DNA of 64,000 nt from contig JAIYDN010000012.1 of assembly GCA_027487485.1 (NCBI GenBank), positions 1-64,000 on the forward strand, written 5' to 3'. Position 1 is the stretch's first letter, and the number at the start of each line of letters is the position of its first letter. The DNA comes from Planctomycetaceae bacterium. Lineage in GTDB: Bacteria; Planctomycetota; Planctomycetia; Pirellulales; Pirellulaceae. Shown in pieces: positions 1-64,000 of the stretch. Under the pieces are notes generated by a model. The model made no database searches and was not told where the DNA came from. It was given only the letters and a program-made list of their open reading frames with translations. The translations under genes were made by a program, and so were the position numbers.

Positions 1-1439
1 TAGTTCAGATTCGCTGTTGTTTCGGTACCGATCGCATGAAGGTCTAAAGTTCCAGAGAGTAATGTGTCTGGAGCGATGTAGATTTCTTGAAAACGAGCGT
101 TGTCGCTGCCGCCGCCAGCAGCTGAAAGAAATGGTATCACGGTGTGGGGCAGGTAGATTGGCAAGTCGAACTTGGAACCTGAAGGAAAGAATCTTCCACC
201 ATTGTTGATAGTCAACTGAGCCCGCTCGTTCCAGTTCCCAGATTTAGTGAAAGTAGTGTTCGTTGCATTCACAACTCCGTTGTTACTCACGATCAATTGT
301 GAATATGAGTTGCCAGCTGTTTGATTCATTGTCAGCACGGAACCCGTTTCGAAGTTGGCGACGCCAGCGATTGTCAATGCTGCTCCGCTAACGACTCCGG
401 TTCGGACGTTGGAGGCGACGTTCAAGGTCGCTCCGCTCGCAATCGTAAAATTGCCATTGAACCAGTAGTCGAGATTGGCTGTATTCTCAGATCCAATGCC
501 CTTCAGGTCTAGCGAACCAGAATTCCATGAACCGGTATTGATGTAGACATCACCAAAACGCAGATTTTCATTTGCAGTTCCAACAGCGTTGGAGAGTATT
601 TGTACCACTTTGGCAGGTGCATAAATTGGTTGATCGAATCGATTTCGAGTCCAATCATTCGCCTCGAAAACTGCGTTATCGGCTAGTTCCGTCCAGGCAG
701 TGGAGAACGTGGAGTTTGTCGCTATAAGCCGGCCTCCATTGTTGACGATGATACGTGTTCGCTCGTTCCAATTGCCAGATTTTGAAAAAGTTGCATTGGT
801 TGCGTTAACAACTCCTCCGTTGTTTACAACCATTTGAGAATAGGTGCTACCTGACGTTTGGTTGAACGTGATAGACGATGATGTTCCGAAGTTTGCATTG
901 CCTTCCATGGTCAGCGAGCTACCTGAAGTGACCAAAATCGATGCGTTGTTAGCAACATTGAGACTTGTTCCATTCGCAATGGTAACGTTTCCGAATGTTG
1001 CTCCCACCGCGACGTTTGCCGCTCCCGCTGTGAGAGTACTGCTATTCAACGTACCGCCAGTAACGTTCATCGAGCCCGCGAGTTGCGAGATCGTGGTCGC
1101 GCTGAAGGTACCGCCCGCTAGTACGAACTGTTCGCTGATCGAAAGGCTTCGTAGCGAAATCGTTCCCGTGTTGAACGTGATAGTTGGCTCTCCAGCCAAG
1201 TCAGGAATAACGACATCATCGTTGGCTGCAGGTACCACCCCGCCAACCCAGTTGCTGGGCACATTCCAGTTCCCTCCAGCGGCGTTTGCCCAAGTGATCG
1301 TTGCTAGCAAGGCTCGCTCTTCTAACCGCTCCACTCGGAAAAAACGACGAATATCGCGTCGGCGAGCGTGGCTCGAACCACGCCTTCGAGCTCGGTTCAA
1401 AAGAGACTGCAACCAAGGAGAACGTTTCGAATCAGGCAT
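1..1439 (-). CDS. LEPR-XLL-type repeat surface protein (5' part, cut by window edge)
   Basis: The minus strand is open without a stop from an ATG at 1439 to the window edge, about 479 residues. After a basic N-terminus (RRRDIRRFFR) comes VERLEERALLA, which resembles the planctomycete LEPR-XLL / LEDRRLLA sorting-type N-terminus. The rest is rich in N, G, T, S and A, as in beta-helix or autotransporter-like passenger domains, with phrases such as NNGGVVNATN and SGNWNER occurring twice. A surface or secreted location is inferred from the family. The C-terminus, where anchoring signals would lie, is outside the window. The next gene upstream on this strand ends at 1577, leaving about 137 bases for a promoter. 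Function unknown. Confidence 0.8.
   Translation of the reverse strand, partial: MPDSKRSPWLQSLLNRARRRGSSHARRRDIRRFFRVERLEERALLATITWANAAGGNWNVPSNWVGGVVPAANDDVVIPDLAGEPTITFNTGTISLRSLSISEQFVLAGGTFSATTISQLAGSMNVTGGTLNSSTLTAGAANVAVGATFGNVTIANGTSLNVANNASILVTSGSSLTMEGNANFGTSSSITFNQTSGSTYSQMVVNNGGVVNATNATFSKSGNWNERTRIIVNNGGRLIATNSTFSTAWTELADNAVFEANDWTRNRFDQPIYAPAKVVQILSNAVGTANENLRFGDVYINTGSWNSGSLDLKGIGSENTANLDYWFNGNFTIASGATLNVASNVRTGVVSGAALTIAGVANFETGSVLTMNQTAGNSYSQLIVSNNGVVNATNTTFTKSGNWNERAQLTINNGGRFFPSGSKFDLPIYLPHTVIPFLSAAGGGSDNARFQEIYIAPDTLLSGTLDLHAIGTETTANLN
193..869 (-). repeat. Two degenerate ~140-bp coding repeats, 537 bp apart
   Basis: Within the LEPR-XLL-type gene, the segments 730-869 and 193-332 encode near-copies: NQTSGSTYSQMVVNNGG against NQTAGNSYSQLIVSNNG, both followed by VVNATN and SGNWNER. 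The offset is 537 bases (179 codons). Weaker similarity extends beyond both blocks, for example NENLRFGDVYI against NARFQEIYI. This suggests a repeat unit of about 180 residues that continues past the window edge. Confidence 0.75.
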
Positions 1440-1576
1440 GATTGTATCGATCCTGCAAACTGGAGATCGGAGAACTGCCAGTCAGTCTAGACGATTGCGG
1501 TCGCGTACACAATTCAACAAGCCAGATCTGCACACTTCTTTCACAAACCTCTTTTTGAGGCAAGGAACGCTCGGGG

Positions 1577-3025
1577 CTAGGCCTTTTGGCGACGAAGCAG
1601 TTCTCGAATCGATTGACTGAGCTGCACAAGATGGTCGTCCGAAACCAAGGCCTTCTTGCCGTAAACCGCCAGCTCAAACAGCGACTTTAGGCTCGCACGT
1701 TCCAGCTTCGAAAGGGGACTTTGGGCGAGCTCCAGGTCCATGTCTTGAAGGTAACTTTGCCAAGCCGCATGCTTATCTTTGCCAGTCCAAGATCGGCAAA
1801 AGTTGCGAGCGAGTGTTTCGGCGGCGAAGCCATTTTGGTCCAGTGGATGATGCTGGTTGGATTGGATGTCATGCCAAGATCGCATTTTTCGGGGAGCCAT
1901 GTAGTCGACCAGCAACCTGGAACGTTTCATCAGCACCAAGACAATTCCAATGGCCAACGTTAGGGCGACCAAGGCCCAAACCCCTTGGAAGTACATTTTG
2001 GGTGGCATGCCTCGAGGTTGATTGCGCAGTGATTCGTTCGCAATATTGGACTCCGCGATTTTCTGGATTGCCGTGTTAGCGAACTTGAGAAAGCTGGCTG
2101 GCTTGAGTTGCACTTCCGTCTGCTCGCTTGGATTGGCCGATGCTTGATCTTGGGTGGAAGGAGATTTACGATCGTTCAATGCAGAGGAAGAACCACGTAC
2201 GGGTGATCCGTCCACGAGAAAAATCACTTTCTTGCGATTGCCATCGCACAGCCAATCTGCAACTTGAATGGTAAGCAGTCCGTTGTCACCATGCCAAAGC
2301 ATCGCATTCGAAAAGAGGCTGGCATCCGAAACGACGATAGCAGAACCTGCCTCTTTGGTTTTGGATTGCGAGATCGCGATCAACGCTTGAGCTTGACTGT
2401 TCGAAGGGGAAACATCCGATGGGAAAGTGGCCAAAGGTAACCAAGCGTCGGTCTTACCACGCACGGAGTTCGGTCGAGCGAGCCAGCCCGAACGGTTCGT
2501 CACAAGCTTCGAAATTCCCTTGGTAATAGGGTGTTCCTGCACTACGTCTTGCACAATCAAGCAGTCATTGAAACCATTGTATTGGATACTTGAGTTTGCT
2601 GACACGACCGGCCCTGCGTTGGACGTGCCAACATCGAGCAGTCCGATGCCAGCAAGCTGGTTCGTTCGATCGCTTGCCAAAAGCAGGTTTCCACCCTGCG
2701 AAATGAAACGACGCAAGCTGTTCCAGGCGTTGGTGGATAGCTTTCGTTGATCGCCTAGGAGTACCACGACCGATTCCTTGGGCCGTAGAATCGCGTCGTT
2801 GAGAAAAGGGGAATTTTCGAGCCCTCGTTTCTTCAGAACCAGTTGAAAAAGATCGTACCCAAAGTACCATTCGGGCAATTGTTCGCTATCGGGTTGCTCC
2901 AGCTGTGCGAAACAAGAGGGTGCAACGAGCCAACCAAGACAACTCGTTGGAATGCTCAGGCAAACCAAGAAAATGAAAACGCGAGTCCATCGTATCGCAT
3001 GAGATGCGGTTGTTAAGGTTCGCAT
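1577..3025 (-). CDS. DUF4350-like membrane-anchored protein
   Basis: 482 residues. A signal or anchor helix lies at about 13-33, a long extracytoplasmic region follows, and a second helix (WALVALTLAIGIVLVLM) sits near 345-367 before a roughly 115-residue cytoplasmic tail. The extracytoplasmic part contains phrases typical of DUF4350 (a GLGxxLDC-like fold related to ThuA/glutamine amidotransferases), such as LRRFISQGGNLLLA. It overlaps the upstream gene by 13 bases and is probably translated with it. In planctomycetes such proteins usually accompany DUF4129 proteins and MoxR-type ATPases. The biochemical role is unknown. Confidence 0.7.
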   Translation of the reverse strand: MRTLTTASHAIRWTRVFIFLVCLSIPTSCLGWLVAPSCFAQLEQPDSEQLPEWYFGYDLFQLVLKKRGLENSPFLNDAILRPKESVVVLLGDQRKLSTNAWNSLRRFISQGGNLLLASDRTNQLAGIGLLDVGTSNAGPVVSANSSIQYNGFNDCLIVQDVVQEHPITKGISKLVTNRSGWLARPNSVRGKTDAWLPLATFPSDVSPSNSQAQALIAISQSKTKEAGSAIVVSDASLFSNAMLWHGDNGLLTIQVADWLCDGNRKKVIFLVDGSPVRGSSSALNDRKSPSTQDQASANPSEQTEVQLKPASFLKFANTAIQKIAESNIANESLRNQPRGMPPKMYFQGVWALVALTLAIGIVLVLMKRSRLLVDYMAPRKMRSWHDIQSNQHHPLDQNGFAAETLARNFCRSWTGKDKHAAWQSYLQDMDLELAQSPLSKLERASLKSLFELAVYGKKALVSDDHLVQLSQSIRELLRRQKA

Positions 3026-4941
3026 GCTTGAATGGCCTTTCGCACCGAAGCTAATTGATCTTCTGATAGCTCCATATCGGATGGCAAATAACGAGCTTGC
3101 TCGTAAACCTCCGAAATAACGCGGACCGGTGAATGCATTTCTGGGCTAGTGCGAGATACTTGGTTGACGATACGTCGATGCGTCGACCAGGTCTCCAATG
3201 GATGAGCAATCCGATAAGCCAACTGATGGAAAGCGCGGACGACATCGGCGCGGTTCAAGATCAGTTCTGGTTGCTTGATGTAGTCGCCGTGTTGGCTGAC
3301 CGAATGAACAGCAAGCTGGGTCGCTTGCGCGGATTGTCGTCGGTACATCCAAAGAGAGACGATGCCAACGATGGTTGCTGCCAGAAACAAAAGCAGCCAA
3401 CCGCTTGGCATCGAAAACTCGAACGGACGAGCTGTTGTTGATGCTGTTGGGTTGGAACGTTCGCGATCGTTGGACGTCGAAGTGGTTGCCGAGGCTTCCA
3501 TCACTTGCTCGGCAAACTTGGAGAGCCAACTAGACCAACTGTTTTCTTGAGGTGGTGGCGTAGCCTTGTTCGCGATCTTAGGCGCGTCTTGGTTAGCAGC
3601 CTGGATGCTTTCTTGAGTTGGCCACGCTGGAGGGGGGGCGGCGGAACCCCTTGGGGCCGCAGAGGTTGATGGTCTAGCTGAAGGTGTGTTTGGCGAGGAA
3701 GGATTGGTTGCTTGCTGGCTGACGCTTGGTCGGTCTAGACGGTCAGGGTTCGCCTTTGCAGTGTTTGTTTCTGAAGGATTCGCAGTGTTGTTGGGGTTTT
3801 CCTGAGACGACTTCCTGGCCTCTTCAAGAATGTTCTCTAAGGTTGGACCGAAGCCCTTTTCTTGGAGCTGTTTCTTGATTTCAGGAGAAGTACCGCGCGT
3901 GTTCTTGGCATCGTTGTCTGACTTCTTGGGCTCGGTTGTCGATGAACCCTTTGCGGGAGAGCCATTCGCTGCATTTCGTTTTGCTTCCGCTTCTTCTGCT
4001 TCCCGTAAGAAATCGTCCATAGATTCAAACATCTCCTTTTGGGCGGAAGATGGTGTTGGATTGGTTGGTCGAGCTTCTTGAGGGGAACCGAACGGATCTT
4101 CGGGAGGGGAGTCCGTTGTCTGTTTGCCTGTTTGTCCAGAGTCGTTGTTCCCGTTCTTCTTGTCGCGAGTGCCGCCACCCTCAACCGCTTTGTTATCAAC
4201 TGCTTTGTTATCCTCTGGTTGAAGATCGCCCGAGCGATTGCTTTGCGGCGGGCCGCTTTTGGGGAGCGAATCTTTCGGCTTGGGATCAGGCGAGTTTGCT
4301 TGTGGTGGCTCCGAGTTCTTGGATGAAGGAGCGTTGCTTTTGAGAGAATCGAGTTCTTTGGCAAGATCGGGATCACCGTCAGCTTTCTTGCTCTGTTGGT
4401 ACTGTTCGACCAGTTGTTCTGCTTTTTTGCGAACTTCCGGATCTTCAAGGGCTTTGGACAAAAGTTCGTTGGAGATACCGTCTAGATTTTTCGCTTTCAG
4501 GCCCGGTGGCAGCTGGTCGCTCAGTTCCTTGATCACGTCCTGAAGTCGTTTGATATCAGCTTCCTTGGCGGGCGAGGGCGAGGAAGGGAGCGAGCGTTGA
4601 AGCAATTGTTCAAGCTGGGCAGCATCCGGCGGCAAACCAGTAGGCAGCGGAAGCCAACGCTGATATTGGGTCTCTAGTTTTTTCCCTTCGACCGGTTGGC
4701 GTGGTTTGACATTTGGTTTTGCGGAAGACGCCCTAGGCTGGGGCTGTGGCGATTGGGCTTGGGGCGATTGGGACTGTGGCGGCTGGGCGTAAGCCGATGG
4801 GCTGAATACCAACACGGCGACAGCACATCCAAGGAGGCATAGGATGGCTATCGAAAAAGCATGCGCGATACGCTGTTGAAGCACAGGTTGATTCAAAACG
4901 TTCTCCGATTTTTTGGTATTCGACCTAGCATACCCAACCAA
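3013..4941 (-). CDS. DUF4129-like transmembrane protein with long disordered region
   Basis: 642 residues read from a TTG start placed directly after the upstream stop. No ATG occurs before the first hydrophobic segment (about 26-46), so the true start could be a slightly later TTG. Residues 50-490 are low complexity (P, S, Q, N, K), consistent with a disordered extracytoplasmic linker. A helix near 508-530 (WLLLFLAATIVGIVSLWMY) precedes a roughly 110-residue soluble tail resembling the C-terminal part of DUF4129 proteins. It sits between a lipoprotein gene and the DUF4350-like gene, so the three probably form one envelope complex. Function not known. Confidence 0.65.
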   Translation of the reverse strand: MVGYARSNTKKSENVLNQPVLQQRIAHAFSIAILCLLGCAVAVLVFSPSAYAQPPQSQSPQAQSPQPQPRASSAKPNVKPRQPVEGKKLETQYQRWLPLPTGLPPDAAQLEQLLQRSLPSSPSPAKEADIKRLQDVIKELSDQLPPGLKAKNLDGISNELLSKALEDPEVRKKAEQLVEQYQQSKKADGDPDLAKELDSLKSNAPSSKNSEPPQANSPDPKPKDSLPKSGPPQSNRSGDLQPEDNKAVDNKAVEGGGTRDKKNGNNDSGQTGKQTTDSPPEDPFGSPQEARPTNPTPSSAQKEMFESMDDFLREAEEAEAKRNAANGSPAKGSSTTEPKKSDNDAKNTRGTSPEIKKQLQEKGFGPTLENILEEARKSSQENPNNTANPSETNTAKANPDRLDRPSVSQQATNPSSPNTPSARPSTSAAPRGSAAPPPAWPTQESIQAANQDAPKIANKATPPPQENSWSSWLSKFAEQVMEASATTSTSNDRERSNPTASTTARPFEFSMPSGWLLLFLAATIVGIVSLWMYRRQSAQATQLAVHSVSQHGDYIKQPELILNRADVVRAFHQLAYRIAHPLETWSTHRRIVNQVSRTSPEMHSPVRVISEVYEQARYLPSDMELSEDQLASVRKAIQACEP

Positions 4942-5403
4942 TTACTTTTTGGCGGCGACCACCCATAGTTCGTTAACATCGGGCTTATATTCGTAAACCA
5001 TTCCCTCTGGCAACACAGGCAATTTTATCTTGTTGGCTTCGATAATGTCACGCATGTATTCTTCTTGGCTCTTTGGTTTTCGCCCGTTGGTAGCTTCGAA
5101 AAAACTGAGTGCTTGAGGAATCTGGATTTCGAAAACAATCTTTTCTTTGGTATTGAAGTAGGCGACTGCGGGGCCCGTAATGATGCTTCGAGCGTCATTT
5201 TCGCCGATGCTATCAAGGCTGTTCCCTTGGAGCCCTACACCTACCTTTGCCACTTGGTCTTCCATGGGTGGTTTGGCTGCCAAGGCTTGAGCGTCCGCGG
5301 CTGCTTGTGCTTCTTCCTGGAGGATTTCCTCTTCCGGCCTGCATCCTAATGAAACGAAGGACAATGCAAGAGTCAGGGCGATTGAATGGCGTTTGTAAGG
5401 CAT
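4942..5403 (-). CDS. Small lipoprotein of unknown function
   Basis: About 153 residues from the ATG at 5403 (MPYKRHS). A short signal peptide ends in the lipobox-like SFVSLGC, so the mature protein should begin at that Cys and be lipid-anchored. The mature part starts with an acidic and Ala-rich stretch. Its C-terminal half (SQEEYMRDIIEANKIKLP, then YEYKPDVNELWVV) resembles type II secretion pseudopilin-like tails in other planctomycete lipoproteins, but I do not recognise a named family. The stop abuts the start of the DUF4129-like gene, so it is the first gene of that operon. Confidence 0.7.
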   Translation of the reverse strand: MPYKRHSIALTLALSFVSLGCRPEEEILQEEAQAAADAQALAAKPPMEDQVAKVGVGLQGNSLDSIGENDARSIITGPAVAYFNTKEKIVFEIQIPQALSFFEATNGRKPKSQEEYMRDIIEANKIKLPVLPEGMVYEYKPDVNELWVVAAKK

Positions 5404-5443
5404 CTTGGGGGGTGTCTCCAACAACGAAAGGGTTAAAAGGGCG

Positions 5444-6436
5444 TTAGGGGATAAGAACGATTTTGCCTGCTAGAGTGCTCTTTTTTTGGATCGTGTTCTC
5501 TTCTTGCCTGCGATGCGCTTCTGCCGTTTGGCTCAGAGGCAACACGCAATCGATTTGAGCTTGAAGTTGTCCGGTGGTCATCCAATGGTTGATATCCGAA
5601 GCGGCGACATGTTGTTGTTCGGCGGTTGCTTTGAACATCGCGAAGCCGATCAGCGAGCACCCTTTTACGTAGAACGGTCCAACGGGGAAGCTGGGTCTTG
5701 CGTCTCGGCCAGCCATCAAGACCATGCGGCCGTTTTCGGCAAGCATCGCGACGGACAAATCAAAGTCGGGGTCACGAAGGGTTTCCCAAAAAACGTTGAC
5801 GCCATTGGGGGCGAACGCTTTTGTCTCTTCCAACGTGTTGACCGTATTGTAATTGAAGGCATGGTCCGCACCCAGTTCTAAGCATCGCGCCACTTTCGCG
5901 TCGCTGCCGGCGGAAGCGATTACCCTTGCCCCGATTGCTTTGGCCATTTGAACCACCATCGCCCCAACGCCTCCCGTGCCTCCGCGGACAAAGATCGTGT
6001 CCTCTGGCTTGAGATTCGCACGCTCGAACAAGCCCAAATGAGCCGTGATACCCACCAAGGCGACTGCAGCCAAATCCGTATCTTCGACTCCGTCCGGTGA
6101 AGGATGCAGCCAATGAGCGTCAACGGCTGCCACTTCAGAAAAGCAACCTTGCCGCCCCATCAAGCCTTGATTGCTAGCCCATACTCGTTGACCGACGCGA
6201 AATTTCTTGACGTTGGTACCTGTCTCTACAATAGTGCCGGCTAGGTCGCTGCCAGGCACGAAGGGATTCGGAAGAGGCCAGTAATTGGCTCCGTTGCGAA
6301 TATACGTATCAATGGGATTCACGGATACCGCTGCGACTTGAACTTTGCATTGGTCGGGACCACAAATCGGCTCGGGCAAATCGCCGTACTCAATAACGTC
6401 CGGAGATCCCGTGGTTCGGAAGAAAGCAGCTTTCAT
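5444..6436 (-). CDS. NADPH:quinone oxidoreductase, zinc-independent MDR family
   Basis: 330 residues, usual length for the medium-chain dehydrogenase/reductase superfamily. The N-terminal GroES-like domain contains VSVNPIDTYIRNG and VPGSDLAGTIVE, and the Rossmann domain has the nucleotide loop GGTGGVGAMVVQMAKAIGA near 152-170. There is no Cys-rich structural zinc lobe, which points to the quinone reductase/zeta-crystallin branch rather than zinc alcohol dehydrogenases. Expected activity is NADPH-dependent one- or two-electron reduction of quinones or reactive enones in the cytoplasm. It runs in the same direction as the lipoprotein operon 40 bases downstream, but a functional link is not evident. 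Confidence 0.85.
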   Translation of the reverse strand: MKAAFFRTTGSPDVIEYGDLPEPICGPDQCKVQVAAVSVNPIDTYIRNGANYWPLPNPFVPGSDLAGTIVETGTNVKKFRVGQRVWASNQGLMGRQGCFSEVAAVDAHWLHPSPDGVEDTDLAAVALVGITAHLGLFERANLKPEDTIFVRGGTGGVGAMVVQMAKAIGARVIASAGSDAKVARCLELGADHAFNYNTVNTLEETKAFAPNGVNVFWETLRDPDFDLSVAMLAENGRMVLMAGRDARPSFPVGPFYVKGCSLIGFAMFKATAEQQHVAASDINHWMTTGQLQAQIDCVLPLSQTAEAHRRQEENTIQKKSTLAGKIVLIP

Positions 6437-6504
6437 TGAAAATCAAATCGCTTTTTGTTGGAAGGTGGGCTAGGTTTGGCTCAGCGAAGATGGGAGCATT
6501 GCGA

Positions 6505-6510
6505 TATACT
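6505..6510 (+). promoter_or_regulatory. Possible -10 element (TATACT) upstream of the 433-residue gene
   Basis: TATACT inside TTGCGATATACT lies about 54 bases before the ATG at 6564, in the 127-base divergent gap. The same TTGCGATATACT string occurs on the minus strand just ahead of the 49030 gene. No convincing -35 hexamer is seen at 16-18 bases, so the call is weak. Confidence 0.25.
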
Positions 6511-6563
6511 AACGGACCGGTATACGCTTGGCATCCACCTCCAATTAGCTCCAGTTTATCACA

Positions 6564-7865
6564 ATGCAGGAAACTCGCTTCTTTGTCCGCCATAATTCGA
6601 AGATTCTATTTCGAAACAGGTCCTGGTCGACATCGCCCGGATTGTTCTTCCTGTGGTTGGGTGTACTGACATTCGGGCAATGGATTTTCGGGCAGAAGAG
6701 TATTGGACAAGAAGGCAATGCTGGCAAGCTGGATATTTCCGCAAGCTTGCTCGATGGTCAAACGTTGCGCGGCATGTTTCTAGAAGCGGATTCCGCCAAG
6801 TGCAGGATGACGGTTGGTAGTGCGCAACGTGACTTGCTGGCAAATGAGATTGGGTTCCTGAAATTGGGTGCTTCCCTTTCCAAGGATCGAATGCCAACGG
6901 AAGTGGTATTGTTGGATGGTAGCAAAGCGTTTGGAAAAATGCTGACGGGTAAATCGAGCGGTTGGCGACTTGAGGATGGTAGGCCTGAGGGGCTTGTTAT
7001 TCCAGCCAAATCGATTCGAGCAGCTCGACTGAAAGAGTTGCCTGCCACACTCGAGCCGAATTGGCAGGCCGCCATCAACGAACCCGCCGAGTCGGATGCG
7101 GTCATCGTGATGCGTGGAACTGAATCTCTGGAACGAATCAATGGCATCATCGTTCAGGTGCAAGAAACAAGTGTTTCCTTTGAACTGGATGGTGAGCCGA
7201 TCGAGATTCCTCTGGAAAAACTAGCTGGCCTCATTTGGTTCCAGCGTCCGTTGGAGCGTATTCAGCCTACGATCGAAATCGTATCGAGTAACCATTCTGT
7301 TTGGCTGGCTGAATCGTTCTCGACCTCGAAGGATTCGCTCGCGCTGAAGACTCAGTTGAACCAGAACGTTTCTTTGCCGTTGTCTTCGATCGTTAGCATT
7401 GATTACTCCACCGCCAACATTCGATGGCTGTCGGACTTGGAGGTTCTTGAATCGATTGGCAACAAGAGCGTGGACTTCAAGGGCAAGATAGCAAGTCTGG
7501 ATCGAGCCATGGCCCCTAGGTTTGTCTCGGAACAGGGAACGTTACCATCCGACGCGTCCTCCAAAGAGAAGGACCTGTATTTTCCCGGTCCTGGTCGATT
7601 CACGTTTCGCGTGCCGGAGGGATTCCAATCCTTCCAGGCGCAGATCGTTCGCACCGACGATGGTTCCCAGCGTACCAATCTTACTATTGAGATTTGGCAA
7701 GATGACAACCGCCTTTCCCAGCAGAGCCTGCCTTACGATGTCGATTCGGTGGATGTCAACCTACCAGTTCCATCGGGCAAAAAGGTCCAGCTTCGCGTTG
7801 CATGCAATTCGAAACTCATGGTAGGAACAGAAGTCCAATGGAAGCAACCAAGACTCAAACGCTAA
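6564..7865 (+). CDS. Secreted protein of unknown function, NPCBM-like C-terminal region
   Basis: 433 residues. A long basic N-terminus is followed by a hydrophobic segment (about 26-44) ending near FGQKSIGQ, consistent with a signal peptide or anchor. The body has repeated short beta-strand modules of the type LLDGQTLRG, VLLDGSKAFGK and IPLEKLAGLIW. The C-terminal part (RFTFRVPEGFQSFQA, then VQLRVACNSK) looks like a carbohydrate-binding NPCBM/NEW2-type beta-sandwich; that is an inference from the strand pattern. The HtrA-like gene starts 21 bases after its stop, so this appears to be the first gene of the protease cluster. There is no strong Shine-Dalgarno. Confidence 0.65.
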   Translation: MQETRFFVRHNSKILFRNRSWSTSPGLFFLWLGVLTFGQWIFGQKSIGQEGNAGKLDISASLLDGQTLRGMFLEADSAKCRMTVGSAQRDLLANEIGFLKLGASLSKDRMPTEVVLLDGSKAFGKMLTGKSSGWRLEDGRPEGLVIPAKSIRAARLKELPATLEPNWQAAINEPAESDAVIVMRGTESLERINGIIVQVQETSVSFELDGEPIEIPLEKLAGLIWFQRPLERIQPTIEIVSSNHSVWLAESFSTSKDSLALKTQLNQNVSLPLSSIVSIDYSTANIRWLSDLEVLESIGNKSVDFKGKIASLDRAMAPRFVSEQGTLPSDASSKEKDLYFPGPGRFTFRVPEGFQSFQAQIVRTDDGSQRTNLTIEIWQDDNRLSQQSLPYDVDSVDVNLPVPSGKKVQLRVACNSKLMVGTEVQWKQPRLKR

Positions 7866-7885
7866 GACGAACAAGTAGGTATCGA

Positions 7886-9766
7886 ATGGATTGGATCATT
7901 CAGGCACGATCGCTTTCGGGGCGTTATTGGATTCCTGCGAACCCTGTCTTGGCTAGCGCAGCTTTCGCCCGCACCGTGTTTGCATTCCGTTTATCTGCTG
8001 TGGCGATGTTGATCGTATCCGCGTTGGGGCCGAGCTTTGTTTCCAAAGGACACTCGCAATCGGCTCCTGAAGTCAGCCCCGCGGTATTGGAAGCACAGCA
8101 GTTGCGTATCCAAGCCATGAAACAGGCCTCGCTCGCGACGGTAGCAGTCTACGGTACGGATGGGCAAGGGGGAGGAAGCGGTGTCTGCATTTCGCCGGAC
8201 GGGTACGTTCTGACGAACTTTCACGTTTCCAGTCCGTTCGGTCATCGCATGCGCTGCGGTCTCAACGATGGAAAAATGTATGAAAGCATCGTCACCGGGG
8301 TCGACCCAACCGGGGATTTGGCAGTTCTGAAGATGGTTGGCCGAGACGATTTCCCGAGTGCGAGCATCGGCAACAGCGATGATGTCCGCATTGGACAATG
8401 GTGCTTTGCTGCGGGCAACCCATTTGTCTTGGCGACGAACCTTCAGCCGACCGTTACCTACGGCTTGATTAGCGGGGTGCGTCGGTACCAGTACCCAAGC
8501 AACACGATCTTGGAATATAGCGATTGCATTCAAACCGATGCTGCCATCAATCCAGGCAATTCCGGCGGACCTCTGTTTAACATGCGAGGCGAGTTGATTG
8601 GGATTAATGGCCGTTGTTCCTTTGAGAAGCGTGGTCGTGTCAACGTGGGGGTCGGTTACGCAATCTCGATCAAGCAAGCCATGAATTTCTTGTGGCAGCT
8701 AAAATCAGGCCGCGTGGTGGACCATGCCACTTTGGGATTCACCGTAGCAACCGACACCAAAGGCAAGGTAAGCGTTTCCAATATCCTTGAGAGCAGCGAC
8801 GCGTATCGCCGAGGAATTCGATTCGGGGACGAAATATTGCGATTGGGAGATCGCGATGTTGCGACCACCAATCAGCTCAAGAACATTTTGGGGATCTTTC
8901 CTGATCAATGGCGGATCCCAATTCGCTTTCGAAACGATGATGAAACGATCGATACGTATGTGCGACTGCAAAGCCTGCACTTACCAAGCGAATTGGAAGA
9001 GATCATCAAGGGGGAGGCCGCTCAGCGCCAGCAACCACCGGTTCCCAAGAAGCCATCTGCTGAAGAGCCCATTCCCGATGAGAAAGAAAAAGCACTTCAA
9101 GCTCAGGTGGTTCTTAAAGCGGATCCTCTGGAAGGGCTTTATGCGGAAAAGCGTGGTTTCTCCAACTACTACTTCAACCGGCTTCAGCTCGATCGCATCC
9201 TGGCGCTTCAGGTTCAAGATGGCAAATGGAACGATAGCTCGGAATCATGGAGAATTGTGGGCGAAGTACCCAAAGAGCAGCTGGCTATTGAGATGCTGCT
9301 GAATGACGAAGCATTGACCTTTCGCATGCAAGACAAGTCCGAGACGGTGCATCCCCGGCAGGGCTGGCCCGCCAGTATCAAACAACGCGCATCCATGGGC
9401 GTGGCAATGGGGATGCGACTGTGGCAAGAATGGCATCGACGAGGGCCGCGGTTGATGGGGGATGCGGTTTACTTGGGGCGGAATCCAGTGGTGGGACGCG
9501 AGGATCTGTTCGACGTGACTCGAATCACCGTCAGCGATTTTGATACGCTTGTGTATACGTCGCCCAAAAATGGACAGATTGAACTGATCGAGATCTTTGC
9601 GGATGGACAATCCGATCCGGTCGAATTGTACTTCGAAAAATACGAACCCGTTCAAGGCCGACTGACCCCTAAGCTGTTGCGATTGTCCTACGGCTTAGAA
9701 ACCAAGTTTCTTGTTGCGATCGACCTATTTGAAACTACCAGCCCAGCCGGAGGTCAAGGACTATGA
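7886..9766 (+). CDS. HtrA/Deg-like secreted serine protease with PDZ domain and C-terminal extension
   Basis: 626 residues from the ATG at 7886, where TAGGT lies five bases upstream; earlier in-frame ATGs at 7838 and 7802 would lengthen it. A signal/anchor helix (LSAVAMLIVSALG) precedes a trypsin-like domain with all triad residues: His113 in LTNFHV, Asp144 in GDLAVLK and Ser226 in NPGNSGGPL. A PDZ-like domain lies at about 285-370. The last 250 residues, after a Pro/Lys/Glu-rich linker, match no family I recognise. It is the intact, presumably active member of three tandem paralogues and likely a periplasmic protease. The downstream gene starts inside its stop codon (ATGA). Confidence 0.85.
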   Translation: MDWIIQARSLSGRYWIPANPVLASAAFARTVFAFRLSAVAMLIVSALGPSFVSKGHSQSAPEVSPAVLEAQQLRIQAMKQASLATVAVYGTDGQGGGSGVCISPDGYVLTNFHVSSPFGHRMRCGLNDGKMYESIVTGVDPTGDLAVLKMVGRDDFPSASIGNSDDVRIGQWCFAAGNPFVLATNLQPTVTYGLISGVRRYQYPSNTILEYSDCIQTDAAINPGNSGGPLFNMRGELIGINGRCSFEKRGRVNVGVGYAISIKQAMNFLWQLKSGRVVDHATLGFTVATDTKGKVSVSNILESSDAYRRGIRFGDEILRLGDRDVATTNQLKNILGIFPDQWRIPIRFRNDDETIDTYVRLQSLHLPSELEEIIKGEAAQRQQPPVPKKPSAEEPIPDEKEKALQAQVVLKADPLEGLYAEKRGFSNYYFNRLQLDRILALQVQDGKWNDSSESWRIVGEVPKEQLAIEMLLNDEALTFRMQDKSETVHPRQGWPASIKQRASMGVAMGMRLWQEWHRRGPRLMGDAVYLGRNPVVGREDLFDVTRITVSDFDTLVYTSPKNGQIELIEIFADGQSDPVELYFEKYEPVQGRLTPKLLRLSYGLETKFLVAIDLFETTSPAGGQGL

Positions 9767-10806
9767 TGCGAAGGACTCTAAAGATCGCAACGTTGCTTGC
9801 TCCGTTCTTGGCGATGGCTTGCTGGGTCATGAACCAAGTCATCGCGGCGGAGATCCAGCGGGACGCGAATGTTACCATCAACAACGAAGCCTTGATTTCG
9901 ACCAGTCAAGAAAAAGTGGTCAAGTTGTATGGGGCAGGTGGTGTTAAGGGACTGGAGAGCTACCAGAGCGGTGTCATCATCGACGACCAAGGTCATATCT
10001 TGACCAGCTGGAGCACGGTGTTGGACGTACCGAAAGTACGAGTTGTCACCTTCGATGGACGTCGTTTGGATGCAACGATGGTGGGTGTTGACCCCCAAAA
10101 TGAACTTGCCGTTTTGAAAATTGAGGATGCAGGTCTGGTTGGCTTCGATTTAACCAATCCAGCCGCTGCAAGCACGGGGCAGCGCGTGTTCGCTATTAGC
10201 AATCTTTTTGGTATCGCCGCGGGCAACGAATCCTGTAGCGCTCAAAAGGGTGTCATCATGGCAACAACACCATTGACCACGCGCCGAGGCAAAATCAAGT
10301 CGCTGTATCAAGGCAAAGTTTATGTTCTGGACGTCGTTACGAACAATCCCGGTGCGTCGGGTGGAGCATTGATCGATTTGCAAGGCAGGCTGATCGGTGT
10401 CATCGGGAAAGAGATTCGCGACGAGCAAGCTGGAGTTTGGATTAACTATGCGCTTCCTATCGAAGTTGCAAAAGCATCGATCGATCGCATTCTCAGCGGT
10501 ACCTCCGGTAGCTCCGACGCGGAATTAAAATCGGTCGCGCAACCTCATCTGGTGAACTCACTTGGTTTGACGTTGATCCCGGACGTTCTCGCGAAAACAC
10601 CGCCCTTTATTGACAAAGTGCGCGAAGGATCGACCGCTGATAAAAGTGGCCTCCAAACCAACGACCTTGTCCTTCTGCTCAATGATCAACGAGTCGATTC
10701 ACGCAAGTCACTTGAGAAGATGCTATCCACCATCAATCGAGAAGACTCATTCTACTTGCTCGTACAACGCGGCCAGGAATTAATCCGTATCCATGTTCGA
10801 CCTTAA
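9763..10806 (+). CDS. HtrA-like pseudoprotease with PDZ domain (His and Asp of triad lost)
   Basis: 347 residues with a signal peptide ending near VIAAE. The trypsin-like fold is clear (SGVIIDDQGHILTSW, NELAVLK, NNPGASGGALI), but two catalytic positions are changed. The HtrA TNxH motif reads TSWS, so His is replaced by Ser84, and the Asp before LAVLK is Glu114. Ser179 remains in GASGG. A PDZ domain occupies about 265-345. The ATG overlaps the preceding stop by four bases and has GGAGG nine bases upstream (9749-9753), so it is translationally coupled to the intact protease. It is most likely a non-catalytic adaptor or regulator of that enzyme. Confidence 0.85.
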   Translation: MMRRTLKIATLLAPFLAMACWVMNQVIAAEIQRDANVTINNEALISTSQEKVVKLYGAGGVKGLESYQSGVIIDDQGHILTSWSTVLDVPKVRVVTFDGRRLDATMVGVDPQNELAVLKIEDAGLVGFDLTNPAAASTGQRVFAISNLFGIAAGNESCSAQKGVIMATTPLTTRRGKIKSLYQGKVYVLDVVTNNPGASGGALIDLQGRLIGVIGKEIRDEQAGVWINYALPIEVAKASIDRILSGTSGSSDAELKSVAQPHLVNSLGLTLIPDVLAKTPPFIDKVREGSTADKSGLQTNDLVLLLNDQRVDSRKSLEKMLSTINREDSFYLLVQRGQELIRIHVRP

Positions 10807-12877
10807 TCAACTGTCTCAACGCAATCATCTGGCTCAACGCTATCCTTTGGCTCAACGTCTGCAAAGTGCAACAAACGGCTTCGGTCCAGGTAATCGCATT
10901 TGCGGGAACTGGCTGTTGATTTTGTGGGGTGCGCTGTTTTTGGCTTCTTGTATCTTGTTAGAAGGTGTTACCATTGCGAGCGATCCACCGTTGGACGAGC
11001 TGGAGCAAATTGCTTTTCAGAGCGCTTCTGACTTCGCTCAAGATTGTGTGGTACAGATCGAAACGTTTGGTGGACAAGAGATTGTCAATAAGCAGTTCGT
11101 TGCAACAGGTCCATCCTCTGGAACCGTTCTGTCAGCGGACGGGTGGATTATCACTAGCACCTTTCAGTTCAAGGGGCAGCCAGCTTCCATCACAGTTGTT
11201 TTGCCGGATGATCAGCGCAAGGCGGCCAAGCTGGTCGCTCGCGATTTTAGCCGCGAGCTTGCGCTGTTGAAAATTGACGTGGACAAACCGCTTCGTGCAG
11301 CGGTTCCCAGTCAGAAATCGCAATGGGAAGTAGGTCAATGGGCCATCGCTTTAGGGAAGACTTTTGATTTTAAAACCGCAAGCCGAAGTGTTGGCATCTT
11401 GAGTGCTCAGGGCCGTATCTTCAATCGCGCCATTCAAACGGATGCAAAGATATCCCCACAAAATTACGGTGGACCCCTGATCGATCTGCAAGGGAATGTG
11501 ATGGGAATTCTCGCCCCCATGAATCCTGGGATTGCGACGGAGGGAGAGGTCGAGCAGTGGTATGATTCAGGAGTTGGTTTTGCTGTTCCGTTGGAGGATG
11601 TACTGGAAAGACTTCCGAGATTGCAAACCGGGGAAGACATTCATCCTGGCAAGGCAGGCTTTCGATCGAGCAGTGCCGACGAATTCGCTCCGGAAATTCT
11701 GCTCAGTGGAGTCACTCCGGGTTCGCCGGCCGCTAAAGCAGGTCTCAAAGCGGGAGATCGGATTGTGGGTGCTGGCCTAACGCCGCAAAGCATCCGACCC
11801 GTTGCCATGCATTCGGAGCTCAAGCATATCATGGGCACCGTGGATGCAGGCAAGAGCATGACCTTTGATATCGATCGGCAAGGGACTCGATATCAATTGG
11901 ACGTTACCCTGGTAAAAGAATTGCCCATCTATCGCGAGCCCTTTTTGGGAGTGGTCATTGATCCGCTCAGTCCTAGCAATTTGCCAAAGGTATCTGCAGT
12001 TGTACCTAATTCACCAGCAAGTCAATCGGGTGTTCAAGTTGGCGATGTAATTGTGAGTGTCGCGGGGGTAGCTTTGGACGACGCGAACACGCTCGACAAC
12101 AAGATTGCGTTCGTGGATTATCGTGAGCCGCTGGATTTTCAATGGAGAGACGCAAATGGAACGGAACGCACGACCAAAACAACTTTGACAACACCACCCG
12201 AGGAAGATCTGGAATGGGCTCCGGTGCTATTTCCTGTTCCGAACGATGCGGCGGAAACCAAAGGAGCTAAGGGAACGGTTCAGCTTCCTTTAGGAGATAT
12301 CAAGAACAAAGCTTTTGCGATCGTACCGTCCAATTATTGCGATGAATTGCCTCACGGGTTGTTGATTGTTTTTGCGGACGCTGGGGTTCAGGATCAAAAG
12401 ATTTGGTCCGATGCTTGGGAGGCGTTTGCTCGTGACAACCGCTGGATCGTGGTGGTCGCTCAGTCTGCTGACGAGAAGGCTTGGTCGTTTGAGGAAGTGG
12501 AAGTCGCCAGCCGTCTTCGGTCGTATGTCAGCACGAATTATAAGATTGACAAGCGACGGGTGTGCATCGCGGGTGTTTCGGCAGGAACCTTGCCTGCTTA
12601 TGTGACTGCCATGCAAGGGATTGAATCGTACCGTGGTGTCTGGTTGTGCAATGCGAAAATGTCGGCGCGGGTCCGAGTGCTACCAGCCGAACCGCTGAAG
12701 TCTTTGCAGTTTTTTGTGAACGGGTCCGAAGCGGCGTTACCTGAGTTTGTTGAGCTGGCAAAAAAATCTGGGCATAGCGTTGCATTGAGCGCGGAGGAAT
12801 TGACAGCCAGCAAGATGGTGGATTCGCCGGTGATAGGCAAGCTTCAGCGATGGCTGCGTTTGCTGGAGGCGCGTTAG
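10793..12877 (+). CDS. HtrA-like pseudoprotease, two PDZ domains and an alpha/beta-hydrolase-like domain
   Basis: 694 residues, overlapping the previous gene by 14 bases. Residues 7-24 hold three hexapeptides of the form L(A/S)QRxx before a membrane or signal helix (about 40-57). In the trypsin-like domain every triad position is lost: His is Phe124 (TSTF), Asp is Glu155 (RELALLK) and Ser is Tyr225 (SPQNYGGPL). PDZ domains follow at about 300-375 and 383-465. The last 190 residues resemble an alpha/beta hydrolase, with Ser596 in GVSAG. A catalytic His near the C-terminus is not obvious, so esterase activity is uncertain. A scaffold or sensor role beside the active protease is an inference. 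Confidence 0.8.
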   Translation: MFDLNQLSQRNHLAQRYPLAQRLQSATNGFGPGNRICGNWLLILWGALFLASCILLEGVTIASDPPLDELEQIAFQSASDFAQDCVVQIETFGGQEIVNKQFVATGPSSGTVLSADGWIITSTFQFKGQPASITVVLPDDQRKAAKLVARDFSRELALLKIDVDKPLRAAVPSQKSQWEVGQWAIALGKTFDFKTASRSVGILSAQGRIFNRAIQTDAKISPQNYGGPLIDLQGNVMGILAPMNPGIATEGEVEQWYDSGVGFAVPLEDVLERLPRLQTGEDIHPGKAGFRSSSADEFAPEILLSGVTPGSPAAKAGLKAGDRIVGAGLTPQSIRPVAMHSELKHIMGTVDAGKSMTFDIDRQGTRYQLDVTLVKELPIYREPFLGVVIDPLSPSNLPKVSAVVPNSPASQSGVQVGDVIVSVAGVALDDANTLDNKIAFVDYREPLDFQWRDANGTERTTKTTLTTPPEEDLEWAPVLFPVPNDAAETKGAKGTVQLPLGDIKNKAFAIVPSNYCDELPHGLLIVFADAGVQDQKIWSDAWEAFARDNRWIVVVAQSADEKAWSFEEVEVASRLRSYVSTNYKIDKRRVCIAGVSAGTLPAYVTAMQGIESYRGVWLCNAKMSARVRVLPAEPLKSLQFFVNGSEAALPEFVELAKKSGHSVALSAEELTASKMVDSPVIGKLQRWLRLLEAR
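12865..12869 (+). promoter_or_regulatory. Shine-Dalgarno GGAGG fixing a GTG start
   Basis: GGAGG lies seven bases before the GTG at 12877, which overlaps the upstream TAG by one base. An in-frame ATG at 12850 precedes this site and has no comparable ribosome-binding sequence, so GTG is the better start. Confidence 0.6.
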
Positions 12878-13290
12878 TGGCAACGCCGAACTCGAACCGT
12901 AGTCCTCAATCGAAGGGTGGCTCTCTATCCAAGGGAGGGCTGGAGCATGTTCGATGGGTGGCGTTTGCGTTGTCCATCGTTTTGATTCTGGCTTCGTTGA
13001 TTTTGCGGCTGCAACCTCAATTGCTTCCGAAGAGTTCTTCGCTTGCTTCCGAATTGTTGGGCAAGGTCGGAATCGTAACCCTTTGTATTTGGCTTGCGTG
13101 GCCCGCCATTGAAACCATGCTGCGTGCCCCGAGCGGGATGGCCTTTGCGGCTGCTTCCGGTTTCGCCATCATCCTTTTTATCTATCGCCCGAAGACCATT
13201 TACATCACTGGCCCATTTTTGCTGGTCGGAGCCGGAATCATTTTGATTCTGAATTGGTTAAAGACGTCGGGCAAACGCAAAGGCCGATAA
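12877..13290 (+). CDS. Small integral membrane protein, last gene of the HtrA cluster
   Basis: 137 residues from a GTG start. A polar N-terminus with SKGG repeats is followed by about four hydrophobic helices (AFALSIVLILASLIL, VTLCIWLAW, AAASGFAIILFIY, GPFLLVGAGIILIL) and a basic tail, KTSGKRKGR. The family is not recognised. It shares its first base with the preceding stop, so it is coupled to the HtrA-like genes and could anchor or position their products at the membrane. That role is inferred only from position. Confidence 0.7.
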   Translation: MATPNSNRSPQSKGGSLSKGGLEHVRWVAFALSIVLILASLILRLQPQLLPKSSSLASELLGKVGIVTLCIWLAWPAIETMLRAPSGMAFAAASGFAIILFIYRPKTIYITGPFLLVGAGIILILNWLKTSGKRKGR

Positions 13291-13336
13291 CGAACGCAAC
13301 CATCCAGTTTCGCGAAGTGCTTTCGAAACTCGGTGC

Positions 13337-14020
13337 TTAGAAGCCTCGTCGATCCACATAATACTGACGTGTGTACGTAGGTTGTCGCGTTGAGTAGACC
13401 GGTTGCGGTGGTGTGTAATACTCCTCGTGAACAACAACATCGGCCGGTTGTGGATAGGTTCGATAGACTCGGGTGGGTGCTTGGTAATGACCGGCATTGG
13501 CTCGGTATCCCATTCCCGTTTGCTGCATCACGGTGACCACGTAGTCGCTGACCCCTTCTTGATTCATCAGGATCACGTCGTTCACATCGGGTTGCATAGC
13601 GACGCCGTTGGATTGGATATGAGCGACAATCACCGCATCACTAACACCGCTTCGAGTCATGTTGATCACTTCGGCGGTAGTGACAGGCCGTCGAGTTGTT
13701 ACGACGCGTTGCGAAGGTGCCTGGACGTATGTTCGTTGTTCATAATAGGTCGGTCGGTTGTACCTGGAATCGTAGTACCGTTGGCGTTCCGCTTGTTGCC
13801 GTTGGTTACCGATCACACCGCCTGCCAAAGCGCCGACGGCACCACCGATCAAAGCACCCTCGGTTGTCTCGTTGTTCTGTTTGCCAACAACGCCACCAAT
13901 TAACGCTCCCGCCACGCCACCCATCAGAGCCCCATCGCGGGTTTGGTTTTGGGCCGTGCACGTGTTTGCTAGCGTTGCAACGACGGCGGGGATGAGCCAA
14001 AGTCTGGCTAGATGACGCAT
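13337..14020 (-). CDS. Glycine-zipper secreted protein
   Basis: 227 residues with a signal peptide ending near TCTAQ. Residues 29-72 carry the glycine-zipper pattern GALMGGVAGALIGGVVG, then GALIGGAVGALAGGVIG, as in outer-membrane proteins of the SlyB/OmpA-like glycine-zipper group. A conserved-looking block follows (TTAEVINMTRSGVSD, then VILMNQEGVSDYV), two copies of a short helical motif seen in other planctomycete proteins. The tail is rich in Tyr, Pro, Thr and Arg. Likely membrane-inserting or envelope associated; the precise function is unknown. It is convergent with the HtrA cluster. Confidence 0.7.
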   Translation of the reverse strand: MRHLARLWLIPAVVATLANTCTAQNQTRDGALMGGVAGALIGGVVGKQNNETTEGALIGGAVGALAGGVIGNQRQQAERQRYYDSRYNRPTYYEQRTYVQAPSQRVVTTRRPVTTAEVINMTRSGVSDAVIVAHIQSNGVAMQPDVNDVILMNQEGVSDYVVTVMQQTGMGYRANAGHYQAPTRVYRTYPQPADVVVHEEYYTPPQPVYSTRQPTYTRQYYVDRRGF

Positions 14021-14313
14021 GATTTCATTCCGTGAAACTTGAAAGTACAGGCTGGTGCGGTTCGCTACGGGAGCCTATCGCAAGAGTATCGGTGATTTCA
14101 AGTCGGGACTGAACAAAACTAGTTGGAACCGTCACTGTCCGACTCGTATTAAGCTAGCTAAGCCTTCCCGAAACATGGTCTTTGGTCTTGAATCCATAGA
14201 GTGAATTTCGGACACTCCGAACAGTTCCTGGTGCCGTTGTCGGGATGACAGGCCTATGGCCACGTTGGCGAAGGGTAGCCACAGAGAATCGAGCAACAGA
14301 AGGATCTGTTTTT
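14021..14313. other. Divergent intergenic region, nothing recognised
   Basis: These 293 bases separate the glycine-zipper gene and the thioredoxin-trypsin gene and must hold both promoters. I see no tRNA, strong hairpin or clear -35/-10 pair. An open frame from 14245 that would extend the plus-strand gene lacks a signal peptide at its own N-terminus, so 14314 is preferred. Confidence 0.4.
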
Positions 14314-15651
14314 ATGTTTCGACGCAACGTTTTCCTTAGCCTTTTCCTGGTTGCCGTAAGCCATTTGGTTTTCTCGACGCACCTTGTGTTGGCTCAATCG
14401 ACGGGTGACTGCATTGCTTTAGAATTTTCCTCGGAAGGTTGCGAGCAATGTTTGAACATGCACACCACGACCGACAAGGCCATTCAGGACGGATGGGTTG
14501 TTCGTCGATTCGATACAAAAAAAGATCCTCACATCGCAATGCGATGGCAGATTCAGAATGTTCCAACGACGGTTCTGGTTCGAAATGGTCGCGAGGTGGA
14601 TCGCATTTTGGGCCCGGTTGATTATCGTGAACTGAGTCGCCGGATGGAATCGGCTTCGTCGGTCGATAGCATGCGAAGTCTTTCGGAAAAGGTTCAAAGT
14701 CGAAATGAATCATCGGCTGCTGTGGTGCGAGGTCAATCGCCATTGGCGATGATTCCCGTTGCCTCATCGGCCGCTTCAGCGTTTGCTACTTCCCAAGCAT
14801 CTTCCCAAGCAGCCCCTGGTCGTTTGACTTCGAGTCCTACGTTGGAAGCGATGTCCAGCCCGGCTAGGAATCGTGAATCGACGGTTCGGATTCGCATTGT
14901 GGAGCCCAGTCAAGATTCGGTGGGAACAGGGACCGTGATTGACATGGTGAACGGTGAAGCCTTGGTGTTGACATGCGGGCATTTGTTCCGCGACATGCAA
15001 GGGTCGGCAAGCATTATCATCGATACGTTTGTTGGCGGAAGAACGATGTCCTTTCCTGGGACCTTGGTCGATTTTGAAGCGAGTGAGATGGATATTGGGT
15101 TGGTCGCTTTCCGTCCGTCCGTTGCTATGCCGGTAGCGCGTTTGATCCCTAAGAACCGACGACTATCCGAGGGACAAAAGGTGAGTAGTTGGGGATGCAA
15201 TCGCGGTGCAGATCCCACGCCGATGGTGTCGCAGATTACCAAATTGAACCGCTATGTAGGTGCTCCGAATGTCGAAGTGGATGGGCAGCCAGTCGAGGGT
15301 CGGAGCGGTGGTGGACTATTTGACGAACGAGGTGAGTTGATTGGCGTTTGCTATGCAGCTGATCCTACCTTGAAGGAAGGCCTTTATAGCGCTGCCGACG
15401 TTGTTTACCATGAACTATCGAAATTAGGGCTTCAACGTCTGTTCAACGACCGCAATGACGAAGAACTTTCCAGTGCTTCGTTGGGTGTGCCCCCTGTTCC
15501 TTCCGTTTCCATCGAACCGACCAAGGGACGACAGGAACCGATCGAAATGACAGTCATCATCAAGGACCGAACTGGAAACCAAGAACGAATCGATATTCCG
15601 CAACCAAGTGCCCAGTTGGTGCAAGCGATGCGTGATAGCGTGCGCCGGTAG
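14314..15651 (+). CDS. Secreted thioredoxin-like and trypsin-like fusion protein
   Basis: 445 residues from the ATG at 14314, giving a clean signal peptide that ends near LVLAQ. The first domain (about 30-105) is thioredoxin-like, with C43-E-Q-C46 and a cis-Pro in NVPTTV (Pro84). After an Ala/Ser-rich linker, a trypsin-like domain (about 190-390) shows His223 in LTCGHLF, Asp260 in EMDIGLVAF and Ser331 in EGRSGGGLF, so the triad looks intact. It should act outside the cytoplasm, combining redox and proteolytic modules. The short tail is rich in Pro, Glu and Arg. It is separate from the HtrA cluster and has no close downstream partner. Confidence 0.8.
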   Translation: MFRRNVFLSLFLVAVSHLVFSTHLVLAQSTGDCIALEFSSEGCEQCLNMHTTTDKAIQDGWVVRRFDTKKDPHIAMRWQIQNVPTTVLVRNGREVDRILGPVDYRELSRRMESASSVDSMRSLSEKVQSRNESSAAVVRGQSPLAMIPVASSAASAFATSQASSQAAPGRLTSSPTLEAMSSPARNRESTVRIRIVEPSQDSVGTGTVIDMVNGEALVLTCGHLFRDMQGSASIIIDTFVGGRTMSFPGTLVDFEASEMDIGLVAFRPSVAMPVARLIPKNRRLSEGQKVSSWGCNRGADPTPMVSQITKLNRYVGAPNVEVDGQPVEGRSGGGLFDERGELIGVCYAADPTLKEGLYSAADVVYHELSKLGLQRLFNDRNDEELSSASLGVPPVPSVSIEPTKGRQEPIEMTVIIKDRTGNQERIDIPQPSAQLVQAMRDSVRR

Positions 15652-15668
15652 GCTTGCGGATCTTTAGC

Positions 15669-15794
15669 ACTCGTCCCCTGGCTCCACCTGCGGATGCAGT
15701 GCACCGGAGGCTCCTGCCTCCCGAGTTGTAAATGCATGGCTGTCGCGCGGCGGAGCCTCGAAGGCAGTGCGTTCCAAGGCGGAGCCTTGGAACG
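15669..15794. repeat. Interspersed palindromic repeat element (REP-like)
   Basis: The 172-base gap after the trypsin fusion holds a GC-rich mosaic of GGAGCC/GGCTCC motifs. It ends in a perfect inverted repeat: GTTCCAAGGC (15771-15780), spacer GGA, GCCTTGGAAC (15784-15793). Similar CGTTCC...GGAACG elements with GGCTCCGCC cores are common between genes in many bacterial genomes, including planctomycetes. It lies between convergent genes and could also act as a bidirectional terminator. Confidence 0.6.
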
Positions 15795-15823
15795 AGAGTA
15801 AACCAGATTGCCGAGCATTCAGA

Positions 15824-17440
15824 CTACATCGACACCGTTTCGAAAAATGTTCGGCCTCGCCATAACCAGTAGGTTAGCATAGGATCGGCTTGGTTTTTCG
15901 TTGCAAATGGCTCGCAAGTGATGCGTTCATCTTCCGAGACAACTGCGATTCGCAGTTCGCCATGAATCCGCACTCGCCCAAGAACGCCAAAGTGTTCGAA
16001 GAAGCATCCACAGAGCAACGGTTCCATCATCTCGACATCCGAGGGTAGGGAATCGATGACGCGTTGCGTTCTTTCGACAATTCGTGCATCGACGGTATTG
16101 GGAGGCAGTTCATAAGCGTCGGGGTGATCGATATCGTTGCCCACGAAGATTGCATAGATGTCGTCCAGAGAAATGTCCGCCAAGTCTTGTGAAAAGGTAT
16201 GGCACATTGGTCCCGCGAATCCGACATTGCTGTAGATCGAATCTTGCAAGTCGTATTCGTAACGAAACAAGAAGCATTCTTGAGGGCGTTCGAAGCCTGG
16301 CCAGCCGAGCGTTCTCTGATCCAGCAATTCCATCCTTGCGGGTACAACACCCATTTGTTCGTTTTGAGCAAGCCAGTTGGCCAATTGCGATTCGGCAAGT
16401 GCGGCCGCGGTGGTCCAGCGTTCATCGATACGATCTTCGATGCCCAACTCTTCCGCATACACGATGGCTCGTTGTCGGCTTGAAATGTCAGCAGCGAGTT
16501 CCAGCAGTTGTTGCTCTCCTTTTTTGTCGCCAAGTTTCGCCAGAGCGAAAGCCGCTTCCGTGCGAATGCGTCGATGCGAAAGCTGGCTGGCTTGATTGAG
16601 CTTGCCAATAGCGTCCGTGTTTCCAATCAGACCAAAAGTGTGGCAAAGCGATACGCAAAGCGAAATCGAATCGAACAATATCTTTTGGATGGCGTCGACC
16701 GAATTCCCGAACTTGGTGGGATTCTCTTCGAGCACTCCTAATTGCTGAACCAGCCCACCCATCAACGCCAATAGTCTGGAGCTCTCGGGTTTAGCGGGGT
16801 GTTCCGTCAGCTTGCGTTTTCGGAATGCATGGTTGGCAACATCCAGAGCGGGTGCCAAAACCGATGGATCCGTGCAGTTGAGTAGTTTTGGGAAAACATC
16901 TTCGAGCTTCCAATCGGTCGACTGCATGAGAGGCGACAAAGCAACCGAAACGTCCTCCCAATCTACGGGTGGCCGGACCAGCAGCATGTCGACGCCGATT
17001 TGAATGGCCGTCGTGTGACCGCTGGAGAATAAAACTTGAAGCAAGGTCCCTTCGCATCGACTCAGACCTTGACTTTGGTAACTTGCATAAAGCTGGGCGA
17101 CGTACTGCAGCAAAACAAGACGCTTGAGATGTTCAAGATCGTCTTGGCCTGGATCGATGGCCATGGCTTGGCGAAAATTGCGGATCAGTGAGCCGAGAAA
17201 TCGCTCGACGAATGCACGCTTCTTGGCGTCCTTCGCGATGACCGCACGAATCGAATTGGCCGAGTCGATGAGTTCACTGGCAACCAAAATTGACCAGATC
17301 GGATCATCGGGTTCTTCCCACGTTTCCCTGCGGTTGGCCGTATCGCTGGTAGGTTCGTCCAACGCGGCTCCCAAAGTGGATTCGACCAGGTTTGCCCACT
17401 GGTAGGCGGAGTCGGGAAGCTGAAAAGGTAGTTCGGACAT
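15824..17440 (-). CDS. HEAT-repeat-containing protein of unknown function
   Basis: 538 residues from the ATG at 17440; an upstream in-frame ATG at 17467 is possible. No signal peptide, so cytoplasmic. The central part is helical, with HEAT/PBS-lyase-like phrases such as HRRIRTEAAFALAKLGDKKG. The C-terminal third has mixed alpha/beta character (FLFRYEYDL, then SLDDIYAIFVGND) and no family I recognise. It may be a protein-interaction scaffold. It is divergent from the DEAD-box helicase gene across about 70 bases. Confidence 0.7.
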   Translation of the reverse strand: MSELPFQLPDSAYQWANLVESTLGAALDEPTSDTANRRETWEEPDDPIWSILVASELIDSANSIRAVIAKDAKKRAFVERFLGSLIRNFRQAMAIDPGQDDLEHLKRLVLLQYVAQLYASYQSQGLSRCEGTLLQVLFSSGHTTAIQIGVDMLLVRPPVDWEDVSVALSPLMQSTDWKLEDVFPKLLNCTDPSVLAPALDVANHAFRKRKLTEHPAKPESSRLLALMGGLVQQLGVLEENPTKFGNSVDAIQKILFDSISLCVSLCHTFGLIGNTDAIGKLNQASQLSHRRIRTEAAFALAKLGDKKGEQQLLELAADISSRQRAIVYAEELGIEDRIDERWTTAAALAESQLANWLAQNEQMGVVPARMELLDQRTLGWPGFERPQECFLFRYEYDLQDSIYSNVGFAGPMCHTFSQDLADISLDDIYAIFVGNDIDHPDAYELPPNTVDARIVERTQRVIDSLPSDVEMMEPLLCGCFFEHFGVLGRVRIHGELRIAVVSEDERITCEPFATKNQADPMLTYWLWRGRTFFETVSM

Positions 17441-17510
17441 GAAACAATTGGTGCGGTTGAGGGACATTTGAACTAATCAGGGAGGAAACTGTATCGTAGA
17501 ATGGGGATCC

Positions 17511-18866
17511 ATGGAAACCAAGACTGCTGAAACCTTCGCCGAACTCAATCTATCCGACATCACCCTTCGCGCTTTGGCAAAGCTGGGTTACGAGAAACCT
17601 AGCCCTATTCAGGCGAAGGTAATTCCTTGGGCTCTCGAGGGTTACGACGTCATTGGTCAAGCCCGAACGGGGACTGGCAAGACGGCGTCCTTTGCGATTC
17701 CCATCTTGGAGCAGCTGGATCCGCTTCGTGTTTGTCCGCTTCCTCAGGCTTTGGTCTTGGTGCCGACTCGCGAGCTGGCTGCCCAGGTTCATGGCGAATT
17801 TGTGAAGTTGGCCTACGGCTGCCCCACCGAAATTTTGGAGGTGGCCGGCGGAAAGCATATGACTCGCCAGCAAAAAGCTCTCAAATCCGGAACGCAGGTA
17901 GTGGTGGGAACTCCGGGCCGAGTGATCGACCACATTCAGCAAGGGACCTTGAAGCTTTCGAACATTTGGTGCGTCGTGTTGGACGAAGCCGACCGGATGC
18001 TCGACATTGGTTTCCGGCCTGACATTGAACGCATCTTGCGCCGCTGTCCCGAAAATCGACAAACGCTGTTGCTGAGCGCGACTTTGGCGGGCGAGGTCCA
18101 GAAGCTCGCCGAACGTTACCTATTCGAGCCCATTCAGGTGGATTGCTCTCAAAAAGGGGTTACGGTCGATACGATCGAGCAACGTTATTTGAACGTCTCG
18201 CCGGAACGCAAGTTTGATATCTTGGTGAAGCTTTTGGCTCGAGAGCAACCTCCGCAGACCATCATTTTCTGCCGTACCAAGCTGGGCACCGCAAAACTTC
18301 ATAATCAATTGCAAAAAGCGCTGCGAACCATACCTGGACTTTCCGAAATGCGTTTGGATACGATCCACGGGAATATGAACCAAAGCCAACGCGACTCGGT
18401 CTTCAAGTCCCTTCGGAACGGCGATATTCAGATTTTGGTTGCGACCGATGTTGTCGGTCGGGGCATCGACGTCTCCACCGTTTCGCACATCGTGAACTAT
18501 GATTTGCCCGACGATTGCGATGATTATGTTCACCGCGTGGGTAGAACAGGCCGGATGGGCCGCGATGGGATCGCTTTCTCCTTTGTATCGCGTGGACAAG
18601 GTGAACTCCTGACCGAAATCGAGGTCCGCATCAATCGGCAACTGATCGCGGATCCACTTGCCTTCGAAGGTTGCGAACCAGCGAAACGTTCCGCCTTCTC
18701 GACCTCCTTGATCAAGAAACCCAAGCCTGTTATTGACGTTGATACCCTGGAGGGAACCGAAGCAACGGAAACGGTGGACGGTGAGCTTGCTTCAGAACCG
18801 CCAGCAAAAAAACGCGGCCTCAATCGGATGCGACGTACGCTTAGCGATCGCGCGAAGCGGCGGTAG
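17511..18866 (+). CDS. DEAD-box ATP-dependent RNA helicase
   Basis: 451 residues with the full motif set in order: Q motif (KPSPIQ), I (ARTGTGKT), Ia (PTRELA), Ib (TPGRV), II (LDEADRML), III (SAT), IV (IIFCRTK), V (ATDVVGRGID) and VI (HRVGRTGR). A short basic tail, RRTLSDRAKRR, fits RNA binding. It belongs to the RhlE/CshA/DeaD-type bacterial helicases that remodel RNA during ribosome assembly or mRNA decay; which subtype is not resolved. GGGAGG at 17480 lies too far upstream to serve this ATG well. Confidence 0.93.
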   Translation: METKTAETFAELNLSDITLRALAKLGYEKPSPIQAKVIPWALEGYDVIGQARTGTGKTASFAIPILEQLDPLRVCPLPQALVLVPTRELAAQVHGEFVKLAYGCPTEILEVAGGKHMTRQQKALKSGTQVVVGTPGRVIDHIQQGTLKLSNIWCVVLDEADRMLDIGFRPDIERILRRCPENRQTLLLSATLAGEVQKLAERYLFEPIQVDCSQKGVTVDTIEQRYLNVSPERKFDILVKLLAREQPPQTIIFCRTKLGTAKLHNQLQKALRTIPGLSEMRLDTIHGNMNQSQRDSVFKSLRNGDIQILVATDVVGRGIDVSTVSHIVNYDLPDDCDDYVHRVGRTGRMGRDGIAFSFVSRGQGELLTEIEVRINRQLIADPLAFEGCEPAKRSAFSTSLIKKPKPVIDVDTLEGTEATETVDGELASEPPAKKRGLNRMRRTLSDRAKRR

Positions 18867-18948
18867 CAAATCGCAGGTTGCGTCGGCGGACTGCCATTGC
18901 ATATCGGTTCCAACCCTTTTGTCTTCCCGCAACCCCCATGAATTTGCC

Positions 18949-20814
18949 ATGCAACCTTACGAACCCAGCGCTGAGTCCAACGTATCCAAGTCCATAAATT
19001 CGGTGGGCGTCAACAGCTTGGATGGGCCGAAGAAATCAGCCCTGGAACGGCATCTTCGAGCGTGGCCCGTTTGGATCATTTCTATTGCAAGTCTTTGGTG
19101 CTTGTTCGGCCCCACGCTGATTGGTGCTCCCGACAGTATTCGATTTGGGACTCTTGCTCTTGGGGCGGTCGCTCAGTGCTTGGCCATGTTGGCTTGGGTT
19201 CTGTTCGGCTCGCGAGTTCGATGGGTGTCGCGATTCGCCATGTTGGGTATCGGCTTGGGAGTCGTGATCGTTGCGTTTGCGTTCCAAGATTCGACGCTAG
19301 GCATCTCGATTTTGCTGTATGGAATTCCGATTGCAATTATCTGCCTGTCCGCCGTTTTATTCGTAACTGCAAAAGTCTCTTGGTCGACGCGACGATGGTT
19401 AGCCATGCTCAGTTGGGGAGTTCCGATATTGGCATGGTTGTTTTTCCGAAGCGAAGGATTCATGGCCAGTTTCATGCCACAGATTCGCCCGCGTTGGACG
19501 GAGAGCAGCGAACAGTTGGCGGAACGAACTTTGAAAGAAAAGGCAGGCAGTTCTGTACCTGCTTCCCTACCAGAACAAGTTACACTTCAGGCGGGTGATT
19601 GGCCTCGTTTTCGTGGGGTAGCGAACGATGGACAGGCCACTCAAGAAACGCTAGTTGTATCGGACAAACTGAAAGCCAAGGAGCTTTGGCGTTTGCGTTC
19701 GGGGCCATCTTGGGGCAGCGTAATCGTTGTCGATGGTCTGCTGTTCACGCTGGAGCAGCGAGGGAACGAGGAAGTGGTTGTGTGCCTGAATGCAACCACC
19801 GGAGCGGAGATTTGGACTCATACCTATCCAGCTCGATTCGAAGATCAAACGAGCGTCTCAGGAGCTGGGCCTCGCGGCACGCCCACTTTTTCGAATGGGC
19901 GAATCTACACGGTGGGTGGCTTAGGCAATGTAACCGCATTGAACGCTGCCGATGGATCGCGCATATGGTCTCGCGACCTGATGAAAGATACCTCAGGCAA
20001 TGTGCCGATGTGGGGCATCTCCACATCACCTTACTTGACGGACACGACCTGCTATGTCCTTAGCAGCACCGAAGGGACCGACGGAACCAGCACCATAGCC
20101 TATGATGCCAAGACAGGTGAAATCCAGCAGAACATGGGGTTCGGTGGGTCAACATATAGTTCCATCCAGCTGTTGACGATCGGTGGAGTTCAACAGATTT
20201 TGAGCTCTGTTTCCCGAATGAAAGGTGACGACGCTGGGCAGAAGCTGATTGGTTTCGATCAGACTACCAATCAAGAACTGTGGCGTTACGAGGGCAAGGG
20301 CAGCGGGAACTGCATGTTGACACCGATCAGTGTTGGTGCGAATCGAGTGCTCTTGGTGGATGGTAGTCAAGGCGCCACTTTGCTGGAAGTCACTTGCGAA
20401 GGAGCCCCCAAAGATGAGCCGGCAGATGGGAAAGATCTCCGCTGGAAAACAGAAAAGCTGTGGAGCGAGAATAAGATGTTGCCGGAATTCAGCGACGTCG
20501 TTTTTCAGAATGGCTTAGTGCTCGGCATCTCCAAAAACTTGCTGACCGCGGTCGATGCCGAGTCGGGTAAGTTGCTGTGGAAGAAGCTGCGATTTGGTGG
20601 TGGGCAGCTGATCGGGCTGGCACAACAAAACGCAGTACTCGCGGTAAGTGAACAGGGGGAAATGAGTCTTGTTCAGATCGACAAGAAGGGGCCAAAAGAA
20701 TTGCTGAAATGGGAAGCCTTGAATGGCAAGACATGGAACCATCCGATCGTGGTTGGCAATCGCATTTTTTGCCGGAATTCCGAAGAGATCGTCGCGTATG
20801 AACTGTCCGAATGA
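18949..20814 (+). CDS. Membrane-anchored PQQ-like beta-propeller protein
   Basis: 621 residues from the ATG at 18949; the open frame extends upstream into the helicase gene, but that part looks non-coding. The N-terminal 150 residues hold about five hydrophobic helices, unusual for this family. The remainder has WD/PQQ-type blades: DWPRFRGVANDG, ELWRLRSG, IWTHTYPARFED and AESGKLLWKKL. Such outer-membrane-like WD40/PQQ repeat proteins are abundant in planctomycetes. Residues binding PQQ or calcium were not identified, so dehydrogenase activity should not be assumed. A paralogue without the helices lies at 61663-62958. Confidence 0.8.
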   Translation: MQPYEPSAESNVSKSINSVGVNSLDGPKKSALERHLRAWPVWIISIASLWCLFGPTLIGAPDSIRFGTLALGAVAQCLAMLAWVLFGSRVRWVSRFAMLGIGLGVVIVAFAFQDSTLGISILLYGIPIAIICLSAVLFVTAKVSWSTRRWLAMLSWGVPILAWLFFRSEGFMASFMPQIRPRWTESSEQLAERTLKEKAGSSVPASLPEQVTLQAGDWPRFRGVANDGQATQETLVVSDKLKAKELWRLRSGPSWGSVIVVDGLLFTLEQRGNEEVVVCLNATTGAEIWTHTYPARFEDQTSVSGAGPRGTPTFSNGRIYTVGGLGNVTALNAADGSRIWSRDLMKDTSGNVPMWGISTSPYLTDTTCYVLSSTEGTDGTSTIAYDAKTGEIQQNMGFGGSTYSSIQLLTIGGVQQILSSVSRMKGDDAGQKLIGFDQTTNQELWRYEGKGSGNCMLTPISVGANRVLLVDGSQGATLLEVTCEGAPKDEPADGKDLRWKTEKLWSENKMLPEFSDVVFQNGLVLGISKNLLTAVDAESGKLLWKKLRFGGGQLIGLAQQNAVLAVSEQGEMSLVQIDKKGPKELLKWEALNGKTWNHPIVVGNRIFCRNSEEIVAYELSE

Positions 20815-21039
20815 GGCGGTGTCGAACCGGCTCGCTGATTCTTGATTCAGGTCTTCATCCAGCCATGCGAACTTTTTTCTAGCAACTTGGTCTTTTCGCA
20901 TGACGCGAGAGACTGTGACGATGGAACTTCCTTTTTCCAAACGGTGGTTTCGTTGCTATACTTAAGTTGTCGCGGTTGAGACCTTTACTTACCACAGTAT
21001 GGTCTGACAACCCAAGCCACTATCCTTCCATTCTGTTTC

Positions 21040-21043
21040 GGAG
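21040..21043 (+). promoter_or_regulatory. Shine-Dalgarno GGAG for a TTG-started hflX
   Basis: GGAG sits 11 bases before the TTG at 21055. No in-frame ATG lies nearby, supporting a TTG start. Confidence 0.45.
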
Positions 21044-21054
21044 AAAAAACCCCT

Positions 21055-22407
21055 TTGCATACTCATGATCGGTCGGAGAGTCTAGCCAGTGAACGTAGCG
21101 TGCTGGCTCGTTTGATCTTGCCCAACGATTTTTTGGCGGAAGACCCGTTTGATGAACTGACTGGATTGGCAACGACCGCAGGCACGACTGTGGTTGGAAC
21201 CGTCATTCAAAAGCGTGACCATCCCGACCAGACAACCTATCTTGGCAAAGGCAAAGTCTCCGAACTCCGTGGGCTCGTTGAAATGCAAGGTGCGGACGTT
21301 GTCCTGTTTGACAATGACTTGAACCCAGCCCAAACACGGAATCTGGAGAAGGCATTGAACATCAAGGTGATCGATCGTTCGGAATTGATCCTGGATATCT
21401 TTGCCTCAAATGCTCAAACGCATGAAGCTCGTTTGGCTGTCGAATTGGCTCAGTTGGAATATTCGTTGCCGCGACTGAAACGCATGTGGACCCACTTGTC
21501 TCGTCAGGGCATGGGTGTTGGGATGCGTGGGCCCGGGGAAAAGCAGTTGGAAGTCGACAGACGTTTGGCTGAAAAACGAGTGCATGATCTCAAGCAAGAA
21601 CTTGAACGAGTCGAGAAGCGGAAGGCTCGAGAAGTCGCGTCGCGCGATGGTACCTTCAGTGTCTCATTGGCTGGTTATACCAATGCCGGCAAAAGCACCC
21701 TGATGAATGTCTTGACGGATGCGGACGTTCTTGCGGTCGATAAACTGTTTGCGACCTTGGATACGCGGACACGCAAGTGGATGTTGCCCGGTTGGGGACC
21801 GATCCTGCTTAGCGATACCGTTGGTTTCATTCGCGATTTGCCGCACCGCTTGATCGCCAGCTTCCGAGCGACCTTGGAAGAAACGCGTCAAGCCGATCTG
21901 CTTATCCACGTTGCAGATGCTAGCAACCCTTCGGTTCTGAATCAGATTTCTTCAGTCTACAAAGTGTTGCATGAAATTGGTATCGACGAGAAGGATACTC
22001 TTTTGGTGCTGAACAAAATCGATTGCGAAGGGGCATCGGAACGCGTTCAATCGATCCGCGATCGCTATCCCAACGCGATTGCGATCTCGGCGCGAAGTGG
22101 GATTGGAATGCAGCAATTGTCGATGGCGGTCAGCGACGCCCTGACGAAGAACTTTGTTGAAATGGAAGTTCGATTGCCGCTGGACGATGGAAAGACCATT
22201 GCGTGGCTTGCAAGTGCGGCCGAGATTATTTCGAAGCAGTTCAACGATGATTATGCGTTGATCCATTGCCGCATGCCTCGCGGTGCTGCTGGCAAGCTCG
22301 CAGCGCAGGGGTTTGATATTCGCGTTCTGTCAGGTGTGATCCCGATTGCAGCGGAGAAACAAAACCCCGATGCTGCTACGTTCCTCGCACCTCTCCCCAA
22401 CGTGTAA
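21055..22407 (+). CDS. hflX: GTPase HflX
   Basis: 450 residues, usual length. The N-terminal HflX domain (TYLGKGKVSEL, DNDLNPAQTRNLE) is followed by the glycine-rich GMGVGMRGPGEKQLEVDRR stretch and a coiled linker. The G domain has G1 GYTNAGKST, G3 DTVGF, the LIASFRATLEE segment and G4 NKID. HflX is a ribosome-associated GTPase that splits stalled or hibernating 70S ribosomes. It starts with TTG. mtnC begins six bases after its stop, so the two are probably co-transcribed. Confidence 0.95.
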   Translation: MHTHDRSESLASERSVLARLILPNDFLAEDPFDELTGLATTAGTTVVGTVIQKRDHPDQTTYLGKGKVSELRGLVEMQGADVVLFDNDLNPAQTRNLEKALNIKVIDRSELILDIFASNAQTHEARLAVELAQLEYSLPRLKRMWTHLSRQGMGVGMRGPGEKQLEVDRRLAEKRVHDLKQELERVEKRKAREVASRDGTFSVSLAGYTNAGKSTLMNVLTDADVLAVDKLFATLDTRTRKWMLPGWGPILLSDTVGFIRDLPHRLIASFRATLEETRQADLLIHVADASNPSVLNQISSVYKVLHEIGIDEKDTLLVLNKIDCEGASERVQSIRDRYPNAIAISARSGIGMQQLSMAVSDALTKNFVEMEVRLPLDDGKTIAWLASAAEIISKQFNDDYALIHCRMPRGAAGKLAAQGFDIRVLSGVIPIAAEKQNPDAATFLAPLPNV

Positions 22408-22413
22408 TTCACC

Positions 22414-23166
22414 ATGCCAAGTGAGCTTATAAAACTTCCGAACGTTCGTTGTGTTTTGCTAGACATCGAGGGAACCGTTTCCGATGTGCGTTTTGTTTAC
22501 GAGGTGATGTTCCCGTATGCGCGAAACCATATGGGCCGATTCCTTGTGGAAAACTGGAAGACCGAATCGGTTCGATCTGCGTTGCAACAAGTCGCCGTCG
22601 ATGCTCAACGGTCGATTGCCGACTGGCTGGGTGACCATTGGGCGGACGGAGGGCAAGAAACGCACCATGTTTGTATTGCCCATTTGGAAAAGCTCATGGA
22701 TGGTGACAGCAAGTCAACTGGGCTCAAGGCGCTGCAAGGGTTGGTATGGAAAGCAGGCTTTGAATCGGGTGAGATCCGTGCCGAGCTGTTTTCAGAAGTG
22801 AGCCAGACATTGAAGGCGTGGAAAGACGCTGGTTTGGATCTCCGGATTTATTCTTCGGGCAGCATCTTGGCTCAGCGGTTGTTCTTTGGGCATACCACCG
22901 ACGGGGACCTACTGCCATTGTTGTCGGGGTTCTATGACACCACCTTTGGCAAGAAGCAAGAAGTGGAAAGCTATCGCAAGATCGCCAATGACATGCCTTT
23001 TCCTGCAAACCAAGTTTTGTTTTTGTCGGATGTCGCGGAAGAGATTACGGCTGCGTTGCAATCAGGAATGCAGGCGATTGCAGTTGTTCGGCCAAGCAAC
23101 AAGCCGTTGCCAGCTCACTTCGAAGGTCTCAAGATCGAATCGTTGGATCAACTGGTCTTGGCTTAG
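22414..23166 (+). CDS. mtnC: Acireductone synthase (enolase-phosphatase E1)
   Basis: 250 residues. The HAD-family nucleophile motif appears as LLDIEGTVSDVRFVY, characteristic of MtnC, with IYSSGSILAQRL (motif II) and FLSDVAEEI (motif III) further on. In the methionine salvage pathway it converts 2,3-diketo-5-methylthiopentyl-1-phosphate to the acireductone by enolisation and dephosphorylation. No other salvage gene is adjacent. Its stop overlaps the convergent RNase gene by four bases. Confidence 0.95.
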   Translation: MPSELIKLPNVRCVLLDIEGTVSDVRFVYEVMFPYARNHMGRFLVENWKTESVRSALQQVAVDAQRSIADWLGDHWADGGQETHHVCIAHLEKLMDGDSKSTGLKALQGLVWKAGFESGEIRAELFSEVSQTLKAWKDAGLDLRIYSSGSILAQRLFFGHTTDGDLLPLLSGFYDTTFGKKQEVESYRKIANDMPFPANQVLFLSDVAEEITAALQSGMQAIAVVRPSNKPLPAHFEGLKIESLDQLVLA

Positions 23167-24539
23167 ACAACGTGGTAGCCGGCTTCTACAAGCTTTTCTT
23201 TCAAGGCGCTTTTCGCAGCATCTTCACCGTGCACCAATCGAATCTCCTTGGGTTTGACGGCGATGCCCTCCACGAAATGCATCAAGTCGCTTTGGTCGGC
23301 ATGTGCTGAATAACCCGTAAGCGTGTAGGTCTTTGCCTTCACCAATATCTCTTCGCGATCAAGCCAAACGGTGCATTGCCCCCCTTCGCAGTTTTGGATG
23401 GCACGTCCTGGAGTGCCAGCGCCTTGGTATCCCACGAAGAGAACGTCTGTATTTTCTTTTCCTAAGAAAGCTTTCAGGTAGTTGACCACACGACCTCCTG
23501 TACACATGCCGCTTCCGGCAATGATGATGGCAGGTTTGCCCGAGTCGTGCAGGTACTCCAACGTTTCGCGGTGATCTCCACCCCGTTCGATCTCAACCAG
23601 GTTTTTGAAGACCAAAGGTTGCTTATCTACCGTCAGGACTTGATGCGCTTCCGCGTCCCAATACTCTTGCAATTGCTCGTAAATGTCCGTTAGTTTCAAA
23701 GCCAAGGGAGAGTCTACAATCACATCGATCTGTTTGAGCAGAGTGCATTGGGTTTTATGGCCAATGCCTTCCATGATCATGTTCAGCTCGTACAACAATT
23801 CTTGAGTTCGGCCCAGGCTGAAGGCTGGGATAATGGTGACGCCTCGATTTTGCATGGTTTCGCACAGGATCGATTCCAATCGATGCAGTCGGGTTTCGCG
23901 GCCTTCGTGGATCCGATCCCCGTACGTGCTTTCCAGGACAAGCACGTCCGCGCGTTCGGGGCTGATGGGGTCTCGCATGATCGGTGTGCAGCGCGATCCC
24001 AAGTCACCGCTGAACACAATGCGTTGGTCATCGAAGTCGATTTCGACATAAGCAGCACCAAGAATGTGTCCTGCAGGTTGAAATCGAAATTCGGGCATCG
24101 ATTTTTTGACAGTCAGTTCTTCATGGCTTTTCCCGTTATGCAGACTGGTCCATTTGCCGTATGGAATTGGGCGAACCAAACGCTTTAGATCATCCAGAAA
24201 TTCTTTGATAGCGCGCCGGTTTCTCGTGATGCCAAGTCGCATGGCATCCTCGAGCATGATTGGTAGCATCGTGGCCGTGGGGCGCGTGCAATAAATGGGT
24301 TTGTTAAAACCGGCTTCTAGAAGGTAAGGGATTCGGCCGATGTGATCGATGTGCACATGAGTCAGAATCAGGGCTTGAACATCGTCCAGGGGAAAGTCGA
24401 TTTGCATACCGTCGCGGCCTCGAGCGTCCTGCCCTTGAAACATACCACAGTCGATAAGGACGGATTGGTTTTCCTTGAAGTGCAGCTCGTGACACGACCC
24501 AGTCACGCCTTGATGACCGCCGTGATGTGTGATTTCCAT
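23163..24539 (-). CDS. Metallo-beta-lactamase/beta-CASP RNase (CPSF-type)
   Basis: 458 residues. Metal-binding motif 2 reads HVHIDHIG, motif 3 PAGHILGAA and motif 4 FSGDLG. The beta-CASP motifs include ESTYGDR, GSGMCTGGR and TGYSAHADQSDL. This places it with the bacterial RNA-specificity MBL/beta-CASP proteins related to archaeal aCPSF and TTHA0252, not the RNase J branch. Expected role is endo- or exonucleolytic RNA processing. The kinase gene lies 43 bases upstream on the same strand. Confidence 0.92.
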   Translation of the reverse strand: MEITHHGGHQGVTGSCHELHFKENQSVLIDCGMFQGQDARGRDGMQIDFPLDDVQALILTHVHIDHIGRIPYLLEAGFNKPIYCTRPTATMLPIMLEDAMRLGITRNRRAIKEFLDDLKRLVRPIPYGKWTSLHNGKSHEELTVKKSMPEFRFQPAGHILGAAYVEIDFDDQRIVFSGDLGSRCTPIMRDPISPERADVLVLESTYGDRIHEGRETRLHRLESILCETMQNRGVTIIPAFSLGRTQELLYELNMIMEGIGHKTQCTLLKQIDVIVDSPLALKLTDIYEQLQEYWDAEAHQVLTVDKQPLVFKNLVEIERGGDHRETLEYLHDSGKPAIIIAGSGMCTGGRVVNYLKAFLGKENTDVLFVGYQGAGTPGRAIQNCEGGQCTVWLDREEILVKAKTYTLTGYSAHADQSDLMHFVEGIAVKPKEIRLVHGEDAAKSALKEKLVEAGYHVV

Positions 24540-24582
24540 GGTGATTGCTTCGTCGGGACGAGAGGAAAGGAAGCGAGACGAA

Positions 24583-26064
24583 TCAGGAATTGCTGGTTGT
24601 GGGCACGATCAATCGAACAAGTGCTTGTCGAAGTTCGCGTACCTTCAGAGGCATGGGAAGCAAGACGTGACGCGGACTTGTTTTTGCCCCGCGGATGATA
24701 TGCTGCTGCTTGGGGTCGACCAACATCACGACCGGGATATTTTTGGTGTGTTCTTGTTCAATGAACTGATTGAAGGCGCTGAGGGCAAGATTTCCAAGAT
24801 CCGGTGCACACAGAACCAAACAATCGGCCGGTGGGGATTCATCGGGAGAGAACTTGCTAAGGGCCCGTTCGGGATCGCCATAAATAAGAACTTTGTAACC
24901 GCGTTTCTTGAGCTTTTCGCGAAGGATGTCTTGGAGCTCTTGCTTGCTTTCGACCACCATCAAGGTCTTACCCTGTCCTTCCTTGGCCTCCTCCTCATTC
25001 ACTTGGCTGACCCTGTGCAAAGGATCGGAGGATTCCAGTTCCTTTTTGTCAAAGTCGCGGATGGCAGCTTGAATGTCGCTGAGCATTTGGCCGGGCGTTT
25101 GGTAACGCTTTTCGGGATCAAACTCGAGGGCTTTGTTGCAGATCGCGTAGATGCTGTCCGGCAAATCGGGTTCGATGGTGTTTAAGGGTGGGAAATCTTG
25201 AAATCGAGTAACGCTTAGGCGTTGTAGACGATCTCGAGTGTCAACCAGCGCTTGCTTGCCAGAAACCACGTTATAAAAAATGACCCCTACGAAGAAGATA
25301 TCGCTTCGTACATCTCCTTTTCGGACCGAGGTTCCTCGTTCCAATGCAGCGTAGTCGATAGCGCGCGCGCTGGGGCAATCAGCAATCGCCTCCGGGGACG
25401 AAACATCCGCCAGAGCTGCCAACCCAAAGTCCACCAACTTGCATCGACCGCTGGAATGAACCAGTACGTTAGACAGTTTCAAATCTCGGTGCGAAATTCC
25501 TTTTTGAGCCGCGAAGTCCAATCCCGCACAAATGTCCTGCACCAACTTCAACGAATCGAGAGGACCGAACTTGTGTCGAATCTTCAAAATCTCGCGCAGC
25601 GTTTCCCCTTCGACGAACTCCATAACCAAGTACGGAGCCCGCGGGTCGTTTTCAATTTCGAAAATTGTCACGATATTGGGATGCCGCAATTGCAATCCCA
25701 TTCGGCCTTCTCGAAGAAATTGCTCGACGTCCGCCAACTGATCGCGGTGACGGCGCCGCAGGACTTTAATTGCAACGACACGGCCAGTTTCGCGATGGAC
25801 CGCTCGGAATACCCGAGCGAAGGTACCCGCACCGATCATGTACAGTACTTTGTAGTGCCCGTAAAAAAATCCAAGCCGTTCGCCAGTTAGCATTCTGTCC
25901 AGCTGGAAGTTGGTCAGAATGCCTTTCCGCAGAAGCATATTCTTCACTTCTTCGAGCGTGATCTCGCTCGATCGAATTTCGCCCCAAAAGCGATCGATCT
26001 GATCTTGGCTAGCAAGCTCAAGATCTACGGTTCGTTGTGTCAGTGAGCGAGGAGTGAATTCCAT
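24583..26064 (-). CDS. Ser/Thr protein kinase with C-terminal degenerate receiver domain
   Basis: 493 residues, no transmembrane helix. The Hanks-type kinase domain (about 70-335) has the Gly loop IGAGTFARV, Lys100 in VVAIK, HRDLKLSN with Asp194 and DFG with Asp212, so it looks active. The last 128 residues have the spacing of a response-regulator receiver (KTLMVVES, LVLCAPDLGN, IPVVMLVD, LLPMPLKVREL). However, the phospho-acceptor Asp position appears to be Cys419, the acidic pair is VES and the switch Lys is Met. It would be a pseudo-receiver serving as a binding or dimerisation module. The N-terminal 65 residues are helical and unassigned. Confidence 0.87.
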   Translation of the reverse strand: MEFTPRSLTQRTVDLELASQDQIDRFWGEIRSSEITLEEVKNMLLRKGILTNFQLDRMLTGERLGFFYGHYKVLYMIGAGTFARVFRAVHRETGRVVAIKVLRRRHRDQLADVEQFLREGRMGLQLRHPNIVTIFEIENDPRAPYLVMEFVEGETLREILKIRHKFGPLDSLKLVQDICAGLDFAAQKGISHRDLKLSNVLVHSSGRCKLVDFGLAALADVSSPEAIADCPSARAIDYAALERGTSVRKGDVRSDIFFVGVIFYNVVSGKQALVDTRDRLQRLSVTRFQDFPPLNTIEPDLPDSIYAICNKALEFDPEKRYQTPGQMLSDIQAAIRDFDKKELESSDPLHRVSQVNEEEAKEGQGKTLMVVESKQELQDILREKLKKRGYKVLIYGDPERALSKFSPDESPPADCLVLCAPDLGNLALSAFNQFIEQEHTKNIPVVMLVDPKQQHIIRGAKTSPRHVLLPMPLKVRELRQALVRLIVPTTSNS

Positions 26065-26187
26065 TGAGGAAAAAAATGATTGCGGAGAAGAGGGATCGAG
26101 CCAGAGGCAATGGTGAAGAAACGTCTCTACAACTATAGACTAAGCCCATGCTTCAGGCCAAGCAAAATGCAGTTCAGGCAGAAATAG

Positions 26188-26220
26188 GCTCCGCAGGAAA
26201 TCACATGATTCCTGCGGAGC
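26188..26220 (-). terminator. 12-bp hairpin downstream of the small coiled protein gene
   Basis: GCTCCGCAGGAA (26188-26199) pairs with TTCCTGCGGAGC (26209-26220) around a 9-base loop. It lies in the 243-base gap between the kinase start and the end of the 26308-26640 gene. In the minus direction CCTATTTC follows, a weak U tract, so it is a plausible terminator for that gene or a structured leader for the kinase. Confidence 0.5.
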
Positions 26221-26307
26221 AGCCCAAGAAGATCGCTTCGCGTCGGAGAAACAGCGTTCCAAAGTGGCGACTGAGGAAAACTGCTGCGAAGTCAACCAAA
26301 AGCCCGC

Positions 26308-26640
26308 TTATTCTTGTCCGTCGTCTTGCGAATTGCCTTCGTTTTCGCCACCTTCACCGGTCAGTTCAGCGATTTGTGCTTGGTAGGCGTCTCGTTCGCG
26401 ACGAGTTGCTTCCAAATCAAAAACCAAGTACTTCATGTCCAATCGTAGTTGTCCGATCGAATCTTGTACCAATTGTAGGATCTTTCGGCGTCGGTTGGTG
26501 CTTTCGACAACTCGTTGAAACGCTGGCTGGATCGCAAGTCGTTGTGCAGCTGGCAAGGCTTCAATCACTTTTTGAAGATCGATCAGTTCGCTTGGAGTAT
26601 CAACAACGATGTTTTCGGTTGAATGGGCTGCATTGCTCAT
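26308..26640 (-). CDS. Small helical cytoplasmic protein, family not recognised
   Basis: 110 residues from the ATG at 26640, which has GAAGGA nine bases upstream. The protein is almost entirely helical, with heptad-like spacing in VESTNRRRKILQLVQDSIGQLRLDMKYL and an acidic Glu/Asp/Gln-rich tail. No signal peptide or catalytic motif is visible. A coiled-coil adaptor is a fair guess. It has about 280 bases of non-coding sequence upstream before the divergent secreted protein. Confidence 0.65.
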   Translation of the reverse strand: MSNAAHSTENIVVDTPSELIDLQKVIEALPAAQRLAIQPAFQRVVESTNRRRKILQLVQDSIGQLRLDMKYLVFDLEATRRERDAYQAQIAELTGEGGENEGNSQDDGQE

Positions 26641-26921
26641 GCTGGTATTCCTTCGGGGGTGGATTGAAGTTTGTTTTCTGATCGTGACGCTGGCGAGTAT
26701 GAGATTCAAGTAATGCAGGCTTCGTGCCGATACTGCTCATCAGGTCTCTAGCATTGTCGCTAAATCGTTGCCAGTCAAGGATTTAGGAAAATCGCTCGAA
26801 TCGTTTTGTTTTTGCCAATCGGAAAGGTCGGTTGCATTTTTGCAACGCAAACCGATCTGGAATCAAGACCTAAGTCATGCTACAAGCAAGACTTACGGTT
26901 CAGGTCGTTCATTGGCGAAAC

Positions 26922-29708
26922 ATGTTTCCTAGACTCCACCATTCATTTGCAATTTGTTGCAAAAAGTCAACTCCCTGGCCACTTGGGCCGCTTGGGTTGA
27001 CTTTTGTATTCGCAACGTTGCAATTCTGCCAATCCGCTCTTGGCCAGGTGTACGACTCGTTCGACTCGACTATTCCGAAGTTTCGTTTTTGGGTAAGTGA
27101 TTCTCGTGCGCAGCTTTCACCGATTCCAAAATCTGAACCAGGGGTGGAGTCGATGGAGGTTACTGTGGGCCAGGGAGCTTACACCTACCTTGCTTATGCT
27201 ATTCAACCGTCCGCTGTCATTCAAGACCTTCGAGCATCCCTAAGAATTCGCAGCGCCCAAAGCGGGCTCCGAATTGGATTCCGCATTGTGTTCCCAAGCA
27301 GCACCGACCCGGCAACTCAAGACCCGTTGGTGGAAGTCGTCCTGGGCACTCCGAGCGAAGGTGGTGGAAGTTGGTCAACATCCACCATCGACAACATCAT
27401 GGGCGAATTTGAAAAGCGAGTGCGATTTCTTCGTGTGAAGTATGGCCCCAACGTTAATCTGCGCGATCCTTATGTCGATGCGGTCTTGCTCAGTGTCAGT
27501 TCTCTTCCAGGAACGATTCGGCTACAAGTCGATGATCTCGAAGTGGAAGGGATGGTTGACCCGGCCTTGACGATTCCGCAAGAAGGAGCGGTCGGCCCAT
27601 CAAGCGACTCTTCCAACGTGTCGATTGAAGAACAGCTTCGAGCGCTTCAAACCACGGTGCCAAGGTGGATCCAGCATCAGGGCGAGAGTCTTGATTATCT
27701 CCAGGAATTGGGGTTCACCGCCATCATCACCAATCGCCCCAACGACCCTTTGCTGGTCGAGCAGGCTATGCGCACGGGCATGGGTGTGATCGCTCCGCCT
27801 CCAGAATTGACTCCGTCGGAGAATCTCGCAAAAGAGTACAAGCATGTTCAGGGCTGGTTATTGGGCATGGCGTTAGACCAATCGCACCTTGAGCAAACGC
27901 GAGCTCGAGTCGCGCGCGTGACTCGATTCCCACAATCGTTAGCTAGGCCCATGATTGGCGAGGCTATGGAAATGTACGGTTCATACAGTCGGTTAACCGA
28001 TTGGCTAGCAGTGCCGTTGACTCTTCCCACTCGAGTGCAATCGTCGCGGGAGGCAAGCTTGATTATGCAACAAGACCTGCGTCCGATGGCCAGTCGGTCG
28101 ATGCCTTTGACTTCGATTGTTACTCAGATGCCGACCGATTGGGTGGCTCAAAAGGAAATGGCCTTTCGTTCGATTGGAAATGAGACGGCAGATACCGCCA
28201 ACTACGATCTTCTTCAAGTTCGTATGCAGCTATATCGCAGCATGATGCAAGGAACCCGAGGCTGGGTTTTCCGTTCTGGAGCTCCTTTAGATGTAGGGGA
28301 CGTGACGTCGATCGCTCGAAGTCAGGGGTATTCAGGCATCAACCGAGAGATCGAATTGCTGGTCCCGTGGATCCGCGCTAGCCAGTCCGCATGGCGTCCG
28401 ATTGCGGTTGATTCGGCCGACCATACGGGGGCAGTCATCGACACGCCTAACAGTCAATTGGCATTGATACTGGCTTCAGGACGATTGGACCAAATATGTA
28501 GTGTTGCACCGGCCGCCGAAAGGATTCAAATCACGCTTCCTAACTCAGGGCAAACTCGCAGCATTTTTCGAATCACGAATGGTGAGCTTGAACCACTTAA
28601 TCCGCGAGAAACCCCCAACGGTCTTGTCATCACCATCCAACGCCCCGCCTTAGTGGAACAGATCGTCAGCGTTGTCGATCCAAAGCCAGTCGCTTATTTA
28701 AGGGAGCAGTTAGGCAGCCTGTCCCCCTCCTTGGTAGATTCTCGCCATAAAGTTCTGGAGCAGGTTTTGGAACTTGCACAAAAAACGCTGGTGGCTCAGC
28801 AAGTTCCCCCCAATGATGCTCGGTGGGAAACGATTCGACGTGCCCAGTCGCTTCATCGAGAATCGATTCAGTATCTTGCACGTGCGAATCTACCAGCCTC
28901 AATTCGATCCGCAGACCAAGCGACCTTGGTTGCCCAAAGCGTCGTAAGAACGGCATGGGAAGAAGGGGTAGCTCAGTTCAGTTCGGTCCAAAGCAGTCCT
29001 TTGGTGGCGTCCCCTTTGTCGTTGCCCTTGCATTACGAATTCACCAAATTACTGGACGGCAGATCTTGGCAAACGATTCCAGTACCGGGCTTTCCTTTTA
29101 GCAACACGGATCAGTTTTATTCCGCGGGCTGGCATGTAGATAGGCGATTGACTGATACAGTTGCCAGCGACTGCGTCGTGGGCAATCTTGGGCCTGGAGG
29201 AAAACCAACCCTGATGTTGACCGCCAAGCCGGTTCAGAACCAACCCATTCCAAGCGGCTACGCGGGCGCAGCGATGCGAGTCACCTCGCCAACCTTGAAT
29301 GTTCCCATGGGTGCCATGGTCTTCCTGCAAGGTGTTGTTCGGATCGAATCGGGCAAAGGGGAATCGCAGAGTGGATTGCTGATTTGCGACAGTGCTGGAG
29401 GTGAATCGCTTGGCCAATTGGTGTCCGCGAACGATCCTTCCCAGTACGAATGGCGACGATTTGAACTTGTTCGGTTCGTGACCAAGCCCGGCGGTATTCG
29501 CATCCATCTTGAAACTCGTGGGCAAGTTCAGGCATTGATTGCAGACATGAGTGCAGAAATGATCATTCCGACGACGCAAGCAGGAGTCCAGCTCAACGAA
29601 GTAACCTACAGCCCTTCAGAATCGGATGTGGAACGTGGGCTGCCAGTGAATGCGTCCCGTCCTCAAGCGGGCGGTTCTATCCGCCAACCGTACACGCAAG
29701 ACCAGTAG
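26922..29708 (+). CDS. Large secreted protein, possible degenerate glycosidase architecture
   Basis: 928 residues from the ATG at 26922 (an ATG at 26877 would add 15). The signal peptide ends near SALGQ. An N-terminal beta-sandwich-like part (about 45-180) is followed by a segment with TIM-barrel-like rhythm (YLQELGFTAIITNRP, then GMGVIAPPPE, then GWLLGMALD) and a helical middle. A C-terminal carbohydrate-binding-like sandwich (PMGAMVFLQGVVRIESG, GGIRIHLETRGQ) ends the protein. I see no confident pair of catalytic acids and no named family. The 3' end overlaps uppP by 46 bases on the opposite strand. Confidence 0.65.
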   Translation: MFPRLHHSFAICCKKSTPWPLGPLGLTFVFATLQFCQSALGQVYDSFDSTIPKFRFWVSDSRAQLSPIPKSEPGVESMEVTVGQGAYTYLAYAIQPSAVIQDLRASLRIRSAQSGLRIGFRIVFPSSTDPATQDPLVEVVLGTPSEGGGSWSTSTIDNIMGEFEKRVRFLRVKYGPNVNLRDPYVDAVLLSVSSLPGTIRLQVDDLEVEGMVDPALTIPQEGAVGPSSDSSNVSIEEQLRALQTTVPRWIQHQGESLDYLQELGFTAIITNRPNDPLLVEQAMRTGMGVIAPPPELTPSENLAKEYKHVQGWLLGMALDQSHLEQTRARVARVTRFPQSLARPMIGEAMEMYGSYSRLTDWLAVPLTLPTRVQSSREASLIMQQDLRPMASRSMPLTSIVTQMPTDWVAQKEMAFRSIGNETADTANYDLLQVRMQLYRSMMQGTRGWVFRSGAPLDVGDVTSIARSQGYSGINREIELLVPWIRASQSAWRPIAVDSADHTGAVIDTPNSQLALILASGRLDQICSVAPAAERIQITLPNSGQTRSIFRITNGELEPLNPRETPNGLVITIQRPALVEQIVSVVDPKPVAYLREQLGSLSPSLVDSRHKVLEQVLELAQKTLVAQQVPPNDARWETIRRAQSLHRESIQYLARANLPASIRSADQATLVAQSVVRTAWEEGVAQFSSVQSSPLVASPLSLPLHYEFTKLLDGRSWQTIPVPGFPFSNTDQFYSAGWHVDRRLTDTVASDCVVGNLGPGGKPTLMLTAKPVQNQPIPSGYAGAAMRVTSPTLNVPMGAMVFLQGVVRIESGKGESQSGLLICDSAGGESLGQLVSANDPSQYEWRRFELVRFVTKPGGIRIHLETRGQVQALIADMSAEMIIPTTQAGVQLNEVTYSPSESDVERGLPVNASRPQAGGSIRQPYTQDQ

Positions 29709-30547
29709 ATCAACGCTGCGCCAACGATGATTCGGTAAACGGCAAACGGAGCGAAACCACGCTTTCGCACCCAGCCCATGAACCATGCAATCACAGCAAA
29801 CGCAACGAGGAAGCTGGTAATGAACCCAGCCCCCAGTGCAGTCCATTGTTCTAAAGTCGGGAAGGATTCCTTGACAAGATGCTGCGCAAGCTTGAATCCA
29901 GCGGCCGCAAACATGACAGGAATCGACAGAAAGAAACTAAATTCTAACGCGGCGCTGCGCGACAAGCCCATGACCTGCCCGCCCGCAATCGTTGCCATCG
30001 ATCGGCTCGTTCCTGGGAAAGCAGCCGCCAAAATCTGAGCTAAGCCAATCGCAATGGCTTGTTTCAGATTGATTTGCTCCAGCTTTTCGGTCGTAGCGCG
30101 AGGACTGAAAAACCAATCCACAGCGTACATAGCTATTCCACCGACAACTAAAGCGACCCCAATCATCCACAGGTGTTCCAGATTCTCGCCGATCAGCTTA
30201 TCGATTAAAAAGCAAGGGATGGCTGTGACCGTGAAACTGATCATGACCAACGATAGCGGGTGACGCAACCAAAGTGAACCTTTGGTGCTGGAGGAACTTC
30301 CCTCGCCGGCTTGGAGCGATGTTGCGAACGAGGACGCGAAAGAGGTCAACCGTTTCCAGAAAAAGGCAACCACGGCAAGGATCGCGCCTAGCTGAATGAA
30401 GACCGCAAACATTTTCCAAAAACTATCGGACCGATTTAGCCCCAATAACTCTTGAGCCATCACAATATGAGCGGTCGAACTCACCGGCAGAAACTCCGTC
30501 AGTCCTTCGACAATGCCTTGCAGGATGGCAGCAATCAGATCGGTCAT
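29663..30547 (-). CDS. uppP: Undecaprenyl-diphosphatase UppP (BacA)
   Basis: 294 residues, polytopic, about eight helices. The signature EGLTEFLPVSSTAH near 14-27 and FPGTSRSMATI further on are the two conserved BacA/UppP active-site regions. It dephosphorylates undecaprenyl diphosphate to recycle the lipid carrier for peptidoglycan and other envelope polymers; its presence fits the peptidoglycan now known in planctomycetes. The last 46 bases overlap the convergent secreted protein gene. Confidence 0.95.
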   Translation of the reverse strand: MTDLIAAILQGIVEGLTEFLPVSSTAHIVMAQELLGLNRSDSFWKMFAVFIQLGAILAVVAFFWKRLTSFASSFATSLQAGEGSSSSTKGSLWLRHPLSLVMISFTVTAIPCFLIDKLIGENLEHLWMIGVALVVGGIAMYAVDWFFSPRATTEKLEQINLKQAIAIGLAQILAAAFPGTSRSMATIAGGQVMGLSRSAALEFSFFLSIPVMFAAAGFKLAQHLVKESFPTLEQWTALGAGFITSFLVAFAVIAWFMGWVRKRGFAPFAVYRIIVGAALIYWSCVYGWRIEPPA

Positions 30548-30849
30548 GGAATTGGTTGGCTAAAGTAGGGGTGCGTTCCATCTTGCGACAGCCATTCTGC
30601 GAAAGGTTGGTGTCGAAGACTTGCAAGAAACAACCAGTCGGGACGAACGTCCGGAAAGTGTTGACTGAACAGGATAGCTCAAGAAATAGGGAACTCCATC
30701 GTGATTCCGGCAGCGATCACGGCCTTCATATCCAGTTAATATCCAGTTACGAATCAGCCAAAGGTAAGGAAAAAATCGGTTGTGACGATTTTGATTCTTG
30801 TGACCGGTGACCCTTCACCCAGTGCCCATCAGGGAATACACTGCACACC
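30548..30849. other. Intergenic region with a tandem repeat, otherwise empty
   Basis: These 302 bases separate the divergent uppP and the 348-residue gene, so promoters for both are expected. Apart from the 11-base tandem repeat at 30728-30749, I see no tRNA, long hairpin or small open frame worth calling. Confidence 0.4.
30728..30749. repeat. Exact 11-bp tandem repeat (ATATCCAGTTA x2)
   Basis: ATATCCAGTTA occurs twice head to tail, about 100 bases before the ATG at 30850. The 11-base period is one helical turn, which would place two sites on the same DNA face, as for a regulator-binding site. That use is conjecture. Confidence 0.4.
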
Positions 30850-31896
30850 ATGAGGCGACTACTAAGACTATGGGGGAAAAAACGAGGCGGACGCATGTCC
30901 GGCTGGTGGTTTGTTGGCTCTTTGGGTGAGGCCCTTTTTTTTGCCTCGTTCTTTTTGGTCGGGGTGGTTTGCTTTACAACGATCGTCGGCTGGCAGTTCT
31001 TGTCCCCAAGCACTCAGGTCGTTCGCATCGGGTACGGGTTTTGGTTGTTAACGACGGTTTCGGCAGCTTGCATCGTGCTGGGTGCGGTCGGGTTTTGGTA
31101 TCGAGTTTTGAAGGTTGCCACCAGCGATGAACATCGGGAAATCATCTCACAGCGCGGAATTGTTCCTCGCCCAAAGCAACTTGGTAGCAAGTCCATCTTG
31201 CCTCCTTCGGTTCCGCCTCTAACCCCGTTCACCGACAGCCCAGGTGCAAAACTGGCGTTTCGTCTTCCATGCGAATGGAAAGGGACAGGGGCCCTCGTTG
31301 CCTACGGGCTTTTCGCGATGTTTTGGAATGCCATGATGGCCGTCTTTTGCGTCTTCGCGATCGGTGGTGTTCTCAAAGGAGACATCCAGTACCGCCTGTT
31401 CGCTTTGCTAATCCCAGGGATTTACATTGGTTTGCGGTCAGGGCAATTGTTCCTGAAATCTTACATTCAGGCGATTGGAATCGGGTCAACCACACTTGAA
31501 ATCGAAGATCTGCCGTTGATCCCTGGACAAAAATACAAGCTGCTGCTGGTTCAGTACGGACGTCTCGTTATTAAGAAACTATCAATTCGGCTGGTCTGCG
31601 AAGAGGAAAGCACTTATCATTTTGGTACCGATATCCGCACCGAACATCAGATTGTTCGTCAACAAATCATTCTAGACCAAGGGCGGTTTCGAATCGATTG
31701 GGGGCGACCTCTGGAACTGGAATGTGAGATCTCGATTCCGGCGGACGCAATGCATTCATTTCAAAGTCTTCATAACGCCATTCATTGGAAGATTATCGTC
31801 GAAGGAGAGGCAAATCGATGGCCATCGTACTGCCGAAATTTCCCCGTAGTGGTCTACCCACTCGCTCGAACCAGTCAGCTCAAGCAACCGTCATGA
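30850..31896 (+). CDS. Membrane protein with C-terminal arrestin-like domain
   Basis: 348 residues. Two helices (about 24-45 and 55-80) and, after a Pro/Ser-rich loop, two more (about 145-168 and 175-195) precede a soluble C-terminal domain. That domain has the strand pattern of arrestin/Spo0M-type folds: LVIKKLSIRLVCEE, CEISIPADAMHSF, IHWKIIVEG and FPVVVYP. It overlaps the next gene by four bases (ATGA), so the two are made together. Bacterial arrestin-like proteins are poorly characterised, and this assignment rests on motif rhythm alone. Confidence 0.6.
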   Translation: MRRLLRLWGKKRGGRMSGWWFVGSLGEALFFASFFLVGVVCFTTIVGWQFLSPSTQVVRIGYGFWLLTTVSAACIVLGAVGFWYRVLKVATSDEHREIISQRGIVPRPKQLGSKSILPPSVPPLTPFTDSPGAKLAFRLPCEWKGTGALVAYGLFAMFWNAMMAVFCVFAIGGVLKGDIQYRLFALLIPGIYIGLRSGQLFLKSYIQAIGIGSTTLEIEDLPLIPGQKYKLLLVQYGRLVIKKLSIRLVCEEESTYHFGTDIRTEHQIVRQQIILDQGRFRIDWGRPLELECEISIPADAMHSFQSLHNAIHWKIIVEGEANRWPSYCRNFPVVVYPLARTSQLKQPS

Positions 31897-32264
31897 TACG
31901 ACTGATCGGTTTACAGCCCACTTACATGCCTCGGGAATCGCTCGAATTTGAATATCGAGTCTCCAACATCAACCAGAGCATGATCTCTGCCATCGAAGCT
32001 TCCGTGGTCTGGCTTACCGAAGGCAAAGGAACAGAAGATCTCGGCGTGCATTCGTTCCAACGTCTCACTGGAAACGCCTTGTCGGCAGCCGATTGGACCG
32101 TTCCGCAACGCGTGGTCGTGCCTCTTCCCGATTCACCACTTTCTTACGAAGGGAAGCTCTTGAAGATCTCGTGGTGCGTTCGAGTTCGTTTCTACCTGAA
32201 TGATGGCACCGAGCTTGTTGCTCAACAGCCCTTCTACCTAGGAACCATCACCAAAGAAGTTTAG
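31893..32264 (+). CDS. Small arrestin-like beta-sandwich protein
   Basis: 123 residues from the ATG inside the preceding stop. It is all-beta by eye, with PRESLEFEYRV, SVVWLTEGKG, LPDSPLSYEGKLLKI and WCVRVRFYLNDG. This is the order expected for a single arrestin-type sheet that could complement the domain at the end of the preceding protein. No signal peptide, so probably cytoplasmic. The function is unknown; coupling to a membrane partner suggests a two-part complex. Confidence 0.6.
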   Translation: MIRLIGLQPTYMPRESLEFEYRVSNINQSMISAIEASVVWLTEGKGTEDLGVHSFQRLTGNALSAADWTVPQRVVVPLPDSPLSYEGKLLKISWCVRVRFYLNDGTELVAQQPFYLGTITKEV

Positions 32265-32312
32265 TGGTCGTGGGATGGGCGGATCGATCTCGCCAACTTC
32301 CAATCTACAAGC

Positions 32313-32327
32313 GCCCTGCCACAGGGC
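32313..32327. terminator. Short GC hairpin between convergent genes
   Basis: GCCCTG, loop CCA, CAGGGC in the 98-base gap between the arrestin-like gene and argJ. The stem is only six pairs and no U tract follows, so a terminator role is weak. Confidence 0.25.
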
Positions 32328-32362
32328 ACGCGTTCGCCAGTAAATAGATTCGGCACGCGAAT

Positions 32363-33565
32363 CTAAGTCGTATATTCGGAATTGAAGCGAACATATTCCG
32401 TATTCAAGTCGGTGGTCCAGTGTGTTGCCTTTCCTGGTCCCATTCCAACTTGAAGATCGATTTCAGTAAGCTTCGCTCCCTTGATCGATGTGCTGACTGT
32501 GGTTGCATCGAACGGCAACGGCTCACCCTTGTCGAACAGCGGGATACCGTTGATCTTCAACGCTGTAAATTCGGGTCGTATCGGTACTCCGGCGTAACCA
32601 GCTGCCGAGACGATTCGCCCCCAGTTGGGATCGCCGCCAGTAATCGCGGTTTTCACTAAGTTGCTCAGGGCAACGCTTCTCGCGACCGCATCGGCATCCG
32701 CATCGGTGTTGGCTCCCGCAATCCGGATCTCCAACAAATGCGTCGCTCCCTCGCCATCATCGGGGATCTTCTTGGCAAGTTCGATAGCCAGTTCTTCTAG
32801 TTGCTTTGCAAAATCAAGTTCCGCATTCCCTTCCAGGGCAGGCTTGCTTGCGGTCGGTTGGGCTGCCAGCATCACCAGCGAATCATTGGTGCTCATGTGT
32901 CCTTCGACACTGATGCAATTGAAGGACTTGTTGGCTGCCGCCTGAAGAATCCGTTGAGCTTGTGCAGGATCTAGGGGAGCGTCCGTGATGATGATGGCGA
33001 GCATGGTTGCCATCTTTGGACCGATCATGCCGGCGCCTTTGCACATCCCAACGATATGTGTGTCGTTTGTACCAAGCTGGAACTTTCGCTCGGCGGTTTT
33101 GCGAGCGATATCGGTAGTCAAAATGCCATCGCAGGCGTTCAGAAAGCCTTGTTCCGTTGCAGCCAATTCTCGGGAAGCAGCTTGGATCCCTTCCGTCACT
33201 TTGTCCATAGGCAGGAATCGACCGATCACCCCAGTGCTCATCACGACAAATTGATCTGCGGTTAGGTTGCCGGACGGATCGATGGCGGCCGCCGCCAGCT
33301 TGGTCATTTCGACCGCATCCTGATGGCCTCGCGAGCCCGTGCACGCGTTCGCGTTTCCGCTGTTAACGACGATGCCGCGTATTGTGTTCGAAGGAGTCCT
33401 GCTGCGGGACACCACCACTGGGGCGGCGACGATTTGGTTGGTGGTGTAAACACCAGCTGCAACACAAGCGGAATCCGATACGATCAACGTAACGTCCCGT
33501 GCTCCGGGACGCGATTTGATTTTGCTAACCACGCCAGCGAAACGAAAGCCAACTGGAAGATGCAT
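32363..33565 (-). CDS. argJ: Bifunctional glutamate N-acetyltransferase / amino-acid N-acetyltransferase ArgJ
   Basis: 400 residues. ArgJ hallmarks are VVNSGNANACTG, FVVMSTGVIGR and the autocleavage site KMATMLAIIITDA, where the Thr after MA becomes the nucleophile of the beta chain. It transfers acetyl from N-acetylornithine to glutamate, closing the cyclic arginine pathway. The usual VDGDTSTND segment reads VEGHMSTND here, a change near the active site that may be a lineage variant. It lies 23 bases after the BtaA-like gene on the same strand; no other arginine gene is adjacent. Confidence 0.93.
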   Translation of the reverse strand: MHLPVGFRFAGVVSKIKSRPGARDVTLIVSDSACVAAGVYTTNQIVAAPVVVSRSRTPSNTIRGIVVNSGNANACTGSRGHQDAVEMTKLAAAAIDPSGNLTADQFVVMSTGVIGRFLPMDKVTEGIQAASRELAATEQGFLNACDGILTTDIARKTAERKFQLGTNDTHIVGMCKGAGMIGPKMATMLAIIITDAPLDPAQAQRILQAAANKSFNCISVEGHMSTNDSLVMLAAQPTASKPALEGNAELDFAKQLEELAIELAKKIPDDGEGATHLLEIRIAGANTDADADAVARSVALSNLVKTAITGGDPNWGRIVSAAGYAGVPIRPEFTALKINGIPLFDKGEPLPFDATTVSTSIKGAKLTEIDLQVGMGPGKATHWTTDLNTEYVRFNSEYTT

Positions 33566-33588
33566 TGCAGGGGGGCTCCGAAAGGCGT

Positions 33589-34776
33589 TTAGCCAACGAG
33601 GTCGGCGATATAGAAACTGCCGTAGGTATGCACACGATCCAATTGGTGCAACTTCTTGGCAAGATCGGTGTTGTAGCTGAGCAGTTCAGGCAGCTTTACC
33701 GTCTTTCCATTTCGTTTGACCGATACATCGTTGATGAACTCGGTTCGCAATCCACCGGATCGCCATAAGATTCGTGTCTTCGGAGCAGCCCTTAGAAGGA
33801 TTGATTGCCATTCCGATTCCAGCAATGGAAAATAATGGTCACTCAACCAGTCCATATGATCCAACAAGATGAATCGCGAAATGGAAACTTCGTTCTGCTC
33901 AAGAAAACCTTGAACCGAGTTGGTGTTCACCGAAAGACGATCCAGGAGACCATTCTTGAGCTTCTCAAAATTGGAAGCCTTCACGTACTCGGGGCAGCAA
34001 GTTGGTGTGTAGCTGCCAGTGATGTAGACTCGCCAGAAGTAGTTGTCTTGGATTGGAATCTTGGCAAAGACGGCTTCCATCGAATCTTCGACGAACTTCA
34101 CGATCCCGCCTGGATACTGTTCATCGATCTGCTTGCGTTGCGCTTTAGGAACGCCGAGCATGCTGAGGGTAGTGTCGCGATTCATTGCGAACTTGAGAGT
34201 CTTGGACCAAATTTTGTCGCGAGTTCGTGTGTAGATCTCTTGCTGATCCGCCAGCGTCGGTGCATCGATAATCTCGAGTACTTCTTTACGGCATCGCGCA
34301 ACTCGGTTGATGTAGACCCCAATCATTCGGGCAAACGCCCCTGAAGTCCCGCGGAAAAAAAAGGACTTCTTGGGATTGTCGAAAAATCGGATCCAACGGT
34401 CCCAGTACTTTCGACTGGTCGCTGAAAGGGATCCGCGAAGCTGAGCTGCATAGACCGATTCCGCGTTTGGCAAATAGCCTTGACCGAACATTTGAAAAAA
34501 GCGTTCGTAATCCAGATTGCGGATTGCAGATGCTTTCAGTTCCAACAACGCGTTTTGCCGTGGATTCATATCCACGGCATACACATTGCCAGCCCCCGCC
34601 AACAAATAGTCCAAGGCGTTGCAGCCGGCCGAGGTGATCACCAACACATTGTCGTCAGACGTCAGTTCCAACGCTTGGCGATCCAAACGCGGGTCTTCCC
34701 AGCACGTGTTGTAAACTAAGTTGTTGCCGTGAACAAACTTGAAGACTCGTCCACTGACCCATTCGCTGATAGCCAT
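33589..34776 (-). CDS. btaA: BtaA-like SAM:diacylglycerol 3-amino-3-carboxypropyltransferase (DUF3419)
   Basis: 395 residues. Typical DUF3419/BtaA segments are YNTCWEDPRLDRQAL, the SAM-binding VLVITSAGCNALDYLLAG and VYAVDMNPRQNALLELK, and the C-terminal ILLDHMDWL. BtaA attaches the homoserine moiety of SAM to diacylglycerol, the first step to the betaine lipid DGTS. The N-methylating partner BtaB is not in the window, so either it lies elsewhere or this paralogue does something else. It follows a membrane protein gene by three bases and precedes argJ. Confidence 0.82.
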   Translation of the reverse strand: MAISEWVSGRVFKFVHGNNLVYNTCWEDPRLDRQALELTSDDNVLVITSAGCNALDYLLAGAGNVYAVDMNPRQNALLELKASAIRNLDYERFFQMFGQGYLPNAESVYAAQLRGSLSATSRKYWDRWIRFFDNPKKSFFFRGTSGAFARMIGVYINRVARCRKEVLEIIDAPTLADQQEIYTRTRDKIWSKTLKFAMNRDTTLSMLGVPKAQRKQIDEQYPGGIVKFVEDSMEAVFAKIPIQDNYFWRVYITGSYTPTCCPEYVKASNFEKLKNGLLDRLSVNTNSVQGFLEQNEVSISRFILLDHMDWLSDHYFPLLESEWQSILLRAAPKTRILWRSGGLRTEFINDVSVKRNGKTVKLPELLSYNTDLAKKLHQLDRVHTYGSFYIADLVG

Positions 34777-34779
34777 CGA

Positions 34780-35640
34780 CTACTTTTTCTGGCGGTTATT
34801 GTTGTTATTTGGATTTGCGTTGCCAGCATTGTTCGGGTTGGCGTTATTCCCGTTTGCATTGTTGGCATTCGCGTTGTTAGGATCCGCAGGTTTACCAGCG
34901 GCGTTAGGATCGTTAGGTTTCTTTCCGCCTGGGGCTGCGGCCGGTCCGCCTGCTGGCTTCTTCGCTCCACCCGCAACCGAATCTCGAATCTGTCCACCCG
35001 TAACGAAAACGAAAGGATTCAATTGATTCCCGCTTCCGTTTTCAATGGAACGATCCCAGGGAACGGAATAAGCAGCAAAAAAACCAGATCGCATGTCAAC
35101 CACGTAAACTAACGATCCACCGGTACGCAAGTTTCCTCCGATTTGCGCCGAAGCTGCAGCCCCTGTCACCAATAGGTATTCAGGGTTCTTGCTCACAGGC
35201 CCCAATTGAGGTTGAACGTTGATGTTGAAGAGTCCGACATTACCGCGAACTGGATTGAAGACCCAGCCCTTCAACTCGCCCGTGATGAAATCCAGAGCAA
35301 AAAAACCTTCGCCATTTTCAGCAACTTGGCCAGTACAAACCGCCATGTTCGAGCCACCATGGCTGGCCGTCGCTGCAAGAATTTCCGGAGGTAGTTGACT
35401 GTTGGAGAATCCGAAAAGGTTTTCTCTGGCGTTGCCGGCGTCATTAGGCAGAGAAGAATTTGCTGAATGACGGCCCGCAAGGAACGCGCCACCAACCAAC
35501 ACCGTCATCGCTACACCAGCAAATAATCCTAGGCTCGTTGGAAGCCCCCAGCCCGTCGGCAGCCATTGGCAGCACGATGTGCGGGCCTCATTTTGAGCTG
35601 ACGAAGGAATGACTTCTAAATTCGGAAGTTGTGACGGCAT
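34780..35640 (-). CDS. Membrane-anchored protein with Asn-rich tail
   Basis: 286 residues. A short cytoplasmic N-terminus precedes one helix (about 36-56, SLGLFAGVAMTVLVGGAFLAG). The central domain contains VCTGQVAENGEGFFALDFITGELKG and LVYVVDMRSGFFAAY, which look like two strands of a propeller-like fold. The tail from about 228 is a low-complexity series of NPNNAN-like repeats ending in KK. No family is recognised. Three bases separate it from the BtaA-like gene, so it heads that operon. Confidence 0.65.
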   Translation of the reverse strand: MPSQLPNLEVIPSSAQNEARTSCCQWLPTGWGLPTSLGLFAGVAMTVLVGGAFLAGRHSANSSLPNDAGNARENLFGFSNSQLPPEILAATASHGGSNMAVCTGQVAENGEGFFALDFITGELKGWVFNPVRGNVGLFNINVQPQLGPVSKNPEYLLVTGAAASAQIGGNLRTGGSLVYVVDMRSGFFAAYSVPWDRSIENGSGNQLNPFVFVTGGQIRDSVAGGAKKPAGGPAAAPGGKKPNDPNAAGKPADPNNANANNANGNNANPNNAGNANPNNNNNRQKK

Positions 35641-36010
35641 AATCGAATTCCTCTATCAGAAAAGTCTTCAAGCAAATTGTGGCGCTCTTAGCTACAGTCG
35701 CAAGACCGTGATCCTTCTTCAGTGTACCGTGGATTTGATTCGCAGTTGCCTGTCCTAAAACAAATCCCCTTATCCACCTGACTCTAAGTGTATACGAGTC
35801 AAGCCATCCGAAAAACGCCAGCTTTCAAGAATCTCTCCAGAAACCTAGTTCAAACCAGTTTAAGCTTTCATCACAACGGTTGCCGCTGACCTGTTCGCTC
35901 GACGGATGGCTCATGGAGAAATGAGGACTGTTCACGAAAAAACCCGGAAGGGGACTTCCGGGTTTTTGAGGTGCGTTCAAGGCTCCGATGAATGGTCGAC
36001 GCAAGGCCGG
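35641..36010. other. Intergenic region carrying the secDF terminator
   Basis: These 370 bases lie between the end of secDF and the start of the membrane-anchored protein gene, both on the minus strand. The left part has the hairpin at 35937-35967. The right part should hold the promoter of the next operon, but no clear -35/-10 pair is visible. Confidence 0.45.
35937..35967 (-). terminator. Rho-independent terminator after secDF
   Basis: AACCCGGAAG (35941-35950) and CTTCCGGGTT (35955-35964) form a perfect 10-pair stem with a GGGA loop. A/T runs flank it on both sides, giving a U tract when read from the secDF side. Confidence 0.85.
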
Positions 36011-39000
36011 CTAGCCATTTACCTTTGCAGCTTGCTTGGCCGCTTGTTCGCGCTGCACGAACCAAAGCAGAATGGGGGACGCGATGAAGATCGAGCTGTA
36101 CGTACCCACGACAATACCAACAAGCAGGCAGTAAGCGAATCCGTGAATTCCTTCTCCACCGAAGATGTACATCAACAAGATCGCGACAATGGTCGTCGAC
36201 GAGGTCAGCAACGTTCGGCTCAAGGTTTGAGTCACGCTGGCATTGATCGCTTTCTCGGTCAGATTCGGACTCTTGCCCTTCACTTCTCGGATGCGGTCGA
36301 ATACCACGATCGTATCGTTCAGCGAATAACCAATGATAGTCAAAAACCCTGCGATAATGGTTAGGGAGACTTTGAAGTCTTCGATCAAAAGGAAGCCCAA
36401 CGGCTGGAACAGCCAATGGCTAACCGAGATGAAAGTCAACGTGATCAGTACGTCGTGAACCAGTGCAATCACCGCGGCAATACCATAGGCAATGCGCTGA
36501 AACCGGAACCAAATGTAGGCAATGATAAAGACCAAGCTCAACAAGAGCCCCGCAATCGCCCGTTGTTGCATTTCGCCTGCAACTCGCGACTCAATCTTGC
36601 TGACGGATTGGAACACTGGCTTGGACTGCAATTGAGTGCGAAGGCTATCGGTGATTTGCAAGGAGGTCGCTGAATCGAAGGGAAGCCCAACGGACCAATT
36701 GGAAAAACCAAGTCCTGATTCCTTGACCCAGCCCGAAGTTTTTTCCTTTTCCGTTTCGATTGGCAACAACTCGACTTGGGATTCCACGAGCGTTAGGTTG
36801 GACTTCGCTGCCGCTTCGATCAAGGATTCTGTCACCTGTGCAGCATTAACTTTCGCGGTTCCTGACCCCTTGCTGTTCTTGAACAGGAGCTCAAGATTGG
36901 ACTTGATGATTTTTTCTTCTTGTGGTGCGGTCGCAACAGCGGGCGTCGCCGCTGCATCGGCAGTTGTGTTTGCCGCTTGTACTTCTGCATCCGATTTAAC
37001 TTCTGCGCCTTGGAACGCCACCAAACGCACGCCGTTATCCGCTCGGGAATTGCTGGACTGCGTTGGTGCGACCGGTTTGACTTCCAAGTCGAAGGTCACG
37101 AGCTTCGCGGGTGCGTCACCGGAAAAGCCCTTAACGAGTCTCGATGTGACTTCCTTCACATCCTTCAGCGAAGCATCTAGCTTGTAAACGCTATTCTTTT
37201 CGTAATCGCGAATCTCGATGGTGGTTAGGGAAGTCTGAATGGGAAGCCCATCTGCATCCTTGTCGAGTGCCCCGCTGACGATGCTTCGCACCTGATCAGG
37301 AGGCAAGCCTTTGTCTAACGAAAAGACCACCGAAGTACCACCGTTGAAGTCAATGTCCAGAACCTGGCGGCCACGAACAGCGGTCGCGACCAATCCAAGA
37401 ACGATCAATCCCAGCGAAACCGAGTATGCAACATAGCGATAACTCATGAAGTTGATGTCGCCTTCTCCGAACCAAGCTCGTTTGCCAGAATTGACATAGT
37501 CGGCCATTCCTAGGTAGGCAACCTTCCAGCGTTCAGCAACTTCGAACAGTTTGTGAGTTACGAACACCGCGGTGAACAAGCTAATTACCAGACCGATGAT
37601 CAGAGTGATCGCAAAACCCTTGATCTGTTCGGTGCCGACGAAATAAAGAACAACAGCTGTAATCAACGTTGTCAAGTTCGAGTCAAAAATGGTTGTCCAG
37701 GCTCGGTCAAAACCGTTGCGGATGGCCATTCGAACCGAGGCCTTTTTCTCTGTCTCTTCCCGGATCCGTTCGAAGACCAGAACGTTCGCGTCAACGCTCA
37801 TTCCCACCGACAGGACAAGGCCTGCCACGCCAGACAAGGTTAGAGGTTGCTTGATCAAAACCATGCTAGCCATGATCATTGCCAAGTTCAGCAACAGAGC
37901 AACTGTCGCAATCAAACCAGAGAAGCGGTAATAGGTCAGCACGCAAACAATGGTCATAATCAAAGAAACAATACTGGCGTAGGTGCTTTTGGTAATCGCA
38001 TCCAAGCCCATGCTGGCGCCCACGGAGTTTTCGCTGATCGGCTCTTTGCTGAGAGCTGCTGGTAGCGAACCGGCGTTCAAAATTTTCGACAGGAAGTCAA
38101 CCTGTTCTTCAGTAAAGTTCCCTTCAATCAAGCCTTCACCACGAATGGTGGAGTTCAAGCTAGGGGCAGAAAGAACAGATCCATCGAGCAAAATCGCCAT
38201 ACGGCGTTTGAAGCCAGTCGATGGGTTGGGCAAGTTCGCACCAGTCAGAAGGAGCATCTTTTGAGCTCCGCCGACCGACATAGTGAAGTTAACTTGATAC
38301 CCGTTTTGTTGAAATTCTTTTTTCGCCGACTTTAAATCTCCACCGGTGACATCGGTGTAAGGGGTCCCGAACTTCTCCAGGGCTAGCAAGATGTCGATGT
38401 CTTGGATCTTCTGCGATTCAACCCAGCGTTCGAAATCATTGGGTTTCGATGCAACTGGTGGATTCAGAAGCTTGCCTGTTTGGGCATTGCGGATGATGTC
38501 GCCAGGACTGTAACCGTTGATTTCACGAAGCCCGTCGACAACCACCCCTCGGCCAAGAGCACGCCAAATACCGCCAGTTCGCTCTTCGCCTGTCTTCTTG
38601 TCAATGATCTTCACGTCGCGTCGAAGTCTGATGTTCTGATCGGTGGAAACCGACTGAGCGGACGCGGCGTCGATAATGTCTTTATGGTCGTTTGCGTTCG
38701 CAACGATTCGGAATTGCAGTACCCCGGCGTTGGTGATAATTCGCTTGATTTCAGCGATTTCGCTTGGGTCCACGTCGGGAATCGTGATTTCGATTTGATC
38801 TTCCCCAATGGGGCGAATCAAATATTCCTTCGTGCCCGACGGGTTCAATCGCAAGGACAAGGGGACCTGGAAATCGGCGGCAACAGCTTTCTTGCCTGGT
38901 CCTTCGGACGAGGTCGAGCGATCGATTTCATAGATGAAGTTGGTTCCACCGATGATGTCTGGCCCTAGCTTCAGCTTGCCGGTGGCAAGAATGAAGATGG

Positions 39001-39223
39001 TCGAAAGAGTCGCCAGCAAGATCCAGAAGAAAGCAGTCGCATGAGTCGGCATCTTCAATTGCTTAGCAAAGAATTTGCTGAGCAAGAACGGGATCAGCAC
39101 AGCACCGATCATGATGCCAATGCTCTTGAAGCCCTCGAGACCATCTTGCCAAGTTGTTACCGTCGTTGCGCCGTCGCCGATCGAGGTTTGCGCCAAAATC
39201 GGTTGCAATAGAATTCCAAACAT
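36011..39223 (-). CDS. secDF: Fused protein translocase SecDF
   Basis: 1070 residues. An extra N-terminal helix (about 33-50) precedes the SecD part, whose signature is LGPDIIGGTNFIYEID, with RND-type helices at about 420-600. The SecF part begins near 610 and has DIDFNGGTSVVF; its helices resume near 895. Between them is a large extracytoplasmic loop containing a T/A/P-rich insert (AANTTADAAATPAVATAP), longer than usual for SecF. SecDF uses the proton gradient to pull exported proteins through SecYEG. yajC is 74 bases upstream. Confidence 0.95.
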   Translation of the reverse strand: MFGILLQPILAQTSIGDGATTVTTWQDGLEGFKSIGIMIGAVLIPFLLSKFFAKQLKMPTHATAFFWILLATLSTIFILATGKLKLGPDIIGGTNFIYEIDRSTSSEGPGKKAVAADFQVPLSLRLNPSGTKEYLIRPIGEDQIEITIPDVDPSEIAEIKRIITNAGVLQFRIVANANDHKDIIDAASAQSVSTDQNIRLRRDVKIIDKKTGEERTGGIWRALGRGVVVDGLREINGYSPGDIIRNAQTGKLLNPPVASKPNDFERWVESQKIQDIDILLALEKFGTPYTDVTGGDLKSAKKEFQQNGYQVNFTMSVGGAQKMLLLTGANLPNPSTGFKRRMAILLDGSVLSAPSLNSTIRGEGLIEGNFTEEQVDFLSKILNAGSLPAALSKEPISENSVGASMGLDAITKSTYASIVSLIMTIVCVLTYYRFSGLIATVALLLNLAMIMASMVLIKQPLTLSGVAGLVLSVGMSVDANVLVFERIREETEKKASVRMAIRNGFDRAWTTIFDSNLTTLITAVVLYFVGTEQIKGFAITLIIGLVISLFTAVFVTHKLFEVAERWKVAYLGMADYVNSGKRAWFGEGDINFMSYRYVAYSVSLGLIVLGLVATAVRGRQVLDIDFNGGTSVVFSLDKGLPPDQVRSIVSGALDKDADGLPIQTSLTTIEIRDYEKNSVYKLDASLKDVKEVTSRLVKGFSGDAPAKLVTFDLEVKPVAPTQSSNSRADNGVRLVAFQGAEVKSDAEVQAANTTADAAATPAVATAPQEEKIIKSNLELLFKNSKGSGTAKVNAAQVTESLIEAAAKSNLTLVESQVELLPIETEKEKTSGWVKESGLGFSNWSVGLPFDSATSLQITDSLRTQLQSKPVFQSVSKIESRVAGEMQQRAIAGLLLSLVFIIAYIWFRFQRIAYGIAAVIALVHDVLITLTFISVSHWLFQPLGFLLIEDFKVSLTIIAGFLTIIGYSLNDTIVVFDRIREVKGKSPNLTEKAINASVTQTLSRTLLTSSTTIVAILLMYIFGGEGIHGFAYCLLVGIVVGTYSSIFIASPILLWFVQREQAAKQAAKVNG

Positions 39224-39297
39224 CTGCTATTTAGTCCGTGCGTTGAATGGAGCGAAGCTTTTGGCTTCACTTTCAAAAAATGTGAAAATAACGGTGA

Positions 39298-39849
39298 TCA
39301 AGGTAAAACCGTTCGAATCGACAACCGATCGATGGTTAGCTTGGTGTTGGTGTTCTCGTCCACACGCAACGTAATGGTTCCGGCTTCCGAATTGATGTTC
39401 GAAACGATCCCATGAATTCCTGCTGTCGTGACCACCCTATCATTCTTCTTCAGATTCTTGAGCTTCTCCATTTGCTCGCGAGATTCTTTTCGACCCGCGC
39501 TGGGTCGTAAGAATAGCAAGTAAACATAGACGCACACGATGAGCAGCAAGAGATAGTTTAGCGGGTTCGAAAACAGCTCTTCAGTCAGAGTCAATTTCTT
39601 TTTCGGGTTGACCGTCACCGTCGCTCCCGAAGAACCTTCTACCACGGGGGTGGTGCCAGTTTCCGAGACGGCAGCAGCATTTTCCTTGTTTTCGGTCGTT
39701 GCTCCGGTTGCCCCTTCCGCTCCACCTATGGTTGGCGAAGTGAGCCCTGAAGCGGGCTCTTGCACCGTTCCGTCTTGGCCATGCAGCGACGGCTCTACCG
39801 AAATCGGTAGCAGAATGGTTAGGAATAGAACAAAAACGGGTTTTGCCAT
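39298..39849 (-). CDS. yajC: Preprotein translocase subunit YajC, with N-terminal extension
   Basis: 183 residues from the ATG at 39849 (in-frame codons upstream to 39870 are less likely). It begins with a signal-peptide-like segment ending near LHGQ, then about 65 residues rich in T, E, G and A. Next come the usual YajC helix (NYLLLLIVCVYVYLLFLRP) and the cytoplasmic motif LKKNDRVVTTAGIHGIV. Standard YajC is about 110 residues and has only the second part. It works with SecDF. The next gene is divergent. Confidence 0.9.
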   Translation of the reverse strand: MAKPVFVLFLTILLPISVEPSLHGQDGTVQEPASGLTSPTIGGAEGATGATTENKENAAAVSETGTTPVVEGSSGATVTVNPKKKLTLTEELFSNPLNYLLLLIVCVYVYLLFLRPSAGRKESREQMEKLKNLKKNDRVVTTAGIHGIVSNINSEAGTITLRVDENTNTKLTIDRLSIRTVLP

Positions 39850-40120
39850 AAGGGTCGTGAACCAGGGCAATTTCTAAAAAAAAGGTGAAGCGCCTACGAA
39901 GTGGACGTTTTGCCAAACCGTGAAGTGTAAGGGCACGTAAAAATCGTCACAAGTCCAGACTTTCCAGTCGCCTACAGACTTGCTCTACTTATTATCAGTA
40001 ATAGTCCGCAAATGTGGTTTCATTCCCCGAAGACTCTCTCTCTTTGTTTGGGCCCCCACCCATTCGCGCCCGCTCGAAGCTCGAAAAAAATATCATTTCC
40101 GTCCAGGAGTCCGTCTGAAT
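39850..40120. other. Divergent intergenic region between yajC and the M28 peptidase
   Basis: 271 bases holding two promoters. AGGAG at 40105-40109 is an acceptable Shine-Dalgarno for the ATG at 40121. An open frame upstream from 39980 has no signal peptide at its own start. No other element recognised. Confidence 0.4.
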
Positions 40121-42019
40121 ATGAAACTCGCCGTCCCCAAAAACTCACGTCCGCTGACTTTGCTGTTGGCTTTATCCACTGTTTTCCCTGGGTTTTTGAA
40201 CCGAGACAGCACTTTCGCCGCAGACAACACGACTCCCGCGACCGAGACTTCTGCCGCCGCAGCTGCCGAAGCAAGGCTCAAAGAAGACATCACTTATCTC
40301 TCCTCGGACGAGTTACAGGGGCGTGCCGCTGAAACGCCCGGACTGAAGCTTGGGGCCGAATTCATCGCAAAACGATGGGAGACCTTAGGCCTGAAAACAG
40401 ATCTTTTCGAAGGCAAACCCTTCCAAGAATTCGCCCTGGAAGGAACCCCTGGCGTCAAAGACCCCCTCAAGAATTCCCTGGTAATCACCAAGCCGAACGG
40501 GGAAACGGTCTCGCTGAAGTTGGGCGAGCAATTCCAACCTCAATCGATCGGAAGCAACGGCGAATTCAACGCTCCGCTGGTCTTTGCGGGCTACGGAATC
40601 ACGGCCGAAGAAGACAATCTCAAGTACGATGACTTCGCCGGACTGGATGTCAAAGGTAAGGTCGTGATCGTGATTCGCAAGGAGCCTCAGATCAAAGACC
40701 CGAAAAGTCCCTTCGATGGAGAAGCCCCTAGCCAGTACGCGTTGTTTACGGCCAAACAAATGAATGCCGCCAAGCATGGGGTTGCGGGACTGATACTGAT
40801 CAATGACGCAGATAGTGATGCTAACAGCCCCGGGGCTTTGTTGCCAGTTTCTGGTTCAGGAACGGCTTTGTCCAAAGATCAAGTTCCCACCATCTTCTTG
40901 CAACGCAGCTTGGTGGATGGCTGGCTTGGTGAGTCGGGAACCTCTCTTTCCCAAATCGAAAACGAAATCGACTCAGATCTCAAACCAAGATCACGAGAAC
41001 TGACGGGCTGGAAAGCAACCGGACAAGTCGACGTCGCTATCAAAACACTACCATCGATGAACGTTCTAGGCCTTCTCCCCGGAAAAGGCGCTCTCGAAAA
41101 TGAAATGGTCGTTATCGGTGCCCACTTCGATCACGTCGGAATGGGGGGCGCGGGGTCGCTCGCACCTGGAACCATCGCTGTCCACAACGGAGCCGACGAC
41201 AACGCATCCGGAACCGTCGCCCTGATGGAAGCCGCAAGACAATTGGTCGAACTCTCCAAAGCCGACGCACCCAATCAGCCGCGTCGCAGCTTGCTGTTCA
41301 TCGCTTTCTCGGGCGAAGAACGAGGCCTCTTGGGGAGCGAGCACTACGTCAATCATCCCCGATTCGAATTGGCGAACACCGTCGCAATGTTGAACTTGGA
41401 CATGGTCGGGCGACTCACCAACAACGCCCTTACCATCTACGGAACCGGTACCGCGACCGAGTTCAACGACTTGCTTACCAAAATGAATGAAAAGCTAGCG
41501 TTCGATATCCAAAGGAGTCCCGAAGGCATGGGCCCAAGCGATCATCAGTCTTTTTTCCAAAAAAACATACCGGTTCTCCACTTCTTCACTGGGCTTCATG
41601 ACGATTATCACCGCCCAAGTGACGATTTCGACAAAATCAACCTAAGCGGAGTAAACCGTATATCCGATATGGTCACTATGCTGGCGAACGAGATTTCTAC
41701 CAATCCCTCGAAACCAACCTTCGTGAAGGTCAAGGGACGGGCAAACCCGCAAGCCAGCGGTCCCAAGCGAATTCGGCTAGGTGTTCGACTCAAGACCAAC
41801 GAAGAGGGTGTTGTCGTAGAACGAGTTCTTTCCGGTGGCATTGCCAAACGAGCCGGGATGGAGCCGGGCGATGTCTTGGTGCAAATCAACGATGACAAAA
41901 CGACAAGCCGGTCCGAACTGGATCGAATCCTCCAAACTCACAAAGCAGGTGAAACTGTCATCCTACATGTGCAGCGAGGTTCGGAAAAAATTGAACTGAA
42001 AGTAGAACTTACGGACTAG
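40121..42019 (+). CDS. Secreted M28-family zinc aminopeptidase with PA and PDZ domains
   Basis: 632 residues with a signal peptide ending near TFAAD. A PA-like insert (about 90-250) precedes the M28 core, whose metal and catalytic positions are visible: GAHFDHVG, GADDNASG, SGEERGLLGSEHY, NLDMVGR, and a late His in DDYHRPSDD. A PDZ domain (about 545-632, GVRLKTNEEGVVVERV, RAGMEPGDVLVQI) ends the protein. The family removes N-terminal residues from peptides outside the cytoplasm. About 200 bases separate it from ompH. Confidence 0.9.
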   Translation: MKLAVPKNSRPLTLLLALSTVFPGFLNRDSTFAADNTTPATETSAAAAAEARLKEDITYLSSDELQGRAAETPGLKLGAEFIAKRWETLGLKTDLFEGKPFQEFALEGTPGVKDPLKNSLVITKPNGETVSLKLGEQFQPQSIGSNGEFNAPLVFAGYGITAEEDNLKYDDFAGLDVKGKVVIVIRKEPQIKDPKSPFDGEAPSQYALFTAKQMNAAKHGVAGLILINDADSDANSPGALLPVSGSGTALSKDQVPTIFLQRSLVDGWLGESGTSLSQIENEIDSDLKPRSRELTGWKATGQVDVAIKTLPSMNVLGLLPGKGALENEMVVIGAHFDHVGMGGAGSLAPGTIAVHNGADDNASGTVALMEAARQLVELSKADAPNQPRRSLLFIAFSGEERGLLGSEHYVNHPRFELANTVAMLNLDMVGRLTNNALTIYGTGTATEFNDLLTKMNEKLAFDIQRSPEGMGPSDHQSFFQKNIPVLHFFTGLHDDYHRPSDDFDKINLSGVNRISDMVTMLANEISTNPSKPTFVKVKGRANPQASGPKRIRLGVRLKTNEEGVVVERVLSGGIAKRAGMEPGDVLVQINDDKTTSRSELDRILQTHKAGETVILHVQRGSEKIELKVELTD

Positions 42020-42176
42020 AACTCGCAGATCGGTATTTACTCCAAATTCACGAGCCGTCAGAATCTCGAACGAACTTGGGTGGAATCCTACCTTCACGGG
42101 TAGCAATTGCAGAGCAAACGATGGAACGTTTGCTTCTTGCCGTTGAAAACGAACCGACTGCCCACAATCACTTAGC

Positions 42177-42215
42177 CAGTTTAAAACACTAAGCAACAGT
42201 TAAAACACTAAGCAA
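42177..42215 (+). repeat. 20/19-bp tandem duplication directly before ompH
   Basis: CAGTTTAAAACACTAAGCAA (42177-42196) is followed at once by CAGTTAAAACACTAAGCAA (42197-42215), differing by one T. It ends next to the GGAG at 42216-42219, so it lies in the leader or promoter of ompH. Confidence 0.6.
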
Positions 42216-42227
42216 GGAGTGCTGACA

Positions 42228-42935
42228 GTGCCATTTCGAATGACAACCGCAACCATCGCCCTGATGGGAATCTGTGCCGCCCAGTCCGTTTTTGGGCAAG
42301 CCCCTCAAGCTCAACAAGCTCAGCCAGTTGGTCCCAAGAATGGGCCATCCAGCATCGCTTTGGTGGATGTCGGCCACATCCTGAAAAACCATCCGACCAT
42401 GAATAAGGAGATGGAAGGCATCAAGGCAGAGATGACCAAGGCTCAGGAAGAGATCGAAACACGGCGCAAGTCGCTGCTGGCCGAAACCGAAATGGTTCAA
42501 AAGAACTACGACACGAACACTGCCGATTTTAAACAAAAGCAAGAGCAACTCATCAGCCAAGAGAGCAAGTTGCGAGTTGACTTCATGGGCAAGGAAAAAG
42601 AGTTCGCTGAAATGCAAGCGGGCGTCATCTATCGATCCTACCAGTCGATCAACAAAGCGATCGAAGTTGTTGCCAACCATTACAAGTACGACTTGGTTTT
42701 GCGTTACAGCAAAGAACAAGATCAAATGGATCCTAAGAAGCCTCAGTCGGTGAACTTCGGAATCCAACGTGACGTTCTCTTCTTGAACCCACAAATCGAT
42801 GTTACCGAACTCGTTCTGAACGTGTTGAATAACAGCGTTGGCGCTGCACCTGCCGCAGCCGCTGCCACCAACACACCAGCTCCAAGGTCTGCAAACGGAA
42901 CGCCGAACGGAACGCCAAACCGGCCAATCCGTTAA
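42228..42935 (+). CDS. OmpH/Skp-like periplasmic chaperone
   Basis: 235 residues from a GTG at 42228, eight bases after GGAG; a nearer GTG at 42219 overlaps that Shine-Dalgarno and is unlikely. A signal peptide ends near SVFGQA. The mature part has the OmpH pattern: IALVDVGHILKNHP, a Lys/Glu/Gln-rich coiled coil at about 55-130, then YQSINKAIEVVANHYKYDLVL and a Pro/Ala/Asn tail. Skp holds unfolded outer-membrane proteins in the periplasm. It sits just before lpxC and lpxA, an envelope context conserved in many diderms, where skp usually precedes lpxD. Confidence 0.88.
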   Translation: MPFRMTTATIALMGICAAQSVFGQAPQAQQAQPVGPKNGPSSIALVDVGHILKNHPTMNKEMEGIKAEMTKAQEEIETRRKSLLAETEMVQKNYDTNTADFKQKQEQLISQESKLRVDFMGKEKEFAEMQAGVIYRSYQSINKAIEVVANHYKYDLVLRYSKEQDQMDPKKPQSVNFGIQRDVLFLNPQIDVTELVLNVLNNSVGAAPAAAAATNTPAPRSANGTPNGTPNRPIR

Positions 42936-42947
42936 TACTCACTTCTT

Positions 42948-42980
42948 AGGGCTTGATCCTTCCTCTTCGGATCGAGCCCT
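42948..42980 (+). terminator. Hairpin between ompH and lpxC
   Basis: AGGGCTTGATCC pairs with GGATCGAGCCCT (one G-U) around a 9-base loop. No U tract follows, so it may attenuate rather than end transcription into lpxC. Confidence 0.55.
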
Positions 42981-43080
42981 TCGGGGATACATACCAGCGA
43001 AAGCTAACCCACAACGAACTTTCGCGACTCGGAAAAACTAACCAGATAAACTCGACACGAAACGGATTTCGGCGTCTCGC

Positions 43081-43962
43081 ATGCATCATCTTCGATTCCA
43101 GCAAACCATCCAGCACGCTGCTCAGGTCAGTGGTCGGGGATATTGGTCCAGCAAACCAATCACCCTTACCTTCTTGCCTGCGCCAAGCAACACTGGAATA
43201 TTGTTTCGCCGCATCGATTTGGAAGGCAGGCCCGAAATCGAAGCCATCGCAGCAAACCGCCGCGAAACCAACTTGCGAACGACTTTGGTTTCAGACGCTG
43301 CCCATGTGGAAATGATTGAGCATGTGATGGCCGCCTTGTATGGACTGGACATCGACAACTGCATCGTGGAATGCGATTCTGCAGAAATGCCCGGTATGGA
43401 CGGAAGCGCAGTTGCTTTCGCGCTAGCCCTGGAACAAGCGGGAATTAGCCGCCAAGCGGACGTGGTTGAGCATCTTTCCATCTCGTCTTCTCTACGAGTT
43501 GGCGACGACCGCAATTGGGTGATGGCTGTTCCTTCGGCCGATCCCGGCCTAACGTTGCAGTATCAATTAGATTATGGTCCCGGTTCAAGCATACCGGCCA
43601 CCACGACAACACAACTGCTAGAGCGAAACAACTTTTCGAACACGATCGCTCCGGCACGAACTTTCCTAACCGAACATGATGCCCGTCACTTGCAGATGCA
43701 AGGGGTGGCTTCGCATGTAACCTACCGCGACTTGGTTGTTTTCGGACCTAACGGCCCTATAGATAACTCCCTCCGATTTGAAGACGAGTGCTCCCGGCAC
43801 AAGCTGTTGGATTTGATTGGCGATTTGGCTCTTTGTGGACTTCGGGTCCAAGGGAAAATCATCGCCAGCCGAAGCGGACACATCCTAAATGGACGTTTGG
43901 CCGAAGCGATTCGCAACCTCGAGAACTCTCACTCGCACGTGCGGAACAGGAACGCCGCATAA
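43081..43962 (+). CDS. lpxC: UDP-3-O-acyl-N-acetylglucosamine deacetylase LpxC
   Basis: 293 residues. Zinc ligands appear as His81 in EHVMAALYG and His240/Asp244 in SRHKLLDLIGD. The general base Glu80 and a C-terminal His266 in SGHILNG are also in place. The family's early GxGLHxG segment reads GRGYWSS here, an unusual change. LpxC catalyses the committed step of lipid A synthesis. It stands alone rather than fused to FabZ as in Bacteroidetes. lpxA follows after 55 bases. Confidence 0.93.
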   Translation: MHHLRFQQTIQHAAQVSGRGYWSSKPITLTFLPAPSNTGILFRRIDLEGRPEIEAIAANRRETNLRTTLVSDAAHVEMIEHVMAALYGLDIDNCIVECDSAEMPGMDGSAVAFALALEQAGISRQADVVEHLSISSSLRVGDDRNWVMAVPSADPGLTLQYQLDYGPGSSIPATTTTQLLERNNFSNTIAPARTFLTEHDARHLQMQGVASHVTYRDLVVFGPNGPIDNSLRFEDECSRHKLLDLIGDLALCGLRVQGKIIASRSGHILNGRLAEAIRNLENSHSHVRNRNAA

Positions 43963-44017
43963 TGCCACGAAACAAGATTTTTGCACCACTATTAATGACA
44001 CGTTGGGGAACTATCTC

Positions 44018-44848
44018 ATGCCAACCATAATCGCCCATACCGCAGTGGTCGATCCCCGAGCCGAACTGGACGAAGATGTCCGCATTGGCCACCATTGTGT
44101 GGTCGGAGCCAACGTTAAAGTTGGTCGTGGAACTCGACTTGAAAACAGCGTCACGCTCACAGGCCACACCACGATAGGTCGCGACAACCGCCTTTTTCCT
44201 GGGTGCGTGATCGGTGGTGAGCCTCAAGACTTGTCCTATCAGGGCTCTCCCACTCAAGTCATCATCGGCGATTCTAACGTCTTTCGAGAATGCGTTACCG
44301 TAAACCGTGGCACCGAAAAAGACGAAGGGATTACCTCGATCGGTAACCAATGCTACTTCATGGCCAATTCCCACGTTGCCCATGATTGCGTGGTTGAAGA
44401 CCGTGTGATCATGGCCAACACGGTGATGCTGGGTGGTCACGTCCGAGTTCAACACGACGCCACGTTGAGCGGCGGTGTTGCGGTGCATCATTTTGCTTCT
44501 ATCGGTTGCTACAGTTTTGTCAGCGGTCTTTCGCGTGTTCTTCAAGACGTGCCACCGTTTATGTTGGCCGAAGGATTTCCTGCTCGACCAAGATGCGTGA
44601 ATGTGGTCGCTCTGAAACGAAAGAACTTTACCTCCCAAGCCATTCGAGCGATCGGTGAAGCTCATAAGCTGCTGTACCGCTCTAAAGTCGGGGTCAAGCA
44701 CGCTCGCGAAATCCTACAGGGAACAGGTGACTTGCTTCCCGAATTGGAAATACTCTTCGCATTTATCGACGAGTCTACCATGGGACGTCATGGTCGTGGC
44801 CGAGATCGAAGAGCCAGTGCCCCTTCGTCCAACACAGCTGCTGCATAG
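44018..44848 (+). CDS. lpxA: UDP-N-acetylglucosamine acyltransferase LpxA
   Basis: 276 residues from the ATG at 44018; the open frame continues upstream into lpxC, but the fold starts here. It has left-handed beta-helix hexapeptides throughout the first 185 residues and a helical C-terminus with HKLLYRS. Residues expected for catalysis are in place: NSHVAHDC, GGHVRV and AVHHF. LpxA adds the first 3-acyl chain to the UDP-sugar. Whether it uses UDP-GlcNAc or the 3-amino analogue cannot be read by eye, but the next gene raises the question. Confidence 0.93.
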   Translation: MPTIIAHTAVVDPRAELDEDVRIGHHCVVGANVKVGRGTRLENSVTLTGHTTIGRDNRLFPGCVIGGEPQDLSYQGSPTQVIIGDSNVFRECVTVNRGTEKDEGITSIGNQCYFMANSHVAHDCVVEDRVIMANTVMLGGHVRVQHDATLSGGVAVHHFASIGCYSFVSGLSRVLQDVPPFMLAEGFPARPRCVNVVALKRKNFTSQAIRAIGEAHKLLYRSKVGVKHAREILQGTGDLLPELEILFAFIDESTMGRHGRGRDRRASAPSSNTAAA

Positions 44849-44881
44849 ATCTTTACGACTGTATTCCCTACGAGCAAGATC

Positions 44882-45952
44882 ATGGAAACAACAACCCACC
44901 GTCCACGCATTGGTATCATTGGTGGTGGGCATTTAGGACGCATTCATGCCAAGCTTGCGAAAGCCAATCCCCATTGCGAACTCGTCGCGGTGGCGGACCC
45001 GTTTGCTCCGTCACGTGAAATCGTAGAATCGCAGCTTGGAGTTCCAACCTGTGCCGATTACCGAGACCTACGTGGCTCGATTGACGGTGCGATCGTCGCT
45101 ACGCCGACTTTTCTGCATCATGAAACAGGCAGTTGGTGCCTAAACCATGGCATTCATACTCTCATCGAGAAACCGATTGCCAGCTCCTTAAAGGAAGCTG
45201 CCGATTTGGTTCTGCTCGCCAAACGAAATCAACGAACTTTACAGGTCGGACATGTCGAGCGATTTAATCCCGCTTGGCAACACGTTGTTTCGCAATTGGA
45301 CCTGGATTCAGTTCGCTATCTGGAAGCGGCTCGCGAAGGAACCTACACAGGGCGAAGCACCGATATCGGAATTGTCATGGACTTGATGATTCATGATCTG
45401 GACCTGGTTTTGCAAACCGTCCAATCGCCCGTCGCACACGTCCATGCTTACGGATGGAGCGTGCTTGGAAAGCACGAAGACTTTGCAGTCGCAGGGGTTC
45501 ATTTTAAGAATGGCATGGTCGGTCATTTTCGCGCTTCGAGAATTTCGCCGATCGCGAAACGCACGATGCAAATTCACACGGATACCAACGTGCTGGATGT
45601 CGATTTCGCAACCGGTACTGTAACCAAAACAGAACCCGTTCAAGATGTCCTCAGCGGCGCTCGGCAAGCGGATTCACTTCCCGCTGACGAACGATCGAAA
45701 GTCAAAGACTCGCTGTTTACCAACTGGCTAAGCTGTCAAGAAACCAAAGTCGAACCGATAAACGCAATCGAATGCGAACAAAACGAGTTTTACCGAGCGA
45801 TTCTCAACGAGCAGCCGGTTTCGGTCCCTGGCGAACATGGATACCAAGCACTGGAATTGGCCGAACTAATCCTGGACCAAATCGCGATCAATCGACCTGC
45901 TCGCCATATCATCCCAGCAGCTGATCAATTCGGCAAAAGCCGAGCTGCCTAA
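44882..45952 (+). CDS. Gfo/Idh/MocA-family oxidoreductase next to lpxA (GnnA candidate)
   Basis: 356 residues. The N-terminal Rossmann loop is IGIIGGGHLGRIHAK, followed by VADPFAPS, VATPTFLHH and the family's EKPIA. The C-terminal part has the Gfo/Idh/MocA sheet, with DLMIHDLDLVL. It starts 33 bases after lpxA. In Acidithiobacillus ferrooxidans and Leptospira, a protein of this family (GnnA) oxidises UDP-GlcNAc at C3 for the diamino lipid A sugar, and its gene can sit beside lpxA. That role is therefore plausible; the aminotransferase GnnB is not in the window. Its stop overlaps the convergent PKS gene by four bases. Confidence 0.85.
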   Translation: METTTHRPRIGIIGGGHLGRIHAKLAKANPHCELVAVADPFAPSREIVESQLGVPTCADYRDLRGSIDGAIVATPTFLHHETGSWCLNHGIHTLIEKPIASSLKEAADLVLLAKRNQRTLQVGHVERFNPAWQHVVSQLDLDSVRYLEAAREGTYTGRSTDIGIVMDLMIHDLDLVLQTVQSPVAHVHAYGWSVLGKHEDFAVAGVHFKNGMVGHFRASRISPIAKRTMQIHTDTNVLDVDFATGTVTKTEPVQDVLSGARQADSLPADERSKVKDSLFTNWLSCQETKVEPINAIECEQNEFYRAILNEQPVSVPGEHGYQALELAELILDQIAINRPARHIIPAADQFGKSRAA

Positions 45953-47070
45953 GCGACGCTTTCTCGTTTTAAGAGAATTGCCTCCACATGCAAGCCTGGG
46001 CCAAATCCCAGCAGGACGCAATTCTGCATGCCCGGTACTTGCTTCTCAAGTTCTTGTAGCACGAAAAAGACGGTTGGCGACGACATATTGCCATGATTAG
46101 CGAGTACCTGCCGCGACGCTTGGATTTTCGTTGGCGGTAACCCCAGCCCCGTCTCTACCGAATCCAGAATACGTGGCCCGCCCGGATGAACTGCCCAACC
46201 TTGGATATCATGCTGCGAAAGCTGATTGCTGTTAAGCCATTTTTCAAACGGCCCCTTCAGCTCTCGCTCTATGATCGATGGCACCTCCGGGGATAACATC
46301 ATTTGAAAACCATGATCGCCAATCACCCAGCCCATCATGCCTTGAGACTGATCGATCTTGAGCGAGAAACTGGATGCAATGGTCCAGCCACTTTGCGCAG
46401 CAATGCCGTTCAATGGGATTTCACGCGAGACCACTAAACAACTTGCTGCGCCGTCTGCAAAGAGCGAATTGGCGACCATTTGTTGCGGATCCTCGGAATA
46501 CTGCTGATGGATGCTGCAGAGTTCGACGGCGGCAACCAAAACCATGCCTTGAGGTTCACTTCTGGACAATGCGTTGGCAACACGCAGACCATTGAGTAAG
46601 CCGTGACAGCCCATGAAGCCGACATGAGTTCGTTGCACCTGAGGATCCATGCCCAAGCGGTCTATCAACGTATGATCGATCCCGGGTGAATAGAAACCTG
46701 TGCACGAGATGGTGACAAGATGAGTCACCGCAGCGACGGCTACACGCGAAACGGCGAGCGTCTTTTCGCAGGATTGGCGAAGAAGCTCGGCGGCATGCTG
46801 AGCGTACACTTGCATGCGCTGGCTTGTGGTTGGACCAAAGGGTGCGTGTTCGCTTGCTGCTTTATAAAAGTTCTGTCGCGCCATGGGTTCGCCACTGCCG
46901 GACATGAGAAGAACACTTCCACGTCGACTGACGCCCGATTTTTTGTATAGGCCTGGCAAGGCCTTGTTCCACCTATTCGATAGCCCTAGCGATTGAGCCA
47001 ACATCGCGGATTCACCCTGCTCGATCGAGTACGGTGGAAGTGCGGTAGCGCACGCGAATAAAATGGACAT
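45949..47070 (-). CDS. Type III polyketide synthase (chalcone/stilbene synthase family)
   Basis: 373 residues from the ATG at 47070, two bases after the upstream stop. The Cys-His-Asn triad is visible: Cys123 in ISCTGFYSPGID, His295 in WAVHPGGPR and Asn328 in GNMSS. The GFMGCHGLLNGLR and FADGAASC segments are typical of bacterial type III PKSs and exclude FabH. Such enzymes extend fatty acyl starters with malonyl units to give alkylresorcinols or alkylpyrones. The two preceding genes encode a methyltransferase and an FAD monooxygenase, the same trio as the Streptomyces griseus srs phenolic-lipid operon. The product here is unknown. Confidence 0.93.
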   Translation of the reverse strand: MSILFACATALPPYSIEQGESAMLAQSLGLSNRWNKALPGLYKKSGVSRRGSVLLMSGSGEPMARQNFYKAASEHAPFGPTTSQRMQVYAQHAAELLRQSCEKTLAVSRVAVAAVTHLVTISCTGFYSPGIDHTLIDRLGMDPQVQRTHVGFMGCHGLLNGLRVANALSRSEPQGMVLVAAVELCSIHQQYSEDPQQMVANSLFADGAASCLVVSREIPLNGIAAQSGWTIASSFSLKIDQSQGMMGWVIGDHGFQMMLSPEVPSIIERELKGPFEKWLNSNQLSQHDIQGWAVHPGGPRILDSVETGLGLPPTKIQASRQVLANHGNMSSPTVFFVLQELEKQVPGMQNCVLLGFGPGLHVEAILLKRESVA

Positions 47071-47072
47071 GA

Positions 47073-48317
47073 TTACGTCATTATCTTTCTCAGGAGAAGG
47101 TGCTTCAATGGCGGAAGCCAATCGCAAGCTCTTAAAACGAATCTCGCTCGAGCCAGATCCCGTGACTGATTGGCAACCCACCTGCTCGACTTTTGACGGG
47201 AGCGATGCGCCGTGGTGACCCAGCGATTCCAAGCTTGCTCGGCAGCGGAAAGTTCGATGGCTTGACTGGCTTTGCAAGTGATCTGATGAAGTGCCGCCGC
47301 ACCCGCAAACGCCCACGACATTCCTTCACCTGTAAACGGCTCGACATAACCCATCGCATCACCCAGCAAAAAGATGCCGTTCATGGCGACGCAGTCGGAC
47401 GTTCGTGTAAGGTACGGCGTTGATTGCCATGGAAATTGCTCCAGAAAAGCGGTGTTGGTCAGCCCGTTCTCTTTCAAGATGGATCGAACGCAGGCAGCGA
47501 TACTGCCGAACCGTCGCACCTGATCCGGATCGATGGCGGCAGCAAAATCCCATTGACCACCATCCGTCTTGCAAACTCCAAGGTAACCAATGCTTCCAAT
47601 CAACATGTGCAAGGTTGGCTCGCGACGTTTGGCTTTCGTTTCCAATTCCTTTTCTATTTCCATCGAATCGTTTGGTACAAGGGTGTGAACCCCAATTCGT
47701 GACGATTCCATTTGCGTGGCAGGCCAAACCTCGCTTCTTGGCAGGGCGGATCGACTTAATCCAGTTGCGACAACCACCATTCGACTTCGGACTGCCTCCG
47801 TATTCCTAGTGCTAGAAGACGGTGATTGAAGTTGTACGGTTCGATGCGTTGGTAAGCGTTCTTGTGGGGCCGAAGAAGCTTGGATCTCCAGCGGTTCTAC
47901 CGTTCCTTTGGTTTCAGAAAGGTAGCAAGCTCCCCGTTCGATCGCATCACTGACCAGCAGTCGATCCAAGGTAGAACGACGAACGCTCAGCATGGACGGG
48001 ACGGACCAGTTGCTTGAATGCTTCGCCACTTGAACGTGCAGCGAAGCAATGGGAACCGCTCCCGATTCTAGCAGTGACCTCAACAAGCCGCGTTCGTGGA
48101 GAAAGGTCTGTGCTCGACGGTTCAAGCAGCCACCGCAAACTTTTTCCCGAGGGAACTCCTTGGCTTCCACCAACAACACGGACAGACCACTTTCTGCCGC
48201 CATCGATGCGAACGATGCGCCAGCCACCCCGGCTCCCAATACAACGATGTCCCAGCTTCGTTCCATGGCCATGGATACCGAGATGCTGGAGAGGCACTCA
48301 AGCCGCTCGTTTAGCAT
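47073..48317 (-). CDS. FAD-dependent monooxygenase/oxidoreductase of the PKS operon
   Basis: 414 residues from the ATG at 48317, which overlaps the methyltransferase stop by seven bases. The dinucleotide-binding motif is VVLGAGVAGASFASMA, followed by VCGGCLN and a late GDAMGYVEPFTGEGM, a layout shared by geranylgeranyl-reductase-like and aromatic-ring hydroxylating flavoproteins. In the srs operon the matching flavoprotein hydroxylates the phenolic ring, so a similar tailoring step on the PKS product is inferred. Reduction of a lipid chain is the alternative. Confidence 0.85.
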   Translation of the reverse strand: MLNERLECLSSISVSMAMERSWDIVVLGAGVAGASFASMAAESGLSVLLVEAKEFPREKVCGGCLNRRAQTFLHERGLLRSLLESGAVPIASLHVQVAKHSSNWSVPSMLSVRRSTLDRLLVSDAIERGACYLSETKGTVEPLEIQASSAPQERLPTHRTVQLQSPSSSTRNTEAVRSRMVVVATGLSRSALPRSEVWPATQMESSRIGVHTLVPNDSMEIEKELETKAKRREPTLHMLIGSIGYLGVCKTDGGQWDFAAAIDPDQVRRFGSIAACVRSILKENGLTNTAFLEQFPWQSTPYLTRTSDCVAMNGIFLLGDAMGYVEPFTGEGMSWAFAGAAALHQITCKASQAIELSAAEQAWNRWVTTAHRSRQKSSRWVANQSRDLARARFVLRACDWLPPLKHLLLRKIMT

Positions 48318-49030
48318 GAGATATCCCAACAGTGAAGGAATCGCTGGGGCCAATGCGTCGTCATGGTACCTTGGGTTAGGTCCGCCCGACCCGAAATTTG
48401 GATCGCTTCATCAATTGAAAACGCCGCTCGAACAGACTGTGGCCCGTCAAAGTGAACCACAGGTGACCGAGATAGCAGATGACAACCGATCTTGGCCAAC
48501 CACCATCCCAACGTAGTTCGTCGCAGATCATCCACGATCACGAAATGCCTGGAAAGGGACTTCATGTTTCGAAGAACGGTTACTGCGGATTCCTCATCAA
48601 AGTGATGAAGAAACAGGCAGCAATAGACAATGTCAAACTTGCGCTGCGGCAGCCCCGGCTCGAAGATGTTCTGACGCTCAAATCGAAGACTGTTTGAAAG
48701 CGACTTTCTCAGCCGATGGCTAGACCACTGCGAATTCGCGTCTTCGATCGCTAACGGGCTCATGTCCCAACCGGTAATATTGCACGGGACCTTGGGGGAT
48801 AAACGTCGCAATACATCGATAGCTACGTCTCCGCTTCCACATCCCAAGTCCAAGATTTCGATCGGTCGATTTGGAGTCTTGATAGAACCATTTTGAATCG
48901 CTTGTGCAATCCATCGACCTGTGGAGCATAGTCGATTGACCCGTCGTAAGCCCGCCAGTGCCCGACGATGCTCGTGCACGTCGAGCATCGGGTCATCCAT
49001 CAACTCCGGCACCAGATGTCTATGTTTCAT
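48311..49030 (-). CDS. Class I SAM methyltransferase of the PKS operon
   Basis: 239 residues from the ATG at 49030; an in-frame start at 49048 is possible but would lie inside a likely -10 element. Motif I is ILDLGCGSGD, followed by WDMSPLAIEDA and VYCCLFLHHF. The protein is soluble. As the first gene of the operon it is the likely methylating enzyme for the polyketide product, comparable to SrsB, or for its quinone form. The substrate cannot be told from sequence. Confidence 0.87.
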   Translation of the reverse strand: MKHRHLVPELMDDPMLDVHEHRRALAGLRRVNRLCSTGRWIAQAIQNGSIKTPNRPIEILDLGCGSGDVAIDVLRRLSPKVPCNITGWDMSPLAIEDANSQWSSHRLRKSLSNSLRFERQNIFEPGLPQRKFDIVYCCLFLHHFDEESAVTVLRNMKSLSRHFVIVDDLRRTTLGWWLAKIGCHLLSRSPVVHFDGPQSVRAAFSIDEAIQISGRADLTQGTMTTHWPQRFLHCWDISC

Positions 49031-49292
49031 ACAAACAGTATATCGCAAAGGCTAGATATTGCTGATCCTATCTGACAAGGAAGACCAAATGCTTTGCTAG
49101 CACATGCCTTGAAACGATACGACTTGTAGGTAAAACCGCTTTTCGACTGGAAAGCTTCAAGGTTGTCGGCTTGTTCGGTTGTGCTATGCTTGATTTCTTA
49201 GGTGGTGAATCGGGACATGCCAGCGAGGGTTGCGTGATGTGTTACGAAACCCGCTTGCTACGTTTTGCTTCATGACGTTGAAAGGGAAGTCA
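49031..49292. other. Divergent promoter region between PKS operon and YceI operon
   Basis: This 262-base gap should hold promoters for both operons. On the minus strand TATACT (49042-49037) stands seven bases before the methyltransferase ATG, so transcription would start at or next to the ATG and the message would be leaderless. No good -35 is visible. Confidence 0.4.
49037..49042 (-). promoter_or_regulatory. Possible -10 element for the PKS operon
   Basis: TATACT in the string TTGCGATATACT, as also seen upstream of the 6564 gene. The short distance to the ATG implies a leaderless transcript. A weak CAGCAA sits at the -35 position. Confidence 0.3.
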
Positions 49293-49982
49293 ATGGGATC
49301 CATATTTCTACGCGGGCGCTTTTGGATGGGCTTGCTGCTGATCCATGTTTTGTTTTCTGGGCCTGCACAAAATCTTTTTGGCCAGTCAACCGGTGATGCT
49401 ACGGTTACTACGAAGCCCGGAGATGTCAATCTGGAGTTTAGCCGTGTGTTTATCTTTGTTGACAAAAGCGGGGTCGTTGGACATACCCATGCAATCGAAG
49501 GCAAGCTCAAGAGCGGGGAAATCGTCACGCAGCAAGGGCAGCCGGGAAATATAGTTTTCGACATGCGGTCCTTCGACGCCGATACCTTGGTTGCTCGTAA
49601 ATACCTTGGGCTCGACGGGGAGACCGATGCTGCGACGCGGAAAAAAGTTAACGAAAACATGCTAGGGAATGAGATCCTGGATGTTGCGAAGTACCCCGAG
49701 GCTAGGCTCGAAAACATAAGCCTGAAAAGTACCGGCAAAAAGACTAAGCGTGACTTGCCTGAATACATCCTTGAGGGTGATTTTGTTCTTCACGAGACCA
49801 AACGTCATATCGAAGTCCGGTGCGATGTTGAGCACAAAGACGGATGGAATCATGTTCGCGGCGGATTCAAGATCCTGCAATCGGATTACGGAATCAAGCC
49901 ATTTAGCAAGATGCTTGGAGCGGTTGGGGTGAAAGATCAATTGGTGATTATGGGCGATTTGTGGGTGGTACCAACCCAATGA
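49293..49982 (+). CDS. YceI-family secreted lipid-binding protein
   Basis: 229 residues from the ATG at 49293, preceded by AGGGAAG; an ATG at 49272 would add seven residues. A signal peptide ends near NLFGQS. The mature part has the lipocalin-like YceI pattern: VGHTHAIEGKL, FDMRSFDAD, then NILD-like EILDVAKYPEARLE and a final MGDLWVVP. YceI proteins bind long isoprenoid or amide lipids in the periplasm. Here it is coupled (ATGA) to a methyltransferase and lies divergent to the PKS operon, which suggests lipid handling. Confidence 0.82.
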   Translation: MGSIFLRGRFWMGLLLIHVLFSGPAQNLFGQSTGDATVTTKPGDVNLEFSRVFIFVDKSGVVGHTHAIEGKLKSGEIVTQQGQPGNIVFDMRSFDADTLVARKYLGLDGETDAATRKKVNENMLGNEILDVAKYPEARLENISLKSTGKKTKRDLPEYILEGDFVLHETKRHIEVRCDVEHKDGWNHVRGGFKILQSDYGIKPFSKMLGAVGVKDQLVIMGDLWVVPTQ

Positions 49983-50815
49983 TCGAAATTGCTTCGGTGC
50001 AAAAGCGAGTGATCCGAAATCATTACGATATCGCAACACTTTTCTATCGCCTTCTATGGGGACCCCATATTCACCACGGGTACTGGGAGTCCAACGAATC
50101 GCCCGCAATCGCGCAGCTTCAACTGACGGAGAATCTAGCCAGGCATGCGATGATTCGCGAGGGATCGACTTTGTATGATATTGGTTGTGGAATGGGTGGG
50201 TCGAGCCAATGGCTTGCGAAGCATCGCCAATGTGAAGTGACAGGCGTGACCCTCAGTCCGGTCCAAAGGAATTGGGCATCTCTTAGCGCTCGCATGCATA
50301 ACATCCAACCTCGCCCCAAGTTTGTCTGTGCAGACGCTGAAACAATTCAATTTGCCGCCGAGTCTGCCGACTACGTTTGGAGCGTCGAATGTACGGAGCA
50401 TCTTTTTGATAAGCCAGCGTTCTTTAAGAATGCAGCAAGCTGGTTGAAGCCGAAGGGGCGTTTCGCACTGTGCGCATGGCTGGTGGGCGAATCCCCGCTG
50501 AGCGCGATGCAAATAGAACAAGCGACACAAGTTTGCCATGGCATGTTCTGTCCATCTCTCGGAAGCCAATCCGATTATGGCAAGTGGTTTTCGGATGCGG
50601 GACTGGTGGTAGTAGATCAAGGCATTTGGACGCGCCAAGTGGAACGGACTTGGGAGATTTGTAGAAATCGAGTGGAGCGGACTGGGGTTCGCTACCTCGC
50701 AAAAATCCTTGGTAAAAACCACACTCTGTTTCTCAACCATTTCGATGCGATCCTGAACGCGTATCGTTCCGGCGCTATGGAATACGGATACTTTATTGCG
50801 GAGAAATCATCATAG
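49979..50815 (+). CDS. SAM methyltransferase, tocopherol/cyclopropane-synthase-like group
   Basis: 278 residues, starting in the YceI stop codon. HYDIATLFYRLLWG and HHGYW at the N-terminus, motif I LYDIGCGMGGSS and VTLSPVQRNWA resemble gamma-tocopherol and related small-molecule or lipid methyltransferases. The SVECTEHLFDKP segment is consistent with that group. It has no transmembrane helix. A phenol or quinone lipid substrate is a reasonable inference from its neighbours. Confidence 0.85.
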   Translation: MIEIASVQKRVIRNHYDIATLFYRLLWGPHIHHGYWESNESPAIAQLQLTENLARHAMIREGSTLYDIGCGMGGSSQWLAKHRQCEVTGVTLSPVQRNWASLSARMHNIQPRPKFVCADAETIQFAAESADYVWSVECTEHLFDKPAFFKNAASWLKPKGRFALCAWLVGESPLSAMQIEQATQVCHGMFCPSLGSQSDYGKWFSDAGLVVVDQGIWTRQVERTWEICRNRVERTGVRYLAKILGKNHTLFLNHFDAILNAYRSGAMEYGYFIAEKSS

Positions 50816-50832
50816 CTTCAGCATCCAATGGA

Positions 50833-51669
50833 TTGGACACTTTAGGCTCAACGAAAAGTCAGATATCGTCGCCCGTTGCTTCATCCTCCGTTCCTTTGCC
50901 AATGGATCTGAGCCGATGGCTCGGCGTTGCATTCGGCATTGGAACTCAGTTGTTGTTTTTGTTCACGGTCGTTTACTTGTTTCTGTTTCTACGCTTTGGC
51001 AGCGCGCGTCACCAAGAGATGTGGTGGCTGTTAGACTTGATTTTGGCGATCGGCTTTTGTTTGCCGCATAGCTTATTGCTGGCCCCGCCGATCCTGAGCC
51101 GATTGAAGGCTTGGGTTCCTAGCGGACTATTTGGATGCATTCATTGCACTGTAACCTGCATCTCTTTGTTGGCATTGTTTCACTATTGGGCTAGCTGCGA
51201 CGTTGCGCTATGGCGATTGTCGGGACTGGGTGAGACTTTGGTCTTGGTGGGTTTTTATGGATCGTGGGTTGCTCTGTTTTATAGTCTCTATTTGACTGGA
51301 ATGGGCTATCAGACGGGACTGACACAATGGTGGTATTGGTTCAGGCGCACCAAACCACCGGTCCGCCCATTTGTTACCCAAGGCGCTTTTCGGCTGATGC
51401 GACATCCTGTGTACATGAGCTTTCTGGGGCTCATTTGGTTTACCCCAACGATGACACTCGATCATGCAATTTTGACAACGGTTTGGACCGTCTATATCTT
51501 TGCAGGAAGCTACTTCAAGGACCGGCGATTGATTCGCTTCATTGGTCAGCCCTACTTGGAATACGGACGCCGAGTGCCCGGGCTACCCGTGATTGGCTTC
51601 GGTTCACTTCGGCGATTCAAAGCCGACAGCTTGGATAGAAATGACAAGGCGACACCGACGGTCCTTTAG
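50833..51669 (+). CDS. Integral membrane methyltransferase (MddA/NnrU/ICMT-like)
   Basis: 278 residues from a TTG at 50833; an ATG at 50902 would give a 255-residue form and is equally possible. About five to six helices. The C-terminal signature is GAFRLMRHPVYMSF, then FTPTMTLDHAI and YLEYGRRVPGLP, shared by methanethiol S-methyltransferase MddA and other isoprenylcysteine-methyltransferase-like enzymes. A thiol or lipid substrate is possible. In Bacillus subtilis an ICMT-like protein (BpsB) methylates type III PKS products, which fits its position 18 bases after the soluble methyltransferase. Confidence 0.75.
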   Translation: MDTLGSTKSQISSPVASSSVPLPMDLSRWLGVAFGIGTQLLFLFTVVYLFLFLRFGSARHQEMWWLLDLILAIGFCLPHSLLLAPPILSRLKAWVPSGLFGCIHCTVTCISLLALFHYWASCDVALWRLSGLGETLVLVGFYGSWVALFYSLYLTGMGYQTGLTQWWYWFRRTKPPVRPFVTQGAFRLMRHPVYMSFLGLIWFTPTMTLDHAILTTVWTVYIFAGSYFKDRRLIRFIGQPYLEYGRRVPGLPVIGFGSLRRFKADSLDRNDKATPTVL

Positions 51670-51686
51670 TCCCCGACAAAAACAGC

Positions 51687-52298
51687 TTAGTACGGAATAG
51701 ACAGATCTGGGCCGGTTGCCGAAACGCGCTGCGCGTACTTGGCCAGAATGTCGGTCTCGATATTGATGGAATCTCCAACCTGAAGCGAACCTAGTGTGGT
51801 CACTTGAAGCGTGTGTGGTATTAAGGCCACGCTGAATCCGTGATCGTCTGCGTCTACGAGCGTCAGGCTTACACCGTCTAACGTTACCGATCCCTTCGAG
51901 GCCATTTGGCGAAGCAGGGCCAGGTCGGCGGTGAAAAAGAGGTAAGACCATTGGCCTTCATCGCGCCTTTCGGTCAGTCGCCCAAGGCCATCCACGTGTC
52001 CCGAAACAAAATGACCACCCATTCGGTCACCAACGCGAAGGGATCGTTCGCAGTTGACTCGGTCTCCCAACTTCAACTTTCCGAGGCTGGTTCTAGAAAG
52101 AGTCTCAGCCCCGAGTTCAAACCAGCAAGTTGTGCCTTGGATGGCGACGACCGTTAAGCAGCAACCATTGAGAGCGATGCTGTCTCCCAGGCAAACACCA
52201 TCGGAGAGGCTTGCTAAATCAAATCCCATACGCATTCCAGGGCCGATGCGTTGGCTTTCCATCAGTGAAACGGTCGATTCGACCAAGCCGGTAAACAT
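51687..52298 (-). CDS. ribE: Riboflavin synthase, alpha subunit
   Basis: 203 residues, two similar lumazine-binding halves. The start MFTGLVE, LGDSIALNGCCLTV, the GGHFVSGHVDG repeat signature and LDGVSLTLV are diagnostic. It dismutates two lumazine molecules to riboflavin. rsmA lies 17 bases upstream on the same strand; no riboswitch precedes it. Confidence 0.96.
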   Translation of the reverse strand: MFTGLVESTVSLMESQRIGPGMRMGFDLASLSDGVCLGDSIALNGCCLTVVAIQGTTCWFELGAETLSRTSLGKLKLGDRVNCERSLRVGDRMGGHFVSGHVDGLGRLTERRDEGQWSYLFFTADLALLRQMASKGSVTLDGVSLTLVDADDHGFSVALIPHTLQVTTLGSLQVGDSINIETDILAKYAQRVSATGPDLSIPY

Positions 52299-52315
52299 GG
52301 TTTGAGGGTGTCGTC

Positions 52316-53245
52316 CTATGAAGGATCTGTGGCGGTCAATGGTTTGTTTGCCAGTGTCATTAAGCGAGTTGCCTCAAGCAAATCAATAATCTGCTCGACA
52401 GAAAGCTGCTCTGCTCGCAAGTTCGGTTCGTGACCAAGCTTCTCAAGAATTTGATCCACCTGCGGTTTTGTAAGATCATCCTGCGTTGCGGTATGCAATT
52501 GACTGCGAATGAACTTTCGACGATGGAAGAACAAAGCTCTTAGATGAGTGTGGTAGTAATTCAGGTCAACAATCCGCTTTCGTTTTTCAGGATTGGGGAC
52601 GACTTGAATAATCGCGGAGTCCACTTTGGGGCTGGGCCAAAAGACACTTGGAGGCAGGATTCTAAGAATCTGGCAATCGCAAAGGCTCTGCATCCAAATC
52701 GTAAGGGCGCTGTAGTCTTTGCAGCCCGGGGCTGCGATAATCCGTTGAGCCAGCTCCTTCTGAATGGTAACCACCATTTTGTGCGGCACGGGGTCCACGG
52801 TAAGGAGATTGCTGATGATCGGTGTAGCAACGTTGTAGGGAAGATTCGCAACAAGCTTCAGCCTGGCATTGGGAATGGTCGCCATCTTCTCGCGAACCGT
52901 CACGAGCATTTCTTCGCGCAGGTTGTTTTTGTTTCGCAGCGCATCAAACGACAGCATCGTGACGTTGGTTGCCGCTCGTAGTTCTTTGGCGGCCAAGGCT
53001 TGCAGATCGCGATCGATTTCCACGGTGATCACTTCGCCGGCAAGCGGGGCCATCAGTTTGGTTAAGGAGCCAACACCGGTCCCGACTTCCAAGATCACGT
53101 CGGTCTTTTCGATCTCTGCACCCTTGACCAAGATGTCAAGGAGATTCAGGTCAACCAGAAAGTTCTGGCCGTACTTGGTCTTCGGCTGCAATCCAGCCCG
53201 TTCCAGTGTTTTGGCCAGAAACGAAAGCGTCTGTCGTTCAGTCAT
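52316..53245 (-). CDS. rsmA: 16S rRNA dimethyladenosine transferase RsmA (KsgA)
   Basis: 309 residues from the ATG at 53245; codons upstream to 53350 overlap ridA and are not expected to be used. Motif X is KYGQNFLVD, motif I ILEVGTGVGSLT, acidic loop ITVEIDRD and motif IV LVANLPYNVATPII. It dimethylates two adjacent adenosines near the 3' end of 16S rRNA. The C-terminal helical domain ends normally. It starts 13 bases after the ridA stop. Confidence 0.95.
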   Translation of the reverse strand: MTERQTLSFLAKTLERAGLQPKTKYGQNFLVDLNLLDILVKGAEIEKTDVILEVGTGVGSLTKLMAPLAGEVITVEIDRDLQALAAKELRAATNVTMLSFDALRNKNNLREEMLVTVREKMATIPNARLKLVANLPYNVATPIISNLLTVDPVPHKMVVTIQKELAQRIIAAPGCKDYSALTIWMQSLCDCQILRILPPSVFWPSPKVDSAIIQVVPNPEKRKRIVDLNYYHTHLRALFFHRRKFIRSQLHTATQDDLTKPQVDQILEKLGHEPNLRAEQLSVEQIIDLLEATRLMTLANKPLTATDPS

Positions 53246-53258
53246 TATCAAATTCAGT

Positions 53259-53726
53259 CTATGGTTTGACTTCAAAAATCGCTTCGACTTCGACAGCCAT
53301 TCCATTGGGCAATGCGTTGGTCCCAAGTGCGCTACGAACGCCAATACCATGATCGCTGCCCCATAAATCCACGAAGACTTGGCTGCAACCGTTGATCACC
53401 AAAGGCGATTGACCGAAATCGTTGGTGCATCGAACAAGCCCCAGCAATTTGACCAGCCGGACAACACGATCCAGTGATCCGAGGCCGGCTTTCAGAGTAG
53501 CCAGCATCGCGAGCGCCGTTTGCTTGGCGGCAGCCTGTCCCTGTTCGACATTCAGATCGTCCCCAACGCAGCCAAGCATCAACTTCCCGTCCGATTGAAG
53601 TGGACCATGACCGGATACGTAGGCCAAATTGCCCACAATCAACATGGGTTTGTAAAGCCCCACGGGTTTTGGTGCTGGGGGGAGCTGCAAACCTAACTGT
53701 TCCAGTTTGGCATCGATCATCGACAC
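53259..53726 (-). CDS. RidA/YjgF-family protein
   Basis: 155 residues from a GTG at 53726 (an ATG six bases later is possible). LIVGNLAYVSGHGPL, NVEQGQAAAKQTALAML and RSALGTNALPNGMAVEVEAIFEV match the Rid family, with the conserved Arg near 130 that marks likely imine/enamine deaminases. It would detoxify reactive 2-aminoacrylate-type intermediates in the cytoplasm; subfamily not resolved. It is upstream of rsmA and ribE on one strand. Confidence 0.88.
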   Translation of the reverse strand: MSMIDAKLEQLGLQLPPAPKPVGLYKPMLIVGNLAYVSGHGPLQSDGKLMLGCVGDDLNVEQGQAAAKQTALAMLATLKAGLGSLDRVVRLVKLLGLVRCTNDFGQSPLVINGCSQVFVDLWGSDHGIGVRSALGTNALPNGMAVEVEAIFEVKP

Positions 53727-53734
53727 AGTTTAAA

Positions 53735-53739
53735 CCTCC
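53735..53739 (-). promoter_or_regulatory. Shine-Dalgarno GGAGG deciding a GTG start for the Rid gene
   Basis: GGAGG read on the minus strand lies eight bases before the GTG at 53726, better than its 14-base distance to the following ATG. Confidence 0.5.
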
Positions 53740-53780
53740 GGTTGATTCGTCAAAAAACGTTCAGAATCCCGGAGGTTATA

Positions 53781-54188
53781 TCATTTTGAGGGCGACCTAT
53801 CAGGGGGAAATCCAAAGATCTTCTCGAACAATTTTTCCCCCAGGTCCACTTTTTCCGCAATTGGAGCTTGGTTCCAGGTCCAGATACTTGGTTCCACAAA
53901 CAGGACCGGACGGGGAATTTCGGCGGGCAGTTTTTCGCTCATCAATGTCAACAATTGAAGTTCTTCTTGAGTCAAACGATGCAATTTGGCAAGGCGTCGA
54001 AATAGTTTATGAGGGTTGTCGCTGGGCTTCCTGATCCAAGAGATTAAAAGGTAGACTCCCTTCCAAATTGCGAGGGCAATCATCAATGCAGCAACCGGCA
54101 GAGTAAGCCACCACCACTTAAAAAGAAGCCGGTCATACCCCTCTATGCGTTGAATCGCAGCAAGAACGTTGAGAAAATTCGGGAGCAT
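53781..54188 (-). CDS. Small single-pass membrane protein, family not recognised
   Basis: 135 residues. One helix at about 25-52 (WWWLTLPVAALMIALAIWKGVYLLISW) precedes a cytoplasmic tail with RLAKLHRLTQEELQLL and a Pro-rich end. The start shares one base with the upstream HEAT-protein stop (TAATG), indicating coupling and perhaps a complex in which this protein tethers its partner to the membrane. Confidence 0.65.
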   Translation of the reverse strand: MLPNFLNVLAAIQRIEGYDRLLFKWWWLTLPVAALMIALAIWKGVYLLISWIRKPSDNPHKLFRRLAKLHRLTQEELQLLTLMSEKLPAEIPRPVLFVEPSIWTWNQAPIAEKVDLGEKLFEKIFGFPPDRSPSK

Positions 54189-55774
54189 TACGGCGTTTCC
54201 TTGATCTGTGAAATGGCAAAATTGGCCGCAACGCGAACGTTGGCATCTTGGTCGTCAAGCAATGGGTCCAGGAACTCGCTTGCATCGCGTCGGCTCAAAC
54301 CAGGAGCAATCGTGTAAATTGCTTCGATTCGAACCGCATCGTTTTTGTCTTGAAGGCCTTCCATCGCAACTTGTCCCAAACGGCCGTCGGACCCCAAAAA
54401 GCGAATCGCTTTGATTGCTCGGGCCCTTTTAGTATGCGACTGCGATTTGGCTTCCTGTTCTATAAATTCGACATGGCTTCGGTCCGCGATTCGAACCATT
54501 TTGCCGTAAGCTTGTAGGTGAGCATCAGGCCAATCGTCAAAGTGGTTCAGCAGCTCCTCGCACTGGAAATCGGAGAACGCATACTCAATAGCGGAACGAA
54601 TGATGGCGGATTGAGTTTCGTATAACTTCAGCATTCGATCTAACTGGATTCTAAGATCCGCTTTCCATGGGGGTGGTACGTAGGCATCAAGATCGGGAGC
54701 CTCGAAATGGTCGCTCAGAACCATCAGGACTAGCTCAGGCTTGAGCGAACTCAAGCTTCGCATGGCAGCCGCACATTCTGGCTCTGCCTTCGAATCACCC
54801 GTTTCTAGCAGATCCAGAATGTTTGCAAGCATCCGATCGGGCGTCATATCGGAAGCCGTAAAAAGCTTGAGCATCGAGCATCGGTGCTGCATCGAATGGG
54901 ATTCTGACATCATGTCATAGTCTTCCATAAATCGCATTGAGATACCTTGACGCAGATTTTGGTTTAGTAGAGGCGTCACCCCAAAGCGATCCATGAGCTC
55001 CGAAAGAAGCGAAGTGTAGCTGTCTCCTTTTCTTTCCCCCACCAGCTGCAGGGCGTCATGCAATGGCCCTTTGCTCCATAGAATTCCAGCCGTTAGTTCT
55101 AAAACTTCCAGCCGATGGGAATGCCTCAGTTGTCGAATCGCGATCTTGGAAAGCGAGTCCCGCCGATCGGGTCGGAATAGCTCCTTGAGGGCATCATCTT
55201 CCCAATGCGATGCACATAGCCATGCGTCAATAATCTGAGTGACGCGATGCTCATGAAATCGTTCCATAGAACGCCAAAGCTCGGTCAGCAATGTCTCCCT
55301 AGCTTCATCCGTCGAGCCGACACGCTGCCTTCTGGCTTTTGAACCATAATGACACGCCAATTCCGACAGCAGCTCTATCGCAACCATCTGCTGAGGTTCT
55401 TCCGGTGAACTGGCAACGCGAACCACATGGTGAAATTGAGAACTGATCCGAAGCTTCGCGATCGCAACAATGGCTCGTTGCATGCGAACAGGATCTTGGT
55501 CCGCCAAGCAGGCCTCGATCGGTGCTAACAATAATGGTATTTGGCTTTGCAAAAGCGGAATTTCTTGGTCGCTGCAATGATCGATCTTCTCGACGATCAC
55601 GGCCATCTCCCGTTCCCCCCCGCGAGCCACCAGCGTCTGAAGGGCCGCTAAACGAATCCGATCGTAAGGGCTACAAACCGCTTGACCCAAGACATCGATA
55701 CTGGCGGAATTCGAACGAAGCCCCAGCATTTGGAAAGTGTCTTTTTGAGGTTGAGTGAGTGCCGCAATGATCAT
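54188..55774 (-). CDS. HEAT-repeat protein of unknown function
   Basis: 528 residues, almost all helical, no signal peptide. HEAT-like repeats are seen at both ends: SPYDRIRLAALQTLVARGG near 34 and NDAVRIEAIYTIAPGLSRRD, DANVRVAANFAISQIKE near the C-terminus. The middle is more divergent. Likely a scaffold rather than an enzyme. It is coupled to the small membrane protein downstream. Confidence 0.7.
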   Translation of the reverse strand: MIIAALTQPQKDTFQMLGLRSNSASIDVLGQAVCSPYDRIRLAALQTLVARGGEREMAVIVEKIDHCSDQEIPLLQSQIPLLLAPIEACLADQDPVRMQRAIVAIAKLRISSQFHHVVRVASSPEEPQQMVAIELLSELACHYGSKARRQRVGSTDEARETLLTELWRSMERFHEHRVTQIIDAWLCASHWEDDALKELFRPDRRDSLSKIAIRQLRHSHRLEVLELTAGILWSKGPLHDALQLVGERKGDSYTSLLSELMDRFGVTPLLNQNLRQGISMRFMEDYDMMSESHSMQHRCSMLKLFTASDMTPDRMLANILDLLETGDSKAEPECAAAMRSLSSLKPELVLMVLSDHFEAPDLDAYVPPPWKADLRIQLDRMLKLYETQSAIIRSAIEYAFSDFQCEELLNHFDDWPDAHLQAYGKMVRIADRSHVEFIEQEAKSQSHTKRARAIKAIRFLGSDGRLGQVAMEGLQDKNDAVRIEAIYTIAPGLSRRDASEFLDPLLDDQDANVRVAANFAISQIKETP

Positions 55775-56068
55775 CGTCTTGAACTTTTTGCCCCAGGGAA
55801 ACCACTAGATCGCTCTCCCGTTGTCGACTGCAAACCCGTCCATTCATGATCAGACGGTTGCGTTTCTCGCGGTTCAAACCAAGTAAAATAGTGGATTTGC
55901 CGGTCGTGACGGTGGAATCGGTGGTAAAAGCCTATGGAAAATGCAATAATCCGTGGGCCTTTGGCTATTGATGGACTTCGGGGAACAAGCTACCATATCG
56001 AGCCCGTTTTAGACGGGAGACTCCATTTTGTTTTGCTCACACCTATTTTTTGACGGCATTTGACGGCT
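55775..56068. other. Intergenic region upstream of rpsR
   Basis: 294 bases between the divergent HEAT gene and rpsR. It contains short T-rich stretches near 56026-56050 but no clear promoter pair, tRNA or hairpin. Confidence 0.35.
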
Positions 56069-56353
56069 ATGTTTAATTCGCGTCGCCCACCTAACGGAAA
56101 AAGAGTTCCTCGCAAGCGAGCGCGTGTGCGGACAAAAATCAAGAAGCGTGACCCACTATTGGTTGAAGGCAAACGCCCACGTCCAATGTACGTGGATTAC
56201 AAAGATATCGAGCTACTGACCAAGCTGGTCAATCGTCATGGCCGAATCGTTAGCCGTCGCAAGTCGGGTTGCTCCGCTGCTAGCCAACACGCGGTCAGCC
56301 AAGCTGTAAAGCGTGCTCGGTTTATGGCCTTGATGCCTTACGTCGGAGAGTAA
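56069..56353 (+). CDS. rpsR: 30S ribosomal protein bS18
   Basis: 94 residues from the ATG at 56069; a TTG nine bases upstream is in frame. The basic N-terminal tail (RRPPNGKRVPRKRARVRTK) is followed by VDYKDIELLTKLVNRHG, the RRKSG turn and AVKRARFMALMPYV, matching bS18. No rpsF, ssb or rplI is nearby, unlike the common operon. Its stop overlaps the thioesterase start (TAATG). Confidence 0.95.
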   Translation: MFNSRRPPNGKRVPRKRARVRTKIKKRDPLLVEGKRPRPMYVDYKDIELLTKLVNRHGRIVSRRKSGCSAASQHAVSQAVKRARFMALMPYVGE

Positions 56354-56823
56354 TGTCTTCCGCCTTTCTTTGGGAGCGTCGTGTCGAATTCCATGAGACC
56401 GACGCAGCGGGCATTGCTCACTTTTCTTCCCTGTTAATCTTCATGGAGCAGGCTGAACACGCGCTGCTCCGATCCCTGGGATTGAGTGTCGCATCGCATG
56501 CGACAAGTCACGCCAAAGAACAGCGTCATAACGGCCCGGATTTGCGCTGGCCCCGAATTCGCGTCGAAGCTCAGTTTGAGTCCCCGGTCCGATTCGAAGA
56601 TGTCTTAACGATCCAAACTCAGGTTGCTGCAATCGGGCAAACAAGCGTGGTCTACCAGCATCGTATCTCGGTGGATCAACTGCTCGTTGCGACCGGCAGC
56701 ATGAAATGCGTTTGCTGCTTGATGGAAGATTCCAAGCTTTCCAGCCACAGGATCCCGGATTCGGTCCGGCAACTTCTTTCCAGGCACATCATTGATCCAT
56801 CGAATGATGGTTCCGTCACATGA
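56353..56823 (+). CDS. Hotdog-fold acyl-CoA thioesterase (YbgC/4-HBT-like)
   Basis: 156 residues. The start RRVEFHETDAAGIAHFSSL, with an Asp-containing active-site loop and the following helix LLIFMEQAEHALLRSLG, is the 4-hydroxybenzoyl-CoA thioesterase/YbgC pattern. Expected activity is hydrolysis of short- or medium-chain or aromatic acyl-CoA. It is coupled to rpsR by a one-base overlap, with no metabolic neighbour to suggest a substrate. Confidence 0.85.
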   Translation: MSSAFLWERRVEFHETDAAGIAHFSSLLIFMEQAEHALLRSLGLSVASHATSHAKEQRHNGPDLRWPRIRVEAQFESPVRFEDVLTIQTQVAAIGQTSVVYQHRISVDQLLVATGSMKCVCCLMEDSKLSSHRIPDSVRQLLSRHIIDPSNDGSVT

Positions 56824-56944
56824 TAAGATGATCCCAGAGGGAATGAAGGTTCAAGTGGTTCAAGGATTGGGCCAAAGAATCCTCGCATTCCCTGTCACCA
56901 TCGATTTTCAGTCCGTTACTAATGTATTCAGCGTGAGGCGATAA

Positions 56945-57964
56945 ATGGTTCGAGTTGGACTTGTTGGGATCGGTTTCATGGGCTGGATTCATCAGCTTGC
57001 CTATCGCCGTTGCAAATCAGCAAAATTAGTTGCGTTCTGTTCGCGAGATCCGAAGAAAAGGACCGGGGATTGGCGAGGAATCCAAGGGAACTTCGGACCG
57101 CCAGGTGAGCAGATTGCGTTGGATGAAATCGAGGTCTTTGAGACGCTCGAGCAAATGGTAAAGTCACCCAATATCGATGTCATCGATATCTGCTTGCCGC
57201 CTCATCTGCATGCTGAAGCAGCTCTGCTGGCCTTCGAACACGGAAAGGATGTGTTTTGCGAGAAGCCATTGGCCTTGTCTGTACCTGACTGCCAGAAAAT
57301 CATGGCCGAGGCAGCTCGCCACCAAAAACTTGCACTGGTTGCACACGTGCTTCCCTACATGGGCGCATTCGCACTGGCGACGAAATTGGCTCTGGATGGA
57401 ACGTATGGGAAGCCGATCGGCGGGTACTTCAAACGGATCATATCGAACCCAACCTGGATCCCCGACTTTTACGCCAAAGATAAAGTGGGTGGGCCCTTAG
57501 TTGATTTGCATGTTCATGATCTGCATTGGATTCATTTGCTGTTTGGGAAACCCAATCGAGTCCACGCGGTTGGACGCCGACAAGGCGACGTCGCGAAATT
57601 TGTGCATGTGCTCTACCAATATGACGACGAAAACATCGCGGTTTCTAGCAGCTCGGGAGTCATCGACGGGCCAGGCAGGCCCTTCACGCACGGGTTCGAA
57701 TTGCAGCTGGAAAACGCAACGCTGCACCATGAATTCGCAGCCTTCTCCGATGGTGCCGAAACTATGCCTCTCAAGATTGTGACCCGCGATGGTCAAGTCA
57801 TTCGGCCCGAGCTGCCCGCCAGCGATGAAATCGATGCATTCGTGGCTGAAATTGAAGACATGGCACGAAGCGTTACCTCCAGAATTCCAGCAGCATGCTT
57901 AGATGGAGACCGTGCAGCCAACGCGATCGAACTCGCAATCGAAATACAGAATAAGCTTACGTAA
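56945..57964 (+). CDS. Gfo/Idh/MocA-family oxidoreductase
   Basis: 339 residues. Rossmann loop VGLVGIGFMGWIHQ, then FCSRDPKK, DICLPPHLHAEAAL and CEKPLALS; the C-terminal half contains LVDLHVHDLHWIHLLFG. Members reduce or oxidise sugars and inositols with NAD(P). Planctomycetes carry many paralogues and the substrate cannot be named. It precedes an aldo/keto reductase on the same strand after a 199-base gap. Confidence 0.88.
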   Translation: MVRVGLVGIGFMGWIHQLAYRRCKSAKLVAFCSRDPKKRTGDWRGIQGNFGPPGEQIALDEIEVFETLEQMVKSPNIDVIDICLPPHLHAEAALLAFEHGKDVFCEKPLALSVPDCQKIMAEAARHQKLALVAHVLPYMGAFALATKLALDGTYGKPIGGYFKRIISNPTWIPDFYAKDKVGGPLVDLHVHDLHWIHLLFGKPNRVHAVGRRQGDVAKFVHVLYQYDDENIAVSSSSGVIDGPGRPFTHGFELQLENATLHHEFAAFSDGAETMPLKIVTRDGQVIRPELPASDEIDAFVAEIEDMARSVTSRIPAACLDGDRAANAIELAIEIQNKLT

Positions 57965-57971
57965 CGAAAAA

Positions 57972-58007
57972 GGCCAAGGTGTACCGCTCCATCGTCACAC
58001 CGTGGCC
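57972..58007 (+). terminator. Imperfect hairpin after the oxidoreductase
   Basis: GGCCAAGGTGT and ACACCGTGGCC pair with one A-G mismatch around a 14-base loop, seven bases after the stop. No U tract. Confidence 0.4.
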
Positions 58008-58163
58008 CTGAATCGAGCAATCTCAACCTAGGTTGCGATTGCGTTCCAATCCGTTCTACTGATGTCATCGACACGCCTTCGAAGTAGGGTGTATTGAAAT
58101 AAATTCTGACCGAACAGCTTACCTAAACATATCTGCTCACCACCCGCACACAGGACTACTCCG

Positions 58164-59156
58164 TTGAATTCTTCTGCACCGCTTTCGATTCCAGTGACGA
58201 ACTCCCGACCCATGCCTGCCGTAGGCCTTGGATATTGGAAAGTGCCCCCTGCTCAGGCGCCAAGCCTTACCGTTGACGCAATCGGAGCCGGCTACCGCCA
58301 TTTGGACTGCGCGTCGGATTATGGAAACGAACCTGGAGTGGGGCAAGGAATTACAGAGGCTCTTTCCAAAGGCTTGTGTAGCCGAGACGATCTTTGGGTA
58401 ACCAGCAAGTTATGGAATACTTACCATCGCCCGGAACATGTAAGACCAGCTTTGGAACGATCTCTTCAGGACCTGCAGCTCGATTACCTCGATCTTTACT
58501 TGGTCCATTTTCCAATCCCGCTGCAATTTGTGCCGTTTGAAACGCGATACCCCGCCGGCTGGTTTTTCGATCCGAGTGAGCCGAACCCAAAAATGGTTCC
58601 CGATGCAGTGCCTATTCGCGAAACCTGGCAAGCGATGGAGGAACTTTTGAAGTCGGGAGTCGTGCGCGCGATCGGAGTCAGCAATTTTGGAACGTCCCTC
58701 ATTCGCGATTTGCTCTCGCAATGCACCGTGCGTCCCAGCGTATTGCAGGTAGAATCCCACCCGTATTTAGTACAGCCAAAACTGCTTCGTTACTGCCAGG
58801 AACAATCGATCGCTTACACGGCTTTCTCGCCCTTGGGCGCTCCCTCCTACATCCCCATTGGAATGGCAACGGACGAAGATTCGGTACTGTCCCATCCCTT
58901 GCTGATGGGAATGGCGGAAAAGTATCGAAAGTCCACCGCACAAATCGCTTTGCGATGGGGGGTGCAACGAGGCACGGCTATTGTGCCAAAAACGTGCCAA
59001 TCAAATCGCCTTCGCGAGAATCTCGACATCGCCGACTTTTCGCTTTCGCAAGAGGACATGGACAGCATCAGCCAACTCGATAAAAACCAACGCTTCAATG
59101 ATCCAGGAGTCTTTTGCGAAAAAGCCTTCGGTTGCTTCTTCCCAATTTACGAATAG
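58164..59156 (+). CDS. Aldo/keto reductase
   Basis: 330 residues from a TTG start; the first ATG lies past the fold's beginning. The AKR tetrad can be seen in DCASDYGNE (Asp and Tyr), TSKLWN (Lys) and LVHFPIP (His). NADPH-binding segments GVSNFG and IVPKTCQSNRLREN follow. Length and the YPAGWFFD loop resemble xylose/aldose reductase-type AKRs. Substrate unknown; likely an aldehyde or sugar. Confidence 0.9.
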   Translation: MNSSAPLSIPVTNSRPMPAVGLGYWKVPPAQAPSLTVDAIGAGYRHLDCASDYGNEPGVGQGITEALSKGLCSRDDLWVTSKLWNTYHRPEHVRPALERSLQDLQLDYLDLYLVHFPIPLQFVPFETRYPAGWFFDPSEPNPKMVPDAVPIRETWQAMEELLKSGVVRAIGVSNFGTSLIRDLLSQCTVRPSVLQVESHPYLVQPKLLRYCQEQSIAYTAFSPLGAPSYIPIGMATDEDSVLSHPLLMGMAEKYRKSTAQIALRWGVQRGTAIVPKTCQSNRLRENLDIADFSLSQEDMDSISQLDKNQRFNDPGVFCEKAFGCFFPIYE

Positions 59157-59217
59157 CTTACAAATCGTTCAGGATGCGTGCCCGGGCTTGAATTCGTGTC
59201 CGGCACTGGAGGCGGTA

Positions 59218-60057
59218 TCAGCGCATTACCTCCAGCCGGCTGTTATCCGCAGGAATCAGCCCAATCTTGTGGGCTCGAACGGACAGAGCGTCCAGCGCTG
59301 CTTGGCCGACGTCACCAAGATCCAGTGTCCAATCGTTCACGTAAAGGTCAACGTGCTGAAGCAAAACGTCGTCCTCAAACTCTTGAGCGTATTGTCGCAT
59401 CGTCGTTAGCGTTTCCTGGCGATGCCTCATCGCGTATTGTAACGAAGAATTAACAACGGACTGGACACGAGCCAAAACGTCGGTTGATAGGGCTCGCGAT
59501 CCAAGGATGCCTCCTAAAGGCAAAGGGCACTGGGTCTCGGTTTCCCATCTTGAACCAAGATCCTCCACCAAATAGAGCCCCTCTTGTTGCCATGTGAAAC
59601 GACCTTCGTGAATGCAAACTCCAAAGTCGGCGCTCAGGTCCCTCAGACGTGGCATGATATCGGAAAAAACGACTTGTTCCAGCAAGGTGGTTTCCGGGTA
59701 AAAAAGTCGAAACAGGAGTGTTGCGGTCGTATGCTGGCCGGGACACAACGTGCGTTGCAGCGTCGAGTTTGGGACAGTGTTCGGTTTCGATGCCAATAGC
59801 AAAGGCCCAACACCGAACCCTAGCGCTGAACCGCTAGGCAACACGACCATCTTGTCTGCCAAAACTAATGCGGCATGAAAGCTGGCTTTGCAGATATCGA
59901 ACTCGCCCCGAAATAGGCGAGAATTGAGTTGTTGGATATCAAGGAGCTCGATTTGAAAATCGAGACCCTGCCAATCCACTCGGTGATGCATCAACGCATG
60001 AAATGCAAAGGTGTCATTGGGGCAGGTTGAAATTCCTAGTCGTATCGTTTGCATCAT
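59218..60057 (-). CDS. mqnD: 1,4-dihydroxy-6-naphthoate synthase MqnD
   Basis: 279 residues from the ATG at 60057, overlapping the mqnB stop (ATGA). LGISTCPNDTFAFHAL and FDICKASFHAALVLAD, with the EDLGSRW and LGGILGSRAL segments, identify MqnD of the periplasmic-binding-protein-like fold. It converts cyclic dehypoxanthine futalosine to dihydroxynaphthoate in the futalosine menaquinone pathway. Earlier in-frame codons extend the frame but overlap mqnB. Confidence 0.94.
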   Translation of the reverse strand: MMQTIRLGISTCPNDTFAFHALMHHRVDWQGLDFQIELLDIQQLNSRLFRGEFDICKASFHAALVLADKMVVLPSGSALGFGVGPLLLASKPNTVPNSTLQRTLCPGQHTTATLLFRLFYPETTLLEQVVFSDIMPRLRDLSADFGVCIHEGRFTWQQEGLYLVEDLGSRWETETQCPLPLGGILGSRALSTDVLARVQSVVNSSLQYAMRHRQETLTTMRQYAQEFEDDVLLQHVDLYVNDWTLDLGDVGQAALDALSVRAHKIGLIPADNSRLEVMR

Positions 60058-60722
60058 GAAGCTAAAATTCTTGAAACGAAGGCTTCTACAGCCCGCATGG
60101 CTGCATCCACTTTCCAATGACCGCGATTCCGATCCCCTGCAACATTCGAAATTCCTCGAACAATGCGCAGAGGGACTTGAGCGAATCGACACGCCACGGC
60201 AACGGAAAAACCTTCCATGTCTTCAGCAACAGCATGCGGAAATTTCGAACGCTTCTGCTCAGCCTCTTGTGAGTTGGATGAGGCCGCACAGCAGGTTAGG
60301 AGCTGCAAAGATTGGGTGGTCGAGCCGTCGACCCCCGGAACGCACGGCCCGAGCGACAAATGACATCCGATCGGTTCTGCTAACGTATCGTTTTGGCAAA
60401 GGCCCCATTGAAGCCAACCCATTTCATCTGCAGTCTCAAAACCGTTACCCGATCCGGCTCCAATTCCATAACAGGCAACTTGGTCAAATTCAGCCGCTGT
60501 GCCTACTTCAGCAAGGCCCTGAAGAGCCCCAGCAATCCCGAACAAGATGACCTTCTGTGGTTTCAGTTGCTCTATCAATCTGCTTGTTCGAATCCCCGAG
60601 ACAACCGGTCCAAATCCGACTAGCTCCAACCTCGCATGGTGGTTCGAAAGATTTTCGAGAAATGAGCTCGAAAGGTGATCGAGCTCGAATTGGGTTGGGA
60701 CTAATAGTAGCGTGTGTAGCAT
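60054..60722 (-). CDS. mqnB: Futalosine hydrolase MqnB
   Basis: 222 residues. Nucleoside phosphorylase/hydrolase fold: LLLVPTQFEL, VILFGIAGALQG, the AEDMEGFSVAVAC substrate loop and RGISNVAGDRNRGHW. It cleaves hypoxanthine from futalosine. The gene directly follows the nucleotidyltransferase-like gene and is coupled to mqnD. mqnA, mqnC and mqnE are not in the window. Confidence 0.92.
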   Translation of the reverse strand: MLHTLLLVPTQFELDHLSSSFLENLSNHHARLELVGFGPVVSGIRTSRLIEQLKPQKVILFGIAGALQGLAEVGTAAEFDQVACYGIGAGSGNGFETADEMGWLQWGLCQNDTLAEPIGCHLSLGPCVPGVDGSTTQSLQLLTCCAASSNSQEAEQKRSKFPHAVAEDMEGFSVAVACRFAQVPLRIVRGISNVAGDRNRGHWKVDAAMRAVEAFVSRILAS

Positions 60723-61451
60723 TTACGTCAGTGTAACGTTTCGTTCTGCGACTTTCGCAAGACGTTGCCAGGACAAGTCGTCACCAGCCGCTTCGAGATA
60801 ACTTTCAACTCGGTCCCAGTCTGCTTCGTTTTGCATTTGAAAACGAAGCGACTGATGGTTGAGTTCCTGCGGTAACGGGATCCACTTTGGAAGAAAGAAG
60901 CTTGGGTTGCTGCGTACGATCTCCGGGACATCCAAGGGCTCATCCAGAAGCTTTTCTGTTTGAAGCTTTTCGATGGCCGACGCGGAACACATCTCGCAAA
61001 CAAGCCCAAGGCCTTGCAAAGAAAAGTTGGGGTGATTGTTGGAAATAAACCCGACAAAGTCAGCAGCTGGGTCAGACCAGCCTCGCGATACAAGTCGGTC
61101 GATTAAAGTCGGGTCCGTAAAAGGGCATAAGGGACTGGCAAACACGATCCAATCCGCGTTCAATCTTTGGGATAGCTCTAAAGCACGCCGTGCAGGAGTT
61201 GGCTGTGCGCTGGGCATCCACCGCGCGTTGCACAAACCGGTATTGCTAATCAACTCGCGGTATTGAGGCGGACCAGTCACTACGATCGTCTCAATCAAGG
61301 TCGATTCGCTTAATCGGCGAATGCACCATTCCAACAAAGTCAATCCATCCAATCGCCGCAATGCAGCGGTGACACGAGTTGTTGGAAGGTCCCGTTGATC
61401 GGTAACTCCTAAGTCGACCAATGCCACAGTCTGTCTCGATTGAGTTGCCAT
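60723..61451 (-). CDS. Divergent nucleotidyltransferase (CMP-KDO/NeuA cytidylyltransferase-like)
   Basis: 242 residues. The GT-A fold is suggested by LDGLTLLEWCIRRL, TIVVTGPPQYRELI and ADWIVFASPLCPFTDP, corresponding to family segments for homodimer contact, sugar and metal binding. However, the N-terminal nucleotide-binding signature (RxxSKGLPGKN-like) is degraded to RVTAALRRLDG. It may have changed substrate or lost activity. Its stop abuts the mqnB start, so it heads the mqnB-mqnD operon. Confidence 0.65.
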   Translation of the reverse strand: MATQSRQTVALVDLGVTDQRDLPTTRVTAALRRLDGLTLLEWCIRRLSESTLIETIVVTGPPQYRELISNTGLCNARWMPSAQPTPARRALELSQRLNADWIVFASPLCPFTDPTLIDRLVSRGWSDPAADFVGFISNNHPNFSLQGLGLVCEMCSASAIEKLQTEKLLDEPLDVPEIVRSNPSFFLPKWIPLPQELNHQSLRFQMQNEADWDRVESYLEAAGDDLSWQRLAKVAERNVTLT

Positions 61452-61662
61452 ACTATGCTCCGTGCGTGCAGGAAAGTAACTAACGAAATGGAAGGGAGGG
61501 GAATGCGTTAGTGACTCATGATGGGGGTTTTGATTGCATCCTTATCCCCTAAACATATCGATGCTTCAGTGCAACTTCAAGGAGTGCGGTGCCCTTTTGT
61601 GCTCGCGTTCCTTTCGAAACGAACGAGCCCTATCCCGTTTTGGTCAGCTTGAGTTTAGCTTG
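61452..61662. other. Intergenic region, no gene
   Basis: 211 bases upstream of the nucleotidyltransferase gene. CGTTCCTTTCGAAACGAACG near 61610 is an almost perfect palindrome with one mismatched pair. Nothing else recognised. Confidence 0.35.
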
Positions 61663-62958
61663 CTATTTCGACGCAATATCGAAGGCAAAGATCTTCTCTT
61701 GGTCTCGGATCAGCAGCATTTGCTTTGCGATAACAGGGTGAGCCCAAATCGCACCCTTGTTCCGTTCGGTCGACGTTGTTTCAGGGAGCTTTACTTTTCC
61801 GAGCTCTTTCCAGCCTGACCGATCGGGCATCACAAGGTAGCAGATCCCGTCCTGGTCATCGTAGCAATACAGCAATCCATCCGCGCAAGCGATCGATCCG
61901 GAGGTGGCACGCCCAATTTTCTTTGACCAAAGAACTTTGCCCGTTTCCAAATCTTGGGCCATCCAAACACCCCGTAAATCTTTAGAAAACCCGAAAATGG
62001 CGCCATCCTTCAGGATATTGCCACCATGGTGATTGGCCATCGATTCTTTGGGATTGTGGTACATCTTGGTGGCCTCCAGCTTTCCATTCACCATCGTGAC
62101 TTTGGTGGCTGAGTTCCCTGAGCCGTACGCGGCCGAGTGATAGACGATGTTCTCTGACACGATCGGCGTCGCGATCACAGCGATGTCGTTTTTCGTTGCG
62201 TCATTCTTGAACAGTAGCTCTCCGGTTTCGCAGTGAATTCCGACAAGGCCCTGTCGGCAAGCTGAAAGATAAACAGGCACTCCCTCGAAAGTATGTTTGA
62301 TAATGGAGACATAGTTCGCCCCCTCGGAGAACTCGGTTGTCCAAGTTTTTTTACCCGTCTTGATATCGAGCCCTACCATGTAGCTTGACCCGCCAGGGGT
62401 AATCATCACTCGGTCGCCGTCGATCAAAGCCGACTCGCTATATCCCCACTTCGGAACAGTTCCCCCAAGATCATTGACCAAATGCACAGACCATACTTTT
62501 TCCCCATCGCTGCGTCGGAAGCAGCCAAAGGAACCAAGATCACAAAGGGCAAAAACGAGATCGCCATGCACGGTAGGGGTGCACCGAGGGCCATCCCCCC
62601 AGCCTGTCAAATAGGAATCGGAACTCGCGGCAGGGCCAAGTCGAGACGCCCATTTCTCTTTGCCGGTTTTCGCATCCAGACACAGCAGCAGGTTGTCTTG
62701 GCCTCGTTTTCCCATCGTAAATAGATCGTCCCCTGCCACAGCGACAGAAGAATAACCTAATCCAGCCGCGTCAAAGCTCCAGACCAGCTTAGGGCCCTCT
62801 TCCGGCCAAGCCTTGAGAAGGGATTGCGTCGCAGCATATCCATCACGATTCGGTCCTCGCCATTGCGACCAATCACCATCTTCTGCAAACGCTGCACCAT
62901 GGGACAGCAGCAACACAATCGCAGCAAGGGAACTACGAAAACAGAGTGAGAACGGCAT
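61663..62958 (-). CDS. Secreted PQQ-like beta-propeller protein
   Basis: 431 residues from the ATG at 62958 (MPFSLCF), with a signal peptide ending near AAFAED. Blades are marked by DWSQWRGPNRDGYA, KTGKEKWASRL, DGEKVWSVHL, KTGKKTWTTEF, CETGELLFKN and ETGKVLWSKKI. These are the W-containing PQQ/pyrrolo-quinoline repeats. Planctomycetes often have many such proteins without shown dehydrogenase activity. It is the shorter relative of the membrane-anchored protein at 18949-20814. Confidence 0.88.
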   Translation of the reverse strand: MPFSLCFRSSLAAIVLLLSHGAAFAEDGDWSQWRGPNRDGYAATQSLLKAWPEEGPKLVWSFDAAGLGYSSVAVAGDDLFTMGKRGQDNLLLCLDAKTGKEKWASRLGPAASSDSYLTGWGDGPRCTPTVHGDLVFALCDLGSFGCFRRSDGEKVWSVHLVNDLGGTVPKWGYSESALIDGDRVMITPGGSSYMVGLDIKTGKKTWTTEFSEGANYVSIIKHTFEGVPVYLSACRQGLVGIHCETGELLFKNDATKNDIAVIATPIVSENIVYHSAAYGSGNSATKVTMVNGKLEATKMYHNPKESMANHHGGNILKDGAIFGFSKDLRGVWMAQDLETGKVLWSKKIGRATSGSIACADGLLYCYDDQDGICYLVMPDRSGWKELGKVKLPETTSTERNKGAIWAHPVIAKQMLLIRDQEKIFAFDIASK

Positions 62959-63018
62959 GATAGGCTCCGGATGAAAAGGGCGTGTTCGAAGGAATGGGCA
63001 GTATTCTACCCTCTTCAC

Positions 63019-63244
63019 GGAATTGTAAACTCGCGGAGGGTGATGTTGAATTCCTCGATAGTATGAAGTGGCAATTCGGTCTTATTCGGCAGCAATGCTT
63101 GCATTGCCTCAGAATGAAATTGCCCAAATTGCCCTAGTTCTCTTTGAGCAGAGGCCGAAAGTTTGTACTGTGGTGACGCGGACGACGAGAGTCCGTCCTA
63201 CCAACGATTGTCCTACCAGATACATGATACATCCGACCCGAAAA
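63019..63244. other. Divergent intergenic region
   Basis: 226 bases (286 counted from the PQQ start) upstream of both the PQQ protein and the truncated lipoprotein. No recognisable promoter pair or RNA gene. Confidence 0.35.
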
Positions 63245-64000
63245 ATGCACTTGAAGTCGAGAGCAGTCATGCAAGGGATTACCCTTGCGTGGGCTGTTTG
63301 CGGGTGCTTCTTGTCGGGGTGCGGAGCAACCAAGTCATTTACGGCAACCGAACAATTGCTGATGTCTGACGCCGTGGACTCCACGATCGCGAAGATGGAT
63401 TTTCGGGCGCTTGGGGGACACAAAGTGTTTCTCGATACCACCTATGTGGTCGGGGCGGGAAAAGTGATCCCGGGCGTCGCTATGCCGATCAATCTGATCA
63501 ATTCGGACTATGTGATCAGCGCGCTTCGTCAGCAGCTGACGGCTGCGGGGTGCATGCTGGTCGATACTCGCGAGGCAGCTGAAATTATTTGCGAGGCGCG
63601 TTGTGGCGCTTTAGGAACCGACGGTCACACAGTCACCTATGGAATTCCAGCCAACAATTTTTTAAATAGTGCATCGTCCGTCATTCCGGGCACACCCACT
63701 CTTCCGTCCATTCCAGAGCTCTCGGTTGCCAAGCGAGAAATGAAAAGCGCAGCGGCCAAAGTGTCTGTCTTCGCTTACGATCGCGAAACGCGAGAACCGC
63801 TCTGGCAATCCGGGATCGCGCAAGCAGGCAGCAGCGCACGGGATACCTGGATTTTGGGTGTAGGGCCATTGCAGTACGGCAATATTTATAAAGGGACTCG
63901 CTTTGCAGGCAAGCGGCTTCGTTCGCTTGGTATTCGAAACGACGAACCACAAATAGCGCAAAGGGCCAACGGCATCGACCACCGGAGCAATTACTTGTTC
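63245..64000 (+). CDS. DUF6655-like lipoprotein (3' end outside window)
   Basis: The frame is open from 63245 to the window edge, 252 codons with no stop. The signal peptide (MHLKSRAVMQ, then a hydrophobic run) ends in the lipobox-like FLSGCG, so the mature protein should be lipid-anchored at that Cys. Body segments such as KVFLDTTYV, LRQQLTAAGCMLVD and ARCGALGTDGHTVTYGIP resemble the DUF6655 planctomycete family. An in-frame ATG at 63224 is an alternative start. Function unknown. Confidence 0.75.
   Translation, partial: MHLKSRAVMQGITLAWAVCGCFLSGCGATKSFTATEQLLMSDAVDSTIAKMDFRALGGHKVFLDTTYVVGAGKVIPGVAMPINLINSDYVISALRQQLTAAGCMLVDTREAAEIICEARCGALGTDGHTVTYGIPANNFLNSASSVIPGTPTLPSIPELSVAKREMKSAAAKVSVFAYDRETREPLWQSGIAQAGSSARDTWILGVGPLQYGNIYKGTRFAGKRLRSLGIRNDEPQIAQRANGIDHRSNYLF

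Follow-up and report, generated by a model that had tools for sequence, protein, structure and literature searches.

Three adjacent genes of a Planctomycetaceae bacterium, here called A, B and C, encode relatives of the HtrA serine proteases, and only A carries the complete His-Asp-Ser triad. They lie in a stretch of 64,000 nucleotides from contig JAIYDN010000012.1, which is referred to below as the window (Table 1). The HtrA proteases have been studied mainly as homo-oligomers in which the subunits activate each other; the fold trimerises and relays activation signals between neighbouring subunits. The locus raises the question of what two members without the triad might do beside one that has it. 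An earlier note on this DNA saw a stepwise loss of the triad, with one active protease and two dedicated pseudoprotease partners.

The three genes and their domains

Table 1. Features of the locus, numbered from the first base of the window; A residues are counted from a possible start at 7802
Feature	Position	Strand	Remark
Gene Z	6564..7865		Upstream of A; Pfam NPCBM (E 0.0019) and DUF150_C (E 0.00045), both below cut-off
Gene A	7886..9766	+	Active-type HtrA: trypsin fold, one PDZ, extra C-terminal domain
A catalytic His141 codon	8222..8224	+	
A catalytic Asp172 codon	8315..8317	+	
A catalytic Ser254 codon	8561..8563	+	
Gene B	9763..10806	+	Pseudo-HtrA: trypsin fold, one PDZ
B Ser84	10012..10014	+	Replaces catalytic His
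B Glu114	10102..10104	+	Replaces catalytic Asp
B Ser199	10357..10359	+	Nucleophile position; Ala in most relatives
Gene C	10793..12877	+	Pseudo-HtrA: two PDZ domains and C-terminal alpha/beta-hydrolase-like domain
C Phe124	11162..11164	+	Replaces catalytic His
C Glu155	11255..11257	+	Replaces catalytic Asp
C Tyr225	11465..11467	+	Replaces catalytic Ser; nearly invariant
C two PDZ domains	11645..12178	+	About residues 285-462; Pfam PDZ, PDZ_2 and PDZ_6, two stretches
C alpha/beta-hydrolase-like domain	12272..12874	+	Residues 494-694; profile match to esterase LC-Est1C (3wyd_A, E 1.3e-11)
Gene D	12850..13290	+	Predicted small membrane protein, read from sequence; 28-base overlap with C

The fold and the PDZ-type domains are common to all three proteins, as had been proposed. 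Pfam Trypsin_2 is matched with 105.1, 81.0 and 64.8 bits by A, B and C, respectively (cut-off 27.6), and PDZ is above its cut-off in B and C and slightly below it in A (22.7 vs 23.2). Fold searches aligned the predicted models of both A and C with HtrA chains. The tight overlapping gene order is also confirmed, with overlaps of 4 bases between A and B and 14 between B and C; the longer start of A at 7802 is an alternative to the one tabulated. The proteins differ from DegP, DegQ and DegS in that all of them are well short of the cut-off of 416.2 for the Do family TIGR02037 (A 206.5, B 121.5 and C 170.6 bits), the triad is missing from B and C, and A has the extra C-terminal domain. The NCBIfam cut-off of 800 bits for MamE and MamO is likewise missed, the best values being 99.8 (MamE) and 50.6 (MamO), both from A. 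Signal-like N-termini suggest that A, B and C are located in the envelope.

The C-terminal domain of A could not be assigned to any family with confidence (DUF4292 is matched in three of 50 members, best E 7.4e-4), and a fold search with the model of A gave no structural match for it among the matches listed. The C-terminal domain of C is assigned to the alpha/beta-hydrolases from a sequence profile only; Pfam Abhydrolase_3 is weakly matched in 18 of 57 members, the window sequence alone gives no match at E 0.01, and a fold search with the whole C model returned only HtrA-type chains among the best 50 matches. The nucleophile of the hydrolase elbow motif is Ser in four of 59 sequences, one of which is the C of the window, and is absent in the other 55; in most relatives, then, this domain has lost its nucleophile. 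Neither of these domains, nor genes Z and D, had been mentioned in the earlier note.

Catalytic positions, selection and descent

The residues originally read in the window, His-Asp-Ser in A, Ser-Glu-Ser in B and Phe-Glu-Tyr in C, were confirmed in position. With identical domains counted once and the window included, the full triad is present in all 108 distinct A sequences, and in none of 112 B and 128 C sequences; B lacks the catalytic His throughout. In two loci (L241 and L243) the proper His motif of A precedes an insertion. The Ser position of C is Tyr in 127 sequences and Phe in one, and its His and Asp columns contain many replacements, Phe and Glu being just two among them.

The Ser that B has in the window is atypical among its relatives: the nucleophile column contains Ala in 90 of the 112 sequences, Ser in 7, Thr in 6, Gly in 4, Pro in 3, and Asp and Gln in one each. 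Eight B rows have Ser in an alignment from which two B sequences of less than 200 residues were excluded and in which three truncated A sequences lack some or all of the columns. All eight are close relatives of the window, interspersed with Ala and Thr rows, and the Ser in the B of the window looks like a recent reappearance. In a quick tree (SH-aLRT only, drawn with midpoint rooting, several rows being of unusual composition) each of A, B and C forms a clade of its own, the three clades being parallel and spanning the sampled families. Because of this tree and the placement of the Ser-bearing B sequences, a stepwise decay from A through B to C is rejected; the varied replacements in C also speak against it.

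B and C are under purifying selection. For pairs with dS below 1, none of which includes the window, dN/dS is 0.055-0.125 for A, 0.015-0.076 for B and 0.038-0.091 for C, while pairs with dS above 1 reach 0.17, 0.19 and 0.19, respectively. In the trypsin domain of C the ratio is 0.012-0.050, lower than in the PDZ pair in six of six pairs and lower than in the hydrolase domain in four of six. The dN/dS check that had been suggested for the two pseudoprotease frames thus shows that they are not unconstrained.

Gene order, fusions and gene context

The order A-B-C is found in 55 of 60 regions, in 66 of 80 loci of a second set and in each of 20 regions taken from other families. All three sets were retrieved through a match to C, and the second shares some contigs with the first. 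The recurrence in the first two sets shows that the arrangement is not due to chance. Among 294 genomes from the whole phylum, 46 related, and hence not independent, genomes have both B and C, none has B only, one has C only and 247 have neither. For this count the C list was cut at E 1e-38 and the type of C was called from NYGG in fetched sequences and otherwise from a YDSG pattern; two genomes with that pattern and no P0003 match at E 1e-20 (G128 and G155) were set aside as chance hits. A and B are fused in five loci (L149, L233, L236, L245 and L246) and B and C in one (L126), and an internal signal peptide is absent from all six fusions. The triad tallies, the dN/dS values, the co-occurrence and the fusions support the claim that a single active protease has two partners that are dedicated to it and under selection.

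The linkage is not universal. C lies apart in G349 and G320, with A and B persisting elsewhere, and in G087 and G105 all three genes are apart from each other, A and B still being present. Four of 60 family genomes, 73-94% complete, have no match to C at E 1e-40: in G307 and G344 strong matches to A and B are missing as well, G332 has A without B, and G340 has A and B. In the latter two the gene in question lies less than 600 bases from where the contig stops, on the side expected to carry its neighbour. One genome (G337) contains two complete trios, L250 and L251, and other planctomycetes have additional triplets in which one HtrA is HDS and two are non-HDS.

The module includes Z, which is conserved and precedes A in 50 of 60 regions. 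In the second set D follows C at 16 of the 80 loci, and it is seen in close relatives; it gave no Pfam or NCBIfam match above cut-off. Genes for a MoxR AAA_3 protein, a DUF58 protein and BatA are found upstream on the same strand in seven of eight stretches chosen outside the genus of the window, named by Pfam for L272 and three L274 genes and otherwise by BLAST similarity, with one upstream gene of L275 possibly put in the wrong one of two neighbouring families. No MoxR or Bat genes are found around the window or within the stretches of 4-12 kb around the other type of triplet. The proteins encoded on the other strand upstream in the window (3013-4941 and 4942-5424) have no relatives beside other clusters. 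When neighbouring genes were clustered, the groups inspected, which included a coiled-coil gene Y, were mostly shadow ORFs.

Possible roles of the inactive paralogues

A, B and C are probably dedicated subunits of one envelope protease system, in which B and C are mixed with A as regulatory pseudoproteases. A is the sole subunit with the residues needed for cleavage of a peptide bond; B and C would be retained for the HtrA fold. They would most likely assemble with A, possibly as an A:B:C heterotrimer, leaving few catalytic sites, and could then serve as subunits with fixed roles in allostery and substrate docking, B docking through its one PDZ domain and C through two PDZ domains and the dead hydrolase domain as a binding module. 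The data suggest, in other words, that dead subunits steer a live one within a protease complex. Since in many lineages the module follows a MoxR-DUF58-BatA-like operon, it may be the proteolytic arm of the MoxR-Bat membrane machinery. Against this stand the genomes in which C lies apart or all three genes are dispersed, the four family genomes without a match to C, the majority of sampled genomes that have neither B nor C, and the window itself, where MoxR and Bat are missing. Fusion and gene order, moreover, point to a shared function, not to a stoichiometry.

HtrA paralogues could instead form separate homo-oligomers, and HtrA folds are able to keep a chaperone function without catalysis. 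B and C might then be homotrimeric, protease-dead chaperones or scaffolds that work beside A without mixing. The separation of C from A and B in some genomes fits this, as does PflC of Campylobacter, an HtrA relative that lacks the triad and forms a disk of the flagellum (PMC12222027). However, the six fusions place subunits on one chain, and B was not found without C among the 294 genomes; outside this sample, the B of G340 near a contig end has no C at E 1e-40. We regard separate homotrimers as rather unlikely.

Still hydrolytic B and C proteins, with relocated or unusual active sites, would agree with the invariant Ser, Tyr and Asp residues that C has outside the old triad, with the Ser in the B of the window and with the Ser in the hydrolase motif of its C. 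A His/Asp/Ser set elsewhere in B or C was sought by sequence columns, but no well-filled column is near-invariant for His, the maximum being 82% in B (window residue 78, six residues ahead of the catalytic position) and 66% in C. A relocated triad is thus rejected, and with the B Ser missing in 105 of 112 distinct sequences and the hydrolase Ser in most relatives, retained hydrolysis seems quite improbable. The same columns leave no invariant di-His site visible and a MamO-like one unsupported. MamO, the pseudo-HtrA that accompanies the active MamE, uses two surface His residues to bind a transition metal (PMC4794232), but that B and C have been similarly repurposed is very improbable. Finally, B and C could be decaying duplicates kept by hitch-hiking. 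In-frame stops do occur in draft-genome copies of C (G300, with a split frame in L076, G326, G216 and G111) and B (G274 and G214), and likewise in one of the active A (G340). This explanation is contradicted by dN/dS far below 1 and by clades spanning the sampled families, and is barely credible; the trio is a conserved system and not one in decay.

Several known systems are comparable in part. ClpP and ClpR of cyanobacteria and plastids combine active with inactive paralogues in a single protease, but this protease is cytoplasmic or stromal, ATP-driven and of a fold unrelated to HtrA. Deg5 and Deg8 of plant chloroplasts are HtrA paralogues that work as partners in one compartment. Their structures have been determined separately, and unlike B and C both have the Ser and His of the triad (PMC3640471). 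The likeness to MamE and MamO of magnetotactic bacteria, judged here from sequence alone, is that an active HtrA is encoded with an inactive one, and MamO promotes proteolysis by MamE (PMC4794232). That system has one pseudoprotease and the present one two; MamO has a role in magnetite formation, a transporter domain and a metal site, while B and C carry PDZ domains, lack a near-invariant pair of His residues and lie in a different gene context. PflC shares the missing triad but is a structural disk protein of the flagellar motor, and the accessible part of its description mentions no active partner encoded beside it (PMC12222027). Planctomycetes are rich in PDZ proteins according to a survey in whose accessible text the word 'inactive' is absent (PMC6411480), and no open-access title or abstract among the literature matches listed describes a system of this kind.

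The mixed A, B and C system can tentatively be taken further, to an obligate, asymmetric A:B:C heterotrimer that predates the divergence of those sampled planctomycete families in which it occurs. It would have one cutting subunit and two permanently dead sensing and docking subunits, one of them a double pseudoenzyme, and would form the protease arm of a MoxR-Bat machine. If this is true, the repeated occurrence of triplets with one HDS and two non-HDS proteins would reflect a single ancient design, and naturally fixed live and dead subunits would make it possible to attribute each step of HtrA allostery to a particular chain. Proteolysis would also be linked to the MoxR-Bat system, which is poorly understood, and a strongly conserved portion of the envelope proteins of planctomycetes would gain a function.

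Catalytic residues and domains of the trio

Counting distinct sequences with the window's own included, the His-Asp-Ser triad is found in 108 of 108 proteins of the active type, A. In the first pseudo-HtrA, B, the histidine column holds Ser in 104, Asn in 6 and Thr in 2 of 112 sequences, while Ala occupies the serine column in 90. The second, C, displays Tyr for Ser in 127 of 128 sequences and Phe for His in 94; the two sequences with His each have Tyr for Ser. The B of the window carries Ser at the nucleophile column. Eight B rows do so (duplicates kept, window included), and since all belong to close relatives of the window and are interspersed with Ala and Thr rows, this serine is read as a probable reappearance, not a relic.

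A, B, and C each have a Trypsin_2 match above the Pfam cut-off as well as PDZ matches, C having two PDZ stretches. A profile match (3wyd_A, E 1.3e-11) relates the C-terminal part of C to esterases, and the nucleophile of this hydrolase domain is Ser in just four of 59 sequences, among them the window's. With its triad replaced as well, C is thus a pseudoprotease joined to a domain that is a pseudohydrolase in most relatives. In two sister loci (L241 and L243) a long insertion separates the catalytic His motif of A from the remainder of its protease domain.

The genome containing the window (7.49 Mb, 114 contigs) is that of a planctomycete with Pirellula metagenome assemblies among its nearest named relatives, and has 24 Trypsin_2 matches. 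Some of these and other individual features are listed in the table.

Coordinates of individual features in the window and in other loci
Feature	Location	Coordinates	Observation
C-terminal domain of A	protein P0001 (gene A, window 7886-9766)	residues about 430-654	no confident family; DUF4292 weakly matched by 3 of 50 relatives
Further Trypsin_2 protein	window	14245-15651	N-terminal thioredoxin-like domain; downstream of trio, past opposite-strand gene
HtrA-like gene pair	own genome, contig C108 (L271)	1126-3791	first with GDSGG, second matching HtrA profiles only piecewise; possibly a further pair of one active and one degenerate gene
Single frame, two Trypsin_2 matches	own genome, contig C71 (L269)	1385-2839	
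Single frame, two Trypsin_2 matches	own genome, contig C94 (L268)	1913-4699	
Broken C	draft genome (L076)	6843-8891	two frames, PDZ part and hydrolase part
Operon upstream of Y	L272	4055-15347	MoxR-DUF58-BatA/VWA-VWA, leading into Y, then towards trio; similar stretches in L273-L278

Selection, inheritance and gene order

Close pairs (dS under 1) gave dN/dS values of 0.055-0.125 in 10 pairs of A, 0.015-0.076 in 10 of B, and 0.038-0.091 in 11 of C. Within C, six pairs gave 0.012-0.050 for the dead trypsin domain, 0.064-0.138 for the PDZ pair and 0.014-0.105 for the hydrolase domain; the trypsin domain was below the PDZ pair in all six and below the hydrolase domain in four.

Of 60 genomes from the window's family, 56 have a C match (E up to 1e-40). 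Among 60 fetched regions, selected by their C match, 55 have A-B-C in order, 50 of these with the conserved upstream gene Z. Of 80 named loci, some on the same contigs as those regions, 66 have A-B-C, five B-C only, eight C only and one an A-B fusion followed by C; most of the thirteen incomplete loci start near a contig end. In other families of the phylum all 20 regions, likewise selected by C, have A with its full triad followed by B and C, A and B being fused in four. The B profile splits 294 phylum genomes cleanly, with 46 at E 1.9e-73 or better and the next best at 1.3e-51. All 46 contain C, and in 44 B lies directly before it on the same strand with at most 1.2 kb between the matched parts; such counts measure co-inheritance, related sequences not being independent events. 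One further genome has C without B, on a 5,450-base contig. The C motif YDSG-I-G/A-F matches 45 of the 294 genomes (its reversed control, four times), though not the window's own C.

Broken clusters are informative: G349 and G320 have A-B together and C elsewhere, and G087 and G105 have all three apart, yet every gene is kept. G337 has two full trios (L250, L251).

A and B are fused in L149, L233, L236, L245, and L246, and B and C in L126. In the tree L236 and L246 are each other's sister, and the remaining fusions are placed in different parts of it, apart from L149, which belongs to the window's family. All six lack a hydrophobic segment ahead of the second protein (peak 15-residue hydropathy 0.50-1.08); separate proteins have median peaks of 2.22 for B (n=119) and 2.14 for C (n=95), about 5% and 9%, respectively, being under 1.6.

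Genes upstream of the trio

Z, A, B, C, and the small membrane-protein gene D share one direction in the window. Of 100 regions searched, 60 have a coiled-coil gene, Y, upstream of A and on its strand, most commonly 2.2-2.8 kb before the A frame; neither in the window nor in L128-L149 was Y found adjoining the cluster. Most of nine loci inspected have a gene of about 350-410 residues between Y and Z, with no family match above cut-off. Five genes upstream of Y are common to seven of eight fetched stretches (BLAST), in L272 encoding a MoxR-type AAA_3 protein, DUF58, BatA/VWA, VWA and one protein without a match. The lineages in which this operon leads to the trio (L272-L278) are outside the window's genus group. 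The genome containing the window has Y in two pieces, at the ends of two contigs other than the window's; on one of these it adjoins the last of the five genes.

Relationships and probable role of the pseudo-HtrAs

A tree of 169 protease-PDZ domains places the 48 rows of C, the 43 of A, and the 43 of B in one group each (SH-aLRT 100, 100, and 99), with many matching subgroups as judged by eye; six other HtrA-like domains from the window's genome form their own group. In a second cluster type (e.g., L254, L262, L265, and L267) a gene with the full triad is preceded by two without it. Its position adjoins the A, B, and C groups, with weaker support, and this branching suggests, without being proof, that the arrangement of a single active HtrA with two dead ones is old. 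Second-type clusters (L253, L254, L256, L260-L265, and L267) have one full-triad gene and one or two domains lacking it, the active gene being last in about half.

The closest precedent for B and C is MamO; according to excerpts of PMC4794232, MamE activity requires the presence of MamO, not its triad. At the level of sequence comparison, B and C are shown to be two old, selected and by their residues catalytically dead HtrA paralogues, linked through inheritance, gene order and fusion to one active-type HtrA, with which they would assemble and which they may regulate.
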